This document shows positions 1-64,000 of a DNA stretch of 64,000 nt, one piece after another. The position numbers and the translations under genes were made by a program. The DNA is from a virus: positions 1-64,000 of the IMG/VR virus record IMGVR_UViG_3300042260_000483. The stretch is one strand, 5' to 3'. Positions within the stretch are counted from its first letter, which is position 1. Every line of letters begins with the position of its first letter. The notes beneath the pieces were generated by a model that made no database searches, was not told where the DNA came from, and saw only the letters and a list, made by a program, of their open reading frames with translations.

Positions 1-131
1 CATATTTCCAAATATATCGATATGATTTTTATCCCCCAATTGGACCCGCCAAAAGACTTTATTTTTTCGTTAGTCGCTTAACTTTATTTTTTGACTAGGT
101 CTTTTGATAGTGGGTATGGCTTTTTCCCATC

Positions 132-458
132 TCAACTCTTATTATATATCTTAGGGTCTACATATTCAATTTCTCTAATCAAATTTGCACTTCGATAGTT
201 ACCCTTATTAAGAATATACAACTTCCGTAAGCAGTTTAAAACCATAGCATCTTCACCATTATAACTACGTTTAAGTTTGACATTGATTAGATACCCAATA
301 ATATCAGTTGTAGTGTTATTAACAACAACTTTTTTTGTTTTATAATCGATAACTTCGAAACGACTTCCCGGTGTATATACTTGCACATTCTTTAACCAAA
401 TAATAATCCGTTCGATTCCCTCGATGTGTCTTTGGGTGAAAAACAATGTCTTACTCAT
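132..458 (-). CDS. small paralogous phage protein, copy 1 of 7
   Basis: Function unknown; 108 residues. It belongs to a tandem family of seven diverged proteins filling the first 2.6 kb. Shared features are an N-terminal helix of the form F/LTxxxxxGIxxMxxWh (here FTQRHIEGIERIIIWLKN) and a C-terminal helix hLNxhRxhYxxNK (here MVLNCLRKLYILNKGN). The middle is variable. It is last in the array in transcription order. Membership rests on motif order and position, because overall identity is low. No catalytic motif, signal peptide or membrane segment is visible. Confidence 0.75.
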   Translation of the reverse strand: MSKTLFFTQRHIEGIERIIIWLKNVQVYTPGSRFEVIDYKTKKVVVNNTTTDIIGYLINVKLKRSYNGEDAMVLNCLRKLYILNKGNYRSANLIREIEYVDPKIYNKS

Positions 459-476
459 TTTATAGTTTATTTAAGT

Positions 477-812
477 TTACCAACTCATCGAAGAACTCGA
501 TGGCATTCTCATTACGGGTGATGGAATTTCCCAAACAAAGCCCATCTCATTCATTCCTCTATCTTTATTCCGTTGGTAGAATTCTCTTAGAGTATTGAGG
601 ATAGTTTGGGTTTCATCGGAGTATCCATCGTTGCGAAGATGAACTTCTAACCAACTTACTAATCTTTGTGGGTTAGTATGGAGAACGCCATGACAGATAA
701 ATTGTTTATTTGGAAAATAGAGTGCAACCTCTTCCATCCAAGTTAACATCACCATCATACCGGCTTTTTGTTCGGGAGTAAATTTATACATCAGATACAT
801 CAGTTTATTCAT
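477..812 (-). CDS. small paralogous phage protein, copy 2 of 7
   Basis: Function unknown, about 111 residues. I chose the ATG at 812 (MNKLMYLMYKFTPEQ) over an upstream GTG at 824. It shows the family pattern clearly: FTPEQKAGMMVMLTWM near the N-terminus and TILNTLREFYQRNKDRG near the C-terminus, preceded by an acidic YSDETQ turn. It lies 18 bp from copy 1 and is probably co-transcribed with it. No enzyme motif is visible. Confidence 0.75.
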   Translation of the reverse strand: MNKLMYLMYKFTPEQKAGMMVMLTWMEEVALYFPNKQFICHGVLHTNPQRLVSWLEVHLRNDGYSDETQTILNTLREFYQRNKDRGMNEMGFVWEIPSPVMRMPSSSSMSW

Positions 813-840
813 TTTCGGTAACACCAGTTATAGGTTTGAC

Positions 841-1146
841 TCATAGTTTAGTAATAAGAGAATCCATAGTCGTACTAAAACCTTTATTCTTATTATATAA
901 CTCCCTATACCTATTCAACATATCCCTATCCTTTTCTAATTCCCTATTACTAACTCCCATATTATACTTAGTAATCATACTATTGATATTGTTAATAATA
1001 CTAATAGTAGTAAGAGCATAATACCCTTCTCCCACCACCCATCGAATAGGGTTATCCTTATCTTCTAGAAGGAATATAGTTTCAAACCCAAACCTCATCC
1101 TCTCCATATACTTAATCCTATCCCGTACACTTAGTCCAGTATTCAT
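841..1146 (-). CDS. small paralogous phage protein, copy 3 of 7
   Basis: Function unknown, 101 residues. It is the most diverged full-length family member. The N-terminal helix is degenerate (LSVRDRIKYMERMRFGF) but the C-terminal signature remains (KDRDMLNRYRELYNKNKGF). The central part is rich in Ile, Asn and Ser. A plus-strand reading frame over the same bases is hydrophobic and repetitive and I treat it as a shadow. Confidence 0.7.
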   Translation of the reverse strand: MNTGLSVRDRIKYMERMRFGFETIFLLEDKDNPIRWVVGEGYYALTTISIINNINSMITKYNMGVSNRELEKDRDMLNRYRELYNKNKGFSTTMDSLITKL

Positions 1147-1151
1147 AGTTT

Positions 1152-1331
1152 CTAATCATTTAAACAATCTAACATATCCCTATATGCAAGAGAGCACTCG
1201 TGGGACTCTGAACCACCCTCCTCTATCTCATCTAATGCTAGTTGATAGTATCCACGTATCTCATCACTCTTTGCTGGGTATTGGTCAATAAGTCTCAATG
1301 CCTCCGTTCTCAATTCTTTTAACCCATTCAT
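1152..1331 (-). CDS. small acidic hypothetical protein inside the paralog array
   Basis: A 59-residue frame starting MNGLKELRTEALRLIDQYP and ending in MLDCLND. The body has a charged helix (SDEIRGYYQLALDEIEEGG). Its ATG overlaps the stop of the upstream gene as ATGA (1328-1331), which supports translation by coupling. It does not show the two-helix signature of the surrounding paralogs, so it is probably an unrelated insertion in the array. No function recognised. Confidence 0.6.
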   Translation of the reverse strand: MNGLKELRTEALRLIDQYPAKSDEIRGYYQLALDEIEEGGSESHECSLAYRDMLDCLND

Positions 1332-1588
1332 ATTTTATCGTTTAATTTTACTTTCCACTTATTGTATTCTCTCCATTGTCTCTTTGCTTCTTCATCCTCA
1401 TTGAATCTATTTCGAATAAAGTTAAGAAGTGCTCCAGTTCCACCATCGTAAAACCCGGTCGTATAACTCCAATCTAACTTTTGATGATTTGCCGGTGCAC
1501 TAATGTGGATGTTTAACCACTCCCAATACTCCTTAATAATCCAACGTAACCATTCTCTTTGTGTTGGGGTCAATGTCTTATTCTTCAT
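1328..1588 (-). CDS. small paralogous phage protein, copy 4 of 7
   Basis: Function unknown, 86 residues. The N-terminal helix of the family is very clear (LTPTQREWLRWIIKEYWEWL). The C-terminal helix keeps the acidic turn and aromatic spacing (NEDEEAKRQWREYNKWK) but has lost the LN-x-hR core. Its stop overlaps the start of the 59-residue gene at 1331 (ATGA). Confidence 0.7.
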   Translation of the reverse strand: MKNKTLTPTQREWLRWIIKEYWEWLNIHISAPANHQKLDWSYTTGFYDGGTGALLNFIRNRFNEDEEAKRQWREYNKWKVKLNDKI

Positions 1589-1625
1589 ATCCCTAATATA
1601 CTAAATAATTTTTGAATATCCTAAT

Positions 1626-1901
1626 TTATTTTAAAATAAGTTGCAACGGAAACAGATTTAGATTATCCTTATTGATTAGATATAATTGTCGTATCTCATT
1701 AAGTGCATCCTTATCTTCTTCTACCCAACCATATTGATACATCCTATCCATATACGCAACCAAATCATCATTGTAGATATTACCCAATGAAGGAGTAGTC
1801 CATCGAATATAAACTTCTTGAGTATTAAACCAACTCCGCATCTGATTTAATCCTCTTCTTTGTTTTAACCTTAATCTACCTACATTTACATCCGTATCCA
1901 T
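1626..1901 (-). CDS. small paralogous phage protein, copy 5 of 7
   Basis: Function unknown, 91 residues. Family signature: LKQRRGLNQMRSWFNTQEVY near the start and EEDKDALNEIRQLYLINKDN near the end. The C-terminal half closely parallels copies 2 and 7. The single base between its start and the stop of copy 6 indicates one transcript. Confidence 0.75.
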   Translation of the reverse strand: MDTDVNVGRLRLKQRRGLNQMRSWFNTQEVYIRWTTPSLGNIYNDDLVAYMDRMYQYGWVEEDKDALNEIRQLYLINKDNLNLFPLQLILK

Positions 1902-1902
1902 A

Positions 1903-2181
1903 CTATTTGATATTTAATCCTCTTTTCTCATTATACATCCATTCCTTATACAATCCTACTATATCATTAAGGATTCCGCTCTCATTCGCCTTATCATAAT
2001 CTTCATGTATCCATATCCACTTCAATTCCTCTTTAGTTGTCTTATTAAAGTTACACCAATCTAAGAATCTCCTTCCATCTATATTCGTAAAGACCCAATC
2101 CAACCATTCCATTTGTTTAGGATGTAATGGCACCACCATAGGAATATTCATCTTTATCATCAATCCGTTCCTTTCTCTCAT
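1903..2181 (-). CDS. small paralogous phage protein, copy 6 of 7
   Basis: Function unknown, 92 residues. Signature LHPKQMEWLDWVFTNIDG and NESGILNDIVGLYKEW. Several in-frame ATGs exist (MRERNGLMIKMNIPM), and the true start could be up to 14 codons downstream. It is tryptophan-rich like copies 4 and 5. Member of the tandem array. Confidence 0.72.
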   Translation of the reverse strand: MRERNGLMIKMNIPMVVPLHPKQMEWLDWVFTNIDGRRFLDWCNFNKTTKEELKWIWIHEDYDKANESGILNDIVGLYKEWMYNEKRGLNIK

Positions 2182-2210
2182 AGTAATTTAAAAAAATAAT
2201 TTATAACCCG

Positions 2211-2618
2211 TCACTCTATACCCGGATATTTCCTTTTATACTCCATACGTTCTATATAACACTTTCGAATCCCATTGAGTATTCCTTTACCACCCTCTCC
2301 ATACATACCCTCATTGAAGTACCTTTCTAAATGATGGAAAATCTTACTCCCACTCATACTCATCCATTCGTCTTCTCCATTGGAGAATTTCCCTATACAC
2401 ACCTTAAACATCCAACCTTCCCACTTATGAGATTTGAAAAAGGCCATCATAGTTTTAATTCCTTCCTTATGTTCTTTGGTTAGTTGATTCCACCCAAAAT
2501 CTGATGGTGTGATAAGTCCTTGCATAAATCTTCTATTCGATTGGTTCATTCCATTCATTTGGTTCAATGCTAGATTAGCATTATCAATACTCATTTGTCT
2601 TAATTCATATGAATCCAT
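2211..2618 (-). CDS. small paralogous phage protein, copy 7 of 7 (longest, first transcribed)
   Basis: Function unknown, 135 residues. It carries a roughly 40-residue N-terminal extension rich in Asn, Gln and Met before the family signature (LTKEHKEGIKTMMAFFKSH; GKGILNGIRKCYIERMEY). As the first gene of the array in transcription order, it follows a 195-bp gap. Repeated duplication with fast divergence is typical of phage genes under host-driven selection, but no molecular role can be read from the sequence. Confidence 0.72.
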   Translation of the reverse strand: MDSYELRQMSIDNANLALNQMNGMNQSNRRFMQGLITPSDFGWNQLTKEHKEGIKTMMAFFKSHKWEGWMFKVCIGKFSNGEDEWMSMSGSKIFHHLERYFNEGMYGEGGKGILNGIRKCYIERMEYKRKYPGIE

Positions 2619-2780
2619 ACACTAACTATTTAATTGACTCATTTACTTATTTGATATATCATATCCCCATAGGGGGTAACCAGCCTGTCTTTTCCTAGGG
2701 AGAAAAAAGCTAGCCAGCACAAATAAACGTATCCGTGCCTCCCCGCCCCACAATCCTTTTTAGCCATTTACAAGAAACTC

Positions 2781-2807
2781 GAAGGGTGGCTAGGGCATCC
2801 ACCCTTC
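2781..2807. promoter_or_regulatory. strong hairpin between genes
   Basis: Perfect 9-bp stem: gaagggtgg at 2781-2789 pairs with ccacccttc at 2799-2807 around a 9-nt loop. It lies just past the stop of the 2814-3080 gene and before the seven-paralog array. No long U-run follows on the minus strand, so it may be a weak terminator, an RNA processing site or a transcript-stabilising 3' end. Confidence 0.45.
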
Positions 2808-2813
2808 TGGTCT

Positions 2814-3080
2814 TTACTCTTCGATGAAATCTAAAGGTTCTTCAGTATCTAACCCTAACTCGATTAGTTCTTCTCTCACCTTCTTACTACCTCTACCGAT
2901 TAACCCTTCTGCTTCCCATGTATCTATTGCGATAATTGCGTGGGATTGTGTCACATACTTACGGGTATGGAATATCTCCTTCACCTTTGGGGTTTTAGTG
3001 ATAGTTACCATCTCTGGGAATTTCTCTGTGGGTGTAGGAGTGATAATGCAATTTCTGTGTTTTATTTCTGTCTTATTCAT
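2814..3080 (-). CDS. hypothetical protein, 88 aa
   Basis: Not recognised. It is a soluble, charged protein with a basic N-terminal half and an acidic C-terminus (LGLDTEEPLDFIEE). The segment AIIAIDTWEAEGLIGRGSKKVREEL looks helical. A plus-strand frame over the same bases is very serine-rich and hydrophobic and is judged a shadow. Confidence 0.65.
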   Translation of the reverse strand: MNKTEIKHRNCIITPTPTEKFPEMVTITKTPKVKEIFHTRKYVTQSHAIIAIDTWEAEGLIGRGSKKVREELIELGLDTEEPLDFIEE

Positions 3081-3114
3081 ATTCTGTTATATTGAGCTGT
3101 TATTAGTATTAGTG

Positions 3115-3705
3115 TTACGCAAGACCTAAGTAAGGTAATGCTTTAGAGATGTTGTTATCAGATACCTTATAAGATTTAACTCTCTTAATAGACTCTTCTA
3201 AGGAAAGAGGTCCCCATACATACTCACCGGCCATCATTCCTCGTATCATACGGATTACATCACCATAAGAACCGAAAGAAGGTTTGTTATTTACATGAAC
3301 GTATTTCACACCAGCTTCAATCTCTGTTCCTTTCTCACTCTTCAACCCACTATTATCGTAGTATTCAAAAGTCTCTTCCATTCCGTTGTATCTACCATAC
3401 TCAAATGAATCAGCGAAACGAGCGATATCTTTGTAGATACTACTCTCAACTTCAGAACCATCTACGTTACTCACATAGACATCTAAGGAGTTACCATTAG
3501 CGAAAGAAGAAGATGATACCGAACATACTACCTTTGGATATTTGGCTTTTACGAATTGTTTAACCAATGAACCTGCGATAGGACCATTTGCGTAGACCTT
3601 AGGAGTAGAAGGCTTACCCCAATAATCAGTAGTTCTTAAAGCCTCAGCTTTGATTTCAAACTTAATACCTTCGATGATTAACGCGATTTTCTTAGAATTT
3701 TTCAT
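3115..3705 (-). CDS. LPD29-like large-polyvalent-protein-associated domain protein
   Basis: 196 residues. The block IAGSLVKQFVKAKYPKVVCSVSSSSFANGNSLDVYV, then an acidic VDGSEVES step and FEYGRYNGMEE, resembles LPD29. That domain normally sits in very large phage or mobile-element polyproteins. Here it stands alone with a C-terminal helical extension. The role is unknown. It has its own promoter at 3742-3773. Confidence 0.6.
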   Translation of the reverse strand: MKNSKKIALIIEGIKFEIKAEALRTTDYWGKPSTPKVYANGPIAGSLVKQFVKAKYPKVVCSVSSSSFANGNSLDVYVSNVDGSEVESSIYKDIARFADSFEYGRYNGMEETFEYYDNSGLKSEKGTEIEAGVKYVHVNNKPSFGSYGDVIRMIRGMMAGEYVWGPLSLEESIKRVKSYKVSDNNISKALPYLGLA

Positions 3706-3741
3706 ATTGTTATCTTTTAATGTTTATCTCTTATTACTTAG

Positions 3742-3773
3742 CTAACATACGAAGAATATTTCACATATCCAAA
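3742..3773 (-). promoter_or_regulatory. class A promoter (TTTGG / TATGTTAG, GAGATA leader)
   Basis: On the minus strand TTTGG (3769-3773) is followed 19 nt later by TATGTTAG (3742-3749). The leader AAGTAATAAGAGATAAAC then leads into the 3705 start. At least ten near-identical units occur in the window. The layout matches Bacteroidota -33/-7 promoters with one change in the -7 box (TTTG to TTAG). Confidence 0.7.
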
Positions 3774-3795
3774 TATTTAGCCATTTATTTTTCAA

Positions 3796-4017
3796 TTATT
3801 TTAAGCCCCAATATCCTACCATCTTCTCCCACTCCATATGTGTGGCGAATACTGCGAAGTAGTTCTTACCTAAACTCTTAGCATACTTACCTGCAACACC
3901 TGCATCCTTAAATGGTAATGTATCGATTAAGTTGGTTTCTCTGTTGATAATGTTAATATCACCTTGACAGATGAAATAATGGGGATTCTCGCGGTTACTT
4001 AATAGTGTAGTATTCAT
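3796..4017 (-). CDS. hypothetical protein, 73 aa
   Basis: Not recognised. The sequence MNTTLLSNRENPHYFICQGDINIINRE... looks like a small mixed alpha/beta domain, ending in aromatic residues (MEWEKMVGYWGLK). It is preceded by its own class A promoter, so it is probably made at the same stage as its neighbours at 3115 and 4090. Confidence 0.65.
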   Translation of the reverse strand: MNTTLLSNRENPHYFICQGDINIINRETNLIDTLPFKDAGVAGKYAKSLGKNYFAVFATHMEWEKMVGYWGLK

Positions 4018-4040
4018 ATCTCTTATCTCTTATTACAAAG

Positions 4041-4072
4041 CTAACATACAACATTTTTCTGATATATCCTAA
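4041..4072 (-). promoter_or_regulatory. class A promoter upstream of 3796-4017
   Basis: Minus strand: TTAGG (4068-4072), 19 nt, then TATGTTAG (4041-4048), then a leader with GTAATAAGAGATAAGAGATATG. The GAGATA element is present twice, directly before the start codon at 4017. Confidence 0.65.
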
Positions 4073-4089
4073 TCTTTTATCAATTATTT

Positions 4090-4329
4090 TTAATAAAAGA
4101 ATGCGTTCCATATACGATATACAGGAGCTTTATATCTAGTTCCTACCTTATCCTCATTTAGAGAACCCATAGTTTTCATAGATACATAAGGAGATTCAAC
4201 CACCTCCATTGTGCAATCACCAGTTAACTCGTTGATACTCACTAACTTAGCACGTAGGGTTGGGGAGAAGTTCTCTGAAGTAACCTCACCAATCATTGTC
4301 ATCAATTCACTCATCTTATTATTACTCAT
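4090..4329 (-). CDS. hypothetical protein, 79 aa
   Basis: Not recognised. The protein starts MSNNKMSELMTMIGEVTSENF and continues with a beta-rich half (RAKLVSINELTGDCTMEVVE), possibly a small barrel. It ends FFY. It lies 5 bp after the stop-proximal start of the 4335-4514 gene and is likely co-transcribed from the promoter at 4537. Confidence 0.6.
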   Translation of the reverse strand: MSNNKMSELMTMIGEVTSENFSPTLRAKLVSINELTGDCTMEVVESPYVSMKTMGSLNEDKVGTRYKAPVYRIWNAFFY

Positions 4330-4334
4330 ATTTC

Positions 4335-4514
4335 TTATAGTTTAATACCTGTTCCTAATTCAATATCTTTTAACACTTCGTATATACGTTCTGAACCACT
4401 CTTACCACTATCGAAGATTTTACCATCAAATCGTTCGAACATCAGTAACTCCTGAATTTGTTCATCGTATCTCTCATCTAATAAAATCGGGTTAATCTCT
4501 AATTCGTTTATCAT
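4335..4514 (-). CDS. hypothetical protein, 59 aa
   Basis: I place the start at the ATG at 4514 (MINELEINPILLDERYDEQ). The frame extends upstream, but that part contains the class A promoter at 4537-4568 and its leader. The product is a short acidic protein. No family recognised. Confidence 0.6.
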   Translation of the reverse strand: MINELEINPILLDERYDEQIQELLMFERFDGKIFDSGKSGSERIYEVLKDIELGTGIKL

Positions 4515-4536
4515 ATCGTTATCTCTTATTACAAAG

Positions 4537-4568
4537 CTAACATACAACATTATTTCCACATATCCAAA
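4537..4568 (-). promoter_or_regulatory. class A promoter upstream of 4335-4514
   Basis: TTTGG (4564-4568) and TATGTTAG (4537-4544) on the minus strand with 19-nt spacing, followed by TAATAAGAGATAACGATATG that leads directly into the start codon. It decides the start of the downstream gene. Confidence 0.7.
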
Positions 4569-4602
4569 TAAAAAGTCATTTATTTTTCAATTATTTTTAG
4601 GC

Positions 4603-4640
4603 AAAAAATAACCCACTACGGAGACCAATTTGTAGTGGGT
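4603..4640 (-). terminator. intrinsic terminator
   Basis: Perfect 9-bp stem acccactac (4611-4619) / gtagtgggt (4632-4640). It is followed on the minus strand by a U-run (plus-strand aaaaaa at 4603-4608). It ends the transcript of the 4765-4962 gene. The 124 nt between that gene and the stem hold no frame but contain self-complementary gagacc/ggtctc segments, so a structured 3' RNA is possible. Confidence 0.75.
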
Positions 4641-4764
4641 GGTTCAGAGATGAACTCTTGGAATAGGAGAGAGAGTATGAGGTCTCAACTCGAGATGCAC
4701 GTTCCCCAACGCAACATTCGATTTCTTTAAAGACTAGAGGATATCTCAATCATCTTTGTTTATA

Positions 4765-4962
4765 TTAATAAGCCATTAACCATTGTCCGAATTTCTTCCA
4801 ATTCACACCTAATAAGGATCCAACTCCTAATGTTAGTGCAATGATTACACAACCCATTTCGTTCCAATCACTTGCGAACATATGTGTGTATTTTCCCGTA
4901 CCTATCTGGGCAACAATAAAGAACCAAAACCCAGAGAATAATAATAGTTGATAATTTTTCAT
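4765..4962 (-). CDS. small membrane protein, 65 aa
   Basis: Two predicted transmembrane helices: YQLLLFSGFWFFIVAQIG near the N-terminus and MGCVIIALTLGVGSLLGV in the second half, joined by a polar loop. The C-terminus is basic and aromatic (WKKFGQWLMAY). The size fits a small inner-membrane protein such as a holin-like or superinfection protein, but no family is recognised. It has its own class A promoter and a terminator behind it. Confidence 0.65.
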   Translation of the reverse strand: MKNYQLLLFSGFWFFIVAQIGTGKYTHMFASDWNEMGCVIIALTLGVGSLLGVNWKKFGQWLMAY

Positions 4963-4988
4963 ATTTTATATCTTTAAATCTTATAAAG

Positions 4989-5020
4989 CTAATATACAAC
5001 CTTTTTCTGATATATCCAAA
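4989..5020 (-). promoter_or_regulatory. class A promoter upstream of 4765-4962
   Basis: Minus strand: TTTGG (5016-5020), then ATATATCAGAAAAAGGTTG, then TATATTAG (4989-4996). The leader is TTTATAAGATTTAAAGATAT, a variant of the GAGATA leader. It overlaps the end of the upstream gene (5028). Confidence 0.7.
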
Positions 5021-5027
5021 TATTTTA

Positions 5028-5342
5028 TCATTTATTTTTCCAAAGAGAATTTTCAACCCTTCGTGCGTGAACTTCCAAAGGATGATGCTCATACTTGTAT
5101 ATCTTATCCAACTTCCTATACTGACTATACTTCTGTTGTGCATGAGTCCATTCGTGTGCTAACGTCCTATATAGAGTAGAAGTAGAATGTAACTGATTGA
5201 TATTCAAACGTATAGTTCCTTCCCAATCCCATTCTCCCAGCCATTTATCCTTCCTGTAACACAACTTAATCCGTTTACATCGGGATTTTCCCAACTTTCT
5301 TTCACACCACCTCATCATGGTATCGTGTTTTGGTATAAACAT
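5028..5342 (-). CDS. small HExxH zinc-metallopeptidase-like protein
   Basis: 104 residues. LYRTLAHEWTHAQQKY is a HExxH zinc site followed by Gln, as in SprT-like and related minimal metallopeptidase domains. A downstream acidic residue in EVHARRVEN could be the third ligand. The N-terminus is strongly basic. No signal peptide is seen, so it should act in the cytoplasm. It is one of five HExxH proteins in the window. A proteolytic role is inferred. Confidence 0.65.
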   Translation of the reverse strand: MFIPKHDTMMRWCERKLGKSRCKRIKLCYRKDKWLGEWDWEGTIRLNINQLHSTSTLYRTLAHEWTHAQQKYSQYRKLDKIYKYEHHPLEVHARRVENSLWKNK

Positions 5343-5359
5343 TCTGGAATTATTTAAAA

Positions 5360-5391
5360 CAAAGATACAAAATAATTTTCATTTTACCAAA
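5360..5391 (-). promoter_or_regulatory. class B promoter (canonical Bacteroidota -33/-7)
   Basis: Minus strand: TTTGG (5387-5391), 19 nt, TATCTTTG (5360-5367). This exactly matches the published Bacteroidota vegetative consensus TTTG / TAnnTTTG. It lies 18 nt from the start codon at 5342. Confidence 0.75.
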
Positions 5392-5413
5392 TTCTTTGAT
5401 AAAAAAACCTACT

Positions 5414-5661
5414 GACAATGTGTCATAAATTGGATCTACTGCACACTTGGACAAAACTTTTTTATTTCTGAATTGAAGAAGAAACTTCTCCCGCCCTACC
5501 ACCCTATAAAGATACGAAAAAAATTTCACAATTCCAAATAAAAGATATGACAATGTGTCCGATTGAGACGATTTGCAATTCATTCAAGGAATTCGTGCAT
5601 TCTTTGACAATAGTGCAATGGGTTAACAATTGTAAACATATAGGGGATATGACAATGTGTC
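5414..5661. repeat. three copies of GACAATGTGTC, an imperfect palindrome
   Basis: Identical 11-mers at 5414-5424, 5549-5559 and 5651-5661, each GACA-ATG-TGTC with complementary 4-bp arms. The last two also share a preceding atat. The spacing is 135 and 102 bp. They lie in a gene-poor region just upstream of the promoter at 5360, so they could be operator sites for a dimeric repressor or iterons of an origin. Confidence 0.55.
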
Positions 5662-6083
5662 ACACTCCACTCGAGAAAAAATATAGCAAGCGAAAGGACG
5701 TGCTTGAGGGCTCATTTTATTACGCTACCCTAACTACTCCCCATCTTATATAGGATGATTTATCATAATGAAATTTGATATATACCCCATATAGCAATTA
5801 GTATAAAGAGAGTGCCACCCCATAACTCCCTCGACGTGTTCTTTTAAGGGGTATTAGAGGTTAATTCGTATATAGTGTAATAATGTGATACGGATACAAT
5901 CTCAGCGGGTTTAAAACCACTATATGCAGGTCAGTTAAAACACTCTCTCGACTCCCCCAGTAGTGTGAGTCATGAGTATCTCGAGTGTATCGCTTTGAAG
6001 TGAAGGGTTGATACTCTTTTCTTTATACTATTCGTATTGAGTATATAGTGTGCATGTGTATAGGGAGAGTTATCATATAGACA

Positions 6084-6122
6084 TAAAAAAAGGGAGTTAT
6101 CCTTTATACTGGATATATCCCT
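6084..6122 (-). terminator. possible intrinsic terminator
   Basis: The plus strand reads a run of seven A followed by agggagttatcc ... ggatatatccct, which can fold into an imperfect stem of about 10 bp. On the minus strand it would be a stem followed by a U-run, ending transcripts that leave the 6580-6894 gene. The stem is imperfect, so confidence is low. Confidence 0.35.
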
Positions 6123-6579
6123 TATATAGTCTTATTGATGTTTATTCCCTATACCATTACTATCTATACTATTACTACTATCTGAGTCATTATCCCTTTT
6201 AGTGTTACGCAATTTGAATTTTAGAATGGAGTGTAACGAAATGGATTCATTCATTTTACGCAACTCCTACTCATCATACGCCTATGATTTTAAGATACTA
6301 TCAAAAAAATCTAGTTTTGACGACTTCGGCCGGACGATATCGACCATATCGAGATTAGTTATCTATAAGGGGAATATAGGGAATTATTAAGATTAAAAAG
6401 AAATTTAATCTATTGTGGGGAATTTGGGGATACTCTCGTTTAGTAGGTCACTCGTCCCGGCCTACGATAGTGGGGATTATATGGATAGAGGTGTGAATAA
6501 GACTAATAGGATTACTATTACTACTATACCTATTAGGATTACTTCTATTGTATCATTCTCATTCTGTTGGTTGTTCATT

Positions 6580-6894
6580 CTATACTACTTTCTTTTCGAA
6601 TTCATTTTTAGTATGCAAGGGTAGTCCGAAATTCGATGGGTCTTCGGTGAATACTCCTATTGTTATATAAGATTTACCACCAACTTCATCTACCAATGTT
6701 CCGATTAAGCCATATGGGTATTTGGTTGGATTTAAGTATGGATTATTCTTTGAATATTTAAGAGGGATATCGTTGTATATCCATCTTTGAATCCATTCTA
6801 TCGCATGGATGTCTTCGATTGAATTTACTTCATGTTCTGTCCAAAATTCTGGACCCATATCTACGAAATTGGGGAAACGTCTTTTTAATATCAT
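6580..6894 (-). CDS. hypothetical protein, 104 aa
   Basis: Not recognised. It is soluble, with an aromatic N-terminal half (VDMGPEFWTEHEVNSIEDIHAIEWIQRWIY) and a beta-rich second half (GGKSYITIGVFTEDP). It is last in an operon of short genes running from about 8.6 kb down to 6.6 kb. Confidence 0.6.
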   Translation of the reverse strand: MILKRRFPNFVDMGPEFWTEHEVNSIEDIHAIEWIQRWIYNDIPLKYSKNNPYLNPTKYPYGLIGTLVDEVGGKSYITIGVFTEDPSNFGLPLHTKNEFEKKVV

Positions 6895-6907
6895 AACCTG
6901 TTTAGTC

Positions 6908-7072
6908 TTATCTTCTATTTTCTAATCGTTTGTTAATACCTATCCAACTATCCCTTTTCTTTTCCTTTACATCCTCTTCATATTTTACGCGAGGTTTTAC
7001 AGGTTTGATTCTGGGTTTCTGAGGTCTTTCACTTTCATCCAATTTAGTAATATCATTTAGATTGATTTTCAT
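6908..7072 (-). CDS. basic hypothetical peptide, 54 aa
   Basis: MKINLNDITKLDESERPQKP, then a Lys/Arg/Pro-rich stretch (RIKPVKPRVKYEEDVKEKKR), ending NKRLENRR. The start overlaps the stop of the zinc-ribbon gene at 7069-7182 as ATGA, which supports it. Probably disordered; function unknown. Confidence 0.55.
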   Translation of the reverse strand: MKINLNDITKLDESERPQKPRIKPVKPRVKYEEDVKEKKRDSWIGINKRLENRR

Positions 7073-7182
7073 ACCGATGGTTGGCTTGATTCTATTTTAA
7101 CTTCATTACATTTTGCACAAATCCAATACACTCCACTTGATGTTTGAATTCTTCTCATTATTTCTCCACACTTACATATCAT
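7069..7182 (-). CDS. tiny zinc-ribbon protein, 37 aa
   Basis: MICKCGEIMRRIQTSSGVYWICAKCNEV contains Cys-x-Cys and Cys-x2-Cys knuckles about 17 residues apart, a minimal zinc ribbon. It is linked by ATGA overlap to the 6908-7072 gene. A role in binding nucleic acid or protein is plausible but not shown. Confidence 0.55.
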   Translation of the reverse strand: MICKCGEIMRRIQTSSGVYWICAKCNEVKIESSQPSV

Positions 7183-7184
7183 AT

Positions 7185-7310
7185 CTAATTGCCTCTACCC
7201 GTTTTTCTTACTTGTGTTTGTTTGGGTGTTGATTTTGGTTGTATAGTTTTAACTCCCTTTGTTGTTAAGGGTTTCTTTTCATTTTTATTACCAAAGAATT
7301 TACTACTCAT
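7185..7310 (-). CDS. basic hypothetical peptide, 41 aa
   Basis: MSSKFFGNKNEKKPLTTKGVKTI continues into a Lys/Thr/Gln-rich tail ending RKTGRGN. Highly basic and probably disordered. It fits exactly between neighbours with 1-2 bp gaps, the main support for it being a gene. Confidence 0.5.
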   Translation of the reverse strand: MSSKFFGNKNEKKPLTTKGVKTIQPKSTPKQTQVRKTGRGN

Positions 7311-7311
7311 A

Positions 7312-7488
7312 TTATTGTTTCGTTTTAGGTTCTACTTTAACTCTCATACCCCATTTACTACTTGCTAACCATTCTTGACAATTCCAATCCATCCAATACT
7401 TTACCAATTTACCACTCACTTTATCTACGAATCCTTTTTTGGTATCGTTGTGAACCATTGTCAATCTACTTAGTAATCTATCTAACAT
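7312..7488 (-). CDS. hypothetical protein, 58 aa
   Basis: MLDRLLSRLTMVHNDTKKGFVDKVSGKLVKYWMDWNCQEWLASSKWGMRV is a compact basic, tryptophan-rich protein. It is tightly packed between neighbours (1-3 bp). No family recognised. Confidence 0.55.
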   Translation of the reverse strand: MLDRLLSRLTMVHNDTKKGFVDKVSGKLVKYWMDWNCQEWLASSKWGMRVKVEPKTKQ

Positions 7489-7491
7489 AAC

Positions 7492-7698
7492 TTATTTTGT
7501 TTTTTTAATTGCCGTTTTTGATACTCGCTCCATTACAATAATAACTGCACCATATCCAATATATTCTTCTTTACTTATATCCATTTTTAAGTATGCATGT
7601 AATAATATTAAGAAATAACCGATATATCTTAAATTAATAATCCATTCGATTATTCCCCACTTTTTAATGGCAGATAGTATTTGTTTATTTATTCCCAT
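7492..7698 (-). CDS. small membrane protein, 68 aa
   Basis: One or two hydrophobic segments (WIINLRYIGYFLILLHAYL and EYIGYGAVIIVMERV) with a basic C-terminus (KTAIKKTK). The size and topology would fit a holin-like protein, but it is far from the endolysin gene at 48.7 kb, so I do not assign one. Confidence 0.6.
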   Translation of the reverse strand: MGINKQILSAIKKWGIIEWIINLRYIGYFLILLHAYLKMDISKEEYIGYGAVIIVMERVSKTAIKKTK

Positions 7699-7855
7699 TT
7701 CTTCGTCTTATTTCTGCTAGGATTTTGTTTATTTTATATCTTGTGTTTTGGATTCTAATATCTACAATCCACTTACCCAAAGGATAACTTGGATTATATG
7801 ACTGTAATAGTCTTAATCTCTCATTGAGCTGTTTCAAATCCTTAAATAACGCCAT
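7685..7855 (-). CDS. basic helical peptide, 56 aa
   Basis: MALFKDLKQLNERLRLLQSY ... WIVDIRIQNTRYKINKILAEIRRRNGNK. Two amphipathic, arginine/lysine-rich helices. It overlaps the start of the 7492-7698 gene by 14 nt and follows the 7857 gene by 1 nt, which is operon-like packing. Function unknown. Confidence 0.55.
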   Translation of the reverse strand: MALFKDLKQLNERLRLLQSYNPSYPLGKWIVDIRIQNTRYKINKILAEIRRRNGNK

Positions 7856-7856
7856 T

Positions 7857-8414
7857 TTATTTAATCTCTTGATATAAGGTAGTTTTTATATCGTTTGTTA
7901 AATTATATTGTTTATCAAATGCATCCTTTTCCCAAGGACGGTCATCGTATGATAGTGCTGGAATATATTCTTTACCTTCCCAAAATACGGAGGTAGTTCC
8001 TTTAATCAATTGCTTTGTTTCAGTTTGTTTTAGATGAATCAATTCATGTGATAGGACTTCAATCGATGCAGTTCTACTTAAATCTACGATATATATGACG
8101 TATTGTTCATCCTTACCAACTATGAATGCTTTCAAATCTAAGGTAGGTTCTTTTGATTTCAACATATCTAAGATATCTGCAGATAATGGACGTATAATTA
8201 CGACCATATCTTTCAATTCCAATTTATCCAATCCCACACTAACAATCGTATCCATATACGAATGCTCTGTTTGATTGAATACAATATTACTTGGACTTAA
8301 TTGAATTCGTGCGAAAGGAGTTTCTTTATTTAAGGATTTAAATAAGAAAAATAATAGTATCAGAGTTATTACCCCACCTATTATTAAAATAGTCTTTTTA
8401 TTGATAGATTTCAT
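7857..8414 (-). CDS. membrane-anchored HExxH metallopeptidase-like protein
   Basis: 185 residues. An N-terminal transmembrane anchor (TILIIGGVITLILLFFLF) is followed by an extracytoplasmic domain. That domain has ASIEVLSHELIHLKQTE, a HExxH zinc site with trailing His and Gln, then an acidic LSYDDRPWEKDAFD segment. This resembles DUF4157-like or eCIS-core-like peptidase cores. The active domain is predicted outside the cytoplasmic membrane. Substrate unknown. It overlaps the 8398 gene by 17 nt. Confidence 0.6.
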   Translation of the reverse strand: MKSINKKTILIIGGVITLILLFFLFKSLNKETPFARIQLSPSNIVFNQTEHSYMDTIVSVGLDKLELKDMVVIIRPLSADILDMLKSKEPTLDLKAFIVGKDEQYVIYIVDLSRTASIEVLSHELIHLKQTETKQLIKGTTSVFWEGKEYIPALSYDDRPWEKDAFDKQYNLTNDIKTTLYQEIK

Positions 8415-8637
8415 CTAATATATTTTTTACTATAACACAATCTTCATATCGTTCTTCGCCTTCCAACCATTTCAATATTTCCATTAACTGAATTTGTGGT
8501 ATAAGACCTAATATTGTTTTCTTTCGAATCGTTCCTTTACGAAAACAATCCAACATCCACCCCAATGAATTTATCCGCATCTCAAACGCATTTGAACGTT
8601 GTATATGATCCATATGATAAAATTCTTCGGGTGTCAT
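8398..8637 (-). CDS. hypothetical protein with UVR-like C-terminal helix
   Basis: 79 residues. The C-terminal part ILKWLEGEERYEDCVIVKNILDEIYQ resembles the helical hairpin of UVR motifs (acidic-x-x-Y-E-x-A-x-x-x-R-D) in UvrB and UvrC. The rest is unrecognised. An ATATTTATA motif sits only 6 nt upstream of the start. The role is uncertain and the UVR similarity is short. Confidence 0.55.
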   Translation of the reverse strand: MTPEEFYHMDHIQRSNAFEMRINSLGWMLDCFRKGTIRKKTILGLIPQIQLMEILKWLEGEERYEDCVIVKNILDEIYQ

Positions 8638-8668
8638 TTATATATAAATATCTTAAAGCAAAAATAAC

Positions 8669-9235
8669 TTAAAATAAATCACTTATAACGTCCGATTCCA
8701 CTCTTTTTAGATATTTTTGTCTTTGCTCTGATGATACGAATGGGACACTCCAAAATTGTCTTGTTTTTGTTTTAAACCATCCAAAGACAAATGAATACAC
8801 TCCCATTACTAATCTTAATTTTACCGAATTCAAATACAATGAAACTACCGGTAGTGCAGGTGCACCATGTGTTAGATATGTTCTAACCTTTTTATCACTT
8901 AATAATGGTTTTGGGTATCCATACAATTTTGTAATTGGGACAAAGTTATATGCAAAACCAGGTGTAAATATTTGGTCAAAAAATGATTCCAATGCCGGTG
9001 TGCATCTAAACCACCATACCGGTGATATGATATAAATTCTATCTGCCCATTGAATTAATTCTTTATATTCTTTTACTTTTTCTTTTCCAAAATCAAATGT
9101 TGTATTTTCTTCATACAAATCAATCGTATAAACTTCTTCGTTATTTGTTTTTAAAGTGTTGTTAATCGTTCGTTGAATACCACTATGGCAAAAACTATTT
9201 TTGGCTGGATGTGATATTATTATCAGATTTTTCAT
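8669..9235 (-). CDS. NAD(P)H quinone reductase-like flavodoxin-fold protein
   Basis: 188 residues, Flavodoxin_2 family. MKNLIIISHPAKNSFCHSGI is the N-terminal FMN/FAD phosphate-binding strand and loop. SPVWWFRCTPALESFFDQIFTPGFAY is the characteristic flavin- and substrate-binding block, and THGAP occupies the third loop. Homologues reduce quinones or act as general-stress FMN reductases in the cytoplasm. This is unusual in a phage and may protect redox balance during infection. It sits next to the DUF2805 gene. Confidence 0.75.
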   Translation of the reverse strand: MKNLIIISHPAKNSFCHSGIQRTINNTLKTNNEEVYTIDLYEENTTFDFGKEKVKEYKELIQWADRIYIISPVWWFRCTPALESFFDQIFTPGFAYNFVPITKLYGYPKPLLSDKKVRTYLTHGAPALPVVSLYLNSVKLRLVMGVYSFVFGWFKTKTRQFWSVPFVSSEQRQKYLKRVESDVISDLF

Positions 9236-9236
9236 A

Positions 9237-9506
9237 TTATTTTTTACTTATTTTGTTATTTGAAATGGTTGTTTGCCTACTACATTTGAATCTGACAATT
9301 TCTTCATTTCTCTTTTTAAGGTGTTTTTGGCTTACACCCTCATTTACTCTTTTTCTCCATAGTTTAAAACTACTTTCTTTTAATTCACTTCGCATCAATT
9401 TTATTACATCGGATTCAGTTAATCCGAATTGAAATGTTATTGCCTCGAATGGAGTTCTATCTTCCCAAGCCATTTCAATGATACGGTCTATCTGCTCTAA
9501 CGTCAT
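9237..9506 (-). CDS. DUF2805 / TIGR03643 family protein
   Basis: 89 residues. The N-terminal two-thirds match this small family closely: MTLEQIDRIIEMAWEDRTPF, then FQFGLTESDVIKLMR, then SSFKLWRKRVNEG, and finally RFKC. It is a basic helix-turn-helix-like protein of unknown function, common in marine Bacteroidota and Proteobacteria. The family position is recognised, the function is not known, and acquisition from a host is likely. Confidence 0.75.
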   Translation of the reverse strand: MTLEQIDRIIEMAWEDRTPFEAITFQFGLTESDVIKLMRSELKESSFKLWRKRVNEGVSQKHLKKRNEEIVRFKCSRQTTISNNKISKK

Positions 9507-9508
9507 TT

Positions 9509-9661
9509 TTAAAATCGATTAAAAATCTCTTCGAAGTGTTTTTTTGCCTGTTCTTTTATCGAATCTATCAATTTTGGTTTGATTTCCGAATCTTTTTTTC
9601 CTTTAAGTCTTGCCTCTCGTATGTTAAAACTTACGATTTCTGGTTTTTTAGTTTCTTTCAT
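9509..9661 (-). CDS. small basic hypothetical protein, 50 aa
   Basis: MKETKKPEIVSFNIREARLKGKKDSEIKPKLIDSIKEQAKKHFEEIFNRF. Lys/Glu-rich and helical. It fits between the DUF2805 gene (2 bp gap) and the SGNH gene (4 bp gap). No family recognised. Confidence 0.55.
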   Translation of the reverse strand: MKETKKPEIVSFNIREARLKGKKDSEIKPKLIDSIKEQAKKHFEEIFNRF

Positions 9662-9665
9662 AATA

Positions 9666-10373
9666 TTAAATTAAATGGTCTGCCCATATTTTATGTGATA
9701 TTGCTGATGGATGATTTCGTTCTAATAAATCACCACCATTTTGTTTGATATAACTATACATAGTTTCACTTTTAAATTCAGGTGGTAATTGATTCCATAG
9801 TGATTTTAAATCAGTTTGATGTGTTGGTCTTCCATAAGAATCGATTAACGTATCTGGTTCATTAGGAAAATTATATTCATAAAACGTATTAAAAAAGTAA
9901 TATGGTATATCGTTTTTATCTAAAAAAGATGTCAATCCGATTATATGATTAAAAGTTCTGATATATGACGGAATATCTTCTGTTTGATTCAATACGAATT
10001 GGTCTTCGGTAGTTCTGTTTGAATCATTCTCACCCCATTTATCATATCCCACCCACAAACGTTCTTGTTGGTATTTCTCACCTGTCCACCATTCAAATCT
10101 TGTTGGTGATGTCCATCCAATTGTTATGAATAAATTATCAGATTTTACCCAACCCGTTTCTTCACTCCAAACAACTTTATTTTCTAACCAATGTGAAACA
10201 TCTCGCATAGTTTGGCGATAGATATAATCATTCGATACTCCGGCAGATGCGTTATTACAATCTTCCCATCCAAACTGATTTGCTATGTGATGTGAAAATC
10301 TTTCAGTTTGTTTAGTTTCCAATTCTGCACCCCATACTACTGAATCACCATGAGAATATAAAATTGTTTTCAT
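9666..10373 (-). CDS. SGNH/GDSL hydrolase-like protein 1
   Basis: 235 residues. Block I is YSHGDSVVWGAE with the presumed catalytic Ser. Block II corresponds to NNASAGVSNDY and carries the Gly. Block V is LERNHPSAISHKIWADHL with the presumed catalytic His. Such proteins remove or add acyl groups on glycans. No signal peptide is present, so it would act in the cytoplasm or in the virion. The start overlaps the stop of the 10370 glycosyltransferase (ATGA), linking it to sugar chemistry. Confidence 0.7.
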   Translation of the reverse strand: MKTILYSHGDSVVWGAELETKQTERFSHHIANQFGWEDCNNASAGVSNDYIYRQTMRDVSHWLENKVVWSEETGWVKSDNLFITIGWTSPTRFEWWTGEKYQQERLWVGYDKWGENDSNRTTEDQFVLNQTEDIPSYIRTFNHIIGLTSFLDKNDIPYYFFNTFYEYNFPNEPDTLIDSYGRPTHQTDLKSLWNQLPPEFKSETMYSYIKQNGGDLLERNHPSAISHKIWADHLI

Positions 10374-11209
10374 ATTAATTTTTGTTTAATTTTGTTTTTC
10401 TGGTTGTAGGTATTCCAAATTGGATAAAATTTTAAATTATTAGAATTCCACGGAGGAAAAAAACTAAAAAAATGTAATGCTATTTTATCTGTATAATCAT
10501 TTGTATCCATATACCCATTTTCTAATTTACTCAAATCCCAATCAATATCATCCATTGCAGGATTTCGATTTACAAATCCATCTCCAATGTCTAACCATTT
10601 TTCAAAAAAGACAAGATTAAATATAGATTGGTCCCACCAACTATTTCTAGCAAGATGGTATTTGCAATAATAGTAAAGATACGAATTATATAATTTTGTT
10701 AAATAATCAAATTTAATCATATCTGTATGGTATAACATGAAACAAGTTTGAAATGCATCACCATCACCATATTTTTCTAAAATTAAATTCTTCTCTACTA
10801 ATTGTTCATCGGTTAAAATAGAATCATTTTCATAAAAATGTTTTATGAATGAATAACTATCTTTTTTAGTATATAAAAATTCCTTACTTTTTTCTGCTAA
10901 GTTTAGTTCTATTGGATTTAAAAACAAAACATCTAAATCTGAATACAATACCCAATCCCATTTTGAAAAATACTCATCAAACATATACATTTTGTAAAAA
11001 TGTATTGGTGGATTTTCTGGTAATATTGGTGCTCGGAATATATGAACACCGAATTCTTTGAGTTGATTAGTTAATTCAATATCAGTATCATTTGCTACGA
11101 TTAAACAAAATTCACCATCCCATTTTCCCATTTCTAATGAGCTTTCAATAAGTGGTAAAAAATATTTTATATATTCTGAATTTGCTACTGAAACTAATAC
11201 TTTATTCAT
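10370..11209 (-). CDS. glycosyltransferase, GT-A fold with DxD motif
   Basis: 279 residues. The N-terminal Rossmann-like half (KVLVSVANSEYIKYFLPLIESSL) leads to WDWVLYSDLDVLFLNP, a metal-binding DxD placed as in GT8-type enzymes. AFQTCFMLYHTDM and SWWDQSIFNLVF resemble the acceptor-side motifs. It probably transfers a sugar from a nucleotide donor in the cytoplasm. Neighbours (SGNH, DegT-like) indicate an operon for a modified glycan. Confidence 0.75.
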   Translation of the reverse strand: MNKVLVSVANSEYIKYFLPLIESSLEMGKWDGEFCLIVANDTDIELTNQLKEFGVHIFRAPILPENPPIHFYKMYMFDEYFSKWDWVLYSDLDVLFLNPIELNLAEKSKEFLYTKKDSYSFIKHFYENDSILTDEQLVEKNLILEKYGDGDAFQTCFMLYHTDMIKFDYLTKLYNSYLYYYCKYHLARNSWWDQSIFNLVFFEKWLDIGDGFVNRNPAMDDIDWDLSKLENGYMDTNDYTDKIALHFFSFFPPWNSNNLKFYPIWNTYNQKNKIKQKLI

Positions 11210-11211
11210 TT

Positions 11212-11835
11212 TTATTGAAATATTCTTTCATTACTCAAATCTTTATACATCCAACTACCACCACAATGTGCGTTCATTGCATGAATTTTCGGTGAATGGA
11301 ATATTTCCAATCCTTTTATTGCTTGTTCTGGTGTCATATACATATGCCAACCAACACACTCAAATTCATCATCTGCATACATTTTATTCGTATGTCTTCC
11401 ATCGTATATCATTGGTCTTGCCCACTCATTAAACTTCTCATCGTTTGTGAGTATCATACCACCTGTCCCAATATTTAAGATTTTTTTAAGATGAAATGAA
11501 AGTATCATAAAATTTTCGTTATCATACATACCTTCATAGAATGCAGTTGCAGCATCTACTATCGGTGCACCTTCAAATTTATATAACCCACCCCATTCAT
11601 AATCTTCAAATACAGGTTTGTTACCTGAAAGAATTATTTGGTTTGGGACTGAAACATAGGTTCTTGAAGGTATTCCAATTTCTTGTCCTACTATACCTAA
11701 ATAATGTAATACTAACCGAATTGCGTTTGAATTTGAATCACATGCAACTGCGTATTTTGAACCACAATATTTTGCTATTTCAGTTTCAAAATGTGTCACC
11801 CAATCCCATGGGTCATTAATTATATAATTTTCCAT
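11212..11835 (-). CDS. short DegT/DnrJ/EryC1-type aminotransferase
   Basis: About 207 residues from the ATG at 11835 (MENYIINDPWDWV). It keeps the N-terminal half of the PLP-dependent sugar aminotransferases: KYCGSKYAVACDSNSNAI, PSRTYVSVPN, PIVDAATAF. The lysine region is also kept (SFHLKKILNIGTGGMILTND), with a candidate PLP-binding Lys. The family is usually 360-400 residues, and the C-terminal domain is missing. No frameshifted remainder was found downstream, so it may be a minimal enzyme or a decayed one. Confidence 0.7.
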   Translation of the reverse strand: MENYIINDPWDWVTHFETEIAKYCGSKYAVACDSNSNAIRLVLHYLGIVGQEIGIPSRTYVSVPNQIILSGNKPVFEDYEWGGLYKFEGAPIVDAATAFYEGMYDNENFMILSFHLKKILNIGTGGMILTNDEKFNEWARPMIYDGRHTNKMYADDEFECVGWHMYMTPEQAIKGLEIFHSPKIHAMNAHCGGSWMYKDLSNERIFQ

Positions 11836-12781
11836 ATTGTTTTTTTTCAATTTTACAGATTTCAATCATTGGGACCAAATTATTATATACAAATTCTCGC
11901 ATCATTTGTGGAGATGGATGACCCCACCCATTTGGTTGTATTTTTAAATACTCATCATATGTCTTAACTCCATCCCAAGCAAATTCTTGAAATACTGGTG
12001 TATCATTTCTTCTATTATCAATAGTCCATTCTAACAATCCATTATAATTTTTATAGTGCCAGTGATTTGGTGAATCAATTGGTAATTTATCTATATAAGG
12101 TTTTAAAACTTCATACTCTTCAAACCATAATTTTTTTGTAGGAATAGATGAATCATTATTAGGTGCACCGAAGTAACATTCTTTTGCTTCAACTGAATAT
12201 GGATTTCTCATACTCATATAGTAAGTATCAATTGAATGTTCTTTACAAGTTTTTTCTAATAATAACCACATTTCTAACCAATGCATCGTTTGGTTTATGA
12301 TATTATTCCAATTTATATCCAATTCCCAATATTTTATTGCATTTTCTATACCGAAGAATTGCATGGCAGAATCCGGGCCATCGGGTGGAGTGAATCCACC
12401 TGTTAAATAATAAACACCTTTAGTTGTTTCCCAATTTGGATTATAAACTAAAGTATGTCCTAAAAAATGATTTTCTTTTTTAAAATCTTTATGTAAATAT
12501 ATAGCCTGTCTTGTAGGGTCAGACCATTGCGTGAATACTGATATGTTCCAGGGTTTAACTCCTTCTTTAATCAATCTATCGATGTGATATAAAAGTATTC
12601 TACACATGGATACGTTATCATTAGTTGCACCACCATAGTTCAATACTTTATACCCATCGCCCAAATATTCTTGAAGAAAATATGGCCATGATAATCTGTT
12701 ATCATCAGTTGGTTCTAAGTCATTTGGATTTAATCTTACATTATTTGTAAATGAACAACCAGTTGTTAAAACGTATTTCAT
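11816..12781 (-). CDS. SGNH/GDSL hydrolase-like protein 2
   Basis: 321 residues. Block I is VLTTGCSFTNNVRLNPND (Cys replaces Asp before the Ser), followed by VLNYGGATNDNVSMC as block II. Block V is GWGHPSPQMMREFVY. The large tryptophan-rich insertion between blocks is shared only loosely with the other SGNH proteins. It overlaps the aminotransferase start by 20 nt. Esterase or acyltransferase activity is inferred from the fold. Confidence 0.65.
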   Translation of the reverse strand: MKYVLTTGCSFTNNVRLNPNDLEPTDDNRLSWPYFLQEYLGDGYKVLNYGGATNDNVSMCRILLYHIDRLIKEGVKPWNISVFTQWSDPTRQAIYLHKDFKKENHFLGHTLVYNPNWETTKGVYYLTGGFTPPDGPDSAMQFFGIENAIKYWELDINWNNIINQTMHWLEMWLLLEKTCKEHSIDTYYMSMRNPYSVEAKECYFGAPNNDSSIPTKKLWFEEYEVLKPYIDKLPIDSPNHWHYKNYNGLLEWTIDNRRNDTPVFQEFAWDGVKTYDEYLKIQPNGWGHPSPQMMREFVYNNLVPMIEICKIEKKQYGKLYN

Positions 12782-12786
12782 TTTAT

Positions 12787-13569
12787 TTATTTTTTGGAAT
12801 TGTAACCATAATCTTCACCACCATTGCCTACGAAATGACCATTCCAACTTTCTTCTTCATGAAGTTTGTGATGTGAATATTCGTTTGATTTATAAGTGCT
12901 ACGATGTGGTGGATTATCTTTATCTGGTTCTGAAGTAGAAACATAGTAAAAAAATCTGATTGCACATCTACCATACACATCATCAGGACAATCTACTTCA
13001 CTAACGGAATGAACCGGTCCTTTTGGAACATTTTCGTTAATAATAAATCTATTAAATAATGGTGGGACTGAATCTATTATTTTAGAAGATGAATCTAAAT
13101 CAGGGTTTCCACTCCACGTAACGTTATGACCACCCCATTCAGATTTCCAATTGGGAGTTATGTATAATAATGCAGTAAGTTTTCGATGTAACCTAATTCT
13201 ATCATTCCAATTAAAATCATAATGTGGTGAAAGAATTGTTCCTTTTCTCAAAATAGAATAACCTGCACCAACTAAATGTGGGTCTGGTAATAACCCTACA
13301 ATTCCAGTCATATTTTCAAGTTGATATAAGAACTCACCTGAATGCATTATATCGTATGTAACTCGATGTGCAGTTGGTAGTGAAATTAAATCATTGAACT
13401 CTTCCATACGAGAACCTGCTCTTGTAAAAACTGTCCATCCACCTTTCGGAGCGTTCATACACTCTTCATATAGTTTCATACAAGTTTCTTCATCTAAGAA
13501 ATTATCGATTACAACTCTTGGATAGCCTTCTGATTTATTTTTTTCCCACTCTAATTTTTTATTAATCAT
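12787..13569 (-). CDS. 2-oxoglutarate/Fe(II)-dependent oxygenase (prolyl-4-hydroxylase-like)
   Basis: 260 residues. Iron ligands are visible as LSPHYDFNW (H-x-D) and GPVHSVSEV (distal His). The 2-oxoglutarate-binding Arg is in GRCAIRFFYYV. GRKLTALLYI-like and WGGHNVTWSG segments fit the double-stranded beta-helix. These enzymes hydroxylate proteins, nucleotides or small molecules. Phage 2OG oxygenases are common, and context here suggests modification of a sugar or surface protein. Cytoplasmic. Confidence 0.8.
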   Translation of the reverse strand: MINKKLEWEKNKSEGYPRVVIDNFLDEETCMKLYEECMNAPKGGWTVFTRAGSRMEEFNDLISLPTAHRVTYDIMHSGEFLYQLENMTGIVGLLPDPHLVGAGYSILRKGTILSPHYDFNWNDRIRLHRKLTALLYITPNWKSEWGGHNVTWSGNPDLDSSSKIIDSVPPLFNRFIINENVPKGPVHSVSEVDCPDDVYGRCAIRFFYYVSTSEPDKDNPPHRSTYKSNEYSHHKLHEEESWNGHFVGNGGEDYGYNSKK

Positions 13570-13571
13570 AG

Positions 13572-14486
13572 TTATTTATTTAAAAATGATTGCAATTTTG
13601 GTTTTAAATATGTTTCTTCAAACGAAATTTGTACTTGGTTATTTGGGTGCATCCCTAAACGATTATCACCCATTTCTAAATTGTAATCTTTAAATACGGT
13701 TTTATCATAATTATCAATTGTAAATTCATCCAATCCGCCAAATGTTTGATTATCATTTGTATGTAAAATAAATTTATCAAAATCAATGGTATCAAACAAT
13801 ATTTTTATAGGTTCGGATATTTTAGAAATATCAAAATTATTTTTTAAATTTGGTAAATTATAAGTTTTAATACCAGAATAACTATGTTTTAAAAAAGTAT
13901 CATAATACCATCCTTCAATGACGTTACTCATAAAGAAAGCAGAATATTCAATATTATTATTGTTTAAAAAATGCTGAATTATAAGTATAGTTTCAACGTA
14001 TTCCTGAATATGATCAATTATATCTTTTTTATTCGAATATTCAGTTTCATCTTCAATCCATTGTTTAATTTCATATGGAAACTTATCTACATTACCATCG
14101 GAAAAGGTGGTATATAAATTATTATTTAATTTAAAATATCCTTCACGATATGAATCATATATTAAGTTTCCCCAATCTCTAGAATGCATTTTGGGTGAAA
14201 GGTTTTCTAATATGGTATTTACAAATTCAGTTGGAATTCGTTTGGTATTTCTACCTATTTGTGTGCAATCAAATACAATGCGTATATTATCTGCAGAGAA
14301 TCCTATATTTAATGCATGATTAACTAAATGAATAATTAATTCTTTTGTAAATTGTATAGAAGATGCAGGTGCACCGAAGTTTTTTATATCGGTTGAATTG
14401 AAATTAAGTATAGTATCGTTTTTGAAACTATCTAAACCCAATGAGTAACTACACCCGGTTGATATGATTATCTTCCTACTATCCAT
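13572..14486 (-). CDS. SGNH/GDSL hydrolase-like protein 3
   Basis: 304 residues. IISTGCSYSLGLDSF carries the presumed nucleophile, FGAPASS the second block, and LGMHPNNQVQISFEE the terminal His block. The middle is long, Asn/Ile/Asp-rich and diverged. In transcription order it follows a DUF2061 membrane gene, the same order as the SGNH/DUF2061 pair at 33.8-34.9 kb. Confidence 0.6.
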   Translation of the reverse strand: MDSRKIIISTGCSYSLGLDSFKNDTILNFNSTDIKNFGAPASSIQFTKELIIHLVNHALNIGFSADNIRIVFDCTQIGRNTKRIPTEFVNTILENLSPKMHSRDWGNLIYDSYREGYFKLNNNLYTTFSDGNVDKFPYEIKQWIEDETEYSNKKDIIDHIQEYVETILIIQHFLNNNNIEYSAFFMSNVIEGWYYDTFLKHSYSGIKTYNLPNLKNNFDISKISEPIKILFDTIDFDKFILHTNDNQTFGGLDEFTIDNYDKTVFKDYNLEMGDNRLGMHPNNQVQISFEETYLKPKLQSFLNK

Positions 14487-14488
14487 TT

Positions 14489-14707
14489 TTATTTATTTTC
14501 AGTGTATCTACCATAATTTATTTTTGACCAAATCCTCTCATAAAAATACATAATGAGTAACCCGGTTACATTCATAGCAATTGCTTTTATTAGATTTCCA
14601 TTAAAGAATCCAACTGATAAAATTGTATATGAATTTAATGTAGCAATCAATCTCCATAATATAGATTTAAGTAAACTTCGTTTCTTAGTTTCTACTATAT
14701 CACTCAT
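14489..14707 (-). CDS. DUF2061 membrane protein 1
   Basis: About 72 residues from the ATG at 14707 (MSDIVETKKRSLLKSILWRL). Two transmembrane helices: ATLNSYTILSVGFF and AIAMNVTGLLIMYFYERIW. The R-S-L-x-K-x-x-x-W-R opening and Y-E-R-I-W ending are typical of DUF2061. The family often sits beside sulfate-activation genes in bacteria, and a second copy here does so at 34.7 kb. It overlaps the upstream gene's stop. Function unknown. Confidence 0.75.
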   Translation of the reverse strand: MSDIVETKKRSLLKSILWRLIATLNSYTILSVGFFNGNLIKAIAMNVTGLLIMYFYERIWSKINYGRYTENK

Positions 14708-15111
14708 TACCAACTAATTTCCCAATCCTTAAATTCATCTGCGATACAATCAATTTTGTAATCTTTTCTACCACCAACTTTAGATTGAATTTGATTTTTT
14801 GCAGTATTTCGGATTCCGTTTAATCCGTGTGTAAGTAGTAATTTATTACCTGCATCTACTCCTGCTCTTGCATTAGATTCGTTCGTCCAAATATGTAAAT
14901 TCATCTGTGATAAAACTACAATTGCTCTGATAAATTCCCCATCCAATTCAAAATCACCTGATTCTAAAATTAAATTAATATCATGAACAATATCTTTGAT
15001 TTCATCACCATATTCAGATTTATGTTCGGTGATGAATACTTCTTTTAACTGAATAATTGATAATCTATCAATTAGTTCTCCCAATGTGGGTAAATATTTT
15101 CTTGTTTTCAT
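14707..15111 (-). CDS. conserved hypothetical protein, 134 aa
   Basis: MKTRKYLPTLGELIDRLSIIQLKEVFITEHKSEYGDEI is a motif I associate with small proteins beside glycosyltransferases in bacteria and phages, but I know no function for it. All-helical prediction, with conserved-looking NLHIWTNESNARAG. It overlaps neighbours by 1 nt on both sides. Confidence 0.6.
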   Translation of the reverse strand: MKTRKYLPTLGELIDRLSIIQLKEVFITEHKSEYGDEIKDIVHDINLILESGDFELDGEFIRAIVVLSQMNLHIWTNESNARAGVDAGNKLLLTHGLNGIRNTAKNQIQSKVGGRKDYKIDCIADEFKDWEISW

Positions 15112-15695
15112 TATATATTATTTGGGTTTATATCAATATTAGTTTTAGTTCCATCTGGTTGTGAATATACTATATGGGTTGGTTTCAATACAAAAGCACT
15201 AACTCCTCTTTTCAATTCATCAACATACTTTTTACCCAATCCCGGTTTCAAATATCCAATTGTCATATGTGGATGGTAATCTGGATATGAGGTGGTATGT
15301 GGTAATTTAGATAATTCTTTATTTGTTGTATGTAAGAACTCAACTCCATCAAATTGTGGTGCTGGTGGATATGCTACATCTAATTTTAATACATCAAATT
15401 TTTCGTTTTCAAAAAGTGATGGGTTATGGACTAAGCATTTACCAAAGGTAATTCCATTAAGAATTTCCACAATCGTTTTCAACTCAACTTCTTCATGTAA
15501 CCCATACAATAAAGTGCAATGAGGTTCGGTTTCCAAGCCATAACCACCATTATCATCTGCAGTATATAAATCTTCGGGTTTTATGTTATTTTGAAATGAT
15601 ACAAAATCCTTAATAGGATTAAAATATAACATTACACACCCATATTCATATACAGGTTTAGTTTCTTCTTTTAATAAATCGGTTAATCGTATCAT
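15111..15695 (-). CDS. 2H phosphoesterase with N-terminal capsid-targeting-like tag
   Basis: 194 residues. Two H-x-T motifs, EPHCTLLYGLH (His59, Thr61) and YHPHMTIGYL (His143, Thr145), define the 2H phosphoesterase/2'-5' RNA ligase-like fold. Relatives hydrolyse cyclic or 2'-5' phosphodiester bonds. Phage members include T4 Acb1, which destroys CBASS cyclic nucleotides. The first ten residues (MIRLTDLLKE) match the tag on the 38-44 kb proteins, predicting removal at K-E/E and packaging in the head. The fold is well supported; packaging and target are inference. Confidence 0.8.
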   Translation of the reverse strand: MIRLTDLLKEETKPVYEYGCVMLYFNPIKDFVSFQNNIKPEDLYTADDNGGYGLETEPHCTLLYGLHEEVELKTIVEILNGITFGKCLVHNPSLFENEKFDVLKLDVAYPPAPQFDGVEFLHTTNKELSKLPHTTSYPDYHPHMTIGYLKPGLGKKYVDELKRGVSAFVLKPTHIVYSQPDGTKTNIDINPNNI

Positions 15696-16807
15696 ATTTG
15701 ATTTGTTAGTATTTTTTTTAAAAATTCATGATGTGGTAGTGTTGTAGATTTTCCAAGTTCATATAACTTACGTTGATTGTGTTCAAAATAAGGTCTATTT
15801 TCCTCAATCCACCCATCAATATCCATTTTTATATTTTCAATGATTTTTTCAAAATCTTCAAAAGTTTCAGCCTTAGTTGAATCGTTAAATTTAAATCCAA
15901 ATTTTTCTAATTCCTCTAACCATATTTTATTAACAATTAACAAATATGGATGTGGTAGAACGAAACATTTCATAATCTTTTCAGTAAAGAAAAAATGTTC
16001 GTATTCAGTAAGAGGTATATCATGTGTTGGAGTAAATGTAATTGTTTCAAAAATTATTTGAATTTTAGCAGATAATGAATTTAGTATATTCCAATAATGA
16101 CCTGGTTTTCCTGGTCCATATAAATCAGTAGTAGTTTCAAAATTTTCTATTTCTTTATAATCTATACCTGTCAAATCATTTTTGAAAAATTTATTCAACA
16201 TATCATATCGAAGATTTCGACCATAATTTTTTCCAGTTTGTCCTAAATATGTTATGAAATCATTTTCCGAATTAGATGGTGGGGAATATCTAAGCATTGG
16301 AAATTGTTTGAAATTTTGCTGAAGAAACATAAACAAGATAGGTAGATATGTCAATCTATTAATTAATTTTGGATGATTTAATTTATAATATCTAGATGAA
16401 ATTGCGTAAGTTGATAATTCAGGTAAATTTAACCATTCTAATATTATATCACTTGTCATTGGGTAGTTCTGTTCACCATTATTATCAAGATATATATATT
16501 TGGTATGAGATGGTAAATCTTCAAAATATGTTTTAATCCTAGCAATATCAACCCTCAAATTATCTTTTAAGTCATTATTTCTATAAAACCCAGAAACGAA
16601 TTGTTGCATATGAATTTCGTCAATGATTACCAACACATTTTCATATAATTGAAAATTTTCAATTTTAGCGTTGTTTTCAAATGCTAATTTAGAATTCATA
16701 TTGTCGTTCATAAATTGAATTTCTACATTTTCCAATTCTAATGTTTTGTAAAATTCTAAATCTATTTTGTGTTGAAAGTTTTTTAATATAATTAATGTGT
16801 TTTTCAT
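15692..16807 (-). CDS. putative glycosyltransferase with GT10-like C-terminal motif
   Basis: 371 residues. The N-terminal half is an unrecognised Rossmann-like domain (TLIILKNFQHKI, ENVLVIIDEIH). The C-terminal half has YEHFFFTEKIMKCFVLPHPYL. This resembles the x-T-E-K-h-x-x-x-h-x-x-x-x-P block that binds GDP-sugar in fucosyltransferase-like GT-B enzymes. It overlaps its neighbours by 4 nt on each side. A sugar transfer role is inferred from the motif and the operon. Confidence 0.6.
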   Translation of the reverse strand: MKNTLIILKNFQHKIDLEFYKTLELENVEIQFMNDNMNSKLAFENNAKIENFQLYENVLVIIDEIHMQQFVSGFYRNNDLKDNLRVDIARIKTYFEDLPSHTKYIYLDNNGEQNYPMTSDIILEWLNLPELSTYAISSRYYKLNHPKLINRLTYLPILFMFLQQNFKQFPMLRYSPPSNSENDFITYLGQTGKNYGRNLRYDMLNKFFKNDLTGIDYKEIENFETTTDLYGPGKPGHYWNILNSLSAKIQIIFETITFTPTHDIPLTEYEHFFFTEKIMKCFVLPHPYLLIVNKIWLEELEKFGFKFNDSTKAETFEDFEKIIENIKMDIDGWIEENRPYFEHNQRKLYELGKSTTLPHHEFLKKILTNQI

Positions 16808-17535
16808 ATCGTAACTACTCCTTTTTTCTGAACTACTAATGTTGCGTTTTCGTTTGCAAATTCAATACTTTGTTCTATATCTAATGTTTTTAAATAACTA
16901 ATTACCAACGATGCCATAAACGTATCTCCTGCACCACTCAAATCTCTAACTTCAATATCATTGTTAACTGGGAAAGTTTTACCATTATACATTGCACCTC
17001 TTTCGGACATTGTAACTATTAACTTATCTTCCCAATCTTCATATTCCTCACCTTTACAATTTTCCCACTCCACTTCGTTAATTTTGATGAAAGTATAATC
17101 TCTCATTCTTTCATTAAGAGGTTTTTTAGTATCAATAAAAGTTAATGGATGTGATTCTGATATCTCTTTAATATCCTTATACGTTAAATATCCTTTATCA
17201 TAATCGGATACAATAACTGCATCATAATCTGAAAAAGGAACTCTTTTTATATCAAATGAATTGGAAACTTTATCATTACTATCAATTCTGATAATCATAT
17301 GATTGGCTTTCTCTTCAACGTATCTTGTCTTTGTGATTTGTTCTTTATTGGTGATTAACTCTACCTTTGTTGCACCTAATGCTTTTAAGTTAGCAACTAC
17401 GTTACCACTCATTCCTTGATTTGTGATGGTACGGGATGGTTCAAAGATTGGAACTGGTCCTTCTGGACACAATCGTTTACAATAACCATACACAAATACA
17501 TCTGTGCAACTATCTCCTATAACTAATATTTTCAT
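16804..17535 (-). CDS. PfkB-family sugar kinase, HldE/RfaE kinase-domain-like
   Basis: 243 residues. MKILVIGDSCTDVFVYGYCKRLCPEGPVPIFEP is typical of D-glycero-beta-D-manno-heptose-7-phosphate kinases, followed by GMSGNVVANLKALGA. The anion-hole and catalytic motif is DLSGAGDTFMASLV. It is shorter than the usual 310 or so residues and lacks the C-terminal adenylyltransferase of HldE. A candidate partner nucleotidyltransferase is encoded at 34.9 kb. It probably phosphorylates a sugar for the glycan pathway. Confidence 0.75.
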   Translation of the reverse strand: MKILVIGDSCTDVFVYGYCKRLCPEGPVPIFEPSRTITNQGMSGNVVANLKALGATKVELITNKEQITKTRYVEEKANHMIIRIDSNDKVSNSFDIKRVPFSDYDAVIVSDYDKGYLTYKDIKEISESHPLTFIDTKKPLNERMRDYTFIKINEVEWENCKGEEYEDWEDKLIVTMSERGAMYNGKTFPVNNDIEVRDLSGAGDTFMASLVISYLKTLDIEQSIEFANENATLVVQKKGVVTI

Positions 17536-18494
17536 TATATTTTTACGAAAAAATTTGAAGTTTTTAACTCCAAATAATTAGCATACTCCTTTTTTAAAAA
17601 ATGAAATATCACTTCTGGTTGTGTATTTTCTATTATTTTTATAACATTATTATATAAATGTTTATTAGATTCAATTTTTTGATTACGATTATTCCAAAAT
17701 TGATTTAAATCTACATTTGGTTGCAATGATGAAAAAAACTCACCTGCAGAATCTGAATTACAATCTTCCAAATCTATAATTTTAATTTTAGTTTTATCCG
17801 ATATATTGTGAATCAATTCAATATAATTATTCAAATAATTTTCAGTATGGATATCTTGTAATATTAAATTCCATTTTGCTTCAATTAAAAATGAAATATA
17901 AATATGTAAATGGGATTCAACAAATTCATCTATTGTATATAAATTAAATAATTCAATAAATTTATCAATATCAGAATCAGATACATTTTTTAATTTTTTC
18001 AATAATTCACGCTCAGTTTTATCAATTTTTAATACATCGATATATGCTGCTAATACTTGAATTAATCCAGAAAAAAATCTATCAATTGGATTTCTAACTA
18101 AAAAAACAATATCTTTATTTTCATTATTAAGTAATAACTTTGTAAAATTTTCACTTTTTTCTGAATTCAAAAAATCCGATAAATTATTCCAATTTTTATA
18201 GGTATCCGTTAAATTATAATTATCTTCAAAATCCCATGGAGTCCAAACATAGTTATTTTTTATTAAATAACTAAGTTCATTCATACCATTACACTCTTTA
18301 AATTGATAACGTTTAAATTGAATATCAATTTGCTTATTATCGGTATGGATATTGTTTGGATACGATGATAATTCTCTTAAAAATCTAGTTCCAACTTTTT
18401 TATAGTTAATAACGATTGCTTTTTCAAATAAACTAAGAGTAGGTTCGAACGTTACATTTGATTGAGATTCTAATATATTATTTATAACTTTCAT
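17535..18494 (-). CDS. sulfotransferase-family protein
   Basis: 319 residues. Residues 31-42 (YKKVGTRFLREL) fit the 5'-phosphosulfate loop of carbohydrate sulfotransferases, and residues 130-143 (VFLVRNPIDRFFSG) the 3'-phosphate-binding block. Enzymes of this family move sulfate from PAPS to glycans or other acceptors. An APS kinase for making PAPS is encoded at 35.3 kb. Strong Asn/Ile bias and diverged spacing lower certainty about the substrate. It overlaps the kinase gene by 1 nt. Confidence 0.7.
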   Translation of the reverse strand: MKVINNILESQSNVTFEPTLSLFEKAIVINYKKVGTRFLRELSSYPNNIHTDNKQIDIQFKRYQFKECNGMNELSYLIKNNYVWTPWDFEDNYNLTDTYKNWNNLSDFLNSEKSENFTKLLLNNENKDIVFLVRNPIDRFFSGLIQVLAAYIDVLKIDKTERELLKKLKNVSDSDIDKFIELFNLYTIDEFVESHLHIYISFLIEAKWNLILQDIHTENYLNNYIELIHNISDKTKIKIIDLEDCNSDSAGEFFSSLQPNVDLNQFWNNRNQKIESNKHLYNNVIKIIENTQPEVIFHFLKKEYANYLELKTSNFFVKI

Positions 18495-18503
18495 ATTTTA
18501 TTT

Positions 18504-18830
18504 TTAAAAATCATCTTTAGATAAAAATTCATTTAAATTTTGCACTCTTTGACACATTTCATATTCTTCGGTATCTAAAGACCACTGCATTATCTTATCT
18601 AATGTATCTTCAACTCCATCTTGTCTGACGTTGAAATCGAATGCTTTGGGTTTACCCCTTACTATTGCTTCAACTCTTGCACATTTTACCTCTTCCAAAT
18701 CGTTGTAAAGTAACTCTTCACATCCCACTAATAGTTCGGGCATTAAGACAGTTTTACCGATTCCCATTGTCCATTCAAAAATATCAGTATCACCGATATA
18801 GACCGTTAATATTTTTTTAGGTTCATCCAT
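18504..18830 (-). CDS. hypothetical acidic protein, 108 aa
   Basis: Not recognised. The first half is beta-rich (ILTVYIGDTDIFEWTMGIGKTV). The C-terminal helix MQWSLDTEEYEMCQRVQNLNEFL has a UVR-like pattern similar to the one in the 8398-8637 protein. It shares 1 nt with the upstream gene. Confidence 0.6.
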   Translation of the reverse strand: MDEPKKILTVYIGDTDIFEWTMGIGKTVLMPELLVGCEELLYNDLEEVKCARVEAIVRGKPKAFDFNVRQDGVEDTLDKIMQWSLDTEEYEMCQRVQNLNEFLSKDDF

Positions 18831-19105
18831 TAATTACTCAATTCTACCTCTAATAATATTGATACTAAGTTATTCTGTGAAGATTCTTCTCGAGTGATTT
18901 TGGTGATATTCCAACTTGATTTTAAATAGTTGATTTTGGTATCAACCATCAGGCATGGACCACCTTCAAAATCAAACATAATTAAATTACCATTTTCATC
19001 GGTGGAGGTTCTACCAAAAAGAGATTCACCCATAACTCTGATTTTAGTGGGTGATATTTTTTCTATAACTCTATCTTGTCCGTAACGATTTTGTCTAATT
19101 TCCAT
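18830..19105 (-). CDS. hypothetical protein, 91 aa
   Basis: Not recognised. Beta-rich small domain (KIRVMGESLFGRTST, GNLIMFDFEGGPCLMVDTKINY). Probably cytoplasmic. Packed between neighbours with 0-3 bp gaps. Confidence 0.6.
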   Translation of the reverse strand: MEIRQNRYGQDRVIEKISPTKIRVMGESLFGRTSTDENGNLIMFDFEGGPCLMVDTKINYLKSSWNITKITREESSQNNLVSILLEVELSN

Positions 19106-19108
19106 AAC

Positions 19109-19324
19109 CTACAAATTTCTTTTTTTTACTTTAAAATAATATTCAATCATATCTTTATTACTTATACCATTTTTTTTATAATATAAATTTATATATGTTC
19201 GCACTGCTTTGATATGAATACTACTACTCATAGAACGAATAACTGCGATAAGTTTTTTATAATCAGTTCCCATTTTGCTTATAAGTCCCTCTATGAGTTT
19301 TATACTAAAACCTTTCATATACAT
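19109..19324 (-). CDS. hypothetical basic protein, 71 aa
   Basis: Not recognised. Basic and helical: FSIKLIEGLISKMGTDYKKL, then HIKAVRTYINLYYKKNG and a lysine-rich end (YYFKVKKRNL). The layout resembles small DNA-binding proteins, without a definite motif. Confidence 0.55.
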   Translation of the reverse strand: MYMKGFSIKLIEGLISKMGTDYKKLIAVIRSMSSSIHIKAVRTYINLYYKKNGISNKDMIEYYFKVKKRNL

Positions 19325-19337
19325 AAATATATTAAAA

Positions 19338-19826
19338 TTAAAATAAGTGGTCCAATCCTTTCGTATTACTACGTCTGAATTGAATATCTATTTCAGATTT
19401 TGATGTAACTTCTTTTACTTGTTTCTTATACCAAAAATAAAGGTCTTCTAATGTTCCTTTACCTCTCTGTCTTTCTAATGATTTTTCCCAAAGGTCTTTA
19501 CCAAATTCTGATTCTAATTCTTTTCTAAGTTTCCAAAGGATTCGGTTCTCATCTATATGTGCATTTTCATCCAATTTCAATGCTCGTTTGTTGTATCTTT
19601 GTTTTTCTTCCAAAGCAGCCTCAATACGATTTTGCTCGTTCGTGCCCCCATAATTCTTATAAGTGTTCTCGTAAGCCATTTGGGCAGATTCTCTAACCAA
19701 CCTAGCTTCACTAAACATATAAGAATAATTAAAGTCACCATTTCTAATCTTTAATAAAAGAGGAGCATTAGATTTTAATGGTTTGTTAGGTCTTCCCTTC
19801 GTCCACCATCTGAATTTGTTTGACAT
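19338..19826 (-). CDS. hypothetical basic protein, 162 aa
   Basis: Not recognised. The N-terminus is basic and aromatic (MSNKFRWWTKGRPNKPLK), with a long charged helix in the middle (EAALEEKQRYNKRALKLDE). The C-terminus is also charged. It could be a structural or nucleic-acid-binding protein. Transcribed from its own class B promoter at 19851. Confidence 0.6.
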   Translation of the reverse strand: MSNKFRWWTKGRPNKPLKSNAPLLLKIRNGDFNYSYMFSEARLVRESAQMAYENTYKNYGGTNEQNRIEAALEEKQRYNKRALKLDENAHIDENRILWKLRKELESEFGKDLWEKSLERQRGKGTLEDLYFWYKKQVKEVTSKSEIDIQFRRSNTKGLDHLF

Positions 19827-19850
19827 AAGTTTTAAGTTTTAATGTTTATA

Positions 19851-19882
19851 CAAAGATACGAAATTTTTTAGAAATCTCCAAA
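19851..19882 (-). promoter_or_regulatory. class B promoter upstream of 19338-19826
   Basis: Minus strand: TTTGG (19878-19882) and TATCTTTG (19851-19858), the canonical Bacteroidota boxes with 19-nt spacing. It lies partly inside the end of the nucleosidase gene. Confidence 0.7.
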
Positions 19883-20446
19883 GAAATCTTCTGAAAGTTT
19901 GTATTTAAAATTATTAAATCCTATTGCAGCATTTTCTTCCCACTTATCGGATTCACCATCATCACTTACCCATTTATATGAATAAAATGGAATCTCTCTT
20001 TGTTTACATACATATGCAAGTGCATAACACTCCATATCTACAATATCACATTTACCAATCATTTCCTTATATTTTTCAGAATAATCAGTTCTGTGTGAAT
20101 CATAAAATTGATCAGTAGTGAAGCATTCTATATTTGATTGCGAATTTAAAGTGATAGGACCGGTTCTTGTATATGGAGTATATCCGTATTCTGCAAAGGG
20201 TCTTGTATCAATGTTATTATGAACTACACCGACTTGTAAAATATCACCTACTTTATGATTTTTTAAATTACCACATGAACCGAAGTTTACTACAATATCA
20301 GGTTCCTCATTCCAAAGAATTTCAGTTAGATTTGATGCAGCATTAATTTTACCAACTCCCACTTGGAAAATTGGTATTCCGTAGATTTCTTTTAAACCAC
20401 CATGTTCAATTGGTGCAGCAGAAATTAATATTAATTTTCCTTTCAT
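19868..20446 (-). CDS. MTA/SAH nucleosidase-like protein (PNP/UDP phosphorylase family)
   Basis: 192 residues. Family blocks are visible: IFQVGVGKINAASNLTEIL, VNFGSCGNLKNHKVGDI and DIVDMECYALAYVC with the ribose-binding Met-Glu. A late SDDGESDKW fits the catalytic Asp region. Enzymes of this type split N-glycosidic bonds of methylthioadenosine, S-adenosylhomocysteine or similar nucleosides, releasing adenine. The APRT gene two positions upstream could reuse that adenine. Shorter than the usual 230 residues. Confidence 0.75.
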   Translation of the reverse strand: MKGKLILISAAPIEHGGLKEIYGIPIFQVGVGKINAASNLTEILWNEEPDIVVNFGSCGNLKNHKVGDILQVGVVHNNIDTRPFAEYGYTPYTRTGPITLNSQSNIECFTTDQFYDSHRTDYSEKYKEMIGKCDIVDMECYALAYVCKQREIPFYSYKWVSDDGESDKWEENAAIGFNNFKYKLSEDFFGDF

Positions 20447-20820
20447 TATTTTTCTATGATTTCAATTCGAATACTACCACCTTCATTTAACCACGCATTT
20501 ACTTTATATGGTTTCGTATCTACATTTGATGCTGATTGAACGTAGCCTGTAAAATGTGGTTTATCACCATTTTCGATACCAACTTCATATTCTAATGTAT
20601 ATACTTTAGTTGGTTTACCAGCCCAATTTTTATTGGTTTGTATTGAAGTTTTTTGATAGCCGGAGACCCTTAAATGACCCGCACCTTTTAATTGACCTAA
20701 AAAAGATTGATAATCTGCATCAGTTTTTAATACTTCGGAACTGCCATTTGATTTTAATTGACTTCTCAATGTGCGAAGTTTTCTAACTTTTTCTGTTGTA
20801 TATTTAGGAATTGCTTTCAT
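20446..20820 (-). CDS. hypothetical protein, 124 aa
   Basis: Not recognised. A basic N-terminal helix (TTEKVRKLRTLRSQLKSNG) is followed by a beta-rich domain (KVYTLEYEVGIENGDKPHFTGYVQ; SIRIEIIEK). It lies between the nucleosidase and APRT genes with 1-4 nt spacing, so it is co-expressed with the salvage enzymes. Confidence 0.6.
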   Translation of the reverse strand: MKAIPKYTTEKVRKLRTLRSQLKSNGSSEVLKTDADYQSFLGQLKGAGHLRVSGYQKTSIQTNKNWAGKPTKVYTLEYEVGIENGDKPHFTGYVQSASNVDTKPYKVNAWLNEGGSIRIEIIEK

Positions 20821-20824
20821 CTGA

Positions 20825-21322
20825 TTAGTATTTGATTAAACATTTAATATCATGTCCTTTTTTAATTCCAATATCAATTAAACAAAGTTTATCTAATATT
20901 TGTAATCCTTGTGCTTCACATAATTTCACTGCAGTTTCCATACTACCACCTGTTGCATATGCATCATCTACGATTACACAAGTTCCTTCACCCATCTGAT
21001 CTTTATACATTCCAATTTCTAATACATCATTGCCATATTCTAAATTGTAACCTATTGTCATTTTGGATGAATTTGGTAATTTATCTGGTTTTCGGATAAT
21101 TCTAACTCCACCACCAAAACGAATTGCCAATGCAGTTGCAAAGATAAATCCTCTTGATTCAATACCAACCCAATATTTAGGTCTTTCTTTTATCAGATTA
21201 CCCATCTCATCAATAGCAGATTCAAATACTTTACCATTTGCTAATAGGGGTTGGATATCTCTAAAGGTAATACCATCCTTTGGAAAGTTTTTAATATTAT
21301 CTATATATTTTTTATAGTCCAT
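20825..21322 (-). CDS. apt: adenine phosphoribosyltransferase
   Basis: 165 residues, the usual size. KNFPKDGITFRDIQPLL is the APRT N-terminal signature. VGIESRGFIFATALAIRFG follows, and VIVDDAYATGGSMETA is the PRPP-binding loop. It makes AMP from adenine and PRPP in the cytoplasm. With the adjacent nucleosidase it would form an adenine salvage route, useful during phage DNA synthesis or when SAM by-products build up. Confidence 0.88.
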   Translation of the reverse strand: MDYKKYIDNIKNFPKDGITFRDIQPLLANGKVFESAIDEMGNLIKERPKYWVGIESRGFIFATALAIRFGGGVRIIRKPDKLPNSSKMTIGYNLEYGNDVLEIGMYKDQMGEGTCVIVDDAYATGGSMETAVKLCEAQGLQILDKLCLIDIGIKKGHDIKCLIKY

Positions 21323-21620
21323 TTTGATTACTTAAATATTCAAATACTTTTTCATGTATTAATTTACCAAATACATCCTTACCAACTTCCTCCGGTTCAA
21401 CACTCATTGAATCAATTGCGTATTGTAATGCATGATACACATCCATATCAGAATATACTGGTTTAATTGCATCTAATTGCTCATTAACCATATTAATATA
21501 ATCATCGGATTCTAACCATTGCTGATAGGTATATTCATCATCCTTTAATTGACTGAAATAAAGTTCATCTAATTCTTGTTGAGATAAGTTATCAAACATC
21601 TCATTTTTTAATTGTCCCAT
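21312..21620 (-). CDS. hypothetical acidic protein, 102 aa
   Basis: Not recognised. Acidic, glutamine- and tyrosine-rich helices (LSQQELDELYFSQLKDDEYTYQQWLE) and a C-terminal helix (DVFGKLIHEKVFEYLSNQ). It overlaps the APRT start by 11 nt. Confidence 0.6.
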   Translation of the reverse strand: MGQLKNEMFDNLSQQELDELYFSQLKDDEYTYQQWLESDDYINMVNEQLDAIKPVYSDMDVYHALQYAIDSMSVEPEEVGKDVFGKLIHEKVFEYLSNQNGL

Positions 21621-21729
21621 CTTTAATAATTTTTATTTGTTGTTCTGTTAAAATTTTTGGTGTAGTTGGTTCGGTTGGTATTTTATACTTTTTTACCAAA
21701 TCTTCCATCCACTGGTCTTTTTTATTCAT
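21601..21729 (-). CDS. hypothetical peptide, 42 aa
   Basis: MNKKDQWMEDLVKKYKIPTEPTTPKILTEQQIKIIKDGTIKK. Small, basic, with a short proline-rich hinge. It overlaps the start of the 21312-21620 gene by 20 nt and lies 2 nt from the 21732 gene. Supported by packing only. Confidence 0.45.
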   Translation of the reverse strand: MNKKDQWMEDLVKKYKIPTEPTTPKILTEQQIKIIKDGTIKK

Positions 21730-21731
21730 AA

Positions 21732-21890
21732 TTAATCTTTATTTTTAATATCATCAAACTTTCCAAACAAATCATCACCAGTATAATCTGGGTGATTCTC
21801 TTGCATATAATCAATACCTTTAACCCATAACCACATAAGTGGTGCTAATAACACACAAACTATTCCGAATACTACAAATTGCTCTATCAT
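21732..21890 (-). CDS. single-pass membrane peptide, 52 aa
   Basis: An N-terminal hydrophobic helix (FVVFGIVCVLLAPLMWLWV) is followed by an acidic tail (GDDLFGKFDDIKNKD). Topology is likely N-out/C-in or the reverse, with one pass. It is 1 nt from the upstream metallopeptidase-like gene. Function unknown. Confidence 0.5.
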   Translation of the reverse strand: MIEQFVVFGIVCVLLAPLMWLWVKGIDYMQENHPDYTGDDLFGKFDDIKNKD

Positions 21891-21891
21891 A

Positions 21892-22308
21892 TTATAATTC
21901 TAAATAAGTTACCAAAGCTTCCTCTCGTTCTTTTTCCCATTGTTTCATATCAATTGATAATCCCAATTCGTTTGCAATATCTAAGCCTTTATCCCAAGCA
22001 TCAATCTCATTCATCAACCGGCCTAAAACAAATTTCTTAGGATGTTCATCTGAATCAATGTTTTTATAAGCATTAACTCCTACGTTGTTCGCAGGTTGTA
22101 ATGAGTGTCCACATTCATGTAAAAGAGCAAATAACCCGTTATTGGTTAAATCGTAATTGTGATGAATATTAATCACACGAGTAAAGTGTCCCATAAAACA
22201 AGTAGATTGCGATAATTGAACCTCAATACCTTTTCTGATTTTGATGTAATCCACAACTTTCTGAAATTGTTTTGGAAACTTACGATTTTTGAATTTGTAT
22301 CTGCTCAT
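21892..22308 (-). CDS. HExxH metallopeptidase-like protein, ImmA/SprT-like
   Basis: 138 residues. NNGLFALLHECGHSLQPANN is a zinc-binding HExxH helix in a small soluble protein, laid out like ImmA/IrrE or minimal SprT domains. FVLGRLMNEIDAWDKGLDIA supplies downstream acidic residues. No helix-turn-helix partner is present. It has its own promoter at 22330. It could cut a host regulator or simply be structural. Confidence 0.62.
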   Translation of the reverse strand: MSRYKFKNRKFPKQFQKVVDYIKIRKGIEVQLSQSTCFMGHFTRVINIHHNYDLTNNGLFALLHECGHSLQPANNVGVNAYKNIDSDEHPKKFVLGRLMNEIDAWDKGLDIANELGLSIDMKQWEKEREEALVTYLEL

Positions 22309-22329
22309 ATCTTATCTTTTATTACATAG

Positions 22330-22361
22330 CAAATATACGAAATGTTTTTCATTTTTCCTAA
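22330..22361 (-). promoter_or_regulatory. promoter upstream of 21892-22308
   Basis: Minus strand: TTAGG (22357-22361) and TATATTTG (22330-22337), a canonical -7 box. The leader is CTATGTAATAAAAGATAAG, so it combines class B boxes with a class A-type leader. Confidence 0.65.
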
Positions 22362-22603
22362 TTATTTGCAATATATTTTCCTCTTAAATCGTTTAATCTT
22401 TTTTGCATACTACTATCATAGGTATCAACTCCATTACGCCAGAGTGAATATATAAATTCATAATCGGCTATGGAGATATCACTGCGAAATCCTATTATAA
22501 AATTAGGGTCTGTATTTTGCATTGATTTCCAATACCATTCCATAAACTTTATAAGGAATTCCTTGTGTTGATCTTTAAATGTATTATATTCAATATTACT
22601 CAT
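22358..22603 (-). CDS. hypothetical protein, 81 aa
   Basis: Not recognised. Aromatic, helical protein (FKDQHKEFLIKFMEWYWKSM) with a basic C-terminus (MQKRLNDLRGKYIANN). It follows the terminator at 22615-22646, so some readthrough or an unseen promoter is needed. Confidence 0.55.
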   Translation of the reverse strand: MSNIEYNTFKDQHKEFLIKFMEWYWKSMQNTDPNFIIGFRSDISIADYEFIYSLWRNGVDTYDSSMQKRLNDLRGKYIANN

Positions 22604-22614
22604 TGCGGATTGAT

Positions 22615-22646
22615 TAAAAAAGGGATAAGATTGACTCCCATCCCTT
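22615..22646 (-). terminator. intrinsic terminator after the MoxR gene
   Basis: Stem aagggat (22620-22626) / atccctt (22640-22646) with a 13-nt loop, followed on the minus strand by a U-run (plus-strand aaaaaa at 22615-22620). It closes the single-gene MoxR transcript. Confidence 0.6.
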
Positions 22647-22667
22647 AATTTAGATAAACATTAAACA

Positions 22668-23879
22668 TTAAAACATTGGAATTTCATCAACTTCTTCTTC
22701 TTTTTGTTCTGTGAAGAGTTTTTCATTTGATTCATCTTTCACATACTTTTGAACTAATTGTTTTACATAAGTTCGTTCTGAATCTACACCACCATCATTT
22801 GAGAAGAATGGGAAGATTGAAATCTCAGCAGCTTCGAACAAATCAAACCCATCGTAAATCAACCCAGCCATTTCAACACTAGCACGAGTCGATACCATTG
22901 CGGTAACCTTACCAGAATCACTTAGTGATTGAACTCGTGTGTGATGTGCAATCTCAGCAATTGCTCGTAGATTATCTTCAGAAACTTCTGGAAACATATA
23001 GGTTAATAATCCTAATTCTTGTTCATCGTTTAGAACATCCATTTCAATGGTTACGAAACGGTCTAAGATTGCTCGGTCCATAACTCGAGTTGATGTATAT
23101 TCATTACCTATGTTAGCAGTTGCGATGAATGTAACACCTTCTGCAACCTTAACAATTGGTGAACCATCTGCCTCATCTAAACGTAGGTAACGTTGACCAC
23201 CATCTAAAACGGTCATTAAGATATTCCAAGCATCAGGGTGAGCACGGCTCATCTCATCTAATAAGATAACTGCGTTTGGGGTTTTGATTGCCGAAACGAA
23301 TGCTGATTGAGAGAAGAACGTTCCCTTATTTTTATCGAAGTGAGTGTTACCGATTAAAGTAGCACGAGGGTCTTGTGTTGCTCCTAAGTTGAAGTAGAAA
23401 TCAGGTCTATCTAATGCCTTAACCAACGCTTTTGCAGCCATTGTTTTACCACAACCAGCAGGACCAGTCATCATAATGTTTTTAGCACGAACTGCTGAAC
23501 GAATTAAGTATTTCCACTTAAGGTCGGTCATTACCATCTCGCGAGGTTTTAATGATACCGAACTATTGTGGATGAAATCCTTAACAGCAGAGTGGTCTAA
23601 ATTATTTTCCATTTGAACCTTACCATTATCCGTATCCATCGGAGCTACTAAATTATTATACACATCCATACTAACTTTTCGGAAGGTCTTTTTACCATTT
23701 TTATTTACATAAGCTTGAACAGCTTTACCTTCATTGAAGGCATCTTTACGAGTCATAGTTGTTGCACCTAAAGTTCCAACTTTATTACCTTTGGTATCAA
23801 TTAACTTAAATGAATTACCAAACGCTTCTACTTTGTAAACCTCATTAGCAACCAATCCTAAATTTAAATCCTTTTTCAT
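22668..23879 (-). CDS. MoxR/CobS-like AAA+ ATPase
   Basis: 403 residues. Roughly 115 N-terminal residues of unknown fold precede the AAA+ core: Walker A IMMTGPAGCGKTMAAKAL, Walker B AVILLDEMSRAHPDAWN, then sensor and arginine-finger segments (TFIATANIGNEYTSTRVMDRAILDRF). MoxR ATPases pair with VWA-domain proteins to remodel or metallate targets, and such a VWA gene lies just upstream. CobS-like ATPases are known in T4-like cyanophages. It has its own promoter and terminator, so dosage is set separately from the VWA partner. Confidence 0.85.
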   Translation of the reverse strand: MKKDLNLGLVANEVYKVEAFGNSFKLIDTKGNKVGTLGATTMTRKDAFNEGKAVQAYVNKNGKKTFRKVSMDVYNNLVAPMDTDNGKVQMENNLDHSAVKDFIHNSSVSLKPREMVMTDLKWKYLIRSAVRAKNIMMTGPAGCGKTMAAKALVKALDRPDFYFNLGATQDPRATLIGNTHFDKNKGTFFSQSAFVSAIKTPNAVILLDEMSRAHPDAWNILMTVLDGGQRYLRLDEADGSPIVKVAEGVTFIATANIGNEYTSTRVMDRAILDRFVTIEMDVLNDEQELGLLTYMFPEVSEDNLRAIAEIAHHTRVQSLSDSGKVTAMVSTRASVEMAGLIYDGFDLFEAAEISIFPFFSNDGGVDSERTYVKQLVQKYVKDESNEKLFTEQKEEEVDEIPMF

Positions 23880-23926
23880 AATGTTTTATTGTTTATATGT
23901 TATAATGTTTATCTCTTATTACTTAG

Positions 23927-23958
23927 CTAATATACGAATAATTGCTGAATTATCCAAA
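23927..23958 (-). promoter_or_regulatory. class A promoter upstream of the MoxR gene
   Basis: Minus strand: TTTGG (23954-23958) and TATATTAG (23927-23934), with leader CTAAGTAATAAGAGATAAAC. The leader is almost identical to that of the 3115-3705 gene, which implies co-regulation. Confidence 0.7.
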
Positions 23959-23978
23959 TTATTTTTCACTTTTTTTCA

Positions 23979-24044
23979 TTAATATCCCAACATTTTTAAA
24001 ACCCGAAATCCCAACATCATTAAATCAAAAATCATATATTTCAT
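23979..24044 (-). CDS. hydrophobic micro-protein, 21 aa
   Basis: MKYMIFDLMMLGFRVLKMLGY. The frame starts 20 nt after a complete class A promoter (24064-24095). It has the GAGATAT leader directly before its ATG and is bracketed by the VWA-gene terminator upstream. It is either a real membrane-active micro-protein or a leader peptide. Evidence is positional; composition alone is not decisive. Confidence 0.4.
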   Translation of the reverse strand: MKYMIFDLMMLGFRVLKMLGY

Positions 24045-24063
24045 ATCTCTCATTCTTATAAAG

Positions 24064-24095
24064 CTAATATAGGGCTTTTTTCCGAATTATCCAAA
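24064..24095 (-). promoter_or_regulatory. class A promoter upstream of the micro-protein
   Basis: Minus strand: TTTGG (24091-24095) and TATATTAG (24064-24071), with leader CTTTATAAGAATGAGAGATATG. All parts of the unit are present although no long gene follows for over 180 nt. Confidence 0.65.
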
Positions 24096-24124
24096 CAATT
24101 AATCAATTATTTTTCACTTTTTTT

Positions 24125-24157
24125 AAAAAAAAATAACTCATTGGAAACCAATGAGTT
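24125..24157 (-). terminator. intrinsic terminator after the VWA gene
   Basis: Perfect 10-bp stem aactcattgg (24135-24144) / ccaatgagtt (24148-24157) with an AAA loop. On the minus strand it is followed by a U-run (plus-strand run of A at 24125-24133). Confidence 0.8.
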
Positions 24158-24180
24158 ATAAGTTATTGAGTATCAATTCC

Positions 24181-26283
24181 TTATTTTGAAAGGAATAGTT
24201 CGTTCATTGTTTTAGTAATCTGTGCCACGTTGGTTACATCAATTGATTTAGCACCATTGCCATACATTTTACGGAAACCTCTAGATGGTTCGGTTGTATA
24301 TCCACCTTCTGCTACAAAGTATGAAAGAGTTTTAATCCCAAGTCCTTCGATTTGTTTGATGGTTTTTGCAGTATGGTTAAACGCAGCCTCACCTTGATAA
24401 ACAAACCCAACTCCTTCGAAATAAGGTTCACCATCTGAAACGTTTAAGAAGTAAGAATCAAAATCATTTCCAGCAGAGATGAATTTGTTAATGATTGCTT
24501 CAAAACATAATCCTTCAGGAGTAGTTCCACCAGGAGTTACACAAGTGAAAACCTCTTTAGCTTTTGAAATCTTATCAACTCGAGAATCATACGCCATAAC
24601 GATGTAAGGAACTGAATTTGAATTGGTAGTTCTGATTGAAACCTGAACTGAAAGGTTTTGAATCATATCAACTGCTTTACACAATGCCATTGTATTAACA
24701 ACCGTTTGTCTCCATTTTTCACCACTCATTGAACCAGATGCATCTAATGAAATATGTAAATTGGCTTTCTTATATGAATCAGTTTCGAAGATACTAAAGA
24801 CGTTTTCGTTACCGAATCCTAATGATGAAATTAAACGTTTATCAATTTTACCAACTCTTTGTCTGTTATAGACAGTGGTACGAGATTCACTTCGTACCTG
24901 AAGTTTCTTTCCTAAGATAGTTCCAATTTGAATACCCTTAGCAACTTCAGATTCGTATTGTCTACGGGCTTCTTTAGTTTGCCAATCGATGTATGTTAAT
25001 GGGAAAATATCGGAGTTTAAAAGTGTTTTAGTCAATTTATTAACAACTACACAGCCAATACCTTTCTGATATCTACCATTTGGATTTTGAACTTCATTAC
25101 CAACGTTCTTAATTTCAGAACCAGATTCTTCAATTGCTTCTAATGATTTTTCTTCGTTCTTAGTGATTGTTTTTTTAGTAACATCACCATTCATAAACTT
25201 TCGTTGGTTTTGAATTTTCTTTTTAAGTAAATCCTTTTGTTTAGTAGAGAGGTCAGATGTGTTACTACCTTTGGTATTTGAGTTAGTTTCTTTACCACCC
25301 ATAGTTGGTGCATCACCTGCATCCATTGAAGAACCACCACCATCATTTTCATCAGAATCACCACTCATTTCAGAAGAGCCATTTCCGTTTGAATCAGCCG
25401 GAGAATCTTCATTATCTTCGTTTGATTCACCACCACCATTTTGTGATTCAGTTGAGTCATCATCACCTTCTCCACTTCCATCACCTTCACCTTCACCTTC
25501 ATTTTCATTTTCATCTTGTTGTGGAATCGGTGTTAAATTATTTAACATCACATTGAATACATCTAAAGCAACATCAAACGTATCTTGTGAAGATTTTAAT
25601 CGGTCAATCTTACCCAACCCAATTAATTTATAAATCTCACGTAATCCTTTTAATTTTGAAAGGTCAGTATTTTTGTTGTGAAGGTTGATAATTCGAAACA
25701 TATAAGATTCGATTGTTTCTTCAGTATATTCATCGGATAATAAACCTTTATCAATAATCGGGTCATTGAAGTATTTATCATACATAGAACGATAATACTC
25801 ACGATAGCCAGGAGCTGAATTAAATACGAAGTTATCAATTCGTCTATCTTCAACATAATTCCAAACATCTTTGATGATTGAGATTGGGTTCATAATACCC
25901 ATTTTGATTGATTTTTCAGTAACCGAATTGGGAACTAAATTGTAAATATTACCTAATAATTTGAAATCAGAAAGTTTAATGTGAGAACCTTCGTGAAGTG
26001 CCAATCCTACTGCAACATCAAAATCTTTCGGTTCGATTACATTAGCACCGATAACCACTGTCTTACCATCGGTGTAAGAATTTCCGCGGGAGTTAAATCT
26101 AACAGGAATTTGTTGGTTAGTTACGATATTTACGAAGTTAGAAATAGCACGTTGAACACCAGACATTTTATAAAGGTCATGTGTTTTACGTTCTGTTTCA
26201 TTAAAATTGTTTGAAATGATATCGTCATCTTCCCAATCTTGTAACCAGTAAGAGGAATGTGATTTGTTTGAATATTGTTTCAT
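24181..26283 (-). CDS. VWA-domain protein with N-terminal HExxH, CobT/DUF2201-like
   Basis: 700 residues. An N-terminal helical region carries AVGLALHEGSHIKLS near residue 96, a HExxH site as in the putative metallopeptidase part of DUF2201 proteins. A long acidic Ser/Gly/Asp/Glu linker (about residues 255-350) resembles CobT. The C-terminal VWA domain has a complete MIDAS: LHISLDASGSMSG near 510 and CVTPGGTTPEG further on. It is expected to work with the MoxR ATPase encoded next to it. The target is unknown, and cobalt chelation is unlikely without CobN. Own promoter at 26323. Confidence 0.8.
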   Translation of the reverse strand: MKQYSNKSHSSYWLQDWEDDDIISNNFNETERKTHDLYKMSGVQRAISNFVNIVTNQQIPVRFNSRGNSYTDGKTVVIGANVIEPKDFDVAVGLALHEGSHIKLSDFKLLGNIYNLVPNSVTEKSIKMGIMNPISIIKDVWNYVEDRRIDNFVFNSAPGYREYYRSMYDKYFNDPIIDKGLLSDEYTEETIESYMFRIINLHNKNTDLSKLKGLREIYKLIGLGKIDRLKSSQDTFDVALDVFNVMLNNLTPIPQQDENENEGEGEGDGSGEGDDDSTESQNGGGESNEDNEDSPADSNGNGSSEMSGDSDENDGGGSSMDAGDAPTMGGKETNSNTKGSNTSDLSTKQKDLLKKKIQNQRKFMNGDVTKKTITKNEEKSLEAIEESGSEIKNVGNEVQNPNGRYQKGIGCVVVNKLTKTLLNSDIFPLTYIDWQTKEARRQYESEVAKGIQIGTILGKKLQVRSESRTTVYNRQRVGKIDKRLISSLGFGNENVFSIFETDSYKKANLHISLDASGSMSGEKWRQTVVNTMALCKAVDMIQNLSVQVSIRTTNSNSVPYIVMAYDSRVDKISKAKEVFTCVTPGGTTPEGLCFEAIINKFISAGNDFDSYFLNVSDGEPYFEGVGFVYQGEAAFNHTAKTIKQIEGLGIKTLSYFVAEGGYTTEPSRGFRKMYGNGAKSIDVTNVAQITKTMNELFLSK

Positions 26284-26322
26284 ATGTTTAAGTTTTAAAT
26301 GTTATCTCTCAATCTTATACAG

Positions 26323-26354
26323 CTAATATACGACATTTTTCTGATATATCCAAA
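26323..26354 (-). promoter_or_regulatory. class A promoter upstream of the VWA gene
   Basis: Minus strand: TTTGG (26350-26354), TATATTAG (26323-26330), leader CTGTATAAGATTGAGAGATAAC. The spacer ATATATCAGAAAAATGTCG is nearly the same as at 4989-5020. Confidence 0.7.
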
Positions 26355-26365
26355 TATTTTACCCA

Positions 26366-26503
26366 TTATTTTGAATAAAATTTATCAATTTCTGCTTCAG
26401 CTTTTTTTAATACTTTTTTAGATTCTGATTTTTTACCACTAAAAAGTAGTTCCATAGATTGGATTAATAATTGTCTGTGCTTAGGGAGGGTTTGTTTTTT
26501 CAT
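26366..26503 (-). CDS. small basic protein, 45 aa
   Basis: MKKQTLPKHRQLLIQSMELLFSGKKSESKKVLKKAEAEIDKFYSK. Lysine-rich helical protein with its own class A promoter and GAGATATG leader. No family recognised; could bind nucleic acid. Confidence 0.55.
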   Translation of the reverse strand: MKKQTLPKHRQLLIQSMELLFSGKKSESKKVLKKAEAEIDKFYSK

Positions 26504-26523
26504 ATCTCTTATTGTTTATATAG

Positions 26524-26555
26524 CTAATATAGACATAATAATTGATATTACCAAA
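26524..26555 (-). promoter_or_regulatory. class A promoter upstream of 26366-26503
   Basis: Minus strand: TTTGG (26551-26555), TATATTAG (26524-26531), leader CTATATAAACAATAAGAGATATG that ends in the start codon of the 45-residue gene. Confidence 0.65.
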
Positions 26556-26559
26556 TATT

Positions 26560-27882
26560 TTAGTATAAAGTTTTGAAGTTTTTTTCGTTTGGATTTTTTA
26601 GTTTTTGTCTGATACGTTCATCTGATAAATTGAAGTATTTGGCTGCATCCTTAATTGATTGAAACTCAATACCTTCGCAAGAAATCGTTGGTAAATCTAA
26701 ACGTATATTATTTTCCCACATAGATTTCATATCGGTATAACTAATATTTGTAATATCTACCCTTTTCCAATGTCTGTATTGTGGGTTATTCGATTCTATT
26801 CGATTCCTAGCCATGGTTTCGGTGAAATCCCCACCTATCAAATCCGATATTTGTTTTGGATTTTCAAATGGAATACCATCGACTTCATATTTTATATGCG
26901 GGTTCGTTTCTTCACCAATAATTTGCCAATCTTTGTATTTGGATTTGGTTGATTTACATCTACGTTCAACTTCGGTTGCAACCAATTCATTCGGATTAAT
27001 TGATATTGCTGCTTCTCTAAAAGAACGATATTGAATTCCATCAATTGAACAAATAAAATTATCCCCATTGGTAATCAGTTCCGTTGCTATATCGGGGTTT
27101 CCTTTGACAAAAATTAAAATGTTTTGGTGTATAGATGCGGTTTTTCTGTTTCTATCAAAATATGTTTTGGCAACTCTACTTGCTTGATGCTGAGAGTTCA
27201 TTAATATCATATCATTGTAAAAGGATAATCCCATTTTTTCACACATCTGAATAACTGATGGAACGAATCCTTTGTATTTACCAATTTTATAATCACCGGT
27301 TTTAGATTGTTCTCTAATTTCAGATACAACTATACCCATAAATCGATTGGATTTGAGTTTAGAAACAGATTTTGTTAATATAGATTCCAATGATGCTAAA
27401 AACGTATCATAATCCATGTTTGATATATCATTTGGATTATCTGAATAGATTTCTAAATCGTGGTATGGAGGACAGGTGAATACAAAATCAAATTCATCAT
27501 TAAGTGTATCCAATGTATCATCACTATTTCCTACAATCCAATTTGGTTTGGATGATTGTAATTGATTTGCTTGTATTTGGGTTTCGGATATATCAATACC
27601 GGTATAATTAAATCCTAATTCTTCGGCAACAATACCTCTAACCGAACCTCCTGCGAATGGGTCTAATATTTTACCATCTTTCGGACAAAACCAATCATAC
27701 ATCAATTCACATAAGAATGGATCAAAAACCGATACGTTTGTTTCGGATTCCCAAAATATAGTTTTAGATTGAGTTTCTTCTCTACCAAGTTCAGATTGGA
27801 TTTGATGAGTTTGTAACCACCAATTTTTTCTATCTTTCCATTCCTTAGTACGAGTATCCAATATGGAAAATGGATAAATCAT
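26560..27882 (-). CDS. DNA methyltransferase with C-terminal NUMOD-like repeats
   Basis: 440 residues. The methylase part (about 1-260) has GKILDPFAGGSVRGIVAEE (SAM-binding motif I), YTGIDISETQIQANQL and FDFVFTCPPYHDLE (catalytic CPPY variant of DPPY). The C-terminal part has three similar units of about 55 residues: DGIQYRSFREAAISINP, DGIPFENPKQISDLIG and EGIEFQSIKDAAKYFNLSDERIRQKL. These look like NUMOD1-type DNA-binding repeats normally found in homing endonucleases. It is likely an orphan methyltransferase with a swapped specificity module. No restriction gene is adjacent. Confidence 0.8.
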   Translation of the reverse strand: MIYPFSILDTRTKEWKDRKNWWLQTHQIQSELGREETQSKTIFWESETNVSVFDPFLCELMYDWFCPKDGKILDPFAGGSVRGIVAEELGFNYTGIDISETQIQANQLQSSKPNWIVGNSDDTLDTLNDEFDFVFTCPPYHDLEIYSDNPNDISNMDYDTFLASLESILTKSVSKLKSNRFMGIVVSEIREQSKTGDYKIGKYKGFVPSVIQMCEKMGLSFYNDMILMNSQHQASRVAKTYFDRNRKTASIHQNILIFVKGNPDIATELITNGDNFICSIDGIQYRSFREAAISINPNELVATEVERRCKSTKSKYKDWQIIGEETNPHIKYEVDGIPFENPKQISDLIGGDFTETMARNRIESNNPQYRHWKRVDITNISYTDMKSMWENNIRLDLPTISCEGIEFQSIKDAAKYFNLSDERIRQKLKNPNEKNFKTLY

Positions 27883-28052
27883 TTAGATTTGTTTAGGATG
27901 TATTCTTCTATTTTTTCATCTATATAATCAATGGCTTCAGATGAACCATCGAACCCTTCGTATTTAGCATAATATTTGATATGATCTGGATTAGTTTCTA
28001 ATTCTCTTTTCAAATCTTCGATATTCGCTAAATGCTTTACAATATATGTCAT
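27879..28052 (-). CDS. hypothetical acidic protein, 57 aa
   Basis: MTYIVKHLANIEDLKRELETNPDHIKYYAKYEGFDGSSEAIDYIDEKIEEYILNKSK. Helical and acidic. Its stop overlaps the methyltransferase start (ATGA), so the two are translationally coupled. Not recognised. Confidence 0.6.
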   Translation of the reverse strand: MTYIVKHLANIEDLKRELETNPDHIKYYAKYEGFDGSSEAIDYIDEKIEEYILNKSK

Positions 28053-28053
28053 G

Positions 28054-28443
28054 TTAATTTTTTAAATCATCGGGAGTATCACGATAAATTCGGTATGAAT
28101 CTTCATCGAAGTGTTCGGTGCTTACTTCAAATATAGTAGAATTGGATTCTAATGCAGTTAGTTGATGTGGCAATCCTCTTTCAATTAAAACAGATTCACC
28201 AACTCCAATTACTTTAGATTGTAGTTTAGCATCTTCAACATCAATCCAATCAAATTTGAATGAACCTTGTTGAACAAACCAACTTTCTTTTTTCTTTAAA
28301 TGATAATGCATTGAGAACTTATCACCTTCGTTATTAAATACCAATAATTTACCACAATATTCGGCATCATTATGTATCCATAACTCATAACCCCACTTCT
28401 TTTCTACTTTCTTTGGTAATCGTATATCTACGTTAATCTTCAT
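28054..28443 (-). CDS. cupin, mannose-6-phosphate isomerase type II-like
   Basis: About 129 residues from the ATG at 28443 (MKINVDIRLPKKVEKKWGYE). KWGYELWIHNDAEYCGKLL, then FSMHYHLKKKESWFV (metal-binding H-x-H with Glu), and LIERGLPHQLTAL (second His) form a typical single-domain cupin. Homologues isomerise sugar phosphates or bind sugar nucleotides. Such proteins are usually linked to nucleotide-sugar production, consistent with the many glycosyltransferases here. Confidence 0.75.
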   Translation of the reverse strand: MKINVDIRLPKKVEKKWGYELWIHNDAEYCGKLLVFNNEGDKFSMHYHLKKKESWFVQQGSFKFDWIDVEDAKLQSKVIGVGESVLIERGLPHQLTALESNSTIFEVSTEHFDEDSYRIYRDTPDDLKN

Positions 28444-28594
28444 AATCCATAAAACCATTATCTGCTCTATCTAATTCATTATAGATTTTATCTAAAGCAT
28501 CTATCATTTTTTTTACTATCTGCCAGTTTTGTTCTTCGTGTGCATCCTCTAATAAATTACAGATTCTGCCGATTTCTTCAGTTAAGTTTGTCAT
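28433..28594 (-). CDS. hypothetical helical protein, 53 aa
   Basis: MTNLTEEIGRICNLLEDAHEEQNWQIVKKMIDALDKIYNELDRADNGFMDYED. Acidic two-helix protein. It overlaps the cupin start by 11 nt. Not recognised. Confidence 0.55.
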   Translation of the reverse strand: MTNLTEEIGRICNLLEDAHEEQNWQIVKKMIDALDKIYNELDRADNGFMDYED

Positions 28595-28627
28595 ATATTC
28601 AATATAATCCTCGTTAGTTTAATATGA

Positions 28628-29551
28628 TTAAATATACTTAATTTTATTTTTAATGTTTTTTTTCTCTAAAAAATCAATTATTGATTTTCCAATATACTGA
28701 TGTTGTATTAAAGTTGGATGAGCATTTTGTGTGTTTGGGAATTCATCAAGAATTCTTTTATACTGAAACGTAGATTCCCACTCTGAATATTTTGAATACG
28801 ATTTGTCATCATATCCAATTAATGGAATAACTCTTTCTAAAAAATACTCATTTTTAAATAACGATTCTCTAGCCATATTATCCCAAGAATCAATAAAAAA
28901 TACAGATACACCATCGGATTCCAACTTCTTAAAGTAAGTATCAAACAAATATTCTAAATGTATTTTTGTTTTTGAAATTTCAATGCATTTAACCGAATCA
29001 ATTAATTCATCAATCGGTAATTCAAAATCAACATTGTATTTAATGGAAAATTGAGTTTTTAAGTGTTGTTGATATTCTGTTAAATTACCATAATACATTT
29101 GATTGATAATTTGATAAATTACATCGAATGTAATTGGCCAGGATTTATCATACTTAGCACTAACTTCACATATATTACATTTGCAATTGAAATTACTAGA
29201 ATCTTCTTCAAAACATATATCATTTCGATTGAATGCTGAAAATTGATATATGAGGATTTCGGGTTTGTTGATTGAATTAAATACAGAATTTAATTTTACC
29301 ATTAAACTACGAAATGATCCACCATTCTGATGATCAATTGATAAATTTGATTTGAAATGTTTAGTTACCAGATAGGGGAATCGGTTAGTTTCTCTAAACA
29401 AAATAGATTCCGAATCTTCAATTGGCTGGATTTCTTGCCAAGTTGATTTTAGATTACGTTGCGTTATCCATTTTTGATTAGATGAATACAATTCTAACCC
29501 TTCACCCCAAGTAAAGGAATCACCGAAAAAAGCAATATTCCTATACCTCAT
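28628..29551 (-). CDS. SGNH/GDSL hydrolase-like protein 4
   Basis: 307 residues. NIAFFGDSFTWGEGLELYSSNQ carries the canonical GDS nucleophile block. The terminal block is TQNAHPTLIQHQYIGKSIIDFL. An internal Cys pair (CKCNICEVS) could bind zinc. The opening GDSFTWGEGL closely matches that of the 58579-59340 protein (GCSFTWGESL), so these two look like true paralogs. Confidence 0.7.
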   Translation of the reverse strand: MRYRNIAFFGDSFTWGEGLELYSSNQKWITQRNLKSTWQEIQPIEDSESILFRETNRFPYLVTKHFKSNLSIDHQNGGSFRSLMVKLNSVFNSINKPEILIYQFSAFNRNDICFEEDSSNFNCKCNICEVSAKYDKSWPITFDVIYQIINQMYYGNLTEYQQHLKTQFSIKYNVDFELPIDELIDSVKCIEISKTKIHLEYLFDTYFKKLESDGVSVFFIDSWDNMARESLFKNEYFLERVIPLIGYDDKSYSKYSEWESTFQYKRILDEFPNTQNAHPTLIQHQYIGKSIIDFLEKKNIKNKIKYI

Positions 29552-29566
29552 AACTAATTTTTATTA

Positions 29567-29713
29567 TTATCTACCTTGACCTCTATAAGCCTTTTTGTAG
29601 TTTTTACTATGTTTGTGAACCGATGTTTTAGTTTTAGCGTGAACACCTGGTCTTGATACTTGTTTTGTTTTGTGTGTAGTTGAGGTAGTTGCACCACCTT
29701 TAGCTTTTGCCAT
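29567..29713 (-). CDS. small, very basic protein, 48 aa
   Basis: MAKAKGGATTSTTHKTKQVSRPGVHAKTKTSVHKHSKNYKKAYRGQGR. Contains no acidic residue; rich in Lys, His, Thr and Gly. I recall similar short basic peptides in marine phage genomes. A DNA-condensing or ribosome-associated role is possible but unproven. Confidence 0.6.
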   Translation of the reverse strand: MAKAKGGATTSTTHKTKQVSRPGVHAKTKTSVHKHSKNYKKAYRGQGR

Positions 29714-29745
29714 TTAACGTAACTCTCATCGAGTCTCCTGATTGA

Positions 29746-30564
29746 TTATTTGATAATATTACTTTTCTTTAAAGCTCTTGCAGTATCAATCCATTTCAAT
29801 CCAATTTTGTTTGTAATTGGTTTTGATATAAATTTAGTAACTGCTTTTTGGACTGATGTATCAACTGATTTATATACCGTATTATCTACGATAGCAAAAT
29901 TACCACCAAATAAATTGTGGAATTTTCCTAAATTTTCTTGACAAGCCTTCCATATATCTGAAACCAATGATTCGGGAAGAGTTCTATCTCTCTTCGCGTT
30001 TCTTTCTTGTGCAACCTCCAATGATGTGTTTACGAATACCATATAACAATCGTATCCTAAACTTTCAGCATGGTCTTTTTTCTTTTTAATCTTTGTATAT
30101 TCATCACCAGTTCCATCGATAATCAATCCCAATCTACCTGCCTCATAAAATGATTGCTGTTGTTGAGTGATTTTCTTTGCTCTATCTCTAATACCATTAG
30201 GATTCTTAGTAATCATATCCCATAATGCTGGGTCTTCTTTTTCAATCTTACCTAAATCTTTTGGATTGATTCCATTTTTTTTAAGTTCAGCTTCGAAAGC
30301 AGTATCTGAATTAACTAATTTTAATCCGTATGATGAGAATGATGATGTGAATGATTTACCTACACCAAAAATTTCCTTTGCAGTAAATGATTTACCACTA
30401 CCCGGTCCTCCTGCTAAAAATACACATTTTAGGATACCAGGGTCATCTACACCTTCTAATATTAGTTGTTCTAATATAGATTCTTTAATTGAAAACATTT
30501 CTGTTTCCAAATCAAGCATAGATTTTTCAATTTTAGCTTCAGTAAGGGTTTTCTTCTGATTCAA
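29746..30564 (-). CDS. P-loop kinase, zeta-toxin-like, with tag-like N-terminus
   Basis: 272 residues. CVFLAGGPGSGKSFTAKEIFG is a Walker A loop, GLIIDGTGDEYTKIKKK follows the Walker-B/DGT pattern, and VAQERNAKRDRTLPESLV provides basic lid residues. The fold matches zeta-toxin or polynucleotide-kinase-like small-molecule kinases. The N-terminus MNQKKTLTEAKIEKS contains L-T-E/A, a possible prohead-protease site. The substrate is unknown; nucleotide sugars or RNA ends are candidates. Confidence 0.7.
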   Translation of the reverse strand: MNQKKTLTEAKIEKSMLDLETEMFSIKESILEQLILEGVDDPGILKCVFLAGGPGSGKSFTAKEIFGVGKSFTSSFSSYGLKLVNSDTAFEAELKKNGINPKDLGKIEKEDPALWDMITKNPNGIRDRAKKITQQQQSFYEAGRLGLIIDGTGDEYTKIKKKKDHAESLGYDCYMVFVNTSLEVAQERNAKRDRTLPESLVSDIWKACQENLGKFHNLFGGNFAIVDNTVYKSVDTSVQKAVTKFISKPITNKIGLKWIDTARALKKSNIIK

Positions 30565-30587
30565 TTTATTCTCCGTTTTTGAAGTGA

Positions 30588-30845
30588 TTACTTCTTTGTA
30601 GTTTTTTTACTCTTAACAGATTTAACAACTGCTTCTGCAACGTTAATAGCAGCTTCATTTTCAGTAACGATTGTTTCTGCTTGTTTAGTTGCTTTTTTAG
30701 CTTTAGCAATTCCGGCTTTAGCCTTAGTTGTTACTTTCTTAGCTTCAGGTACAATTTCTTCTACTTGTTCTACAAATGTTTCTACCGCTTCTTCAATTTG
30801 TTCAGCCTTTACAAAAAGACTTTTAATAAATGCAAATAATCCCAT
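30588..30845 (-). CDS. lysine/alanine-rich helical protein, 85 aa
   Basis: MGLFAFIKSLFVKAEQIEEA then long Ala/Lys/Glu heptad-like helices and a KSVKSKKTTKK tail. It may be coiled-coil, histone-like or an internal head protein. An ATATTTATA motif lies 29 nt upstream, suggesting late expression. No family recognised. Confidence 0.6.
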   Translation of the reverse strand: MGLFAFIKSLFVKAEQIEEAVETFVEQVEEIVPEAKKVTTKAKAGIAKAKKATKQAETIVTENEAAINVAEAVVKSVKSKKTTKK

Positions 30846-30873
30846 AATTTTTTGGTTTTGTTAATTAATTTAG

Positions 30874-30882
30874 TATAAATAT
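30874..30882 (-). promoter_or_regulatory. ATATTTATA motif, candidate late promoter
   Basis: Minus-strand ATATTTATA 29 nt upstream of the 30588-30845 start. The same 9-mer lies at a similar distance ahead of five other presumed virion or late genes. Confidence 0.4.
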
Positions 30883-31010
30883 TGTTCCGTTAAATAAAAA
30901 GATGAATATCATCAGAATCCTCTGAATCATTTATGGATTTCATCTCTATTATTAATCGAGATGCAGGAAAATTCATAGCGTATATAAATAATATTGAATA
31001 TGCTATTTTT

Positions 31011-31277
31011 CTAATCTTCGCCATATAAACTCCACTTCTTTTCAGGTTCTGGTTCTACCAATACTTCTTCAGTATCAACCACATATACATAACCTTCTCT
31101 AGCATCCATAAAGAATTGTGTTTTACCAGTTTTCTGATAAACGTATTCTAATACTTCAGTAAGAGATTCTAATAAAAGTGTAGTGTTGTCAAGAGGGTGC
31201 CACTTATCTCCCGGTGGCACTCTCTTTGCAACTTTAGTCTTTACTTCTTCTTCTTTAATTTGAACGGTCTTTGCCAT
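31011..31277 (-). CDS. hypothetical protein, 88 aa
   Basis: Start at the ATG at 31277 (MAKTVQIKEEEVKTKVAKRV). A basic first third, then a beta-rich stretch (TQFFMDAREGYVYVVDTEEVLVE). It is 1 nt from the DUF4494-like gene and co-transcribed with it. Not recognised. Confidence 0.6.
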   Translation of the reverse strand: MAKTVQIKEEEVKTKVAKRVPPGDKWHPLDNTTLLLESLTEVLEYVYQKTGKTQFFMDAREGYVYVVDTEEVLVEPEPEKKWSLYGED

Positions 31278-31278
31278 T

Positions 31279-31491
31279 TTATTCAATTACCCTAATAACT
31301 CGGGATTCCTTTGCTCCACTAACTTTGTAATCAATTTGGACACCTGCCTCTTCGAAATCTTTTACTACTCTTGCTTCTGCTTCGGTTACCGATTGTGCAT
31401 CTACTAAATAGATTTCTTTTGCTTTCTTGTCTTTACCATTTTTTTGAGTTGCTACTACGACCTCAACGATTACTTCAAAATACTTGTTCAT
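31279..31491 (-). CDS. DUF4494-like protein, 70 aa
   Basis: KAKEIYLVDAQSVTEAEARVVKDFEEAG matches the core of DUF4494, a small family I know mainly from Bacteroidota genomes and their phages. Function unknown. The match supports a Bacteroidota host. It has its own class B promoter at 31535. Confidence 0.7.
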   Translation of the reverse strand: MNKYFEVIVEVVVATQKNGKDKKAKEIYLVDAQSVTEAEARVVKDFEEAGVQIDYKVSGAKESRVIRVIE

Positions 31492-31534
31492 AACTTGTTT
31501 TTTAGATTATATTATTATATATTTATTTATTTTA

Positions 31535-31566
31535 CAAAGATACTAAAAAAATTTGAATTTACCAAA
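31535..31566 (-). promoter_or_regulatory. class B promoter upstream of 31279-31491
   Basis: Minus strand: TTTGG (31562-31566) and TATCTTTG (31535-31542), 19-nt spacing, exact Bacteroidota consensus. Confidence 0.72.
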
Positions 31567-31582
31567 CTTTTTTGATTATTTT

Positions 31583-31897
31583 TTATCCATTCCACTTCAT
31601 ACCATAGAATTCGTAGTTTTTACGAACCGATTCATCATTTCCTTCTACTGCAATTGCCTCTTCTTCGGTTTCAAATATAGCATCCACCGGACACTCTGGA
31701 ATACATGCTCCACATAAAATACATTCATCTGGATTAATGTAGAGTTGTAATCCCTTCTTTTCCTCATCACTCATACCAAGAACTTCTTTACCTAATCCAT
31801 CGATGTTGATAGGACCATTGATAACATCTACTGGACAAACTTGCACACACGCAGTATCACAAACCCCATCACATGCTTTTCCGATTATATAACTCAT
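31583..31897 (-). CDS. bacterial-type two-cluster ferredoxin (7Fe/8Fe)
   Basis: 104 residues. Cys9-x3-Cys13-x3-Cys17-x3-Cys21-Pro forms one cluster site with extra spacing as in 7Fe ferredoxins. Cys59-x2-Cys62-x2-Cys65-x3-Cys69-Pro is a classical [4Fe-4S] site. It should carry electrons in the cytoplasm for a host or phage reductase. A phage-borne ferredoxin of this type is unusual; most known phage ferredoxins are plant-type [2Fe-2S]. The final 25 residues are acidic. Confidence 0.85.
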   Translation of the reverse strand: MSYIIGKACDGVCDTACVQVCPVDVINGPINIDGLGKEVLGMSDEEKKGLQLYINPDECILCGACIPECPVDAIFETEEEAIAVEGNDESVRKNYEFYGMKWNG

Positions 31898-31900
31898 AGT

Positions 31901-32104
31901 TTATTCTTTTAATTTTTTAATATAAAAAGTTTCGTTTTGATAAATTTTTATTTGTGCTGAATTATAGTGTCTAACTATTCCACCTTCACATAAAACTACA
32001 CACCAAATGTCATTTTCAAATGTCCCACCACTAGTTACATAGATAGCATATCCTTCTTTAGTATCTTCTACAATTACCGGTATTGGTTTTTTAAATTCTA
32101 ACAT
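31901..32104 (-). CDS. small beta-rich protein, possibly from a leaderless mRNA
   Basis: About 67 residues from the ATG at 32104 (MLEFKKPIPVIVEDTKEGYA); an ATG at 32107 is equally possible. The start lies only 5 nt beyond the -7 box of the promoter at 32109-32140, so the transcript would begin at or next to the start codon. The rest is beta-rich (WCVVLCEGGIVRHYN). No family recognised. Confidence 0.6.
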   Translation of the reverse strand: MLEFKKPIPVIVEDTKEGYAIYVTSGGTFENDIWCVVLCEGGIVRHYNSAQIKIYQNETFYIKKLKE

Positions 32105-32108
32105 CATA

Positions 32109-32140
32109 CAAAGATACAAAAATTATTTCAAATTTCCAAA
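32109..32140 (-). promoter_or_regulatory. class B promoter, very close to the start codon
   Basis: Minus strand: TTTGG (32136-32140) and TATCTTTG (32109-32116). The next bases are TATGATGTTAG, placing transcription start on or beside the ATG. It also marks the end of the 32141-32707 gene. Confidence 0.7.
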
Positions 32141-32707
32141 TTAATATTCAAATTCTTTTTTAGGACCAGTAAGATTACCATTTACTAAGAATGAACAATT
32201 GAAACATAACATTCTCAAATTATCATATAAATGATTAGTTTTATTACCATCTAAAAAATCTAATACCAATGGAACTTTATTATCAGTAATACGTCTTTCC
32301 TCAAACCCACAATTATTACATTTTTCCAACATATACCCATTGAGTAATAATCGTTGTTTTAATTTCCAAACCGGATATTCTGGGTATTTTCCTTTTAAGA
32401 TATCATCCAATGAAAATTTACCTCTTTTGATATTATATCCTTTACGAATACCAATACCATCTGGATTCTTTAAATCATCGAATATACCATATTTACGTGC
32501 GTATTTTTTATAGGTGTTGAATGATACCCCTAAGATTCTTGCTGCTTCCATTGCGGAACGTGCCTTTTGTTGAACTGCTTTTATTTCAGATTCCAATAAA
32601 GGTTGTGCACCCAATCCACGTTTTAATCTTCTTGATTTACTTGCTTGTGATAAATCAGATGTTGGATCGTAATTTGGGAATATTTTATCGTGTTTATTAT
32701 TTTCCAT
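32141..32707 (-). CDS. HNH-type endonuclease-like protein with HTH
   Basis: 188 residues. The N-terminal half has a helix-turn-helix (AMEAARILGVSFNTYKKYARKYG). The C-terminal half is a zinc-knuckle HNH-like domain: CNNCGFEE, then LVLDFLDGNKTNHLYDNLRMLCFNC, with the Asp/His/Asn positions of the beta-beta-alpha-metal fold. Such proteins are free-standing homing-type endonucleases in T4-like phages. It probably cuts or nicks a specific site; no target is evident. Confidence 0.72.
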   Translation of the reverse strand: MENNKHDKIFPNYDPTSDLSQASKSRRLKRGLGAQPLLESEIKAVQQKARSAMEAARILGVSFNTYKKYARKYGIFDDLKNPDGIGIRKGYNIKRGKFSLDDILKGKYPEYPVWKLKQRLLLNGYMLEKCNNCGFEERRITDNKVPLVLDFLDGNKTNHLYDNLRMLCFNCSFLVNGNLTGPKKEFEY

Positions 32708-32762
32708 ACTAATGTTATTTAATATAAGTATAGTATATTATAATTTTTTGATATAGTTTCCG

Positions 32763-33800
32763 TTATTTTTCATCCCTAACTACATCCAATGTGACACAAT
32801 GAGGTCCTCCACTAAACGTTCGTGCATGTCTCATCTTTGTTGGAATAGATTCAATTCCCCACTTTTTCAATTCCATCATTAAAAGAGTTTGGTGTTCTTC
32901 TACCATACAAAGTTTATCGTTTATTGGTAAAATATTCATTCCTAACCAGGGTGATGCAGGACACCAATCTTCTAATACTTGTGTTGGATATGGTTCGGGT
33001 GCCCAAATCTTATCGAAATCTTTTAAAAATTCGGGTAAGTTTTGCCATCTAACTCTAGCCGGATTCAAAAGAACCTTACCTTCACCTAAAAATACAAAGG
33101 TAGTATCGATGTGTATATATGCGTAAACATTTTCTGCTAGATGAACATTGTATTCATTACCGAAGGTTTCTTTACAATAAATTTCTAACCATTTTGCACC
33201 ATCCTTATTACCTGTATTTGAAACTAAATAAAGAATATCATTATTATGTTTGATTACGTTCGCAGCATCAAATACTGGTTCACCATCTAATAGAGTTGGT
33301 ATTGATAAATCTTCTCTCTGATAAATTGAATCTAATAATTTTGGTTTTGGTGCATCTACCCAATGATTCGGGTCAAATAAAGGTTTACAAGTCTCTGCTT
33401 CATTTGAACGATGGCGTAGTGTCATGGGTGTTGCAATTACCTTATCATTTACCACAAACATTGAATCTCTTGGACAATAATTGTAATAACCATCTACTTC
33501 CCAATTTTCAGTTATAATCGGTTGTGAGAAATCTCTAACCTCTGGTCTATGAACTTTTACTCCTAATGAACGAAGTGTATTCGCTATCCCATCTAAATCT
33601 TCGCGAGTTTCATCTATTAATTTTTGAGGATATACCCCACTTGGTCTATTAGCAAATTCTTCATCGGATAAATGTGCGTAATCAATTGAATGTAAACACT
33701 TATCTCCTTTAGTTGGTACCTGTGCATAATCTGCAGTTCCTACTATAATTTCTCTTAATTGTCCCCATTCATTTCGGACATTCGGTTTTATCAATTCCAT
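32763..33800 (-). CDS. amidinotransferase (glycine/inosamine amidinotransferase family)
   Basis: 345 residues. NEWGQLREIIVGTAD opens the family. YNYCPRDSMFVVNDKVIATPM and YAYIHIDTTFVFLGEGKVLLNP give the Asp/His active-site positions. HARTFSGGPHCVTLDVVRDE carries the nucleophilic Cys335, ten residues from the end. These enzymes move an amidino group from arginine to an amine such as glycine, lysine or an aminocyclitol. It is complete. Its acceptor in a phage is unclear: an amino sugar, a polyamine or a modified base are possibilities. Confidence 0.85.
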   Translation of the reverse strand: MELIKPNVRNEWGQLREIIVGTADYAQVPTKGDKCLHSIDYAHLSDEEFANRPSGVYPQKLIDETREDLDGIANTLRSLGVKVHRPEVRDFSQPIITENWEVDGYYNYCPRDSMFVVNDKVIATPMTLRHRSNEAETCKPLFDPNHWVDAPKPKLLDSIYQREDLSIPTLLDGEPVFDAANVIKHNNDILYLVSNTGNKDGAKWLEIYCKETFGNEYNVHLAENVYAYIHIDTTFVFLGEGKVLLNPARVRWQNLPEFLKDFDKIWAPEPYPTQVLEDWCPASPWLGMNILPINDKLCMVEEHQTLLMMELKKWGIESIPTKMRHARTFSGGPHCVTLDVVRDEK

Positions 33801-33803
33801 AAC

Positions 33804-34682
33804 TTATATAACTTTTGGTATAATATATTTTGTGTTTTTGTAGGTTTCCCAATCTATTTCTTTAATTGGTGTATCCAACATTCCATCGTTTACCAATTTA
33901 TTATAAATTACATTTGCAATCAGTTTATTACCCTTTAACCCAATGTGCATATCGTTTGATTGATGACCAGTTTCATCTTTAATTGTTAATTTATTTACAA
34001 ATGAAAAATCCATCATATCTTTTGTTTGTTGAAAATATTTTCCATCTCCGAATAATAATTCACATGATTTTCGATACTCATGATTCTGTGGTGTCATTGT
34101 AAAATAATAATTTATATTTTTGGATTCTAAATATGCAAGAAACAAATCTACCATTCTTCTATGTTCATCAACTTCATTTTTAATATCAAAAAAATCAGTT
34201 AAATAAGTTTCAAAAAAAGGGTCATAGGTTTCTAATAATTTAATAGTTTCATCCGAATCATAATTGTAATGATTTGCAGTTGCTAAGAAAACTGCTTTAT
34301 CATTTTCATCAATCTGATAATTACAAATTATATAATCATTTATTTTCTTAAAGAAAAATTCTCTTCTACCTAATCCAGTAATTTCAAATATAAAAATATG
34401 TTCATCTTTATTAAAACCATGTGAATCAATAATTTCATATGATTTTCTAATTACTCTTTCATTACCACATCCTTGTTTTCCAAAATTATTAACCTTTACA
34501 TTTTTTGAAACTAACTTTTGTATTTGTCCTGGATATGAAAAGTTAAAAATGGTTTTTTCTTCGTTTGTTATATGGCCATACAATTTATTAATGAACCACC
34601 CTTGTGTAGGTGAATCGAATTCGAAACCACCTCCAGCAGTGTTTGATGTTCCAAAACAATTTATGTATTTAATTTTTGTCAT
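33804..34682 (-). CDS. SGNH/GDSL hydrolase-like protein 5
   Basis: 292 residues. YINCFGTSNTAGGGFEFDSP is block I (Ser in GTSN), NNFGKQGCGNERVI block II, and QSNDMHIGLKGNKLIANVIY supplies the terminal Asp-x-His. It overlaps the DUF2061 start by 14 nt, repeating the SGNH/DUF2061 arrangement at 13.6-14.7 kb. Near the sulfate-activation genes, so it may act on the same glycan. Confidence 0.65.
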   Translation of the reverse strand: MTKIKYINCFGTSNTAGGGFEFDSPTQGWFINKLYGHITNEEKTIFNFSYPGQIQKLVSKNVKVNNFGKQGCGNERVIRKSYEIIDSHGFNKDEHIFIFEITGLGRREFFFKKINDYIICNYQIDENDKAVFLATANHYNYDSDETIKLLETYDPFFETYLTDFFDIKNEVDEHRRMVDLFLAYLESKNINYYFTMTPQNHEYRKSCELLFGDGKYFQQTKDMMDFSFVNKLTIKDETGHQSNDMHIGLKGNKLIANVIYNKLVNDGMLDTPIKEIDWETYKNTKYIIPKVI

Positions 34683-34890
34683 CTTTCTTTAGACCATATT
34701 TAATCCACTTATACCATACTCGTTCATGTAGATAATATTGAATCGGTTTATACACCAATTCTGCAATACCAAACGCAGTTCCAACTTCAATTGAACCACT
34801 TATCCACCACATCAAAAGAAACCCTACAAGGGTACTTAAAATACGATAGGAGATGGTTTTAGCAATATGACGTTTAGGTTGGACTATCAT
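34669..34890 (-). CDS. DUF2061 membrane protein 2
   Basis: 73 residues. KRHIAKTISYRILSTLVGFLLMWWISG and FGIAELVYKPIQYYLHERVWYKWIKYG are the two conserved helices. In bacteria DUF2061 proteins are often encoded with or fused to sulfate-activation enzymes. Here it directly follows the nucleotidyltransferase and APS kinase genes. Possibly a membrane anchor or transporter subunit for the pathway (inference). Confidence 0.8.
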   Translation of the reverse strand: MIVQPKRHIAKTISYRILSTLVGFLLMWWISGSIEVGTAFGIAELVYKPIQYYLHERVWYKWIKYGLKKDDKN

Positions 34891-35270
34891 TATCCTTTAT
34901 TTTCATCGTAGGTTAATGAACCATCTGGTTTCATATGACCAGTTCTGATTGCAGTTCCGCTAATTGATGCAATATCAGTTGGTGGTTCGTGGTATATGAC
35001 ATCATACCCAACTCCTCTACCATAATTTACTGATTCGATATCTGGTATGATTGAAATGTATAATCTACCCGTAGATAAATAACCTTTTAATTCTTCTGTC
35101 AAATTATCTAATATTTCTTTTGCAGTTTTGGGATTGTTATCATCTCTATCAACATCTCTAATTGCAATCCAAACATTATTACCTTTTTGGAATTGTTGAT
35201 CAATTAACCATTGATGACCAGAATGCCAGTTTTGCCATCTACCGATGTAAAGTGCGTATTTTTTATTCAT
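34890..35270 (-). CDS. small nucleotidyltransferase (HxGH / ISGTxxR)
   Basis: 126 residues. YIGRWQNWHSGHQWLI (His16-Ser-Gly-His19) is the nucleotide-binding signature of the nucleotidylyltransferase superfamily. SISGTAIRTG (103-110) is the second conserved motif. The pattern is close to NMN adenylyltransferases, but ISGTxxR is also seen in ATP sulfurylases. It sits between APS kinase and DUF2061 with 1-nt overlaps. Options: a minimal ATP sulfurylase-like enzyme, a sugar adenylyltransferase pairing with the HldE-like kinase, or an NMNAT. Function open. Confidence 0.75.
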   Translation of the reverse strand: MNKKYALYIGRWQNWHSGHQWLIDQQFQKGNNVWIAIRDVDRDDNNPKTAKEILDNLTEELKGYLSTGRLYISIIPDIESVNYGRGVGYDVIYHEPPTDIASISGTAIRTGHMKPDGSLTYDENKG

Positions 35271-35740
35271 TATAATTTTTTTAATTTATTCAAATGATTT
35301 ATTAATTTTGAAAATGAAATATCCGGTGAATCTTTTGTAGTATTCACATCGATGAAATTTACTTGAGGGGATTCGTAATCTTTAACGTGGAAATGATCAC
35401 GTTCTCTAGGTTCGGTTGTGTGGACGTAAATCTCAACCATATCTGGTCCGATTTTATCTTTCAACTCTTCCCGTAGTTCGATGAATGGTGCAACTAATGA
35501 AACGACAACATCACATCTATTTAAGTGTAGATATTCAACTATTGTCTGTGCAGTTCTGATATTATTCTTTCTACCTTCTTCAGAATAATCTTTATTATTA
35601 GTAATTTCACGCAGATGATCACCATCTAAATGAAATACGTTTTTACGCCAATTGCGTTTTTCTGTTTCTAAAAACTTATGTAACTTTTTACCTAAGACAG
35701 TTTTACCTGCTCCTGGTTGTCCTGTAAACCAATATATCAT
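35270..35740 (-). CDS. cysC: adenylylsulfate (APS) kinase
   Basis: 156 residues, slightly short for CysC. Walker A WFTGQPGAGKTVLGKKL, then FHLDGDHLREITNNKDYSEEGRKNNIR (APS-binding DGD and R-x-x-N-I-R), VVSLVAPFIELREEL and MVEIYVHTT. It makes PAPS from APS and ATP in the cytoplasm. First gene of a three-gene sulfation module ending in DUF2061. The sulfotransferase-like gene at 17.5 kb is the likely consumer. Confidence 0.85.
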   Translation of the reverse strand: MIYWFTGQPGAGKTVLGKKLHKFLETEKRNWRKNVFHLDGDHLREITNNKDYSEEGRKNNIRTAQTIVEYLHLNRCDVVVSLVAPFIELREELKDKIGPDMVEIYVHTTEPRERDHFHVKDYESPQVNFIDVNTTKDSPDISFSKLINHLNKLKKL

Positions 35741-35762
35741 TGTGTAACTTTTTTTATTATAA

Positions 35763-37322
35763 CTACTTAGTTCGTTTTTTAATTATATTTTCAACAACTT
35801 CACTTAATCCTAATTTATCACTATAATCTGAAATTTCATAGTAATCGGAATCTTGAAGTTCTCTTTCAATTTTACTCCATGCCGAATTTGGATTTTTAGT
35901 GATAACTGCTGCTATCTTTTTTCTTCCAAACGCTCCGGCCTTTTGATATAATTTTTGAATTGCTTTAAAATGCCAATCACCCAACCCTACTTCGTATAAA
36001 TTACCATCTTCACTATCTGGATTATCAATTGCATTCTTTTCAGTTGGTGTTCCGGATAATTTATCAGAATGACGTGGTAATAAGAATGTATCAGTTAGAT
36101 TAGAACCATATTCTTTTAATTGAGATAAGAATACAGAATAATCAAAATCAATATTCTCTTCTTTAAATTGCTTAATCATATTTAAAGCAATTTCTTTTCG
36201 ATTTTCTTTATCTTTAACTTGTTTTAAAATATCAATTATACCAACAACCATTTCTCTTTCGTTATCAGAAAGTTCATCGTTTATTGATTCGGTTTTTATT
36301 TTTCTCTTTTGTTGAATGATTTGTTGAATTTGTGAAAATATAGTTTGTATATCTTTATCCAACTTTTTTTCATCTGCTGACATTGGTGATTCAATATCTA
36401 CATCTGAATATAATTTTTTCTTTTTGGCAATTAAAACATCTACTTTTTTAATTAAATCAGTTCTGACTTTATCTAAATCCTTTATAATATCGGATGGGTT
36501 AGATGATTCGGTTACCGATTCTCTCATTTTTCCTAAATGTTTAAGTGCATCTTTTGCATTCTTCTTAAAGTAATCTTCAACTTCTTTTTTGGTATCAAAT
36601 GATATTTGTCCTTTTCCTTTCTTCACATCATCTACCCAAAATGAATCAGAATCTCTATCAAATGAGTAATATCCTATAAGTTTATTATTGTATAAAACTT
36701 TACCATCCTTTATATCCCAACTTTCATTAAGTTTAGATTCTTTTACGATTTTTACTGGGTTTAAATGTGTTCCCAATTTATCACTATAAGCCATTACATA
36801 ATGAGTTCCATCTTGGCCGATGTGTTTGTTAAAGTTTTTAATTTTAGACCACTCTTTTTTAGTAATGGTTTGTATTTCAGGTGCTTCGTTCATATTTTCA
36901 CTTTCTAAATCTTCTTGTCCAGAATCATCTTTATCAAAATTAGTATCATCGTAATCTTCTCTAGGTGTAGTTCCTAATTGACTATGTTGGTCTGAAACTC
37001 TACCTACTAACCAATTTGCTGGAAAGTTTTCATTTACATCCATTTCATCATCGGAACGTAAAGAATCTTTAGGTGCAGAAGGTTGTGTTTGATGGTTTGG
37101 AATCATCATTGCATATTCCTTTAATCGTTTTACAATTTCTTGCTTTACCTTCTTAGGTAATCCCTTATGTTTGGTAGATGCAAAATCATTAACATCAGAT
37201 GGATTCATATCTTTTGCAACTTTCTTTAATTCAGCAGATGCATCAGATTGATTCATATCACCTTTTTGAAGTGCATGAACCATACCCATAAATTTTTGTT
37301 GTTGTTTTGATGATGACGGCAT
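35763..37322 (-). CDS. DUF3008-containing multi-part protein with internal x-N-E sites
   Basis: 519 residues. The N-terminus MPSSSKQQQKFMGMVHALQK ... FASTKHKGLPKKVKQEI matches DUF3008. After it come short, probably disordered linkers and small domains. Between these I see repeated acidic sites: DVNE/N, NMNE/A, KLNE/S, SVTE/S and SIND. These resemble prohead-protease cleavage sites and the S-V-N-E sites of the 42.9-kb protein. Best explained as a head-packaged protein cut into several pieces. Candidate late motif 27 nt upstream. DUF3008 function is unknown. Confidence 0.65.
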   Translation of the reverse strand: MPSSSKQQQKFMGMVHALQKGDMNQSDASAELKKVAKDMNPSDVNDFASTKHKGLPKKVKQEIVKRLKEYAMMIPNHQTQPSAPKDSLRSDDEMDVNENFPANWLVGRVSDQHSQLGTTPREDYDDTNFDKDDSGQEDLESENMNEAPEIQTITKKEWSKIKNFNKHIGQDGTHYVMAYSDKLGTHLNPVKIVKESKLNESWDIKDGKVLYNNKLIGYYSFDRDSDSFWVDDVKKGKGQISFDTKKEVEDYFKKNAKDALKHLGKMRESVTESSNPSDIIKDLDKVRTDLIKKVDVLIAKKKKLYSDVDIESPMSADEKKLDKDIQTIFSQIQQIIQQKRKIKTESINDELSDNEREMVVGIIDILKQVKDKENRKEIALNMIKQFKEENIDFDYSVFLSQLKEYGSNLTDTFLLPRHSDKLSGTPTEKNAIDNPDSEDGNLYEVGLGDWHFKAIQKLYQKAGAFGRKKIAAVITKNPNSAWSKIERELQDSDYYEISDYSDKLGLSEVVENIIKKRTK

Positions 37323-37348
37323 AGTATTATCAATAATTCTTTATATCA

Positions 37349-37357
37349 TATAAATAT
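37349..37357 (-). promoter_or_regulatory. ATATTTATA motif, candidate late promoter
   Basis: Minus-strand ATATTTATA 27 nt upstream of the DUF3008 protein start. Confidence 0.45.
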
Positions 37358-37375
37358 ATGAATTAGAGTTTTCCG

Positions 37376-37600
37376 TTATTTAGTTTTTTCTTCGTACCAG
37401 ATATTTTTAGGATTGTTCTTAAAAGTGCCATCTATTCTCCACATTATCTCATTGGAATAATATTGACCTTTTTCTGGGTTGGTGAAATGTAAGTAGATGA
37501 AGAATACATCAAATAATAATGCAAATGATATCCACATTAGTGTGAATATTGCGAATCCTTTAAATAATAACTCTGAACATTTTGTTAAAAACCTTTTCAT
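37376..37600 (-). CDS. single-pass membrane protein, 74 aa
   Basis: Basic N-terminus (MKRFLTKCSELLFKG), one transmembrane helix (FAIFTLMWISFALLFDVFFIYL), then a polar C-terminal domain rich in Asn, Lys and Trp. Candidate late motif 23 nt upstream. Not recognised. Confidence 0.6.
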   Translation of the reverse strand: MKRFLTKCSELLFKGFAIFTLMWISFALLFDVFFIYLHFTNPEKGQYYSNEIMWRIDGTFKNNPKNIWYEEKTK

Positions 37601-37622
37601 GTATCATACTCCCTTTATTTTA

Positions 37623-37631
37623 TATAAATAT
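37623..37631 (-). promoter_or_regulatory. ATATTTATA motif, candidate late promoter
   Basis: Minus-strand ATATTTATA 23 nt upstream of the 37376-37600 start; an AAAGGGAG ribosome-binding-like sequence lies between motif and start. Confidence 0.45.
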
Positions 37632-37655
37632 AAGAAAATGATTACAAAATATAAA

Positions 37656-38204
37656 TTAGTGTTTTATTTGCTGAACTCTCCACTTAACATTCTTACTACG
37701 CAACATTTGTTTTGCTGCTTCAACATTCTTTTCGGAATCATCTGCAAAGTAAATATCATCATACCCATCGTTATCAATTTTCTTCTCAATCCAATCTGCT
37801 TTATCTTTTGGATTATTAGAACCTAACGCAACTACAAATACTTTGTTTGAATTGATTCCAATATCTTTTAAGTAATTTTTAATTGGTTGATATGCAGCAC
37901 GGGCAGTTAAAATATACACACCTTCTCCACCACTAACTCTAATTATGTTTTTAAGAATATTTGTTATTTTAGTAATTTCTTCTGGGTTCTTAACAGATTC
38001 AAAATCTTTAAAATCATATACATCACCTGGTCTTTCAGTATAAACTGCGTATTGACCGGGAGTTAATTTAGATTTTTTACCATCTGAATGTGTAATGTAT
38101 ATAAATGATGTTGTTTTTACTAGAGTATCATCAAAATCGAATATCCTCAATTTTTTTGATTCTACGAATAAACTTCTACTTATCATGTCTGTTAATTTTA
38201 TCAT
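37656..38204 (-). CDS. HAD-family phosphatase with N-terminal tag
   Basis: 182 residues. LRIFDFDDTLVKT is HAD motif I (Asp-x-Asp-x-Thr), VYILTARAAYQPIKNYL motif II, NPKDKADWIEKK the Lys motif, and DIYFADDSEKNVEAA motif IV. This is the set seen in phage polynucleotide 3'-phosphatase and 5'-nucleotidase domains. The first residues MIKLTDMISRSLFVESKK match the shared tag, with a possible cut at F-V-E/S. The fold is clear. Delivery with the virion and the substrate (nucleic-acid 3' phosphate or nucleotide) are inferred. Confidence 0.8.
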   Translation of the reverse strand: MIKLTDMISRSLFVESKKLRIFDFDDTLVKTTSFIYITHSDGKKSKLTPGQYAVYTERPGDVYDFKDFESVKNPEEITKITNILKNIIRVSGGEGVYILTARAAYQPIKNYLKDIGINSNKVFVVALGSNNPKDKADWIEKKIDNDGYDDIYFADDSEKNVEAAKQMLRSKNVKWRVQQIKH

Positions 38205-39007
38205 TATAAATTGTCCAATTTCTTTTGAGCTTTTACTATATTTTGTTGAGCGGTTTTAATTGCATCTTGTTTCCAACTTATGTTTTTCTTTTTCCAAAAT
38301 ACTATACTATCTTCTTCCGATTGTTTCTTTTGTTGATTGTAATATTTTTCATCATTATTGTAATTTTGAGCAACACCTCTTTTAACAATTTCTTCCCAAC
38401 TTGGCCAGATGAATGGTTTCCCCGATACGTTATCACCATCATTAACCATCTTCAAAATTTGTTTATCATTGAATTTAGAATTTTTATCAATTAAATTCTG
38501 ATTTAATTCAATAACTTTTTTATTATGTTCAATTTCCTTTTGTAATTTCTCACCTTTGGATAATTTAACCAATTCAGCTTTCAACTTTTGAGTTTCAATA
38601 GATTGGCCAGTTTGTGGTAAGGTTGTTTTAGTTAAATAACGAAAGTGTAATTTCTGAATGTTATACCCACCTGCATAAATTACTTCGGTGTTGAATGGGT
38701 ATTTATTACCATCTCTTTCGATTATACAACTGATTTGAAATGAACCTTTAGATGAATTTTTTACTTTAACCTCACTCATTTTATCAGTAGATAATGTATA
38801 TTTTTCCAAAGCCTTAACCATATCATATTTTAAGGTGATTTCGGTGTAATATGCATCATAATCACTAAACACTTTATCTTCTTTTTTATACCTTTGTTTA
38901 GTATCTTCGATGATATCAGCAATTAAGGGTTTTAATTCTGCCAATAATCGTTTGATTAGTGGATTTTTAGTTTCTCCCTCATTTAGTAAATCTCTTAATT
39001 TTATCAT
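38204..39007 (-). CDS. tagged protein with basic C-terminal coiled coil, 267 aa
   Basis: The tag is MIKLRDLLNEGETKN, with predicted processing after L-N-E. The middle is beta-rich (KGSFQISCIIERDGNKYPFNTEVIY). The C-terminal 100 residues are charged helices (KKQSEEDSIVFWKKKN, QQNIVKAQKKLDNL) suited to binding DNA or protein. It overlaps the HAD phosphatase gene by 1 nt. Enzymatic motifs are absent. Class A promoter directly upstream. Confidence 0.6.
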   Translation of the reverse strand: MIKLRDLLNEGETKNPLIKRLLAELKPLIADIIEDTKQRYKKEDKVFSDYDAYYTEITLKYDMVKALEKYTLSTDKMSEVKVKNSSKGSFQISCIIERDGNKYPFNTEVIYAGGYNIQKLHFRYLTKTTLPQTGQSIETQKLKAELVKLSKGEKLQKEIEHNKKVIELNQNLIDKNSKFNDKQILKMVNDGDNVSGKPFIWPSWEEIVKRGVAQNYNNDEKYYNQQKKQSEEDSIVFWKKKNISWKQDAIKTAQQNIVKAQKKLDNL

Positions 39008-39030
39008 CTTATCTCTTAACGTTTATAAAG

Positions 39031-39062
39031 CTAATATAGTAATAATATTTGATATTACCAAA
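39031..39062 (-). promoter_or_regulatory. class A promoter upstream of 38204-39007
   Basis: Minus strand: TTTGG (39058-39062), TATATTAG (39031-39038), leader CTTTATAAACGTTAAGAGATAAG. A class A promoter before tagged genes suggests they are made at more than one stage. Confidence 0.65.
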
Positions 39063-39067
39063 TATTT

Positions 39068-39835
39068 TTAATACTTTTTTATCACTTTATAATCAATTAT
39101 TCCGGTTGGTTTTATGATAATTTCGTTCCACAGATTTGTCTTATTTTCTCTGCAATCATCTACGTTTTTACATAAGTTCGATTCTTCATCTTGATATGCA
39201 AAACGGAATAGATTTGCTGCTCTATCACCATTATCAACTACCAATGATTTTACATCAGATTTGAATGCTGCTACTAATTTACCTTTTATTCTTACTAAGA
39301 TATTACTATCTGGTCTGAAGAATTCTTTAGCCTGAGTTGTGAAGGTTGAAATTGAAAATTGTGATTTATTCTGAATACCATCTATGATATTTGCTAAACC
39401 CTCTTTATTTGTCCAATGTAGGGTTTTAACTATCTCATTGGTAGTTCCATAGACATCTTCAGTAAAACTCTTATCTAGGAGGATATATGGTTCAATTGCA
39501 CCCCTACTATAAAAGAATGCAAACTTATCATTGTTTATATTAACGATATAATCTTTAAATTCATCTTTTAATCCCCAAACTCTATGATTTACAAAATCTT
39601 CAATGAAATCTAAAACCATTTTTTGTTTAAGTTGTGGGTATCGCTGAGTTTCTACATACAATTGAAATCCAAACCATTGATTTACTAATGAAACTAATTG
39701 GGGATTATTATCAATCATTCCACCTCTTGTATCAAATCCTTGTTGTTCTAATGCAATGAATTGTTTGGCAATACTCTCCCACTCCGCAATAGTTGCAAAA
39801 TTCTTATATGGGTGAACGTATCCTCTTACTTCCAT
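39068..39835 (-). CDS. hypothetical protein, possibly ADP-ribosyltransferase-like
   Basis: 255 residues, not firmly recognised. TLHWTNKEGLANIIDGIQNKSQFSISTFTTQAKEFF resembles the core of H-Y-E-type ADP-ribosyltransferases (strand with H-x-T, helix, then the S-x-S-T strand). Later segments LVRIKGKLVAAF and ESNLCKNVDDCRENKTNLWNEIII could hold the final Glu. T4 injects ADP-ribosyltransferases from its head, which fits this neighbourhood. The N-terminus (MEVRGYVHPYKN) lacks the shared tag. Assignment tentative. Confidence 0.5.
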   Translation of the reverse strand: MEVRGYVHPYKNFATIAEWESIAKQFIALEQQGFDTRGGMIDNNPQLVSLVNQWFGFQLYVETQRYPQLKQKMVLDFIEDFVNHRVWGLKDEFKDYIVNINNDKFAFFYSRGAIEPYILLDKSFTEDVYGTTNEIVKTLHWTNKEGLANIIDGIQNKSQFSISTFTTQAKEFFRPDSNILVRIKGKLVAAFKSDVKSLVVDNGDRAANLFRFAYQDEESNLCKNVDDCRENKTNLWNEIIIKPTGIIDYKVIKKY

Positions 39836-39840
39836 TTTAA

Positions 39841-40200
39841 TTAATATTTCCTTTCAGGATCTGGATGGGGTGTTGTATCGATATATTGGTCTACTTCTTT
39901 TTTATCATATAGATTTTTAACAAATTCGTATCCACCATGATGTATCGAATCATGTGATTGTGGTTTACCTGCCAATTCTGCATTGTTGTGGTCAATATCA
40001 TGTTGATGCATAATAGTTCCCATTTTGTGAAATGTAATTTCTTCCCAATCTTTTAATGAATCATTGAATATGTGATATAATCTACTTTTTTCCCAACCCT
40101 TAGCAATAGTTTCTTCATCTGCAAATGGCCAGTTCCACCCCACCTCACCACAATTGTAGGTAGGACTTATTTCTTGTAATATATCAACCAATTTAATCAT
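39841..40200 (-). CDS. tagged hypothetical protein, 119 aa
   Basis: Tag MIKLVDILQEISPTYN with predicted cut after L-Q-E. The remainder is rich in His, Asp and Trp (MGTIMHQHDIDHNNAELA, SHDSIHHGGYEF), a composition suited to metal binding. No known family. It overlaps the 40200 gene by 1 nt. Confidence 0.62.
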   Translation of the reverse strand: MIKLVDILQEISPTYNCGEVGWNWPFADEETIAKGWEKSRLYHIFNDSLKDWEEITFHKMGTIMHQHDIDHNNAELAGKPQSHDSIHHGGYEFVKNLYDKKEVDQYIDTTPHPDPERKY

Positions 40201-40547
40201 TATAATCTCTTTAATAAATCATCCATATTAATCTCAAAAGCATAACCTGCTCCACTATATGTCTTATCAAAGATGACTTTTAATTTTAATTTTTTTTCTA
40301 ATTGTTGTTTTAATAATTCCAAAAAATCAGCATCGCCACCTTTACCCATTCCTCTTTTAGCTAAGGTATATTGAGCAAGATTTCCACTTAATTTTTGTTT
40401 TATTGAATCAATTCCATCCACATCTTTCATTGATGATGGTAATAAAATAATTTTACCATTTTTTGGTATCGGTGTAAATTTTACATTTCCTGACCAATGT
40501 GGAAACTCAAACCCATTACTTTCTTTTAATATATCTTTTAATTTCAT
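40200..40547 (-). CDS. tagged hypothetical protein, 115 aa
   Basis: Tag MKLKDILKESNGFEFP with predicted cut after L-K-E. The mature part would be a small basic domain (GDADFLELLKQQLEKKLKLKVIFDKT) ending DDLLKRL. Not recognised. Part of a run of five adjacent genes between 39.8 and 41.5 kb, four of them tagged. Confidence 0.62.
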   Translation of the reverse strand: MKLKDILKESNGFEFPHWSGNVKFTPIPKNGKIILLPSSMKDVDGIDSIKQKLSGNLAQYTLAKRGMGKGGDADFLELLKQQLEKKLKLKVIFDKTYSGAGYAFEINMDDLLKRL

Positions 40548-40548
40548 A

Positions 40549-40875
40549 TTAGTTAATATAATAAGTTAATTCAAATTTACCACTCTCCATTCCATATACT
40601 GAAATGTTAAGGTTTTTTCTTTGTGGTTTCCCACCTTTTAATACCCCAACACTAAATGTATTAGTTTTACCAGCACTTGGTCTTGAACGAGAATACTTAC
40701 CACCTAATGCAATTTGAGTTTGCCAATCATCTTCGTTGATTTCAAATCCTCTTTTTTCTGCTGCTTTTCTAGCGTAAGAAACTGCATCGGTAAATGAGTT
40801 AAAATAGGTATCGTTGACCTCGTTAATACTTGGTGTTATTTTTGCGTTAGCAATAATTGACTTTAATGTTATCAT
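40549..40875 (-). CDS. tagged hypothetical protein, 108 aa
   Basis: A longer tag variant: MITLKSIIANAKITPSINEV, with S-I-N-E/V as the likely site. The mature part is basic and beta-rich (GGKYSRSRPSAGKTNTFSVGV). Not recognised. Confidence 0.58.
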   Translation of the reverse strand: MITLKSIIANAKITPSINEVNDTYFNSFTDAVSYARKAAEKRGFEINEDDWQTQIALGGKYSRSRPSAGKTNTFSVGVLKGGKPQRKNLNISVYGMESGKFELTYYIN

Positions 40876-40890
40876 GATATTTAATTTTTA

Positions 40891-41451
40891 TTAAAATGGT
40901 CCGTTATATGGAAGCTGTTCACCACTTTCAGTATAAGCAAATCCATCATAAATACTAACTTTACTTTTTGGTTCTTTCATTTTTATACTAATCGATAATA
41001 CCGATGGTTTACCATTTGGTAATTCGTAGTGTAGTATTCTAATGAATTTTTCTAAACCTTTGACAATTCTTTCCGTAGATACTTTATGAAAATCTGCCAT
41101 TTTTTGAATAGATTTGTTATTCTTTTCTAAATGTTTCATAAAATCTCTTTTAGCATCAGCATCTTTTACGATTTTTTGAGTTGCCTCATTTACTGATTCA
41201 TTTCTTCCAAAATAAGAATGTTCGTAATGTTCTAACCCATATTTTCGAATTGTATCATCGTCCAATAAACGAGAATTTACTGTCCCTAATCTTTTACCTT
41301 TGTAATAGACAGACCAGTTTCCTTGTGGAGATGCATCGACAGTGATATTTTTTAAATCTTTAATACCTCTATCGTGAATTTGGATAGCATCTAAAAACTT
41401 AGCTGCCTTTGGAGTTAAACTCACTTCGTTTAAAATATCTTGTAATTTCAT
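40891..41451 (-). CDS. tagged protein with internal S-V-N-E site, 186 aa
   Basis: Tag MKLQDILNEVSLTPKA with predicted cut after L-N-E. A second site GRNESVNEATQK lies near residue 92. It would split the protein into two roughly 80-95-residue units: a beta-rich one with WSVYYKGKRLGTVNSR, and a basic helical one with a short beta tail. First gene of the tag operon; candidate late motif 20 nt upstream and an AAAGGAA ribosome-binding site. Confidence 0.65.
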   Translation of the reverse strand: MKLQDILNEVSLTPKAAKFLDAIQIHDRGIKDLKNITVDASPQGNWSVYYKGKRLGTVNSRLLDDDTIRKYGLEHYEHSYFGRNESVNEATQKIVKDADAKRDFMKHLEKNNKSIQKMADFHKVSTERIVKGLEKFIRILHYELPNGKPSVLSISIKMKEPKSKVSIYDGFAYTESGEQLPYNGPF

Positions 41452-41470
41452 ATTAATTCCTTTATTATAC

Positions 41471-41479
41471 TATAAATAT
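41471..41479 (-). promoter_or_regulatory. ATATTTATA motif, candidate late promoter
   Basis: Minus-strand ATATTTATA 20 nt upstream of the 40891-41451 start, heading the run of tagged genes down to 39.1 kb. Confidence 0.45.
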
Positions 41480-41482
41480 AAA

Positions 41483-41845
41483 TTAAACAAACTTTACCCA
41501 ATTTTCTTCTTCATTATATGCCTGAATCTCATATGGATGGTTATTATATCCATATCCCATTTTATAATATCTAGTCATCCAAGAGGGAGATTGTAAGTAG
41601 TGTTGGTATTCGTGAACCATTGTTCTGATTAAAACCTCTGGAGATGGTATATTCTTCCAATACACCACAATTTCATTCATCATTGAACAATACTCACCGA
41701 TTAAATCAGGATCATCCGCATCATCATAAGGTGAATCTTCAAATACTACATATGGAATTGAGTGTTGATGATTGGATTCACCATAATGTTTGGTAATTTT
41801 TTCATAGACTTCAAACACTAATTTTTGTATTTCTTTTTGGGTCAT
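41483..41845 (-). CDS. HExxH metallopeptidase-like protein, 120 aa
   Basis: Start at the ATG at 41845 (MTQKEIQKLVFEVYEKITKHY), because upstream in-frame codons lie in the promoter leader. LIRTMVHEYQHYLQSPSWM is a HExxH site with trailing Gln, followed by HPYEIQAYNEEENW with possible third ligand Glu. It closely parallels the 5028-5342 protein (HEWTH ... HPLEVHA), so these two are paralogs. Soluble. Confidence 0.65.
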   Translation of the reverse strand: MTQKEIQKLVFEVYEKITKHYGESNHQHSIPYVVFEDSPYDDADDPDLIGEYCSMMNEIVVYWKNIPSPEVLIRTMVHEYQHYLQSPSWMTRYYKMGYGYNNHPYEIQAYNEEENWVKFV

Positions 41846-41864
41846 ATCTCTCATTCTTATAGAG

Positions 41865-41896
41865 CTAATATACAACTATTTTATGGATTTTCCAAA
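41865..41896 (-). promoter_or_regulatory. class A promoter upstream of 41483-41845
   Basis: Minus strand: TTTGG (41892-41896), TATATTAG (41865-41872), leader CTCTATAAGAATGAGAGATATG leading into the start codon. Confidence 0.68.
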
Positions 41897-41922
41897 TATT
41901 TTACCACTTATTTTTGGGCAAT

Positions 41923-41949
41923 AAAAAACCCATTGAAAATCAATGGGTT
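41923..41949 (-). terminator. intrinsic terminator
   Basis: Perfect 9-bp stem aacccattg (41927-41935) / caatgggtt (41941-41949), with a U-run on the minus strand (plus-strand aaaaaa from 41923). It ends the transcript covering 41968-44168. Confidence 0.75.
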
Positions 41950-41967
41950 ATATATTATATTGTTTTT

Positions 41968-42576
41968 TTAACTTTTTAAGAATATTGAGATGTATCCTGA
42001 TAAACGATTACAACGTTCGATCAAAAATGATTTTTGTTCTATTGTTAGTTTCTTTGATGTTAGATAATCAATCCCCAATGTTCCAATGCAAATTTCAGTT
42101 TTAATATCGAATAAACCAACTGCGTATGTTGCTTTAGCACCACTTGCAACTGCTGCTTCTTTCAATCCAAATGTTGCTTGAGTTGGGTCTTCAAAATTAG
42201 ATATGAATATATGACCGGAATTTAAAATTTCCTCATTTGATTTTAGGAAAAGTGATACGGGTATATTGGTAAATGTTGGGGCTATTTTTGAAACACCATT
42301 TTTGGTAGATTCATACATTATTGAAAATTTTTGGATAGATTTGTTTGAATGTAAGAAATGTCCACCATTGTGAAACATTGATACCCAAATTCTATCTGCA
42401 TTGAGATATTCTCTAATATCTTCAATATCTTCATCTATAATTTTAGCAGATTCTAACTCATTACGAATCGGGTCTGGCATTACATCTTTTTTAAGTTTAA
42501 CGCGAACCCACTCTAATGTTGCCGGACCTACTACTGCGGTAATTAATGCTATTACGACTGTTGTGATTGTTTCCAT
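41968..42576 (-). CDS. membrane-anchored GAF-like protein
   Basis: About 202 residues from the ATG at 42576 (METITTVVIALITAVVGPATLEWVRVKLKK, a transmembrane anchor). The rest resembles a GAF fold: DRIWVSMFHNGGHFLHSNKSIQKFSIMYE, then GAKATYAVGLFDIKTEICIGTLGIDYL. Such proteins sense small molecules or stabilise complexes. Membrane location predicted; ligand unknown. Confidence 0.6.
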   Translation of the reverse strand: METITTVVIALITAVVGPATLEWVRVKLKKDVMPDPIRNELESAKIIDEDIEDIREYLNADRIWVSMFHNGGHFLHSNKSIQKFSIMYESTKNGVSKIAPTFTNIPVSLFLKSNEEILNSGHIFISNFEDPTQATFGLKEAAVASGAKATYAVGLFDIKTEICIGTLGIDYLTSKKLTIEQKSFLIERCNRLSGYISIFLKS

Positions 42577-42602
42577 ATATTTTAATTCCATATCTAACCC
42601 AC

Positions 42603-42902
42603 TTATTTGGAGTTATTATCATAGTAACCTGTATTGGCTTGGTTAATAAAATTTTGTGACTGGGATATATGGTCTTGTATCCATGCGGGGATATCTGTTT
42701 CCGTTTCTCCTATTTTTTCTTTTAACTCTGTTGCGTTTTTTATAATATCATCTAAAAGAGAGTGTCCCATAAATACTTCATGGTCTTCCTCTTCTTTCAA
42801 TGGTTTAAATGCGGTATGGTATGGATTCGAATATACTTTACCTAATTCGATATTCTTACCTTCCCACTTATTTTTACTCATTATATTTCTTAAACTTATC
42901 AT
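42603..42902 (-). CDS. small protein with tag-like N-terminus, 99 aa
   Basis: MISLRNIMSKNKWEGKNIE follows the start of the shared tag (M-I-x-L-x-x-I), but an obvious h-x-E site appears only at PLKE/EED. The rest is acidic and helical (DDIIKNATELKEKIGETETD) with an Asn/Gln-rich tail. Position beside the polyprotein gene supports membership in the group. Confidence 0.55.
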   Translation of the reverse strand: MISLRNIMSKNKWEGKNIELGKVYSNPYHTAFKPLKEEEDHEVFMGHSLLDDIIKNATELKEKIGETETDIPAWIQDHISQSQNFINQANTGYYDNNSK

Positions 42903-42917
42903 TTTAATATTACTTAA

Positions 42918-44168
42918 TTAGACAAATATTCTTACGGAAAGAATTACATCATTACCGATTTTTAAATTATTTATTTTATGCTTTTCTAAATCGTAAGATG
43001 GATTACCTATTGTGTTTGCTTTTGCAATTACACCATTCTTAATAAAATGTGGTTGTAGTCCAGAGTAATTATCATCTCTAAATATGAATACATCCGTTGG
43101 ATTTTCTTTTGAGATTTTAATTATTTTCATCAAACCTTGTTTACCAATGAAACACCCACCTTCACATTTAGTTCCACCATAAGTTTTACCTTTTTGGAAT
43201 GCTTCGTTTACTGATTCGTTTCTTTTATCTAATGAAAAATATATTTGATTTTTAACTTTTTGAAATGAATTAACTGCTGCGGTATTATTACCAATGAATC
43301 CCATATTCAATCCAATTTCAGATGAACGAACACCTTTTTTGGCTAATGTCATAATTTGTTTTGCAACATCTTTTGATAAAATTTCTTTGGGAGTTTCTAC
43401 GTGAATCAGATGTTTTAATGATTCGTTTACTGATTCTTTGATTACAACGATTCCGTTTTCATCACCTCTCTTAGCAGTTTTGATACCGGCTTCGATTGAA
43501 TCTAATTTATGTCTAACTTTAGTTGGTGAACTTACTTTTCCTGATGGGTCAGTTCTAGTCAATGTTGCAGTGGTATCATCCATATCAACAATCTTATAGT
43601 ATTTACCACCATCAATTCCTTTTAAACGAGTAAACCCTTGTCCTTTAATAACCGAACCTATTTTTAAATCAGTTGGATATTTTACTTCGTTTACGGATTC
43701 TTCAAACTCACCCTTCATATCTTTGTGTGCTTGTCTTGCTGCAGCACCACCCACTATTCTTGATGCGGGGTCTGCGTTTTTCAAAGCAGCAATCACACTA
43801 ATTTGTTTTTGTAGTAAATTGTTATATAATTCAACGTATTCTTCTTTGGAAACTAATTTATTTTTCAACAAACTTAATATAAGTGCAGGTTCTTTAGTAC
43901 GAATTCTATGGTCTTGTTGAATAGTTCCGTTTAATCTAGCCAAATCATTAGCAACAACTATCATCTTTTGCATTTTCTTACCATACATAGGATTACCTTT
44001 ACCTGGTACTTTTGCATATGCCATTGCCAAATCTAATATTTGAACTGGTGTCATATTTCTCTTAGTATATTGCTCACTACCTAAGTTATATGATGCTTCT
44101 GTTAGAGATTGTTTAAATTTTTCTCTAATTGTTTCTTTTATTGCCGATTTTACTTGTGATAACTTCAT
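42918..44168 (-). CDS. tagged putative polyprotein with three S-V-N-E sites
   Basis: 416 residues. The N-terminus MKLSQVKSAIKETIREKFKQ leads to SLTE/ASYN. Three nearly identical internal sites follow: FEESVNE/VKYP (near 162), KESVNE/SLKH (near 250) and RNESVNE/AFQKG (near 327). Each separates an apparently independent domain: a helical one with a conserved KVPGKGNPMYGKK, a beta-rich basic one, a helix-turn-helix-like one (GVRSSEIGLNMGFIGNNTAAVNSF) and a C-terminal beta domain. I read this as a polyprotein matured by the head protease. Good AAAGGAA site; late motif 36 nt upstream. Confidence 0.7.
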   Translation of the reverse strand: MKLSQVKSAIKETIREKFKQSLTEASYNLGSEQYTKRNMTPVQILDLAMAYAKVPGKGNPMYGKKMQKMIVVANDLARLNGTIQQDHRIRTKEPALILSLLKNKLVSKEEYVELYNNLLQKQISVIAALKNADPASRIVGGAAARQAHKDMKGEFEESVNEVKYPTDLKIGSVIKGQGFTRLKGIDGGKYYKIVDMDDTTATLTRTDPSGKVSSPTKVRHKLDSIEAGIKTAKRGDENGIVVIKESVNESLKHLIHVETPKEILSKDVAKQIMTLAKKGVRSSEIGLNMGFIGNNTAAVNSFQKVKNQIYFSLDKRNESVNEAFQKGKTYGGTKCEGGCFIGKQGLMKIIKISKENPTDVFIFRDDNYSGLQPHFIKNGVIAKANTIGNPSYDLEKHKINNLKIGNDVILSVRIFV

Positions 44169-44203
44169 AATTTGTTCCTTTGTATTCTCTATATTTTAAC
44201 TTA

Positions 44204-44212
44204 TATAAATAT
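44204..44212 (-). promoter_or_regulatory. ATATTTATA motif, candidate late promoter
   Basis: Minus-strand ATATTTATA 36 nt upstream of the putative polyprotein start. Confidence 0.45.
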
Positions 44213-44232
44213 AGAAATGTTTATTTATAGGT

Positions 44233-44802
44233 TTATTTACCTAACAATTTTTTAATATTATCGTAGATATATTCATTACCTTTATCAGTTAAATGATTGG
44301 TATAGCCTCGATGTTTTAAAAATATTTCTTCGAATTTGATTACTTTATCTGAATAAAATGAATCAAAGAAGGTTATATGTGTTGCTGATGGGATTTCTTT
44401 GTATATCTTATCAAAAATCAAATCATTAATAAATACAAAATAATCTGCGTAAAATATTTCAGAATAAAAATCATATGCAGTTTTCATTATTGGATTTTCT
44501 AAATGTTCTTTGACATCTGAAAAGATAATATCACAATCATTATGAAGTGAATCACCCTTATGAATAGGATGTTCTTCGATTGGTATTCTGTATGCTGATG
44601 TATGTGATACAATTATATGGTCATAGTTTTTGGGATTCACCGATTGTAATTGTAAATACAATTTATATTCACTAACTCCTGCTTGTGCTAAATTAGTTAC
44701 ATCGTAATCAAATTCTAATTTATTTACCCAACCCAACGAGTTTGATTTACTACTCCAATCAGCAGCAAAACTATCTCCAATTATTAAGAGTGTTTCTTTC
44801 AT
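44233..44802 (-). CDS. SGNH/GDSL hydrolase-like protein 6
   Basis: 189 residues, the smallest of the set. ETLLIIGDSFAADWSSKSN is block I, NLAQAGVSEYKLYL block II, HIIVSHTSAYR a central strand, and YTNHLTDKGNEYIYDNI the terminal His block. It overlaps the next SGNH gene by 32 nt, so the two are translated together. Confidence 0.68.
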   Translation of the reverse strand: MKETLLIIGDSFAADWSSKSNSLGWVNKLEFDYDVTNLAQAGVSEYKLYLQLQSVNPKNYDHIIVSHTSAYRIPIEEHPIHKGDSLHNDCDIIFSDVKEHLENPIMKTAYDFYSEIFYADYFVFINDLIFDKIYKEIPSATHITFFDSFYSDKVIKFEEIFLKHRGYTNHLTDKGNEYIYDNIKKLLGK

Positions 44803-45577
44803 CTATGTAACTTTTTAGTATTTCAAATATTTTATTATGGCCATTTAACGATGGGTGTAATTCTTTCATAGTTGGTGGTAATGGAAATTTATCAATCCAC
44901 TTAAATTCATCATGAATTATGTTTTTATTTTCAATTAAATATTTTTCAACTAAAATATTAGTTTCATCGTTTAGTAGAGGAAATTTTACAATATGTTTTT
45001 CTAAAAATTGTAAATTTATATTGGTAAAATCTAAAACATCTCTCCAAATTAGTATTGAAAATTTTATATGTGAATTTGCATTTATAAAATCGTTGAGTTT
45101 TATAAAAACTGCATTCATAAATTCACGCGGATTATAGTTTATAATCCATTCGATAATTTTGTTTTTTATTTCGGTATTATCATTTTTATTATTAGTTAAA
45201 AATGATTCAATTTCAGATGGTGTTCTTGGTATTTTTTCTGATGCAGTAGAATTAGCATGAAAAAATCTATCAAAGTAGTTGTAAATGCCAGATAATTCAA
45301 ATACTATGTATTCAACATCAGATAAATCTTCTTGTGAAAGTAAATATAACGCTTCTGCAGGAGAACCACCTGCTCTAGAGAGATTTATTTCTTCAACATT
45401 TAAATATTTTGAAAGTTGTTTTGAAAATCGATTTTCTTCTATGAATATGGTATCTTCGATGCTAGGGTCGAATGGAAATCGGAAATCTATATTTTCTTCA
45501 AATTCATATACATCTCTAAACCAATGTAACCCAACCCCATGTGTATTTGATGCTCCTAAAAATATTGCTTTTTTCAT
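44771..45577 (-). CDS. SGNH/GDSL hydrolase-like protein 7
   Basis: 268 residues. KAIFLGASNTHGVGLHWFRD (Ser in GASN) is block I, EINLSRAGGSPAEALYLLS block II, and MKELHPSLNGHNKIFEIL block V with His. Paired with protein 6 in one operon. Confidence 0.68.
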   Translation of the reverse strand: MKKAIFLGASNTHGVGLHWFRDVYEFEENIDFRFPFDPSIEDTIFIEENRFSKQLSKYLNVEEINLSRAGGSPAEALYLLSQEDLSDVEYIVFELSGIYNYFDRFFHANSTASEKIPRTPSEIESFLTNNKNDNTEIKNKIIEWIINYNPREFMNAVFIKLNDFINANSHIKFSILIWRDVLDFTNINLQFLEKHIVKFPLLNDETNILVEKYLIENKNIIHDEFKWIDKFPLPPTMKELHPSLNGHNKIFEILKSYIDERNTLNNWR

Positions 45578-45608
45578 TATAAACGTAACTATCTTTTATT
45601 TAAGTATA

Positions 45609-47042
45609 TTATAAATTAATTTTTGATCCAATAATAAATGAATTTATCAATGGTAACATTTCATTTGTGGATTTTATACCCGTCCAATTGAAATTTACTA
45701 TAAAACGTTTGGTTAATTGTATAGTAAACCCGTTTGATGATATAAACATAACATCTCCATTAAATTCTTGCATTTGATTTACTGCGTTAACGGGTGTGTT
45801 GGTTACGATAAAAGCTGGAGAATATGTTATGTTCTTTCCTACTTTAAATGAGTTTGTGTATAATGCATTCCAACCAATTGTATATGTTCCATAATCCAAC
45901 ATTTCACCCCATACTGCAGAACCATTGAATCCAATACCAAATGTTCCTTTTCTACCACTCATTGGTTCTATCCAACTCATTGATATCGATGTTGCATTTG
46001 TGCCGAAATTGTTTGAGTATGATGCTGAAATAGATTCAATCCCACTTACTTTATAATCAGATGTCATATAAATTTTAGCAGTTGATGCGGATAAACTGAA
46101 TTGTCTTAGGTTAGACCAAATCATTGTTCCTGCGTTATAACTTCTATCACCAAATATTGATGATTTAGATACCCCAACGGAAAGAACTGCATCGATTCCA
46201 CCTGTTAAACTTTGCATACCAATCATATCACCACTTACCATCATTGGTGGTGCAGATGCACGTTTTTGTTGTTTTTCTTTTTTCTTATCTTCTTTTTTCT
46301 TATCGTCTTCTTTCTTTTTCTCTTCCTTAGTTTCCTCTTTTTTCTCTTCCTTTTTTTCTTCTTTAGTTTCCGATTTAGATTCTTCTTTCTTTTCCTCACT
46401 CTTACTTTCAGATTTACTTTCTGATTTAGATTCGGATTTAGTTTCACTCTTCGTTTCCGATTTTGAAGATGAACTACCCTCACTTTGTGACGAAGATGAA
46501 GAAGAATTACCCTCACTTTGTGACGAAGATGAAGAAGAACTACTACTTGATGAAGATGATGAACTACCCCCACTTTGTGCAGGAGGTGGTGAAGAACTAT
46601 TACTTGCAGGTGGTGGAGGTGGTGGTGTATTAACTACCGGAACTGATGGAATGTTTGAAGTTGCAGATGCTGCTTGAGATGCAGCACTTGCAGCCTGTGA
46701 TGCTGCTTGAGATGCGGTTTGAGCTGCTTGTTGTGCTTGTTGTGCAGTTTGTTGGGCTTGTTGTGCTTGTTGAGTTGCAACCGAACATGGTGAAAGTGCA
46801 TACCACCAATTATAAGTTTCGGTTAACCACATTTGAAGTGTTCCGTTTGTAACTTCTTGTTGAGTAAATACTCTAATTCGATTATAAAATGCAACGGTTG
46901 CTCTACCATTTACAAATGTTGCCGTAACTACCTTTACATCACCCGTGCATCTATCAACAAAGGTTTGAGTGAACGTAGTTTGACCGTATCCACTCAAACC
47001 TATGAAGGTTAGTAGTAATATGAATAATAATTTTTTTATCAC
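45609..47042 (-). CDS. secreted low-complexity protein with C-terminal beta-barrel-like domain
   Basis: 477 residues, GTG start. Signal peptide MIKKLLFILLLTFIGLSGYG followed by Gln, typical of Bacteroidota. A small N-terminal domain comes first (VDRCTGDVKVVTATFVNGRATVAFYN ... SPC, probable disulfide). Next are Gln/Ala repeats, a proline stretch, and about 80 residues of Ser, Glu and Lys. The last 190 residues have alternating strands with aromatic belts (GTFGIGFNGSAVWGEM, YTIGWNALYTNSFKVG), like an outer-membrane beta-barrel. It lies directly behind the CsgG-like pore gene. Probably exported to the outer membrane; function unknown. Confidence 0.65.
   Translation of the reverse strand: MIKKLLFILLLTFIGLSGYGQTTFTQTFVDRCTGDVKVVTATFVNGRATVAFYNRIRVFTQQEVTNGTLQMWLTETYNWWYALSPCSVATQQAQQAQQTAQQAQQAAQTASQAASQAASAASQAASATSNIPSVPVVNTPPPPPPASNSSSPPPAQSGGSSSSSSSSSSSSSSSQSEGNSSSSSSQSEGSSSSKSETKSETKSESKSESKSESKSEEKKEESKSETKEEKKEEKKEETKEEKKKEDDKKKEDKKKEKQQKRASAPPMMVSGDMIGMQSLTGGIDAVLSVGVSKSSIFGDRSYNAGTMIWSNLRQFSLSASTAKIYMTSDYKVSGIESISASYSNNFGTNATSISMSWIEPMSGRKGTFGIGFNGSAVWGEMLDYGTYTIGWNALYTNSFKVGKNITYSPAFIVTNTPVNAVNQMQEFNGDVMFISSNGFTIQLTKRFIVNFNWTGIKSTNEMLPLINSFIIGSKINL
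46475..46539. repeat. tandem direct repeat, about 32 bp x 2
   Basis: The segment that begins taccctcactttgtgacg occurs at 46475-46506 and again at 46508-46539. It encodes the Ser/Gln/Glu/Gly linker of the 45609-47042 protein. Together with the flanking Ser/Lys/Glu codons it is prone to slippage, so linker length may vary between isolates. Confidence 0.6.
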
Positions 47043-47044
47043 AT

Positions 47045-47761
47045 TTAGTTAGGAAATACACCTTTTTTAATTAATCTACTTACAATGCGTGCAGATGCAG
47101 TTTCTAATGCTTTACGAGTAGTTACTCCGATTGCAGATTGTCTAAATTTAATTTCTTCAACATCTAACCCCAATAATCCTTCTTGAGTTTTGACTGTATT
47201 TGCTTCACCTAATCCAGAACCTACGAAATAAGTTCCATCAATTGCATTAGTGAAACGAACCTGAAGACCTAAACGAGTTGTTTGAGTTTGTTTAGAACCT
47301 TCCTTTAAAGAAAGAACTTCATCCTCTGATACTGAAAAATCATAAATTTCAATTGTGACAAAATAATTTGCTAATTTGATTTTACCAAACCCATAAACCT
47401 CATTTTCGGATACACCTTTCTTAGATGCTTTCCATTGGTCTTTCATTCTGTTTTTAATTTCAGATTTTTCTTCTACGAATTGAAATCTGTTAGTATATTC
47501 TAAATACTCAATTACCATATTAGTTACACCTAATCCAATTCTAGCATCTTTTAAATCTGGCCACATTTGATATACTTCATCTGTTGCGGAAATGTTTAAG
47601 AGAGCAATTGGGATTGGTTTACCATCATAATCCGAAACATCTTCAATTGATTGTTTCTTCTCAAACTCTGATTGATATTTTTCTGCTTTAATAGTCCCAA
47701 TCTGTGCAAATGTGATTTGAGTAAATAGTATGCATACTATTACTAATATAAGTTTTTTCAT
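47045..47761 (-). CDS. CsgG-like secretion channel protein
   Basis: 238 residues. Signal peptide ending TFA before Gln, with no lipobox Cys, unlike E. coli CsgG. The mature part follows the CsgG order: IPIALLNISATDEVYQ, GVTNMVIEYLEYTNRFQFVEE, LANYFVTIEIYDF, TTRLGLQVRFTNAIDGTYFVGSG, then helices ending in SARIVSRL. CsgG forms the curli export pore in the outer membrane. I recall CsgG-type genes from some marine phages. Here it is next to secreted proteins it might export. No CsgA-like amyloid repeat was found. AAAGGAT ribosome-binding site. Confidence 0.7.
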   Translation of the reverse strand: MKKLILVIVCILFTQITFAQIGTIKAEKYQSEFEKKQSIEDVSDYDGKPIPIALLNISATDEVYQMWPDLKDARIGLGVTNMVIEYLEYTNRFQFVEEKSEIKNRMKDQWKASKKGVSENEVYGFGKIKLANYFVTIEIYDFSVSEDEVLSLKEGSKQTQTTRLGLQVRFTNAIDGTYFVGSGLGEANTVKTQEGLLGLDVEEIKFRQSAIGVTTRKALETASARIVSRLIKKGVFPN

Positions 47762-47777
47762 GTAGTATCCTTTATTC

Positions 47778-48008
47778 TTAACTATGTGTATCTTTTATAT
47801 CTTTAGGAAGTTTCCAACCTTTTTTATTAGCAACATATGAATACCAACCAGCCAATCCAAAAAATTGAACTAACCATATAATTGGTAACCAATATATAGT
47901 TCTCATTTGTTCTTCTAAAATAATAAAAAACCCATTTAGATATATTATCATTAACAAGAAAGCCAACCATTGCTGGTTGTCTTTCCAATATTGTAGTAAC
48001 GTTTTCAT
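47778..48008 (-). CDS. small membrane protein, two TM helices, 76 aa
   Basis: WLAFLLMIIYLNGFFIILEE and IYWLPIIWLVQFFGLAGWYSYV are two membrane helices with a basic C-terminus. Placed between the pore-like gene and the holin-like gene, it may belong to the lysis region. Not recognised. Confidence 0.6.
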   Translation of the reverse strand: MKTLLQYWKDNQQWLAFLLMIIYLNGFFIILEEQMRTIYWLPIIWLVQFFGLAGWYSYVANKKGWKLPKDIKDTHS

Positions 48009-48013
48009 ATTAA

Positions 48014-48271
48014 TTATCCTAATTCTTCTTCATTAGAATCGGATTCTTTTTTACCACCAAAAACTTTACCAGCCTCAGCGATACCAAATGAACCTAATGT
48101 GATTATTACAAATGAATTGAAAATAGTATCACTAATTTCCAATGTCTGTCCCATAATACCCGTTACTATATCTGCAGCTGCAAATACTACCATTACTGCG
48201 AATGATGCGAATCCAACGATTGATTTTTCGTTATATTCATTGTTGTCTTTAAAAATGTCTTTAAATGCCAT
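48014..48271 (-). CDS. holin-like membrane protein, 85 aa
   Basis: I place the start at the ATG at 48271 (MAFKDIFKDNNEYNEKSIVG), which has an AAAAAAGGAG ribosome-binding site 9 nt upstream. Two hydrophobic segments (VGFASFAVMVVFAAADIVTGI and TIFNSFVIITLGSFGIAEAG) and an acidic tail fit a class II holin. Located two genes downstream of the endolysin gene in transcription order. A holin role is likely by position and topology. Confidence 0.65.
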   Translation of the reverse strand: MAFKDIFKDNNEYNEKSIVGFASFAVMVVFAAADIVTGIMGQTLEISDTIFNSFVIITLGSFGIAEAGKVFGGKKESDSNEEELG

Positions 48272-48345
48272 TATTTGTTTCTCCTTTTTTTGGTTTACCA
48301 TAACTCCTCTATGAAACAATTAATACAACCTTTATTTTTTATTTT

Positions 48346-48651
48346 CTACCACTCCTCATCTTCTTTTTCTTTTGGCTTTGGTTTTGCCTGTGGTTGTGGT
48401 TGTGAACCGCTAGATGCAGGAACTGCTTTTTCTTTGATAATCACTGTCTTTCCAGCAGATTGTTGTTGTGTTTGATTTTGTGTAATGTTAATTACCGGTG
48501 CTGCTTGTTGTACCGGAGCTGGTTCTGCATCACCTTCGCCTGTTAATTTGTTAGTGATAAACCCACCTACACCTAATGTAATTGTGCTTACTAATCCAAT
48601 TAAAATACTTTTAATTGATGTTCCTGCTGATTCTTCTTTTTCTTCTGCCAT
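48346..48651 (-). CDS. membrane protein with long proline/lysine tail, spanin- or holin-like
   Basis: 101 residues. One helix near the N-terminus (SILIGLVSTITLGVGGFITNKL), then a Gln/Ala/Pro-rich linker and a PKPKEKEDEEW tail. AAGGAG ribosome-binding site 7-8 nt before the ATG. It lies 13 bp from the endolysin start region, so a role in lysis (holin or spanin subunit) is plausible but unproven. Confidence 0.55.
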   Translation of the reverse strand: MAEEKEESAGTSIKSILIGLVSTITLGVGGFITNKLTGEGDAEPAPVQQAAPVINITQNQTQQQSAGKTVIIKEKAVPASSGSQPQPQAKPKPKEKEDEEW

Positions 48652-48664
48652 TTTGATTTTCTCC

Positions 48665-49519
48665 TTATGCTAATAAATGATAATATTCTTTGAAATGTTT
48701 AATTCTATCTGGTAAACCAATTGTTCCACCATTTACTCTTTTTGTGATTTTAGTTACAACTACATCACTTGCACCTTCATCTGCAATCTTATGTAATCCG
48801 TTCTTAGAAAAGAACCATGCTGCTGATGCTAATGCATATTTAGAGGCTACTAAATCTGGGTTGTTTGGAATATCTACACCGATTGATTTACCGAATGCAG
48901 TATAGTTTTCTTTGCCTGTCAATTGGATATATCCCCTACCTCTGAATTTGTATCCATCTCCACTTGCTTCCGAACCATTTGCCATACGATTTGCATAAAC
49001 TTTGTTTGCAATCTTTTGTGGATTTCGTTGATATGCATTTGCAATTGCATCAGTTGGGAAATATTTTTTAAAGATACCTCTCAATCCCTTTGCCGAATAA
49101 TTTAGATTTTCAGATGTTACTTTGAATCCACCACTCTCATGTCCACATTGTGCTAAAAAATGTGCAACTCTTAATGGAGTATTGATTCCAAACTTAATTG
49201 CAACTTCTGGAATTGAATCTATTACTATTTGAGGAACGTGTCCTTTAAGTTTATCCAATTTCAATCCTGCAACTTGCGGGGTTGGAGTTGATACTACGGG
49301 TTGTGGAGTTGCTACGATTGGTTGCGGTGTAGGAGTTGTTCCCATAATCTTACCCCACGTCCCATCACCTACAATACCATCTGCAGTTAATCCATTTTTC
49401 TTTTGAAATGCTTTTACAGCTTCTTCGGTTTTTGGTCCGAAATTACCTACTGGTTCTAATCCGAGTTTTGTTTGTAATAATTTTACATTCTCGTTATTAT
49501 CTCCTTTTTTTAGTAACAT
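48665..49519 (-). CDS. endolysin: peptidoglycan-binding domain plus GH19-type glycosidase
   Basis: 284 residues. Residues 1-60 form PG_binding_1 (NVKLLQTKLGLEPVGNFGPK, AVKAFQKKNGLTADGIVGDG). A Pro/Thr linker follows. The catalytic domain is GH19/chitinase-type lysozyme: LRVAHFLAQCGHESGGF with the general-acid Glu, YKFRGRGYIQLTGKENY, and YALASAAWFFSKNGL. It cuts peptidoglycan at the end of infection. No signal peptide, so export needs the holin encoded downstream. Confidence 0.85.
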   Translation of the reverse strand: MLLKKGDNNENVKLLQTKLGLEPVGNFGPKTEEAVKAFQKKNGLTADGIVGDGTWGKIMGTTPTPQPIVATPQPVVSTPTPQVAGLKLDKLKGHVPQIVIDSIPEVAIKFGINTPLRVAHFLAQCGHESGGFKVTSENLNYSAKGLRGIFKKYFPTDAIANAYQRNPQKIANKVYANRMANGSEASGDGYKFRGRGYIQLTGKENYTAFGKSIGVDIPNNPDLVASKYALASAAWFFSKNGLHKIADEGASDVVVTKITKRVNGGTIGLPDRIKHFKEYYHLLA

Positions 49520-49542
49520 AATTTTATTCCTTCATTTTTAAA

Positions 49543-49911
49543 TTATAGTTTGTTAAAATCCGTAACCCCTAATTGTTTACCACTTGCATCGAATAATCCA
49601 ATTCTATATGCAGATGATGGTAATGCAGTTGTATATACTTTAAGCACATTATCTCCTGCTACTACATTCATAGTTTCTTTAGATACTACTCTGTTAGCAA
49701 TATCAAATATTTTTATTGTTACCGAACCTGCCGTTTCAGTTTTCACATTCATTGCAACTTCAGAAGTTACAAATGGTGTTTGTAATTTAATACCTACTGA
49801 ACTTGTCATTTTAAGTTCTTCGGATGCAGATTCCGGCATTGGTATGAAATCTTCTTTACTACATCCTACTAATAAAGTAGTAAATAATACTAATATAAAT
49901 ATTTTTTTCAT
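49543..49911 (-). CDS. lipoprotein with T9SS type A-like beta-sandwich
   Basis: 122 residues. Signal peptide and lipobox LLVGCSKED (Cys17). The mature part resembles the C-terminal sorting domain of type IX secretion cargo: VTIKIFDIANRVVSKETMNVVAG, then NVLKVYTTALPSSAYRIGLFDASGKQL. In hosts this domain follows a large cargo protein; here it is nearly the whole protein. Outer-membrane location predicted. It follows a paralog at 49920. Confidence 0.65.
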   Translation of the reverse strand: MKKIFILVLFTTLLVGCSKEDFIPMPESASEELKMTSSVGIKLQTPFVTSEVAMNVKTETAGSVTIKIFDIANRVVSKETMNVVAGDNVLKVYTTALPSSAYRIGLFDASGKQLGVTDFNKL

Positions 49912-49919
49912 CGGTTCTC

Positions 49920-50264
49920 CTAATTGATTATTATCGTTGTTTTACTTATTTCTTTTTTAGTAACATCTTCCAATAACAAATATAAGTATTTAACCGAAAT
50001 TGATTTAGTGTATATTTTCTTTACATTTTCACCATATTGACCTGTGAATTTTTCTCTACTTATCACTTGTCCACTTTCTTTATCAATTAAAGTTAGATAA
50101 TATACTCCTGCAGTGGGTAAATCAAAGTGTATAGATTGACCATTTGAAACATTACTTTCAGTTACACTAAATATATCATCTTTAGCCATAACTTCTGGAA
50201 ATGGTATTTCTGGTTTACTACAACCCCACATTAAAATTATACATATAAATAGTATTTTTTTCAT
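49920..50264 (-). CDS. lipoprotein with T9SS type A-like beta-sandwich, paralog
   Basis: 114 residues. Lipobox IILMWGCSKPE (Cys15). The mature part, IHFDLPTAGVYYLTLIDKESGQVISREKFTGQYGENVKK, has the same strand order as the 49543 protein with diverged sequence. The two probably arose by duplication. Starts one base inside the stop of the lectin-protein gene, so it is coupled to it. Function unknown. Confidence 0.62.
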   Translation of the reverse strand: MKKILFICIILMWGCSKPEIPFPEVMAKDDIFSVTESNVSNGQSIHFDLPTAGVYYLTLIDKESGQVISREKFTGQYGENVKKIYTKSISVKYLYLLLEDVTKKEISKTTIIIN

Positions 50265-52552
50265 TAGTTTACCTTTATTTTTAATTGTGTTCCACTTTTA
50301 TTAACTGCATCTGTTGCTGATATTGATGATAATCCCAATACACTACCCAATCCTATTTTTGGTAAAAATGTTATTTTATATTCTGTTGTCTTATCTAATA
50401 AAGTTGAACCATCGGTAATCAACGAACCTAAAGTTATATAATCACCTTTATCAGTTCCAAAATTTGTAGGATTACCTTTTGTAGTGAATTCTATTTTTTG
50501 GAATTCCAATGAAGTATTATCATAGTTTAACTTAAATTGTGTTCCAACTAATTCTTGTTGTAATGGGTCTATTGATATGGTGACAACCAATTTACCACCA
50601 ACGTTTTCACCCATAAGTGATGCGTTAATTTGATTAGAAACTGAATTTACACTTAAACTCATCGTTTTCAAACTATTAGTTGAAATGACAGATGTAGTTT
50701 GTTGTGCTGAATGGGATAGATTTACATCACCTAACCAAGTTACATTCATATTATAGGTGTTATTCATTCCACTCAATGTGAATGGGAATAAATTACGAGT
50801 TGAATTAAATTGAGTATTCCAATTAGATTTTGTAATAGCATCATAATCTGATTTACTATACAATTTCATCAAATAAGTTAATGCAGAATATTGTGTGAGA
50901 GGTTGAACACCTGTTAAATGTTGAAGAAGTTTATATGTGTCCGATTCATCAAACACACCATTACCATCCACATCTGCGTTCATATATTGTAGACCAGATG
51001 TAAATTCTAATCCACTTTGGTTTCCAAATAACCCACCATTTGCTAATTCCTTAAATGCAATGTAAACATCAGATACACCTACGATATTACTATATAATGT
51101 ATTTAATTCTGTTTGTGAATTTGGAATCAATTCGATACCATGTGGTTTATATGATTCAATTGGTGAAAATGTAAATTCTGCTCTTAATCCATATGCACCA
51201 TTACCTGACCTAATAAACGATGCAAATGATGAACCACTAAAATTAAATTGAGTTGAAGTATAAACATAAACTTCTGTCCAACCATTTGGGTCATATGAAT
51301 TAAATGTTACAGGTCCGTTCCATAAATCAAATAATTGTAAACTACTAATCGTAGATGGATTTGATAAAATCCCATTTACTTCCCTACTATCAATTCCGAT
51401 TCGATATCTTTGATTAATTACATCATAATCATAAATTACACACCATTCCACTCCACCGGTTGTAGTTGTTGCTCTTACTCCACCATTTGATATTTTAGCA
51501 GTATCTAATAAACTTGTCAAATCTACTTTACCTAATCCACTCAATTGTTTAGCAGTTCCATTTACTATATTCCAATTATTGTTAGTGTAGGTGTATCCTT
51601 TTGCTGAAAATTTAGTTTCATCTACATTACCACCGAAATCAATATTGAATTTTGCAGATAAAACTTCTCCATTTGAATGAGATACACTATTGGTATAAAA
51701 TTCCGTAAATGTTGCATCATCTGGATTAGACCAAGTTCCGAATTCAACTACATATGCACAACTAAAATTATTTGGTAAATCATTCCATTGAGACCCACCT
51801 CCCCATTTTGTTACTGCATAATCTTCATTACCACTATTATTTGGCTCACCACCTGCCCAATTATTATATTGACCTACTATATTTCCACTAAGTTGTCCGT
51901 TTGAGGTTTTTATTAAAGTTCCTGCTTCAGGACCTGCATCAATTCTCCATTGACCTTCGGTTAATTCATCAGTTAATGCAAACCAAATACTAGCTTGTGG
52001 GACGTTTGCATATATAAAAGCATCTTCCGAAGCAGATGTTATTGTTACCAAATATCCTTGCTGACCTTTGAATGTTTGTTGTGATGATAATAACTTTGCA
52101 TTAGAATAAGTTGCTCCACTTGATATTGGTCTATAAAAGTGTCCATTAACACCATTGTAAAAATAACCAACAGGGTTTACAGTTGCTGCTATGGATAATT
52201 GAACACTTCCTACTACCGAACCCGTATTTATCTTTAAAGATGATAATGCAGTGTTGATATTATCCATCGTACCAGATACCACTAAACGAGTTTTATTGCC
52301 ATTTAAGGTAAATCCACTTGCTGCAGTTAAACCTGTTGTTGTATTTAATACGAATGTTGTACCTGAAGGTGGATTTACTAAACTGATTGATGCTAATAAA
52401 GTTGATGTTGAACTAAACCCACTCAATACGAATCCACTTGCATCTTGTCCATTAGTGGATTGTGTAAATGATTTAGAGTCCGGAGCAGATACACTCTGTC
52501 CGAACCCTAAAAATGATGTTAATAATAATAATGTAACTAATATTTTTTTCAT
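50264..52552 (-). CDS. secreted C-type lectin / dockerin-like / cohesin-like protein
   Basis: 762 residues. Signal peptide MKKILVTLLLLTSFLGFG before Gln. Residues 130-272 form a C-type lectin domain with WAGGEPNNSGNEDY (EPN, the mannose-type calcium site) and SQWNDLP (WND). A jelly-roll-like region follows. Around 524-548, NADVDGNGVFDESDTYKLLQHLTG is a dockerin/EF-hand repeat with calcium-binding Asp and Asn. The C-terminal 130 residues look cohesin-like (LVGTQFKLNYDNTSLEFQKIEF). It is probably a surface or virion adhesin that binds host glycans. Confidence 0.72.
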   Translation of the reverse strand: MKKILVTLLLLTSFLGFGQSVSAPDSKSFTQSTNGQDASGFVLSGFSSTSTLLASISLVNPPSGTTFVLNTTTGLTAASGFTLNGNKTRLVVSGTMDNINTALSSLKINTGSVVGSVQLSIAATVNPVGYFYNGVNGHFYRPISSGATYSNAKLLSSQQTFKGQQGYLVTITSASEDAFIYANVPQASIWFALTDELTEGQWRIDAGPEAGTLIKTSNGQLSGNIVGQYNNWAGGEPNNSGNEDYAVTKWGGGSQWNDLPNNFSCAYVVEFGTWSNPDDATFTEFYTNSVSHSNGEVLSAKFNIDFGGNVDETKFSAKGYTYTNNNWNIVNGTAKQLSGLGKVDLTSLLDTAKISNGGVRATTTTGGVEWCVIYDYDVINQRYRIGIDSREVNGILSNPSTISSLQLFDLWNGPVTFNSYDPNGWTEVYVYTSTQFNFSGSSFASFIRSGNGAYGLRAEFTFSPIESYKPHGIELIPNSQTELNTLYSNIVGVSDVYIAFKELANGGLFGNQSGLEFTSGLQYMNADVDGNGVFDESDTYKLLQHLTGVQPLTQYSALTYLMKLYSKSDYDAITKSNWNTQFNSTRNLFPFTLSGMNNTYNMNVTWLGDVNLSHSAQQTTSVISTNSLKTMSLSVNSVSNQINASLMGENVGGKLVVTISIDPLQQELVGTQFKLNYDNTSLEFQKIEFTTKGNPTNFGTDKGDYITLGSLITDGSTLLDKTTEYKITFLPKIGLGSVLGLSSISATDAVNKSGTQLKIKVN

Positions 52553-52555
52553 ATC

Positions 52556-54208
52556 TTATTCAACTATTAAGTCAATTTTGTTACCCTTTGAATCTACTGC
52601 ATCTGAAAGAACGAAGTAGAATAATCCTGCAGTATTTGTTAAAGGTGTTTTTGGTGTAAAAATCAATTTGTAAGGAGTCCCTACTTTAATTCTTGCAGTT
52701 TTTAATTGGTCAATAGAACCAAACGTTAATCTACCATTTTCATGTGTAGAGAAATTAGTGATGGTATTACCTGTATCAAATATTACATTATCCAATGTTA
52801 ATTTAGATTCATCATAATTCATTACGACTTGTAAACCTGCTAATTCTGTTTTTGTTAATTTAGTAGTTAATACAACTTTACCACCTTCCAATGTAGATGA
52901 TATACCCAATGTTGCTTTTTCAACTGCTAAAGTTTGATAAGCCATTGTTGTATTACTCATTGATTTGATTGAGTTTACTTGTTTACTACTCACTGCGTTT
53001 GTATATTGTCCAGCACTTATTTTAGTTGCTATTACTGATGGGTCTGATGAATGTGACCAGTTCAAATCACCACCCCAAGCAAATACTGCATAAACTTCTT
53101 TAATTGGAGTATCAATCAATACTCTGTTTTTAACAATACCATCTAACCAATTTTGATTCAATAAACCACTATACCATCTTACTGATGTTGAAGTGTTAGT
53201 AGGAATCATTGCAGTTGATGATACATCTTGTCCCATTATGTGTGCAAATAAAGCGTAAGAATCACCTTCACCGAATGCGTTATTATTAGTAGTTACTTTA
53301 CCAATTTTCTTTTCCAATGTAGGTAAAGTAAAGTAGTTTCCAGTTCCACTAATATCAGTTTGTGAATGACCTAAGAATGCTTTGTATGCATCCGATACGG
53401 TTACAATATCATTCATCCATGCTTTTTGGAATGCCGGTCCAACAAATACACCAACTGAATCTCCTACTTTAACTTGAGTTGTGAATAGTGCCTCACCACT
53501 ACCATCCAATGGTAATTGTGCAATAGGTTGTTGAGACCAATCAATAGTGCCACTGCCATCTGATTTTAATCTCATCAATTGAACGTTATGATCTGTGATG
53601 TTATATCCTTGTGGAAATAAAACTTTTACTTTGAATTGAGATGTATTACCCGTTACGTTATTTAAAGATGATGAACCACCGCCATAAATAGTTCCCACAT
53701 TCGAACCATCAATATCAGTACCAGTTGCTAAATCTAATTTGAAAATATTGTTGTAAGTATTTTGGTCTTTTAGAATGTATTTTTGAGTAGCAATCAATCC
53801 ACTAATAGATGCATCTGCACGTTGAATAGTCAATTGACCAACATTCCAATCTACATTTGATTGATAATTCCACGGAGTTAACCCATACTGAACGTTCAAA
53901 TCATTATCACTTGCACCACCATTGAATATAAACTTATAGTTATTCCAACCAGTATAGAAAGTTTGAGTAGATGAACCCTGATTAAATGTAGTTGAAACAT
54001 ATGTCAACGCTTTGTTGTTATATTGATATCTAAACCAAAGATAACGTGGATTCTTAATCACTTGTCCTTTTGATAATGTATATTTGACAGTGATGGTATC
54101 TCCAACTTTTAACCCAGTTGCAGGTGTTAAGGACTGACTAATAGTTAGTTGTCCAAATGATGTAAGTGATATTAAAAATATCCCCAAAAATGTTAATAGT
54201 TTTTTCAT
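52556..54208 (-). CDS. secreted dockerin-like / cohesin-like protein
   Basis: 550 residues. Signal peptide MKKLLTFLGIFLISLTSFG before Gln. A large beta-rich N-terminal half has no recognised family. Around residues 270-335 a degenerate two-part dockerin-like region appears (VTVSDAYKAFLG; AFGEGDSYALFAHIMG). The C-terminal 100 residues parallel the cohesin-like end of the 762-residue protein (LAGLQVVMNYDESKLTLDNVIFD; FVLSDAVDSKGNKI). It overlaps the upstream gene (ATGA). Probably forms a complex with its neighbour. Confidence 0.68.
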   Translation of the reverse strand: MKKLLTFLGIFLISLTSFGQLTISQSLTPATGLKVGDTITVKYTLSKGQVIKNPRYLWFRYQYNNKALTYVSTTFNQGSSTQTFYTGWNNYKFIFNGGASDNDLNVQYGLTPWNYQSNVDWNVGQLTIQRADASISGLIATQKYILKDQNTYNNIFKLDLATGTDIDGSNVGTIYGGGSSSLNNVTGNTSQFKVKVLFPQGYNITDHNVQLMRLKSDGSGTIDWSQQPIAQLPLDGSGEALFTTQVKVGDSVGVFVGPAFQKAWMNDIVTVSDAYKAFLGHSQTDISGTGNYFTLPTLEKKIGKVTTNNNAFGEGDSYALFAHIMGQDVSSTAMIPTNTSTSVRWYSGLLNQNWLDGIVKNRVLIDTPIKEVYAVFAWGGDLNWSHSSDPSVIATKISAGQYTNAVSSKQVNSIKSMSNTTMAYQTLAVEKATLGISSTLEGGKVVLTTKLTKTELAGLQVVMNYDESKLTLDNVIFDTGNTITNFSTHENGRLTFGSIDQLKTARIKVGTPYKLIFTPKTPLTNTAGLFYFVLSDAVDSKGNKIDLIVE

Positions 54209-54705
54209 TTTGTTAAATCCTTTACTATGCTTTCACATACTTTTTTAAGTGCTATACTTGCGGTTTGTTGATTAAACGAACCATCTTCTGCAACCACCAA
54301 AGTAGAAGTTGAAATTTCTTTACTTTGACCTTTCTGTATTGTCTTTTTTACAACTTTACCATTTCTTCGTAATTCACCAATAGCAATGATTTCAGTCAAA
54401 GACACATCATTGTGATAAATACCGATATTTTGACCGATATTTTTTACATCAAAAAATACTAAACGGATTGTTATTTCTTCCTCCGCATCGGGAGTTAATT
54501 GATAATCTAAATCTTGAAATAATTCTTCTAAGATATTCTTTACACCCACTGCCATATTTCTTTGGCCAGCAAATGGTCCTAATCGAATTTCATTAGTTAT
54601 TTCACCGATTTTAATTTTTTTGTCTTCTTGAGATGAATCTGATACAAATACTAATATTGTGCAGATACAAAAAATCTTAATTAAATTTAATAGACCGTAT
54701 TTCAC
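54205..54705 (-). CDS. exported protein, 166 aa, GTG start
   Basis: Starts at a GTG with a strong AGGAGGT ribosome-binding site (54709-54715), unusual in this window. A hydrophobic N-terminus (LLNLIKIFCICTILVFV) precedes a soluble alpha/beta domain (KIGEITNEIRLGPFAGQRNMAVGVKNILEEL, EEITIRLVFFDVK, ASIALKKVCESIVKDL). The layout resembles small periplasmic helpers related to CsgG or DUF4410-like domains, but no family is certain. First gene of the secreted-protein operon. Confidence 0.6.
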   Translation of the reverse strand: MKYGLLNLIKIFCICTILVFVSDSSQEDKKIKIGEITNEIRLGPFAGQRNMAVGVKNILEELFQDLDYQLTPDAEEEITIRLVFFDVKNIGQNIGIYHNDVSLTEIIAIGELRRNGKVVKKTIQKGQSKEISTSTLVVAEDGSFNQQTASIALKKVCESIVKDLTK

Positions 54706-54708
54706 GTT

Positions 54709-54715
54709 ACCTCCT
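54709..54715 (-). promoter_or_regulatory. strong Shine-Dalgarno site deciding a GTG start
   Basis: Minus-strand AGGAGGT followed by AAC and GTG. Most genes in the window lack any such site, so this one fixes the start of the 54205-54705 gene and suggests high expression. Confidence 0.7.
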
Positions 54716-54777
54716 GGTTTGGATTTAGGTAACCTTAATTTATGAAACTGATTTGTATAACATTTAAAATTTGTAAA

Positions 54778-54786
54778 TATAAATAC
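54778..54786 (-). promoter_or_regulatory. ATATTTATA-like motif (GTATTTATA)
   Basis: Minus-strand GTATTTATATTTAC 73 nt upstream of the secreted-protein operon, just after the terminator of the upstream transcript. A plausible promoter for the whole 45.6-54.7 kb block. Confidence 0.4.
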
Positions 54787-54796
54787 GAGACTAAAA

Positions 54797-54823
54797 ACAA
54801 AAAACTCACTATTAAGTGAGTTT
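54797..54823 (-). terminator. intrinsic terminator after the glycosyltransferase operon
   Basis: 9-bp stem aaactcact (54802-54810) / agtgagttt (54815-54823) with an ATTA loop. It is followed on the minus strand by a U-rich run (plus-strand aaaaacaaaaa). The stop codon of the 54812-55705 gene lies in the loop. Confidence 0.7.
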
Positions 54824-55705
54824 ATTGTATTCTTCTGTTAATTTGGAGGTAGCAATTTTTTTAAATTCATCCTTTCGATTGTAAATACTCATATGATTTA
54901 TATAGTGTCCTTGATTTCGATATCGATAATTTTCACAAACAACTATGTTTTTTAACTTAAATTGTTTGACAGGATTATTATCCAATCTCGAGATTTTTTC
55001 AGAAGCCCACATAATGTAAGTATCATCTGCAGGACCATAATGACCAAAGGATTCTGGTATACCGATTCGATTTAATAATTTAGCACTAATACACGTAAAC
55101 CATCCTCCTGCGAATTTGTAAGTTGGTTGTTCTGGTATCGTATTTACAACCGATTCAACTGATACCTCGCCTTTAATTCCACTATCTTTATATGGATTAT
55201 TAGTTAGATGATAATTTAATGGTTTATCTAAAAATGATTCATTAACTAAACAATCCCACGTATCATCCCATAATTTTACAATTTCGGGAGTGATGATAGT
55301 ATAATCATATTCAGATAAAGCTGATAAACTACTTACCATATAAGGTAAAGTTCGTTCATCGAATACAATATCACTATCTAACCAAATAAAATAATCAGCA
55401 TCTTCATATCTTTCTAAGACATCTCTTTTATGTGAGATACATCCTTTAATTGTTTCACTTGCATTGAAAGTTTTACTACACCAATCCACATCAGTAGATA
55501 ATTTTAACAATTTATCTAAAAAATATGATTTTGGTAATGATGATTTTTTCCAATCAATCATATCATCTGCTATAGTCATTGCCACATCGATTGTAAAATC
55601 AATTTTAGAATCTAATAAGAGAGATGATTTTTTTAATTGCAAAAGAATTTGCTCTAAATCATCAATCTCATGTGGTAATATAAATGTTGATAAAACTATA
55701 TTCAT
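54812..55705 (-). CDS. glycosyltransferase, GT2-like
   Basis: 297 residues. YEDADYFIWLDSDIVFDERTLPYM supplies the metal-binding Asp-x-Asp of GT-A enzymes, with DYTIITPEIVKLWDD and FAGGWFTCISAKLLNRIG on the acceptor side. The N-terminal strand INIVLSTFILPHE replaces the usual opening. It is last in a five-glycosyltransferase run (54.8-58.6 kb), overlapping its neighbour by 4 nt. Confidence 0.72.
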   Translation of the reverse strand: MNIVLSTFILPHEIDDLEQILLQLKKSSLLLDSKIDFTIDVAMTIADDMIDWKKSSLPKSYFLDKLLKLSTDVDWCSKTFNASETIKGCISHKRDVLERYEDADYFIWLDSDIVFDERTLPYMVSSLSALSEYDYTIITPEIVKLWDDTWDCLVNESFLDKPLNYHLTNNPYKDSGIKGEVSVESVVNTIPEQPTYKFAGGWFTCISAKLLNRIGIPESFGHYGPADDTYIMWASEKISRLDNNPVKQFKLKNIVVCENYRYRNQGHYINHMSIYNRKDEFKKIATSKLTEEYNKLT

Positions 55706-56493
55706 TTGTATTTTGTTTTTATTAAGTTTTTAAGTGTATCATCCCTATCATACTGATGCACGATTGTAAATAATTCACCATTTGAAGTTTTTATCAAATC
55801 ACCATCGATTGTAGCAAGTTCTTCACTACAAAGATGTTGTTTATCAAATCTAATTTTCAAATGTAATTGTGCAGCAAAACCTTCTTGTTGTTTTACAAAC
55901 TGAACCTTATCTTTGAATTGATGTAATCTCAATAATATATTATATGCTGCTTGGTCTGCTAATTGTCCTGGATTTGAAGTTGTTAATGACCATCTGTAAA
56001 TATCGATGAATAAATCTTTAATAGCATCTTTTTTACCAACAATCGTTCCTGCACAATAAATTTCTTCGTTCTTCAACCATTCCCATTCAATTGGAAATGA
56101 TGTTCCTGCATTAATATGTGCCCAACTATCGTGATCAAAAATCAATGATTCAGAAAAAGCAAGGATATCACCTTTCATATTCTTATCTAACCATTCAGTT
56201 GGATTTTTTTGAAATACAATATCTTTCACATCACACCATATAATAACATCAGTTTGTAAAGATTGTAATAAAACATACATATCTCTAAATCTCTGAACTA
56301 TTATATGTTGTTGTAATTCTGAACCATATAAACTCCATCCTTTACTTTTAAGATACTCAATCGTATCATTTGATATTTCATATACCAACATCAATTTCTC
56401 GCCGGTATATCCACTTTGTTCGATAGATTCTACAAATGGTTTTATATCTTCAATTCCGTATTTTGTTATACAACCTACTATTGTGTAATTCAT
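55702..56493 (-). CDS. glycosyltransferase-like protein
   Basis: About 263 residues from the ATG at 56493 (MNYTIVGCITKYGIEDIKPF). TDVIIWCDVKDIVFQKNP is a D-x-K-D variant of the DxD site, and EIYCAGTIVGKKDAIKDL and LADQAAYNILL match the donor and acceptor loops of galactosyl/glucosyl transferases. The start codon overlaps the upstream stop by one base. Confidence 0.7.
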   Translation of the reverse strand: MNYTIVGCITKYGIEDIKPFVESIEQSGYTGEKLMLVYEISNDTIEYLKSKGWSLYGSELQQHIIVQRFRDMYVLLQSLQTDVIIWCDVKDIVFQKNPTEWLDKNMKGDILAFSESLIFDHDSWAHINAGTSFPIEWEWLKNEEIYCAGTIVGKKDAIKDLFIDIYRWSLTTSNPGQLADQAAYNILLRLHQFKDKVQFVKQQEGFAAQLHLKIRFDKQHLCSEELATIDGDLIKTSNGELFTIVHQYDRDDTLKNLIKTKYK

Positions 56494-57233
56494 TATTTTC
56501 CGTATTTTTTCCAATCGTTGTGTTTGAATAATCCTTCATTGTGTCCAACTTTGAAATCTTGTCTTGGCCACCAATATGCAATCTTTCTTTCCAAATCAAT
56601 ACCCTCACCCATAAATGGTTCGATTGCATCTAAATAAAATTGTTTTTTATATAAACAAGGATTGTTTGTCCAATTCCCATAACGAGATGTGGTGTAAAAC
56701 ATATCTTCACTTTTCTTAATTTGTTCTGGAAACTCAATATCAGGTTCACACCAATGAACTGAATCTAATAGATGTGGTGATGTAAGTTCGTGCCAATCAT
56801 CATAGTATTCTAATTCTCTACCTTTATATTGAAATGAAAAATGTGGATGACCGGGTTCTCTTCTATGTCTTAAACGAACTACATCCAATCCCATTTCTAA
56901 TGCCTGATAACTTTTCTGTAATCTTAAAAATGTAGTTTCTTCGTTTTCGATTAGATTCCAATCATGCTCTAAAATAAGAACATAATCTGTTTGTGCATTT
57001 TCAGTTAAACGTTTGAATGCTTTACCAATTCCAATATTTTTTTGTAAACCAATACAATCAATACCAAAATGTGATGCAATTTTAATATCCTCCTCCGTTA
57101 CTTCTTGAAAAAGAATAGTAACATCGTTTACCATATCGAATAACCCATTGTGGTAATATGTTGTCAGAGTGTCTACCAGAACTTGACCTGAATGCCATGC
57201 AAGTATTCCTACACTAATTGGTAGTTTTTTCAT
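56493..57233 (-). CDS. glycosyltransferase, GT2-like
   Basis: 246 residues. ISVGILAWHSGQVLVDTLTTYY opens the GT2 fold, LQKNIGIGKAFKRLTENAQ binds the nucleotide, and DYVLILEHDWNLIE is a variant of the DxD site (E-H-D). Histidine- and tryptophan-rich acceptor half. Overlaps the next gene by 20 nt. Confidence 0.72.
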   Translation of the reverse strand: MKKLPISVGILAWHSGQVLVDTLTTYYHNGLFDMVNDVTILFQEVTEEDIKIASHFGIDCIGLQKNIGIGKAFKRLTENAQTDYVLILEHDWNLIENEETTFLRLQKSYQALEMGLDVVRLRHRREPGHPHFSFQYKGRELEYYDDWHELTSPHLLDSVHWCEPDIEFPEQIKKSEDMFYTTSRYGNWTNNPCLYKKQFYLDAIEPFMGEGIDLERKIAYWWPRQDFKVGHNEGLFKHNDWKKYGK

Positions 57234-57957
57234 AGTAATTTTTTATATGATTCCAAATTTGTCTTATAATATTTCTTTTGTTAGTATGTCCACCCATCTT
57301 AGGACCAGTAAAGTGCCAGATATATGAATCATTTACAAACGAACCATCCTCATACTCATGCATGACCATATTATTCCAAATATATTCTAAATGATGAATT
57401 TCAGTTGGAAACAATTCATATGCTATAATATTAACAGGAGTTTGTTCACAAGCATTTGGTCCTTGTGGTCCGATTTTGTAAAAGAATGACCAATAATCAT
57501 AATACTTAGGCATCTGTTCTCTAATTGCTAAATATTTTTTCTTTGATAAAAATACAAATCCCGTATTAAAGTATTTATCTGCCGGAGTTTTTATATCAGG
57601 GTTAATTCTAATCCATTGTTGTAAATGACGATGTCCAGAAAATTCTCCACCTGCATCTGCTACAACACACATTTCATAATCTTTAGCAACTTCGAATATA
57701 TTTGGGGTATCCCATCTAACCATAGTATCTGCATCTACGATTAAAACTTTATCATATTCCAAATCAACTAAACGATTATCAAACCAGGGTTCAAAACATC
57801 CGTTTCCCCATGGCTCGAAATCATATACTTTTTTTTCATTTGCAATAATCAATTCAATATTCCACTTATTGCAATACCATTTCCAGGATTCAATACATTC
57901 TGGTAATTGAGTATTAAATCCATTATACGCAGGTATAAAGATTATATTTTTACTCAT
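57214..57957 (-). CDS. glycosyltransferase, GT8-like
   Basis: About 247 residues from the ATG at 57957 (MSKNIIFIPAYNGFNTQLPE). LEYDKVLIVDADTMVRWDTP is a clear D-x-D, followed by CVVADAGGEFSG and KYFNTGFVFLSKKKY, as in GT8 enzymes. Overlaps the upstream stop by 4 nt. Confidence 0.75.
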   Translation of the reverse strand: MSKNIIFIPAYNGFNTQLPECIESWKWYCNKWNIELIIANEKKVYDFEPWGNGCFEPWFDNRLVDLEYDKVLIVDADTMVRWDTPNIFEVAKDYEMCVVADAGGEFSGHRHLQQWIRINPDIKTPADKYFNTGFVFLSKKKYLAIREQMPKYYDYWSFFYKIGPQGPNACEQTPVNIIAYELFPTEIHHLEYIWNNMVMHEYEDGSFVNDSYIWHFTGPKMGGHTNKRNIIRQIWNHIKNYYEKTTN

Positions 57958-58586
57958 CTCTGAATTGTTTCGTAATAATCGTTTTGTTTTTCCTGTCTTT
58001 GAATTTCTTTTGGATGGTATAAACACCAATCTTCTTCAGTTGGGAAATTTGAAAATGTGGTGTAACCTGTGATGGTTTCGTGAACTTTATTCATCCACAC
58101 AACGTCATCGGTTCTTTTGTAAATTCTCAATTGGTAATCGGGAAAATTTACCCAACCTTTTTCATTTACATTCCATCCCCATTTTTTAATGTGAGATTCG
58201 GTTAATCCTTCAACGGTATTGATACGTGGAACGAATACTACATCTACTGGGTTGGATTCTAATACTTGAGGTAAATACTCAATTAATGTCTGATGTGGAA
58301 TTTCATCTGCATCAATTTGAAAAATATAATCCTTACTACAATGTGATTTTAGATTATTTTTAAAAGTTGCAAAATCATTATTAAGTGGAAATGAAATAAG
58401 TGTATGATTATCTTGCATCATATCCATTACATTCAAATATTCTTTGACTTCTTGAGTAGCAGATGTTGAATCATATTGAATTACAACTTCATCTTCTGGT
58501 CTTATATGTAATTGTAAAAAGTTTAGTAATTTAACTATTTCTTCTAATTCATTACAAACCGTTATTGCGTAACTTATACTAATCAT
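57954..58586 (-). CDS. glycosyltransferase, GT2-like
   Basis: 210 residues. ISISYAITVCNELEEIVKLLNFL is the GT2 opening and KDYIFQIDADEIPHQTLIEYL carries the Asp-x-Asp-Glu site. The C-terminal half has YQLRIYKRTDDVVWMNKVHETI, common in lipopolysaccharide-type GT2 enzymes. Overlaps SGNH protein 8 by 8 nt. Confidence 0.78.
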   Translation of the reverse strand: MISISYAITVCNELEEIVKLLNFLQLHIRPEDEVVIQYDSTSATQEVKEYLNVMDMMQDNHTLISFPLNNDFATFKNNLKSHCSKDYIFQIDADEIPHQTLIEYLPQVLESNPVDVVFVPRINTVEGLTESHIKKWGWNVNEKGWVNFPDYQLRIYKRTDDVVWMNKVHETITGYTTFSNFPTEEDWCLYHPKEIQRQEKQNDYYETIQR

Positions 58587-59340
58587 TTTTTTTAATTTCT
58601 TTGTAAATACTATTTGCTATTATGTGATGACCTTCTAAAATTAAATGATTATCACCTTTATTTAAATTCTTATCAGAAAAATAATTTTCAATAACCAACA
58701 ACGGATGATTTTCACTCAAATCATCGGTTGATGTGTATTCGTTTTCTTTATATTTTAAGGTTACAAAGTTTGAATATAATTTATGAGTTTTTAAAACTTC
58801 AACTGAATCTTTGGGGTATGCTATTATATAAACTAATACTCCATTTGATTCTAAAAAAGTTTTAAATTCATATAATTTATCATAGAAATAAGTGTATGAA
58901 TCTTTAAGAATAGTATCATTATCCAACCCAAGCACTTGTCTTTCATATTCCAACGTAGAATAATCAGTTTTTTCTAATATCTCACCCGATGGTAATTTAA
59001 ATATAAATGGGTCTCTAGAAAATTCTGTAAGTTGAAATACGCAAATTTTATAATTTTCTAAATTAGAAGGATTGTTATAGAATTCAGTAGCAAAAGTTAA
59101 TGATTCCATATTAGAACCACCATTTCTTGATTTAGTAATATATTCAACTCCTAATTGGTTAGCCAATAAAGCAGGCCAACGATTTTGGTATATAAAATTT
59201 AATTGAGCATCATCTAATGTTTTAAGTGAATCTGGAAACTGAGGTCTATCCTGTTTCCATACCACCGAATCTAAACCTGAAAAGAATTGTAATGATTCTC
59301 CCCAAGTGAATGAACATCCTAATGCTAGTATATTATTCAT
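58579..59340 (-). CDS. SGNH/GDSL hydrolase-like protein 8
   Basis: 253 residues. NNILALGCSFTWGESLQFFSG is block I, closely like protein 4. SRNGGSNMESLTFA is block II, and KGDNHLILEGHHIIANSIY supplies the terminal Asp/His. It lies within the glycosyltransferase operon. Confidence 0.7.
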   Translation of the reverse strand: MNNILALGCSFTWGESLQFFSGLDSVVWKQDRPQFPDSLKTLDDAQLNFIYQNRWPALLANQLGVEYITKSRNGGSNMESLTFATEFYNNPSNLENYKICVFQLTEFSRDPFIFKLPSGEILEKTDYSTLEYERQVLGLDNDTILKDSYTYFYDKLYEFKTFLESNGVLVYIIAYPKDSVEVLKTHKLYSNFVTLKYKENEYTSTDDLSENHPLLVIENYFSDKNLNKGDNHLILEGHHIIANSIYKEIKKND

Positions 59341-59860
59341 TTACTCCCTTTTCTGCAACTTCAGTTTGAATCGTATCTCTTTGAGTTGTGGTAGTTCCAC
59401 CCTCTTTAAATAACGTTCGTAAAAATCCTTCTTCAAATCTAATCTCCCAAACATTCTGAATATTATCTAAAATATAAGTTCTATAATTAGCCATTTTAGA
59501 TGAATATACTTTTGAATTCGTTTTTATATAAGTTTCAAATAATTGTTTACCATCGTTTGAAAATAATTTTAACAATTCTTCTAATGCTTGATCTGATTTT
59601 ATGGGGATTCGTTTATCTCTTAATTTATTTATAAGATTTGTAAAATCAATTGGTTTAACATCATTTAATTTAATACAATGTATTTTACCATCAATTTTAC
59701 CAATAACAAATACATAACGAGATTGATCACCAACTTTAGTAGGAGGTGTTCCACCTGCATAAGTAGAAATTCGATAAATGTTTCTGGGTTTTATCTCACC
59801 TTTACTTACCCTAACTTCCGGTTTTAAAAATTGTTTATACTGACCTGTGTATGCCATTTT
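59333..59860 (-). CDS. hypothetical protein, 175 aa
   Basis: Start at the ATG at 59860 (MAYTGQYKQFLKPEVRVSKG), overlapping the glycosyltransferase stop at 59859. The first half is a small beta-barrel-like domain (RNIYRISTYAGGTPPTKVGDQSRYVFVIGKIDGKIHCIKL). The second half is helical and basic. An ending of QTEVAEKGVNE resembles a V-N-E site at the very C-terminus. Possibly structural; not recognised. Confidence 0.6.
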   Translation of the reverse strand, partial: KMAYTGQYKQFLKPEVRVSKGEIKPRNIYRISTYAGGTPPTKVGDQSRYVFVIGKIDGKIHCIKLNDVKPIDFTNLINKLRDKRIPIKSDQALEELLKLFSNDGKQLFETYIKTNSKVYSSKMANYRTYILDNIQNVWEIRFEEGFLRTLFKEGGTTTTQRDTIQTEVAEKGVNE

Positions 59861-61121
59861 ATAATTTTTTAATTTCAGGTAATTTAAGTTCAACTTTCTG
59901 TTTTATCGTTACATATTTATCAAATACATTTTTCATTACTTCATGCATCTTTGATAAAGAAAACTTATTTACAATATTAGTTTTCAATCCTGCAGATTTC
60001 TTTAAATGTTTATTGTAGTTTTTATGTAAATCTAAAATTGATTGTGCTGCTTTTGTATAATCGACTGAAAACCATTTTGATTCTTTTAGTAAAAATTGAT
60101 TAGATGCAGATTGATGCACCGGTGTTAATTCACCTTCTAAATATATTGTATTTTCTGCTGGTAAGAAATCAATCAATCCACTCCAATTTGAAACTAAAAT
60201 TGGTTTACCCGTAGTTGCAAATTCTGCAAGAGGTCTTCCATACCCTTCACCTTTAGTAAATGAAATCATCGCCTTTACTTTTGGGTGATGATATAAATCA
60301 CTCATATTTGATTCGGATAAATCACCGAATAACAAATAAATTGGAGGACACTTATCACCAAATTCTTTAGTAAGTTGGTTAATTTTATTTGCAACGATTT
60401 CTCTATCTCCTACCGAAAATCCTGCCATTGAGGTTTTCAAAATAAGACCAGGTTGTTTATCTTTAGCAACATTTTTAAAGACGGTGCAGAATGTTTTTAT
60501 CATCATACCCACATCTTTTCTATCTTGTCCTAAATCACCTTGTAACCAATGACCTACATACAAATAATTAAAATCAGTTTTAATATCAGATAAAACATCT
60601 ACATCTGATGTTGGAGTTAAAAACGTATCTAAATCGACACCTTCAAATACAACTTCAATTGGAGTAGATACTTTAATATCTCTAATTTTTTGTTTTGTTT
60701 GGTTATTTACTTCGGTGAATGTAGTAGTTTCTAATACTTGTTTTGTAAATTCTGATGGAACTAAAACTAAATCCATTAAATTACACCCATCGATAAATTC
60801 TTTAGGTGCTATTGTAGTTTCTACACCCGCAGTTACTCCAATATTATATTTACCAACTTTTTTGAATTCATTTGCAACTGAAACTTGCACAAATACATCG
60901 GGTTGTCTATCCAATGTAACTGCAATATTTTGTAGTATTTTTTGACCAAATTCGGTTGATGGGTCTAATTGATTTTGTGGGGTTGTTCCCCATCTTGTTG
61001 GAACAATTTTCACATCAAATTTATCCATTGCAAATATAGATTTTAATAAATCTCTAGAATGGTCTCCATAACCACTACGGGTTGCAATTGGTGCTTGAAA
61101 TAACAATAATGGTTTATTCAT
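59859..61121 (-). CDS. glycosyltransferase, GT4-like (GT-B fold)
   Basis: 420 residues. The N-terminal acceptor domain begins LLLFQAPIATRSGYGDHSRDLL, typical of GT4 enzymes. The donor domain has YLYVGHWLQGDLGQDRKDVGM and AMISFTKGEGYGRPLAEFATTGKPILVSNWSG, with the E-G-x-G-x-P-x-x-E motif that binds the nucleotide sugar. Retaining enzyme, cytoplasmic. Works with the paralog at 61389. Confidence 0.82.
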   Translation of the reverse strand: MNKPLLLFQAPIATRSGYGDHSRDLLKSIFAMDKFDVKIVPTRWGTTPQNQLDPSTEFGQKILQNIAVTLDRQPDVFVQVSVANEFKKVGKYNIGVTAGVETTIAPKEFIDGCNLMDLVLVPSEFTKQVLETTTFTEVNNQTKQKIRDIKVSTPIEVVFEGVDLDTFLTPTSDVDVLSDIKTDFNYLYVGHWLQGDLGQDRKDVGMMIKTFCTVFKNVAKDKQPGLILKTSMAGFSVGDREIVANKINQLTKEFGDKCPPIYLLFGDLSESNMSDLYHHPKVKAMISFTKGEGYGRPLAEFATTGKPILVSNWSGLIDFLPAENTIYLEGELTPVHQSASNQFLLKESKWFSVDYTKAAQSILDLHKNYNKHLKKSAGLKTNIVNKFSLSKMHEVMKNVFDKYVTIKQKVELKLPEIKKL

Positions 61122-61389
61122 TTTCTTCTCTTTTTCTTTGTTCTTCTTCTTGTCTTAAACACCTTTCGATGGATAATTCAATTAACTTTGTAATATTTTC
61201 TAATTTATCAGGTTCATTTGGTGCGTTATACATCTCAAATACAGTCGATTCAACTTCTCTATCCGCAAGAACCATTACATGGTAATCTTCACATAATTCT
61301 CTATTTTTGTAAATAGCCTCACGAGATGATTCGATTTGTTGAGGTGACCAAGTTCCTGGCATTCTAATGATGAATATTGGTTTACTCAT
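61114..61389 (-). CDS. small protein between two GT4 genes, 91 aa
   Basis: MSKPIFIIRMPGTWSPQQIESSREAIYK ... HVMVLADREVESTVFEM ends in a charged helix (RCLRQEEEQRKREENE). It overlaps both glycosyltransferases by 1-8 nt. Not recognised; perhaps an accessory subunit. Confidence 0.6.
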   Translation of the reverse strand: MSKPIFIIRMPGTWSPQQIESSREAIYKNRELCEDYHVMVLADREVESTVFEMYNAPNEPDKLENITKLIELSIERCLRQEEEQRKREENE

Positions 61390-62780
61390 TATCTTAGTTT
61401 ATATAAGTTATATCTATCTTTTGGTTTCCAATTTTTCATTGCGGTTTCCATACCATCAACTAATGTTTTACACATATTAGTATTTGATAACCCACCTTCG
61501 TTCAACATCCACTCTCTACCTTTCAATCCTGCTTGTTGACGTTCTTCTGGTGTTTTTTCATACCAATATCTCATTGCATCTGCAACTTCGTAAATATCCA
61601 CCTTATCATCGATAATATATGGAGTTGGAACTGAACCTACTAATGTTTGAACTTTTGGGAATACTGGTTTAACCCATTCACCATGTGTAACTTTAGATGC
61701 CCATTTTCTCCAATCATGCAATGAACCATGTTCTACATAATCATCTGCAGTGAATTCTTTACCATTTAGTTTAAATCCACACTGGTCTTGTAATCCACCT
61801 GTTACGTTTACAATAATAGGAGTTCCTGCCATTACAGATTCTGCAGTAACCAATCCAAATCCCTCATTACCTGCAATGTTAATTGTAACATCGGCAAGAT
61901 TGTGAATTAAATTTAATTGATCTTGATTAACTCTGTTTGTTGAGAAAACTACATCATAATCTGGGCAAATGGTTTCTTTTACTGCATATAAATCAGTTCC
62001 GTTTTCATCCACCGGTTGAGTATGCATTAATAAACATACTTTATCACGTTTTTCTTTTGGTAATCCATCTACGAATCTCTTATATGCCCAAATTACATCG
62101 GATGGTTGTTTACGTCTGATATTTCGGTTCATCCAAAATAAAACAAAATCGTATTCTTTATCTCCAAATAATTCTTTTTTAAATTCAGTAGGAACTTCAA
62201 CTGGTTTGAATGTTTCTGAATTGATACCATGAGGAACATACGAAACTTGCCAATCTTCTAATGGTTTAGTGGTTGGAGTTTTAATTGCACCTACGCGTTT
62301 TACAATACCATATGTTTGTTTTGAAATACATCCTAACCAATCACAACTTTCGTAATAATCTCTGTTGTATTTCGGGTCTGGCAAATCATCCCAAATATGA
62401 TAGAAGAAAATAGGAATGTTTTGTCTTAATTCTGCTTCCATTTCATATAACCATCTCCAATATCTCGGGTCTGTAAAATGAAGGATTGCATCTGGTTGAT
62501 GTTTCATTATAAGTTCTCTTAAAATGTTAGCATCACCATAACCACTCCACGGAACAATTTTAAGGGATGCATCTTCAACACCACTTATTTTACGTGCATC
62601 ATCACCTAAATCAAGTTCTTTACCTTTGTCGGGGTGATTTATTGCGGCTCCCAATTGAACCCAATCGTATTTGTCAAATGTGCCAAAAACTAATTCTTTT
62701 GATACGGTTGCGATACCAGATGACATTCTTAAGTCATCGGATAGTAAAAGAATCTTTTTTTTCTTTCTTACTTCTGTCAT
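61389..62780 (-). CDS. glycosyltransferase, GT4-like (GT-B fold)
   Basis: 463 residues. KKKILLLSDDLRMSSGIATVSKELV is the N-terminal glycine-loop of GT4, and FDKYDWVQLGAAINHP follows. The donor domain has VLFWMNRNIRRKQPSDVIWAY and VTINIAGNEGFGLVTAESVMAGTPIIVNVTGG, with E-G-F-G-x-x-x-x-E as the sugar-nucleotide site. First gene of the glycosyltransferase operon. Confidence 0.85.
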   Translation of the reverse strand: MTEVRKKKKILLLSDDLRMSSGIATVSKELVFGTFDKYDWVQLGAAINHPDKGKELDLGDDARKISGVEDASLKIVPWSGYGDANILRELIMKHQPDAILHFTDPRYWRWLYEMEAELRQNIPIFFYHIWDDLPDPKYNRDYYESCDWLGCISKQTYGIVKRVGAIKTPTTKPLEDWQVSYVPHGINSETFKPVEVPTEFKKELFGDKEYDFVLFWMNRNIRRKQPSDVIWAYKRFVDGLPKEKRDKVCLLMHTQPVDENGTDLYAVKETICPDYDVVFSTNRVNQDQLNLIHNLADVTINIAGNEGFGLVTAESVMAGTPIIVNVTGGLQDQCGFKLNGKEFTADDYVEHGSLHDWRKWASKVTHGEWVKPVFPKVQTLVGSVPTPYIIDDKVDIYEVADAMRYWYEKTPEERQQAGLKGREWMLNEGGLSNTNMCKTLVDGMETAMKNWKPKDRYNLYKLR

Positions 62781-62789
62781 TTAATTTAA

Positions 62790-62996
62790 TTAAAATTGTG
62801 AACCACTAGCGTGTAATTCGTTGTAACTATTAATTTCGTTTCTAAATTGTTCATCTTCGGTATATTTTTCCAAAGAACGATTAACTAATTTTTGTAAGGT
62901 AATGTTTGAATCGAATGAAACTTTTTTAAATTTTGCATAAACATCGTGAATGATTTTCACCGTTGTTAATTTTGTGTTTGTGTTTGGGTTTGCCAT
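62790..62996 (-). CDS. ribbon-helix-helix-like small protein, 68 aa
   Basis: NTKLTTVKIIHDVYAKFKKVSFDSNITLQKLVNRSLEKYTEDE reads as a beta strand plus two helices, the shape of Arc/MetJ-type repressors. It may regulate the operon that starts just downstream. Assignment by pattern only. A promoter-like sequence lies at 63037-63066. Confidence 0.55.
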   Translation of the reverse strand: MANPNTNTKLTTVKIIHDVYAKFKKVSFDSNITLQKLVNRSLEKYTEDEQFRNEINSYNELHASGSQF

Positions 62997-63024
62997 AACT
63001 CTCTCTCTTGTTTTTTGTTATGTA

Positions 63025-63033
63025 TATAAATAT
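63025..63033 (-). promoter_or_regulatory. ATATTTATA motif, candidate late promoter
   Basis: Minus-strand ATATTTATA 29 nt upstream of the 62790-62996 start, next to a class B-like promoter at 63037-63066. Confidence 0.4.
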
Positions 63034-63036
63034 ATA

Positions 63037-63066
63037 CAAATATAAAAAAGAGAAATTATTTCCAAA
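63037..63066 (-). promoter_or_regulatory. class B-like promoter upstream of the RHH gene
   Basis: Minus strand: TTTGG (63062-63066) and TATATTTG (63037-63044), with a 17-nt spacer, shorter than usual. May drive the glycosyltransferase operon together with the adjoining ATATTTATA motif. Confidence 0.5.
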
Positions 63067-63913
63067 GAGGACAAAGTTTTCGTGTCTTAAATTCACACCA
63101 ATCACATGCTTTTCCCTTATTAGTTGGGAAATCGGTAGTCTTAATTAAACCACCATCATCATATACAGAATCAACAAATTCCATAAACCCTTTCCATGCA
63201 GCATTAACTGAAGGTTTACCATGGGGAGGAATGAATTTAGAAATGCGTGGGATTGGGTATTCAAAATCTTCGTTAATCTTACGTTTAAGAATTTGATACT
63301 CTACTTTGATTTTGTCTAATGAAACGTTGTATTTTTCTGAATAGAATTTTTTATACAACAACATTTGAGATGTTTTTACTTTATCATTCTTTTGATATTT
63401 TGACCAACCAGATGTTGATGTTTTTAAATCCACAATGATAATATCACCTGATGATAAATCTTTCAACACAATATCAATAAATCCAATGAAATGAACACCG
63501 GGTTTTACTTCTGCGTTCAATGCCATCTCGATTGCAACTAATTCGAATCCACTTTTAGTGTATAGTTTATCCAATTTAGTTTTAAAGTAATGTAAGATAT
63601 GTCTTCCATCTCCGAAGAATTCTTCTAACTCTTCTTTGGTACAAGGTGTTCCCTCACTCATCTTCTCCTTTTCAGCAGTAAAGTGTTCTACCAATTTATC
63701 TTTTAACATTGTTTCTAAATCCAATGTTAATGCCTGTTTTTTAGATACACCATACATTACACTTAAAAAATGTTGAATGGTTTCGTGCATCGCAGAACCA
63801 AAGATTGTGTGAATGTTCGCTGAACTTTCTCCTAACTTGTCAATATAGTTCAATTTAAATTGTTGAGGACATGAACTCCACATACCATATTGAGAATAAC
63901 TTACTCTTGCCAT
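63056..63913 (-). CDS. PD-(D/E)XK nuclease, Cas4/AddB-like
   Basis: 285 residues. HETIQHFLSVM (conserved His), GVHFIGFIDIVLKDL (Asp) and DIIIVDLKTSTSGW (Asp-x-Lys, the catalytic core) define the RecB/Cas4 nuclease fold. Cys15 (WSSCPQQF) with CDWCEFKTRKLCP at the end forms a four-cysteine set like the iron-sulfur cluster of Cas4 and AddB. It probably acts as an exonuclease in phage recombination or DNA processing. No Cas1/Cas2 or array nearby. Own promoter at 63932. Confidence 0.8.
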   Translation of the reverse strand: MARVSYSQYGMWSSCPQQFKLNYIDKLGESSANIHTIFGSAMHETIQHFLSVMYGVSKKQALTLDLETMLKDKLVEHFTAEKEKMSEGTPCTKEELEEFFGDGRHILHYFKTKLDKLYTKSGFELVAIEMALNAEVKPGVHFIGFIDIVLKDLSSGDIIIVDLKTSTSGWSKYQKNDKVKTSQMLLYKKFYSEKYNVSLDKIKVEYQILKRKINEDFEYPIPRISKFIPPHGKPSVNAAWKGFMEFVDSVYDDGGLIKTTDFPTNKGKACDWCEFKTRKLCPLWK

Positions 63914-63931
63914 AACTTTATTTTTATACTA

Positions 63932-63963
63932 CAAATATACGAATAATATTTGTAAATTCCTAA
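63932..63963 (-). promoter_or_regulatory. class B promoter upstream of the nuclease gene
   Basis: Minus strand: TTAGG (63959-63963) and TATATTTG (63932-63939), 19-nt spacing, 19 nt ahead of the ATG at 63913. Confidence 0.6.
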
Positions 63964-64000
63964 TTTATTCCGAAAAAGATTCTACAAGCATACTATCAAA

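Follow-up and report, generated by a model that had tools for sequence, protein, structure and literature searches.

Bacteriophage T4 injects the internal proteins IP1-3, which inhibit type IV restriction (PMC12373910). The T4 proteins IPI, IPII, IPIII, and Alt begin with a peptide of about ten residues that has hydrophobic side chains at positions 4, 7, and 8 and an L/I-x-E cut site; IPII and IPIII both start with MKTYQEFIAE/A (a slash marks the cut). Residues 4 and 7 of the tag function mainly in targeting and residues 8 and 10 in processing, and cleavage follows the rule L/I-x-E (PMC9026906). The anti-CBASS nuclease Acb1 (T4 gp57B; FBB1 Acb1, PDB 7t26 and 7t27) is a 2H enzyme with a HxT/HxT tetrad, and its base-stacking residues are Y12, W74, and F107 (PMC9117128). 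Other 2H domains belong to polyvalent proteins or are fused to MuF or portal proteins; the fused domains are predicted to be injected and may degrade immune nucleotides (Iyer 2017, PMC5512222; Iyer 2022, PMC9503650). One such fusion, of MuF with 2H in gp18 of Arthrobacter phage Wilde, has been confirmed here.

The stretch of viral DNA analysed here (the window; 64,000 nucleotides, positions 1 to 64,000 of IMG/VR record IMGVR_UViG_3300042260_000483) encodes a 2H phosphoesterase that resembles Acb1 in its tetrad and fold and starts with a tag resembling those of the T4 internal proteins (Table 1). The candidate cargo is a phosphoesterase, whereas that of T4 is a restriction inhibitor or an ADP-ribosyltransferase. 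It has the superfamily, the predicted virion delivery, and the putative counter-defence against nucleotide signals in common with the 2H domains of MuF/portal fusions and polyvalent proteins; unlike the MuF/portal fusions, it is a stand-alone protein with a predicted cleavable targeting tag. The reading as a whole, in which a packaged and injected stand-alone 2H enzyme destroys a nucleotide alarm signal, is plausible but falls somewhat short of an even chance.

Table 1 Features of the window discussed in the text, with a slash at the predicted cut position of each tag.
Feature	Coordinates	Strand	Basis
2H phosphoesterase gene	15111..15695	-	ORF, PHROG/Pfam matches, predicted structure
N-terminal tag MIRLTDLLKE, similar to capsid-targeting sequences; the prohead protease is predicted to cut it after E10 (L-K-E/E)	15666..15695	-	dialect and register tests
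First HxT motif H59-C60-T61	15513..15521	-	sequence; invariant in alignment of 38
F95, invariant aromatic, aligned with base-stacking Acb1 W74	15411..15413	-	alignment of 38, hhalign
K104, invariant, in family signature FENEKFDVLK, aligned with T4 Acb1 V83	15384..15386	-	
Second HxT motif H143-M144-T145, inside YPDYHPHMTIGY	15261..15269	-	sequence; invariant in alignment of 38
HAD / polynucleotide-kinase-phosphatase-like gene, weaker tag MIKLTDMISRSLFVE/S	37656..38204	-	phrog_415 E=8e-8; tag score 8.7
Gene with tag MIKLRDLLNE/G	38204..39007	-	dialect score; 82% identity to tagged gene of relative G003
Gene with tag MIKLVDILQE/I	39841..40200	-	dialect score
Gene with tag MKLKDILKE/S	40200..40547	-	dialect score
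Gene with tag MKLQDILNE/V	40891..41451	-	dialect score; 87% identity to tagged gene of G003
Gene with divergent N-terminus MKLSQVKSAIKETIREKFKQSLTE/A	42918..44168	-	similarity to tagged G003 gene

The 2H open reading frame starts with ATG, encodes 194 residues, and overlaps each of its neighbours by a few base pairs, as in a coupled operon. The phage is large, and its host is probably a flavobacterium-like bacterium. The protein matches PHROG 755 (E = 1.3e-7), which also contains T4 57B, and the Pfam families 2_5_RNA_ligase2 (6e-4) and Acb1 (9e-4); the matches are weak but consistent with each other. Scanning of viral contigs with the protein retrieved 80 related loci at 31–70% identity. Relatives of the family are also encoded by Planctomycete and Acidobacteria contigs (L165-L168). 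H59, T61, H143, T145, F95, K104, Y140, and Y148 are unchanged across an alignment of 38 relatives. The two H-x-T motifs and the tag, from which the original prediction started, are present, and all four catalytic residues are invariant.

The AlphaFold2 model of the protein (mean pLDDT 89, pTM 0.84) has a duplicated 2H-type fold, which together with the invariant motifs places it in the 2H superfamily. The top matches of the model in the PDB, determined using Foldseek, are all 2H enzymes: Usb1, which ranks first, BCSR5 phage Acb1, LigT, poxvirus cGAMP phosphodiesterase, plant CPDase, and FBB1 Acb1. Since 2H enzymes of every kind are matched, the fold indicates a 2H protein and not its substrate. 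The fold search, with Usb1 in first place, was therefore rejected as a discriminator between Acb1 and RNA enzymes; from the proposed comparison with Acb1 and 2'-5' RNA ligase-like structures the 2H fold emerged, and a preference for Acb1 did not. A phmmer search of the PDB with the single 2H sequence gave matches at chance level only, and PADLOC made no assignment for the gene. In its surroundings, Rfam found no match, and scans for promoters and terminators gave no better signal than shuffles.

The tag MIRLTDLLKE shares with MKTYQEFIAE the hydrophobic residues at positions 4, 7, and 8 and the L/I-x-E site at positions 8–10, although the letters of the two differ. L4, L7, L8, and E10 therefore stand in the exact register of the T4 capsid-targeting sequence. 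The 2H protein of the window has all the features of such a sequence: an N-terminal peptide of about 10–19 residues that carries the hydrophobic side chains for targeting and includes an L/I-x-E site.

Scoring matrices for the tag dialects of three phage lineages were trained on the tags of other genes, with 2H genes excluded. The 2H N-terminus ranks fifth of 126 in its own genome, the four above it being training members, and it outscores 25,200 of 25,200 shuffled N-termini and 317 of 317 internal methionine starts of the window's phage. The 2H tags of G000 and G003 score 21.7 and 20.7 in the dialect MIKLxDLLxE, that of G006 scores 37.9 in MKHIKLFEEFxxE, and that of G010 scores 17.6 in MNLQExxxRIxxMMG. 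These own-dialect scores are matched by no shuffled N-terminus and no internal methionine, and the cross-dialect scores of the same N-termini are all negative. The homologues written in the dialect of their own phage start with MKHIKLFEEFVTE in G006 and MELNEQLTKIKTMMG in G010; the 2H gene of G006 lies within a run of about 12 unrelated genes, all of which start with the MKHIKLFEEFxxE-type dialect. The T4-register pattern is present at 23 of the 38 N-termini of the family (shuffles: mean 2.1, maximum 9), and the 2H copy of a distant 635-kb phage starts with MKLKKYKQFIKE/S. One subclade of 2H relatives (L054-L073, including L071, as well as L075 and L077) lacks the tag, so that the tag counts as an accessory for delivery rather than a part of the enzyme.

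Seven of 14 related records encode a gp21-like S77 prohead protease of the T4 type, among them the 288-kb nearest relatives G002 (1.7e-27) and G003 (1.4e-28). The window's phage is represented by an 86-kb fragment, and a search of it revealed neither a protease nor a portal or capsid gene. The fragment is largely collinear with G003, with approximately 78–91% identity in the best stretches, and ends short of the head operon; packaging is therefore judged from the relatives. In G003, the portal and protease genes are followed by two tagged genes, one further gene, and then the gene for the major capsid protein. The protease gene of G006 has a tagged neighbour (FEQFIFE/A). The 42918..44168 product of the window is, in its C-terminal half, 74% identical over 171 residues to a tagged G003 gene located between the prohead protease and the major capsid protein. 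The window's phage resembles T4 in having unrelated candidate cargo with a common tag, and its relatives resemble T4 in the S77 protease; packaging in the window's phage is a prediction. The T4 register, the dialect of the phage itself, the S77 protease, and the tagged genes of the head operon together support packaging and injection well, if indirectly, and it is likely that the 2H protein is loaded into the head and injected with the DNA, as had been proposed.

In the mechanism that we favour, residues 1–10 would probably bind the prohead core, like the T4 capsid-targeting sequence, and the S77 prohead protease would probably cleave after LKE-10, so that the mature enzyme begins at E11. By analogy to T4, the mature 2H enzyme would enter the cell together with the DNA. 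Alternatively, the tag could serve something other than packaging of an active enzyme, such as binding to the assembly core only, to a membrane, or to a partner, with the enzyme acting in the infected cell once it is expressed. The untagged relatives indicate that the enzyme is able to work without a tag, T4 Acb1 is devoid of an L/I-x-E cut site, and the 2H gene is located outside the head operon and, as originally noted, outside the main tag block, with approximately 22 kb between it and the remaining tagged genes at 37.7–44.2 kb of the fragment. However, a non-packaging tag is quite improbable in view of its register and dialect, its co-occurrence with the protease, and the tagged genes that adjoin protease and capsid genes in relatives. 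No published virion proteomics of tagged relatives was found, and the paper on Molly and Colly, isolated Maribacter phages related to that of the window, has none; the 2H protein of Molly is annotated from a start downstream of the tag region.

Comparison of the window family with the Acb1 alignment using hhalign gave a probability of 96.7% (E 4e-10) over a region spanning both motifs, with a BCSR5-type Acb1 relative 95.7%, and, in a separate run, with five ThpR proteins 78.0% (2e-5); these alignments are small and the probabilities rough. The value for E. coli ThpR alone is 5.7%. Because of the small alignments, the nearer score of the window protein to Acb1 than to ThpR/LigT is a lean and not proof. 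Y18, F95, and Y137 align with the base-stacking Y12, W74, and F107 of Acb1, the register of Y18 being less certain. Among the 38 relatives, position 18 is Tyr in 28 and Phe in two, position 95 is Phe in all, and position 137 is Tyr or Phe in 37; the window family thus has aromatic residues where Acb1 stacks bases. At the second motif, both share Y/F-x-D-Y-x-P-H-x-T-x-x-Y, which in FBB1 Acb1 reads YPDYRPHITLSY. By contrast, the alignment stops short of E141, the specificity residue that contacts adenine, and of the W147 lid of Acb1, and the C-terminus of the window protein is visibly different.

Assignment of the protein to Acb1 (PF23474) was rejected at 19.5 bits, below the curated Pfam cut-off of 27 (T4 57B scores 202.7), and assignment to ThpR/LigT (TIGR02258) at 13.8 bits, below the curated cut-off of 65.7. 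Grouping with the T4/KVP40/BCSR5-type Acb1 proteins was rejected by the tree, in which Acb1 and BCSR5-like proteins form one group (93/93), ThpR a clade of its own (100/99), and the window protein belongs to another group of 32 rows (95/82), together with some bacterial and virion-fused relatives. The score below the cut-off and the separate clade imply that the window 2H protein is not an Acb1, though it may act like one. The anti-CBASS role originally proposed is a reasonable guess: the profile comparison, the stacking aromatics, and a tagged Tad3 nearby in related phages favour it, whereas the distance from the Acb1 family and the unalignable C-terminal specificity and lid region speak against it. 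Nothing specific in the analysis supports the 2'-5' oligoadenylate that was proposed as the other target.

Provided that the protein is packaged, the chance that it would destroy a small nucleotide alarm signal is close to even. The most likely substrate would be a CBASS-type cyclic di- or trinucleotide, attacked via its ribose 2'-OH in metal-independent HxT/HxT chemistry as in Acb1, and the signal would be removed ahead of any phage gene expression. It is improbable that the packaged enzyme has another substrate, such as ADP-ribose 1'',2''-cyclic phosphate, 2'-5' oligoadenylate, a cyclic mononucleotide, or RNA (as a Usb1-like RNase). Enzymes with the 2H fold act on all of these, the structures of Usb1 and the plant Appr>p phosphodiesterase match equally with Acb1, and K104 and the signature FENEKFDVLK are particular to the window family; however, no positive evidence points to any single alternative, and the aromatic positions of Acb1 are conserved. 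Signal destruction is thus the favoured function, at a little less than an even chance, and RNA repair comes second.

ThpR/LigT RNA 2',3'-cyclic phosphodiesterases share the 2H fold and tetrad with the window protein, and ThpR/CPDase-type 2H enzymes open RNA 2',3'-cyclic phosphate ends. An injected enzyme with this activity could heal the ends of tRNAs cut by host defence ribonucleases and so enable their repair, a role proposed in jumbo-phage surveys (PMC7824862). In the nearest relatives (L001-L003), an untagged gene for a HAD_SAK_2 RNA-repair-type phosphatase is positioned just upstream (next but one) of 2H, and in Maribacter phage Molly a HAD_SAK_2 gene is located approximately 4 kb upstream. 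These genes, together with the RNA ligases encoded by most large relatives, make RNA end-healing a live rival of signal destruction. A tagged AAA_33 kinase in G006 and the weakly tagged HAD/PNK-like gene of the window, which could be a second injected enzyme acting on nucleic-acid ends or nucleotides, also favour it. By contrast, the ligases are not adjacent to 2H, the four examined all lack a tag, and a search found none in G000, G009, G011, and Molly; the HAD_SAK neighbours are untagged, and none adjoins 2H in the window. The window 2H profile is more distant from ThpR, and linkage of packaged 2H domains to ligases has been disputed (Iyer 2017, PMC5512222). We consider RNA end-healing unlikely, though a serious competitor of signal destruction.

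At six loci of the MKHIKLFEEF lineage (L012-L015, L018, and L021), the first or second gene upstream of tagged 2H encodes an equally tagged Tad3 homologue, and tagged Tad3 occurs in a seventh related phage as well. The homologues match PF25185, 'Type I Thoeris inhibitor', with E = 8e-19 to 5e-22. In the window's own clade, Tad3 was not found. The co-tagged Tad3 is the best contextual support for the 2H protein as putative anti-defence cargo. Tad3 homologues with a MKKIKLFEEFLxE tag are located at L014 6916-7680, L012 6929-7678, L018 6895-7659, L273 857-1594 (minus strand), and L271 682-1440, and those of G008 and G025 are without a tag of this type. Tagged AAA_33 / zeta-toxin-like kinases occur in the same block as tagged 2H (L014 9807-10526, L012 11084-11803), and DUF5824 (PF19141) proteins recur as tagged cargo (L012 8789-9346, L033 1790-2491).

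Tags in the T4 register are present at seven of 51 distinct N-termini of true Acb1 proteins (shuffles: mean 1.4, maximum 6). The Acb1 start of G034, MIRSFSEFITE/A, fits a strict pattern that otherwise occurs at just two N-termini and is absent from all 1,360 internal methionines. Therefore, Acb1 itself may be head cargo in some phages. Tagged true Acb1 proteins of large T4-like phages include those at L255 4001-4453 (MLKSFSEFTE/A), L262 4001-4438 (MIRSFSEFITE/A), L264 (MKTVKEFLTE/E), and L177 1429-1959 (...TDFITE/A). In T4, acb1 (57B) directly adjoins ipI (NC_000866 73591-74410; L082 2592-3411), and the Acb1 N-terminus MMEFKDFST resembles MKTFKEFTS of IPI, but without the L/I-x-E cut site.

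As far as is known, the T4-type injected proteins with a defined target in host defence act against restriction enzymes, which they block. It is possible, if rather doubtful, that large T4-like phages load a tagged signal-disabling kit composed of 2H enzymes of the window family and Thoeris inhibitors of the Tad3 type, with true Acb1 added in certain lineages. Such a kit, with its tag spelled differently by each phage lineage, would disarm nucleotide-based immunity from injection onward, and injected erasers of alarm nucleotides or blockers of Thoeris would counter second-messenger immunity before transcription. With the tag dialects, it would then be possible to catalogue the head cargo of thousands of uncultivated phages by sequence alone, including hitherto unrecognised anti-defence genes. 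A literature search found no paper joining anti-CBASS with virion packaging. Capsid-targeted stand-alone 2H enzymes with lineage-specific tags appear to be new, as do the co-tagging of 2H with Tad3 and the presence of tags in the T4 register on a subset of true Acb1 proteins.

The window also contains repeated open reading frames with a GxSxT/GDS-like N-terminus (SGNH-hydrolase-like) at 9666-14486, 28628-29551, 33804-34682, 44233-45577, and 58579-59340. They are positioned near glycosyltransferase-like genes, and an APS-kinase-like gene is located at 35270-35740; together, these genes possibly form a set for capsule or virion sugar modification.

Follow-up and report, generated by a model that had tools for sequence, protein, structure and literature searches.

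The window analyzed here, the whole stretch of 64,000 nucleotides under study, comes from an IMG/VR virus record of 86 kb. It encodes an APS-kinase-like protein, a small HxGH nucleotidyltransferase (NT), and a DUF2061 protein in succession (Table 1), and inspection of its ORFs shows an overlap of 1 nt at both the kinase/NT and the NT/DUF2061 junctions. The DUF2061 protein matches its Pfam family at 57.2 bits (E = 2.3e-15). By its coordinates, an adjoining gene whose product looks by eye like an SGNH hydrolase shares 14 nt with the DUF2061 gene, and the operon may extend to it; SGNH-like genes resembling this one sit between the kinase and NT genes in the related loci L002, L004, and L009. The gene at 32763-33800 (minus strand) encodes an amidinotransferase-like protein (phrog_25854) with a weak C-terminal match to arginine deiminase, and it also adjoins the cassette in L002, L005, and L012.

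Table 1. Features of the window discussed in the text.
Feature	Coordinates	Strand	Remarks
APS-kinase-like P-loop kinase (CysC-like)	35270..35740	-	156 aa, short lid; Pfam APS_kinase
Small HxGH nucleotidyltransferase (NT)	34890..35270	-	126 aa; motifs and AF2 fold; proposed ATP-sulfurylase substitute
DUF2061 small membrane protein	34669..34890	-	73 aa; Pfam PF09834
Candidate further operon gene, SGNH-hydrolase-like by eye	33804..34682	-	Module membership uncertain
Probable PAPS-dependent sulfotransferase	17535..18494	-	319 aa; both PAPS-loop motifs
HldE-like heptose-7-phosphate kinase domain	16804..17535	-	NCBIfam rfaE_dom_I 5.1e-35, phrog_8133 4e-81

Scans of IMG/VR recovered 339 kinase-related and 540 NT-related stretches. 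The kinase-NT-DUF2061 order and strand are kept in 110 of 160 phage loci (some records are present twice), mostly with short overlaps, and the phage set holds 100 unique kinase, 109 unique NT, and 98 unique DUF2061 sequences. Some other phage loci have NT and DUF2061 but no kinase close by, and some have only the kinase. The order kept in 110 loci leads us to reject chance gene order as an account of the trio. The first-pass annotation had described the three genes as one overlapping operon and had suggested looking for the module in related phages; the ORFs, their overlaps, and the recovery of the trio in these IMG/VR loci bear that description out. The closest relative of the window, L002, has a kinase 96% identical to ours and the same neighbors.

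The trio of relatives is sometimes interrupted by genes for sulfotransferase-like, methyltransferase-like, or SGNH-like proteins, small HAD phosphatases, or 2OG-Fe(II) oxygenases. A small HAD protein resembling the 3'-phosphatase domain of polynucleotide kinase lies between kinase and NT in L024, L027, L047, L065, and many more; as a speculation, such trio-internal proteins could remove the 3'-phosphate from PAP, the by-product of sulfotransferases. Outside the window, the same virus record (L299) encodes, judged by sequence, IMP-dehydrogenase-like (2786-3856), GroEL-like (8670-10304), and asparagine-synthetase-like (15712-17217) genes.

The kinase of the window matches Pfam APS_kinase (PF01583) at 58.3 bits (E = 1.2e-15), above the gathering cutoff of 21.1, and its best PDB match is 5cb6, a "probable adenylyl-sulfate kinase" (1.4e-10). 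Across the 100 unique sequences, GQPGxGKT (the P-loop), DGDxxR, and NKDYSxxGRxxN are near-invariant, and the substrate motifs of APS kinases (DGDxxR and the GFSxxDRxxN type) are kept. Most of the canonical lid (the RDPKGLYKKAR region) is gone from the window kinase, which scores below the NCBIfam apsK cutoff (58.8 versus 138.7 bits). On family similarity, we consider this protein very probably an APS kinase, with catalysis by the short-lid enzyme presumed.

The second protein is more distant from known families. Pfam gives a weak match to CTP_transf_like (0.14) and none to the ATP sulfurylase family Sat (PF01747). NT also matches NMN adenylyltransferase models, far under the NCBIfam NadM/NMNAT cutoffs (30.4 versus 127 bits and 27.3 versus 181.2 bits), and in profile comparison the solved structures closest to it are those of NMN adenylyltransferases rather than ATP sulfurylase. 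Near-invariant among 109 sequences are GRWQxxHxGH, PDIxSxxYGRGVGY, and ISxTxIR. With archaeal NMN adenylyltransferase NadM, NT shares the fold, GRxQxxHxGH, and SGTxxR, but it is shorter, carries the conserved PDIxSxxYGRGVGY, and falls far short of the NadM models. By eye, the Sat motifs QxRNPxHxGH, GRDHAG, and SGTxxR come in the same order as GRWQxxHxGH, YGRGVGY, and ISGTxIR of NT, although the RNP part differs. An AF2 model of NT, built from 41 sequences, reached a pLDDT of 87. Its VIA-align search placed NMN and phosphopantetheine adenylyltransferases in a tie at the top (Z of about 9.9; 1m8g and 1ej2 at Z 9.8), and a Foldseek search placed ATP sulfurylase 8a8g at rank 50; 8a8g is absent among the VIA-align matches listed. 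By its modeled fold, NT is an HxGH-superfamily adenylyltransferase, and this fold does not point to a particular substrate.

Both cassette domains also occur in a single protein. The phage family phrog_10255, annotated "kinase" and found in Stenotrophomonas phages, matches the cassette kinase with its N-terminal half and NT with its C-terminal half; it differs from the cassette in being fused, in having only ∼35% identity over the NT part, and in its neighbors (NADAR and DNA methyltransferase genes). The phage fusions carry YGRDVGY at the position of YGRGVGY in NT. The same kinase-NT order is found in a fusion on a Staskawiczbacteria contig.

In a single scan of bacteria and archaea, NT relatives turned up at 47 loci. 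These belong to Marinimicrobia, to SAR86 and further marine Gammaproteobacteria, and to SAR116, Marinoscillum, Omnitrophota, and WWE3, among other groups; one of them, L161, appears to be a phage contig that was assigned to a bacterial genome during binning. An APS-kinase-type kinase is adjacent to or fused with NT in 44 of the 47 loci. L163 pairs NT with a canonical APS kinase (236 bits). In the Omnitrophota fusions, which have the order NT-kinase, the APS-kinase lid is complete. Polysaccharide loci surround some of the cellular pairs.

The genomes compared are assemblies from single cells or metagenomes and carry no completeness values; in their gene content, NT goes with sulfotransferases, and known ATP sulfurylases are mostly missing from the NT-bearing ones. 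Among 42 NT-bearing cellular genomes, 38 have Sulfotransfer_3, one (G001) has the known ATP sulfurylase Sat (PF01747) together with NT, and two have strong matches to PF01507 (CysD/CysH-type). Both of the latter are Omnitrophota, in which we read the match as a CysD-type protein alongside the NT-kinase fusion. In the SAR86 order (101 genomes), 49 genomes have NT and 52 have Sulfotransfer_3: both are present in 46, NT alone in 3, Sulfotransfer_3 alone in 6, and neither in 46, an agreement of 92/101 whose Fisher P value of 2e-18 is inflated by common ancestry. A sulfotransferase gene lies at most 3.5 kb from NT in 21 of the 49. The sole genome of this set with a real CysD match, G123, is sulfotransferase positive and NT negative. 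In the Marinimicrobia order (121 genomes), NT occurs in 15 and Sat in 48, with an overlap of 1 (Fisher P = 0.004, likewise inflated by common ancestry). Three Pfam sulfotransferase families are found near the cellular pair: Sulfotransfer_5 in Marinimicrobia, Sulfotransfer_3 in SAR86 and Omnitrophota, and Sulfotransfer_2 in SAR116.

The resemblance of NT to NMN adenylyltransferases, its best profile matches, raises the possibility that the pair salvages NAD, with the kinase acting on nicotinamide riboside and NT on NMN, as a NadR-like pair that counters NAD-depleting defenses. The pairing of a kinase with an NMN adenylyltransferase does resemble NadR; in Stenotrophomonas phage Bhz60 (L297:5151-6327), the gene immediately ahead of the kinase-NT fusion encodes NADAR, and for this branch an NAD-linked role may hold; and a NadD match above the family cutoff is missing in most NT-bearing SAR86 genomes (G022-G042). 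However, NT and NadD occur together in many Marinimicrobia and two SAR86 genomes, canonical APS kinases are among the NT partners, NT is ∼50 residues shorter than archaeal NMN adenylyltransferases, and the association and adjacency with sulfotransferases are strong. We therefore consider NAD salvage an unlikely function of the pair, although in SAR86, where a clear NadD is mostly missing, it may play a part.

Scanning 1,966 ORFs for both PAPS-loop motifs gave 19 matches versus 0 in shuffles, with a double-loop pattern that had been widened to admit the KVGTR of the window protein; the 19 include some duplicates and one match, in L201, that looks false by sequence. Sulfotransferase-type genes are contiguous with the cassette in six relatives, directly upstream of cysC in L002 and L030, in the cysC/NT gap in L007, and in the NT/DUF2061 gap in L059, L065, and L067. 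The L002 protein (L002:5175-5999; 274 aa) has the loops KVAST and RNPINRLKSS, and its gene ends 1 nt before the kinase start. In Pfam searches of the phage sulfotransferase-type proteins, L053 gave a clear Sulfotransfer_1 match (1.3e-14), L129 a marginal one, and the others nothing that counts.

An independent comparison started from phages chosen through an ATPase gene that is unrelated to the cassette (22668-23879 in the window); 49 records with a length of 45 kb or more were searched, and only strong NT matches were counted. An A3-type sulfotransferase is present in 6 of the 17 records with NT and in 0 of the 32 without it (Fisher P = 9e-4, an optimistic value as the records are partly related). 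Among records of at least 100 kb, the corresponding figures are 6/8 and 0/9 (P = 0.002, optimistic for the same reason). Taking phages and cells together, we conclude with good confidence that the kinase-NT pair serves sulfotransferases.

For the window virus, the candidate sulfotransferase lies some distance from the cassette. The first-pass annotation had located both PAPS-binding loops in this protein, and the ORF and both motifs are indeed present: a 5'-PSB loop, KKVGTRFL, near residue 33 and a 3'-PB loop, FLVRNPIDRFFSG, near residue 134 (RNPIDRFFS). The family search that it had proposed came out negative: no sulfotransferase family was matched in the HMM search, with no Pfam sulfotransferase match at E values up to 1, and PHROGs, NCBIfam, and PDB sequence searches were likewise without support. 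The sole recognizable relative is the L002 protein described above (E = 7.9e-5, a compositionally biased match). IMG/VR scans with either protein or with their alignment found no further members, INPHARED held no relatives of the window protein, and a profile of the pair showed no relation to the other phage sulfotransferase groups, whose alignment is too diverse for a collection scan. Judged by sequence, the window/L002 pair and the other phage sulfotransferases may be separate families. A single-sequence AF2 model of the window protein had a pLDDT of 32 and is meaningless. On its loop motifs, we regard this protein as probably a sulfotransferase. Thus, of the earlier proposal that the phage couples PAPS supply to a sulfotransferase, the coupling is well supported by related phages and cellular genomes, while the sulfotransferase of the window itself is backed by motif and a weak match only.

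The neighborhood of this protein offers a hint about the acceptor. The start of the HldE-like gene overlaps the stop of the candidate sulfotransferase gene, and four Marinimicrobia loci likewise have HldE-like genes adjoining the pair of kinase and NT; because of these two arrangements, one may reasonably guess that the molecule sulfated is a glycan containing heptose.

PAPS is the universal sulfate donor of cells. In the pathway that we propose, NT would adenylylate sulfate (ATP + sulfate -> APS + PPi) in place of the known ATP sulfurylases, the kinase, by its family similarity, would phosphorylate APS at the 3' position (APS + ATP -> PAPS), and phage or host sulfotransferases, by their association with the pair, would spend the PAPS on a glycan or another molecule. 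In the window virus, the candidate for this last step would be the protein encoded next to the heptose-kinase-like gene. Genomic context makes it reasonably likely that NT, for which the first-pass annotation offered no role, makes APS and so acts one step ahead of the kinase, and we find it fairly probable that the cassette as a whole is a split, compact PAPS synthase in which NT replaces ATP sulfurylase and which feeds sulfotransferases.

Known PAPS synthetases are fusions in both domain orders. Like the cassette, these bifunctional enzymes (Sat-CysC fusions and animal PAPSS) couple or fuse an HxGH nucleotidyltransferase to an APS kinase, in both orders, for sulfotransferases; in contrast to theirs, the nucleotidyltransferase of the cassette has ∼110 to 130 aa, has no PF01747 match, and finds its closest sequence relatives among NMN adenylyltransferases. 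With the enterobacterial CysDN and CysC, the cassette has the CysC-type kinase step in common, but no CysD homolog was found with the cassette, and the first step would fall to an unrelated small enzyme.

CysC relatives need not act on APS. Cj1415, the cytidine-diphosphoramidate kinase of Campylobacter, is a CysC relative with another substrate, and the nucleotidyltransferase in that organism has a different fold from NT. The pair could by this precedent activate another small anion or a sugar phosphate for glycan decoration, with an indirect link to sulfotransferases, and the polysaccharide loci around some cellular pairs would suit such a role. Several NT partners, however, have canonical APS-kinase motifs including the lid, three sulfotransferase families colocalize with the pair, and the difference in fold weakens the Campylobacter parallel, so that we consider this reading highly unlikely.

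A further alternative comes from the literature on phage cysC, which has been found in many, often large, aquatic phages, is transcribed in situ, and has been read as serving assimilatory sulfate reduction (PMC10914622, PMC9529941). The gene class is that of the cassette; the portions of these reports considered here do not mention NT or DUF2061 partners or operon-linked sulfotransferases. On this reading, which the clear CysC similarity of our kinase also favors, the pair would make PAPS from host APS mainly for cysteine supply, and NT would do something else. Yet searches with four query proteins found CysD/CysH-type proteins neither in the 86-kb record, itself a fragment, nor in the flanks of related loci, strong matches of this type are mostly missing in NT-bearing cellular genomes, and the fixed NT partner and operon-linked sulfotransferases are left unexplained. 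Assimilation is thus also an improbable main role, and we retain PAPS synthesis for sulfotransferases as the favored one.

Phage sulfotransferases are known as well, for example from phages of OM43 and from Synechococcus phage S-SRM01, with a function stated as unclear (PMC10580990). These too are marine phage genes, and the part of that report considered here mentions no PAPS-supplying partner. Searches of the open-access literature found no account of a paired NT, DUF2061, or the operon, and nothing was found there on DUF2061 with phage or on SAR86 with sulfotransferase. The first-pass view that phage PAPS supply plus a sulfotransferase is not an established system is therefore fair for the operon but needs amending for its parts, as phage cysC (PMC10914622, PMC9529941) and phage sulfotransferases (PMC10580990) had each already been reported.

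In its broadest form, our proposal is that NT represents a third, previously unrecognized kind of ATP sulfurylase, forming with APS kinase a minimal PAPS synthase in hundreds of aquatic phages, in the streamlined marine bacteria SAR86 and Marinimicrobia, and in Omnitrophota, where it feeds sulfotransferases, and that phages sulfate glycans during infection; we regard this as evenly poised between right and wrong. If it is true, SAR86 and Marinimicrobia have a means of sulfate activation that their genomes seem to lack, and many phage cysC genes counted as sulfate assimilation mark phage-directed sulfation, probably of glycans. NT is a small enzyme that can be assayed directly for ATP sulfurylase activity.

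Two other genes of the window deserve mention. A second, divergent DUF2061-like protein is encoded at 14489-14713 (minus strand), beside a region that contains a fragment of a DegT aminotransferase as well as a 2OG-Fe(II) oxygenase. The gene at 15111-15695 (minus strand) encodes a 2H-phosphoesterase-like protein with weak matches to anti-CBASS Acb1 (8.7e-4) and to phage RNA ligase/2'-5' families.
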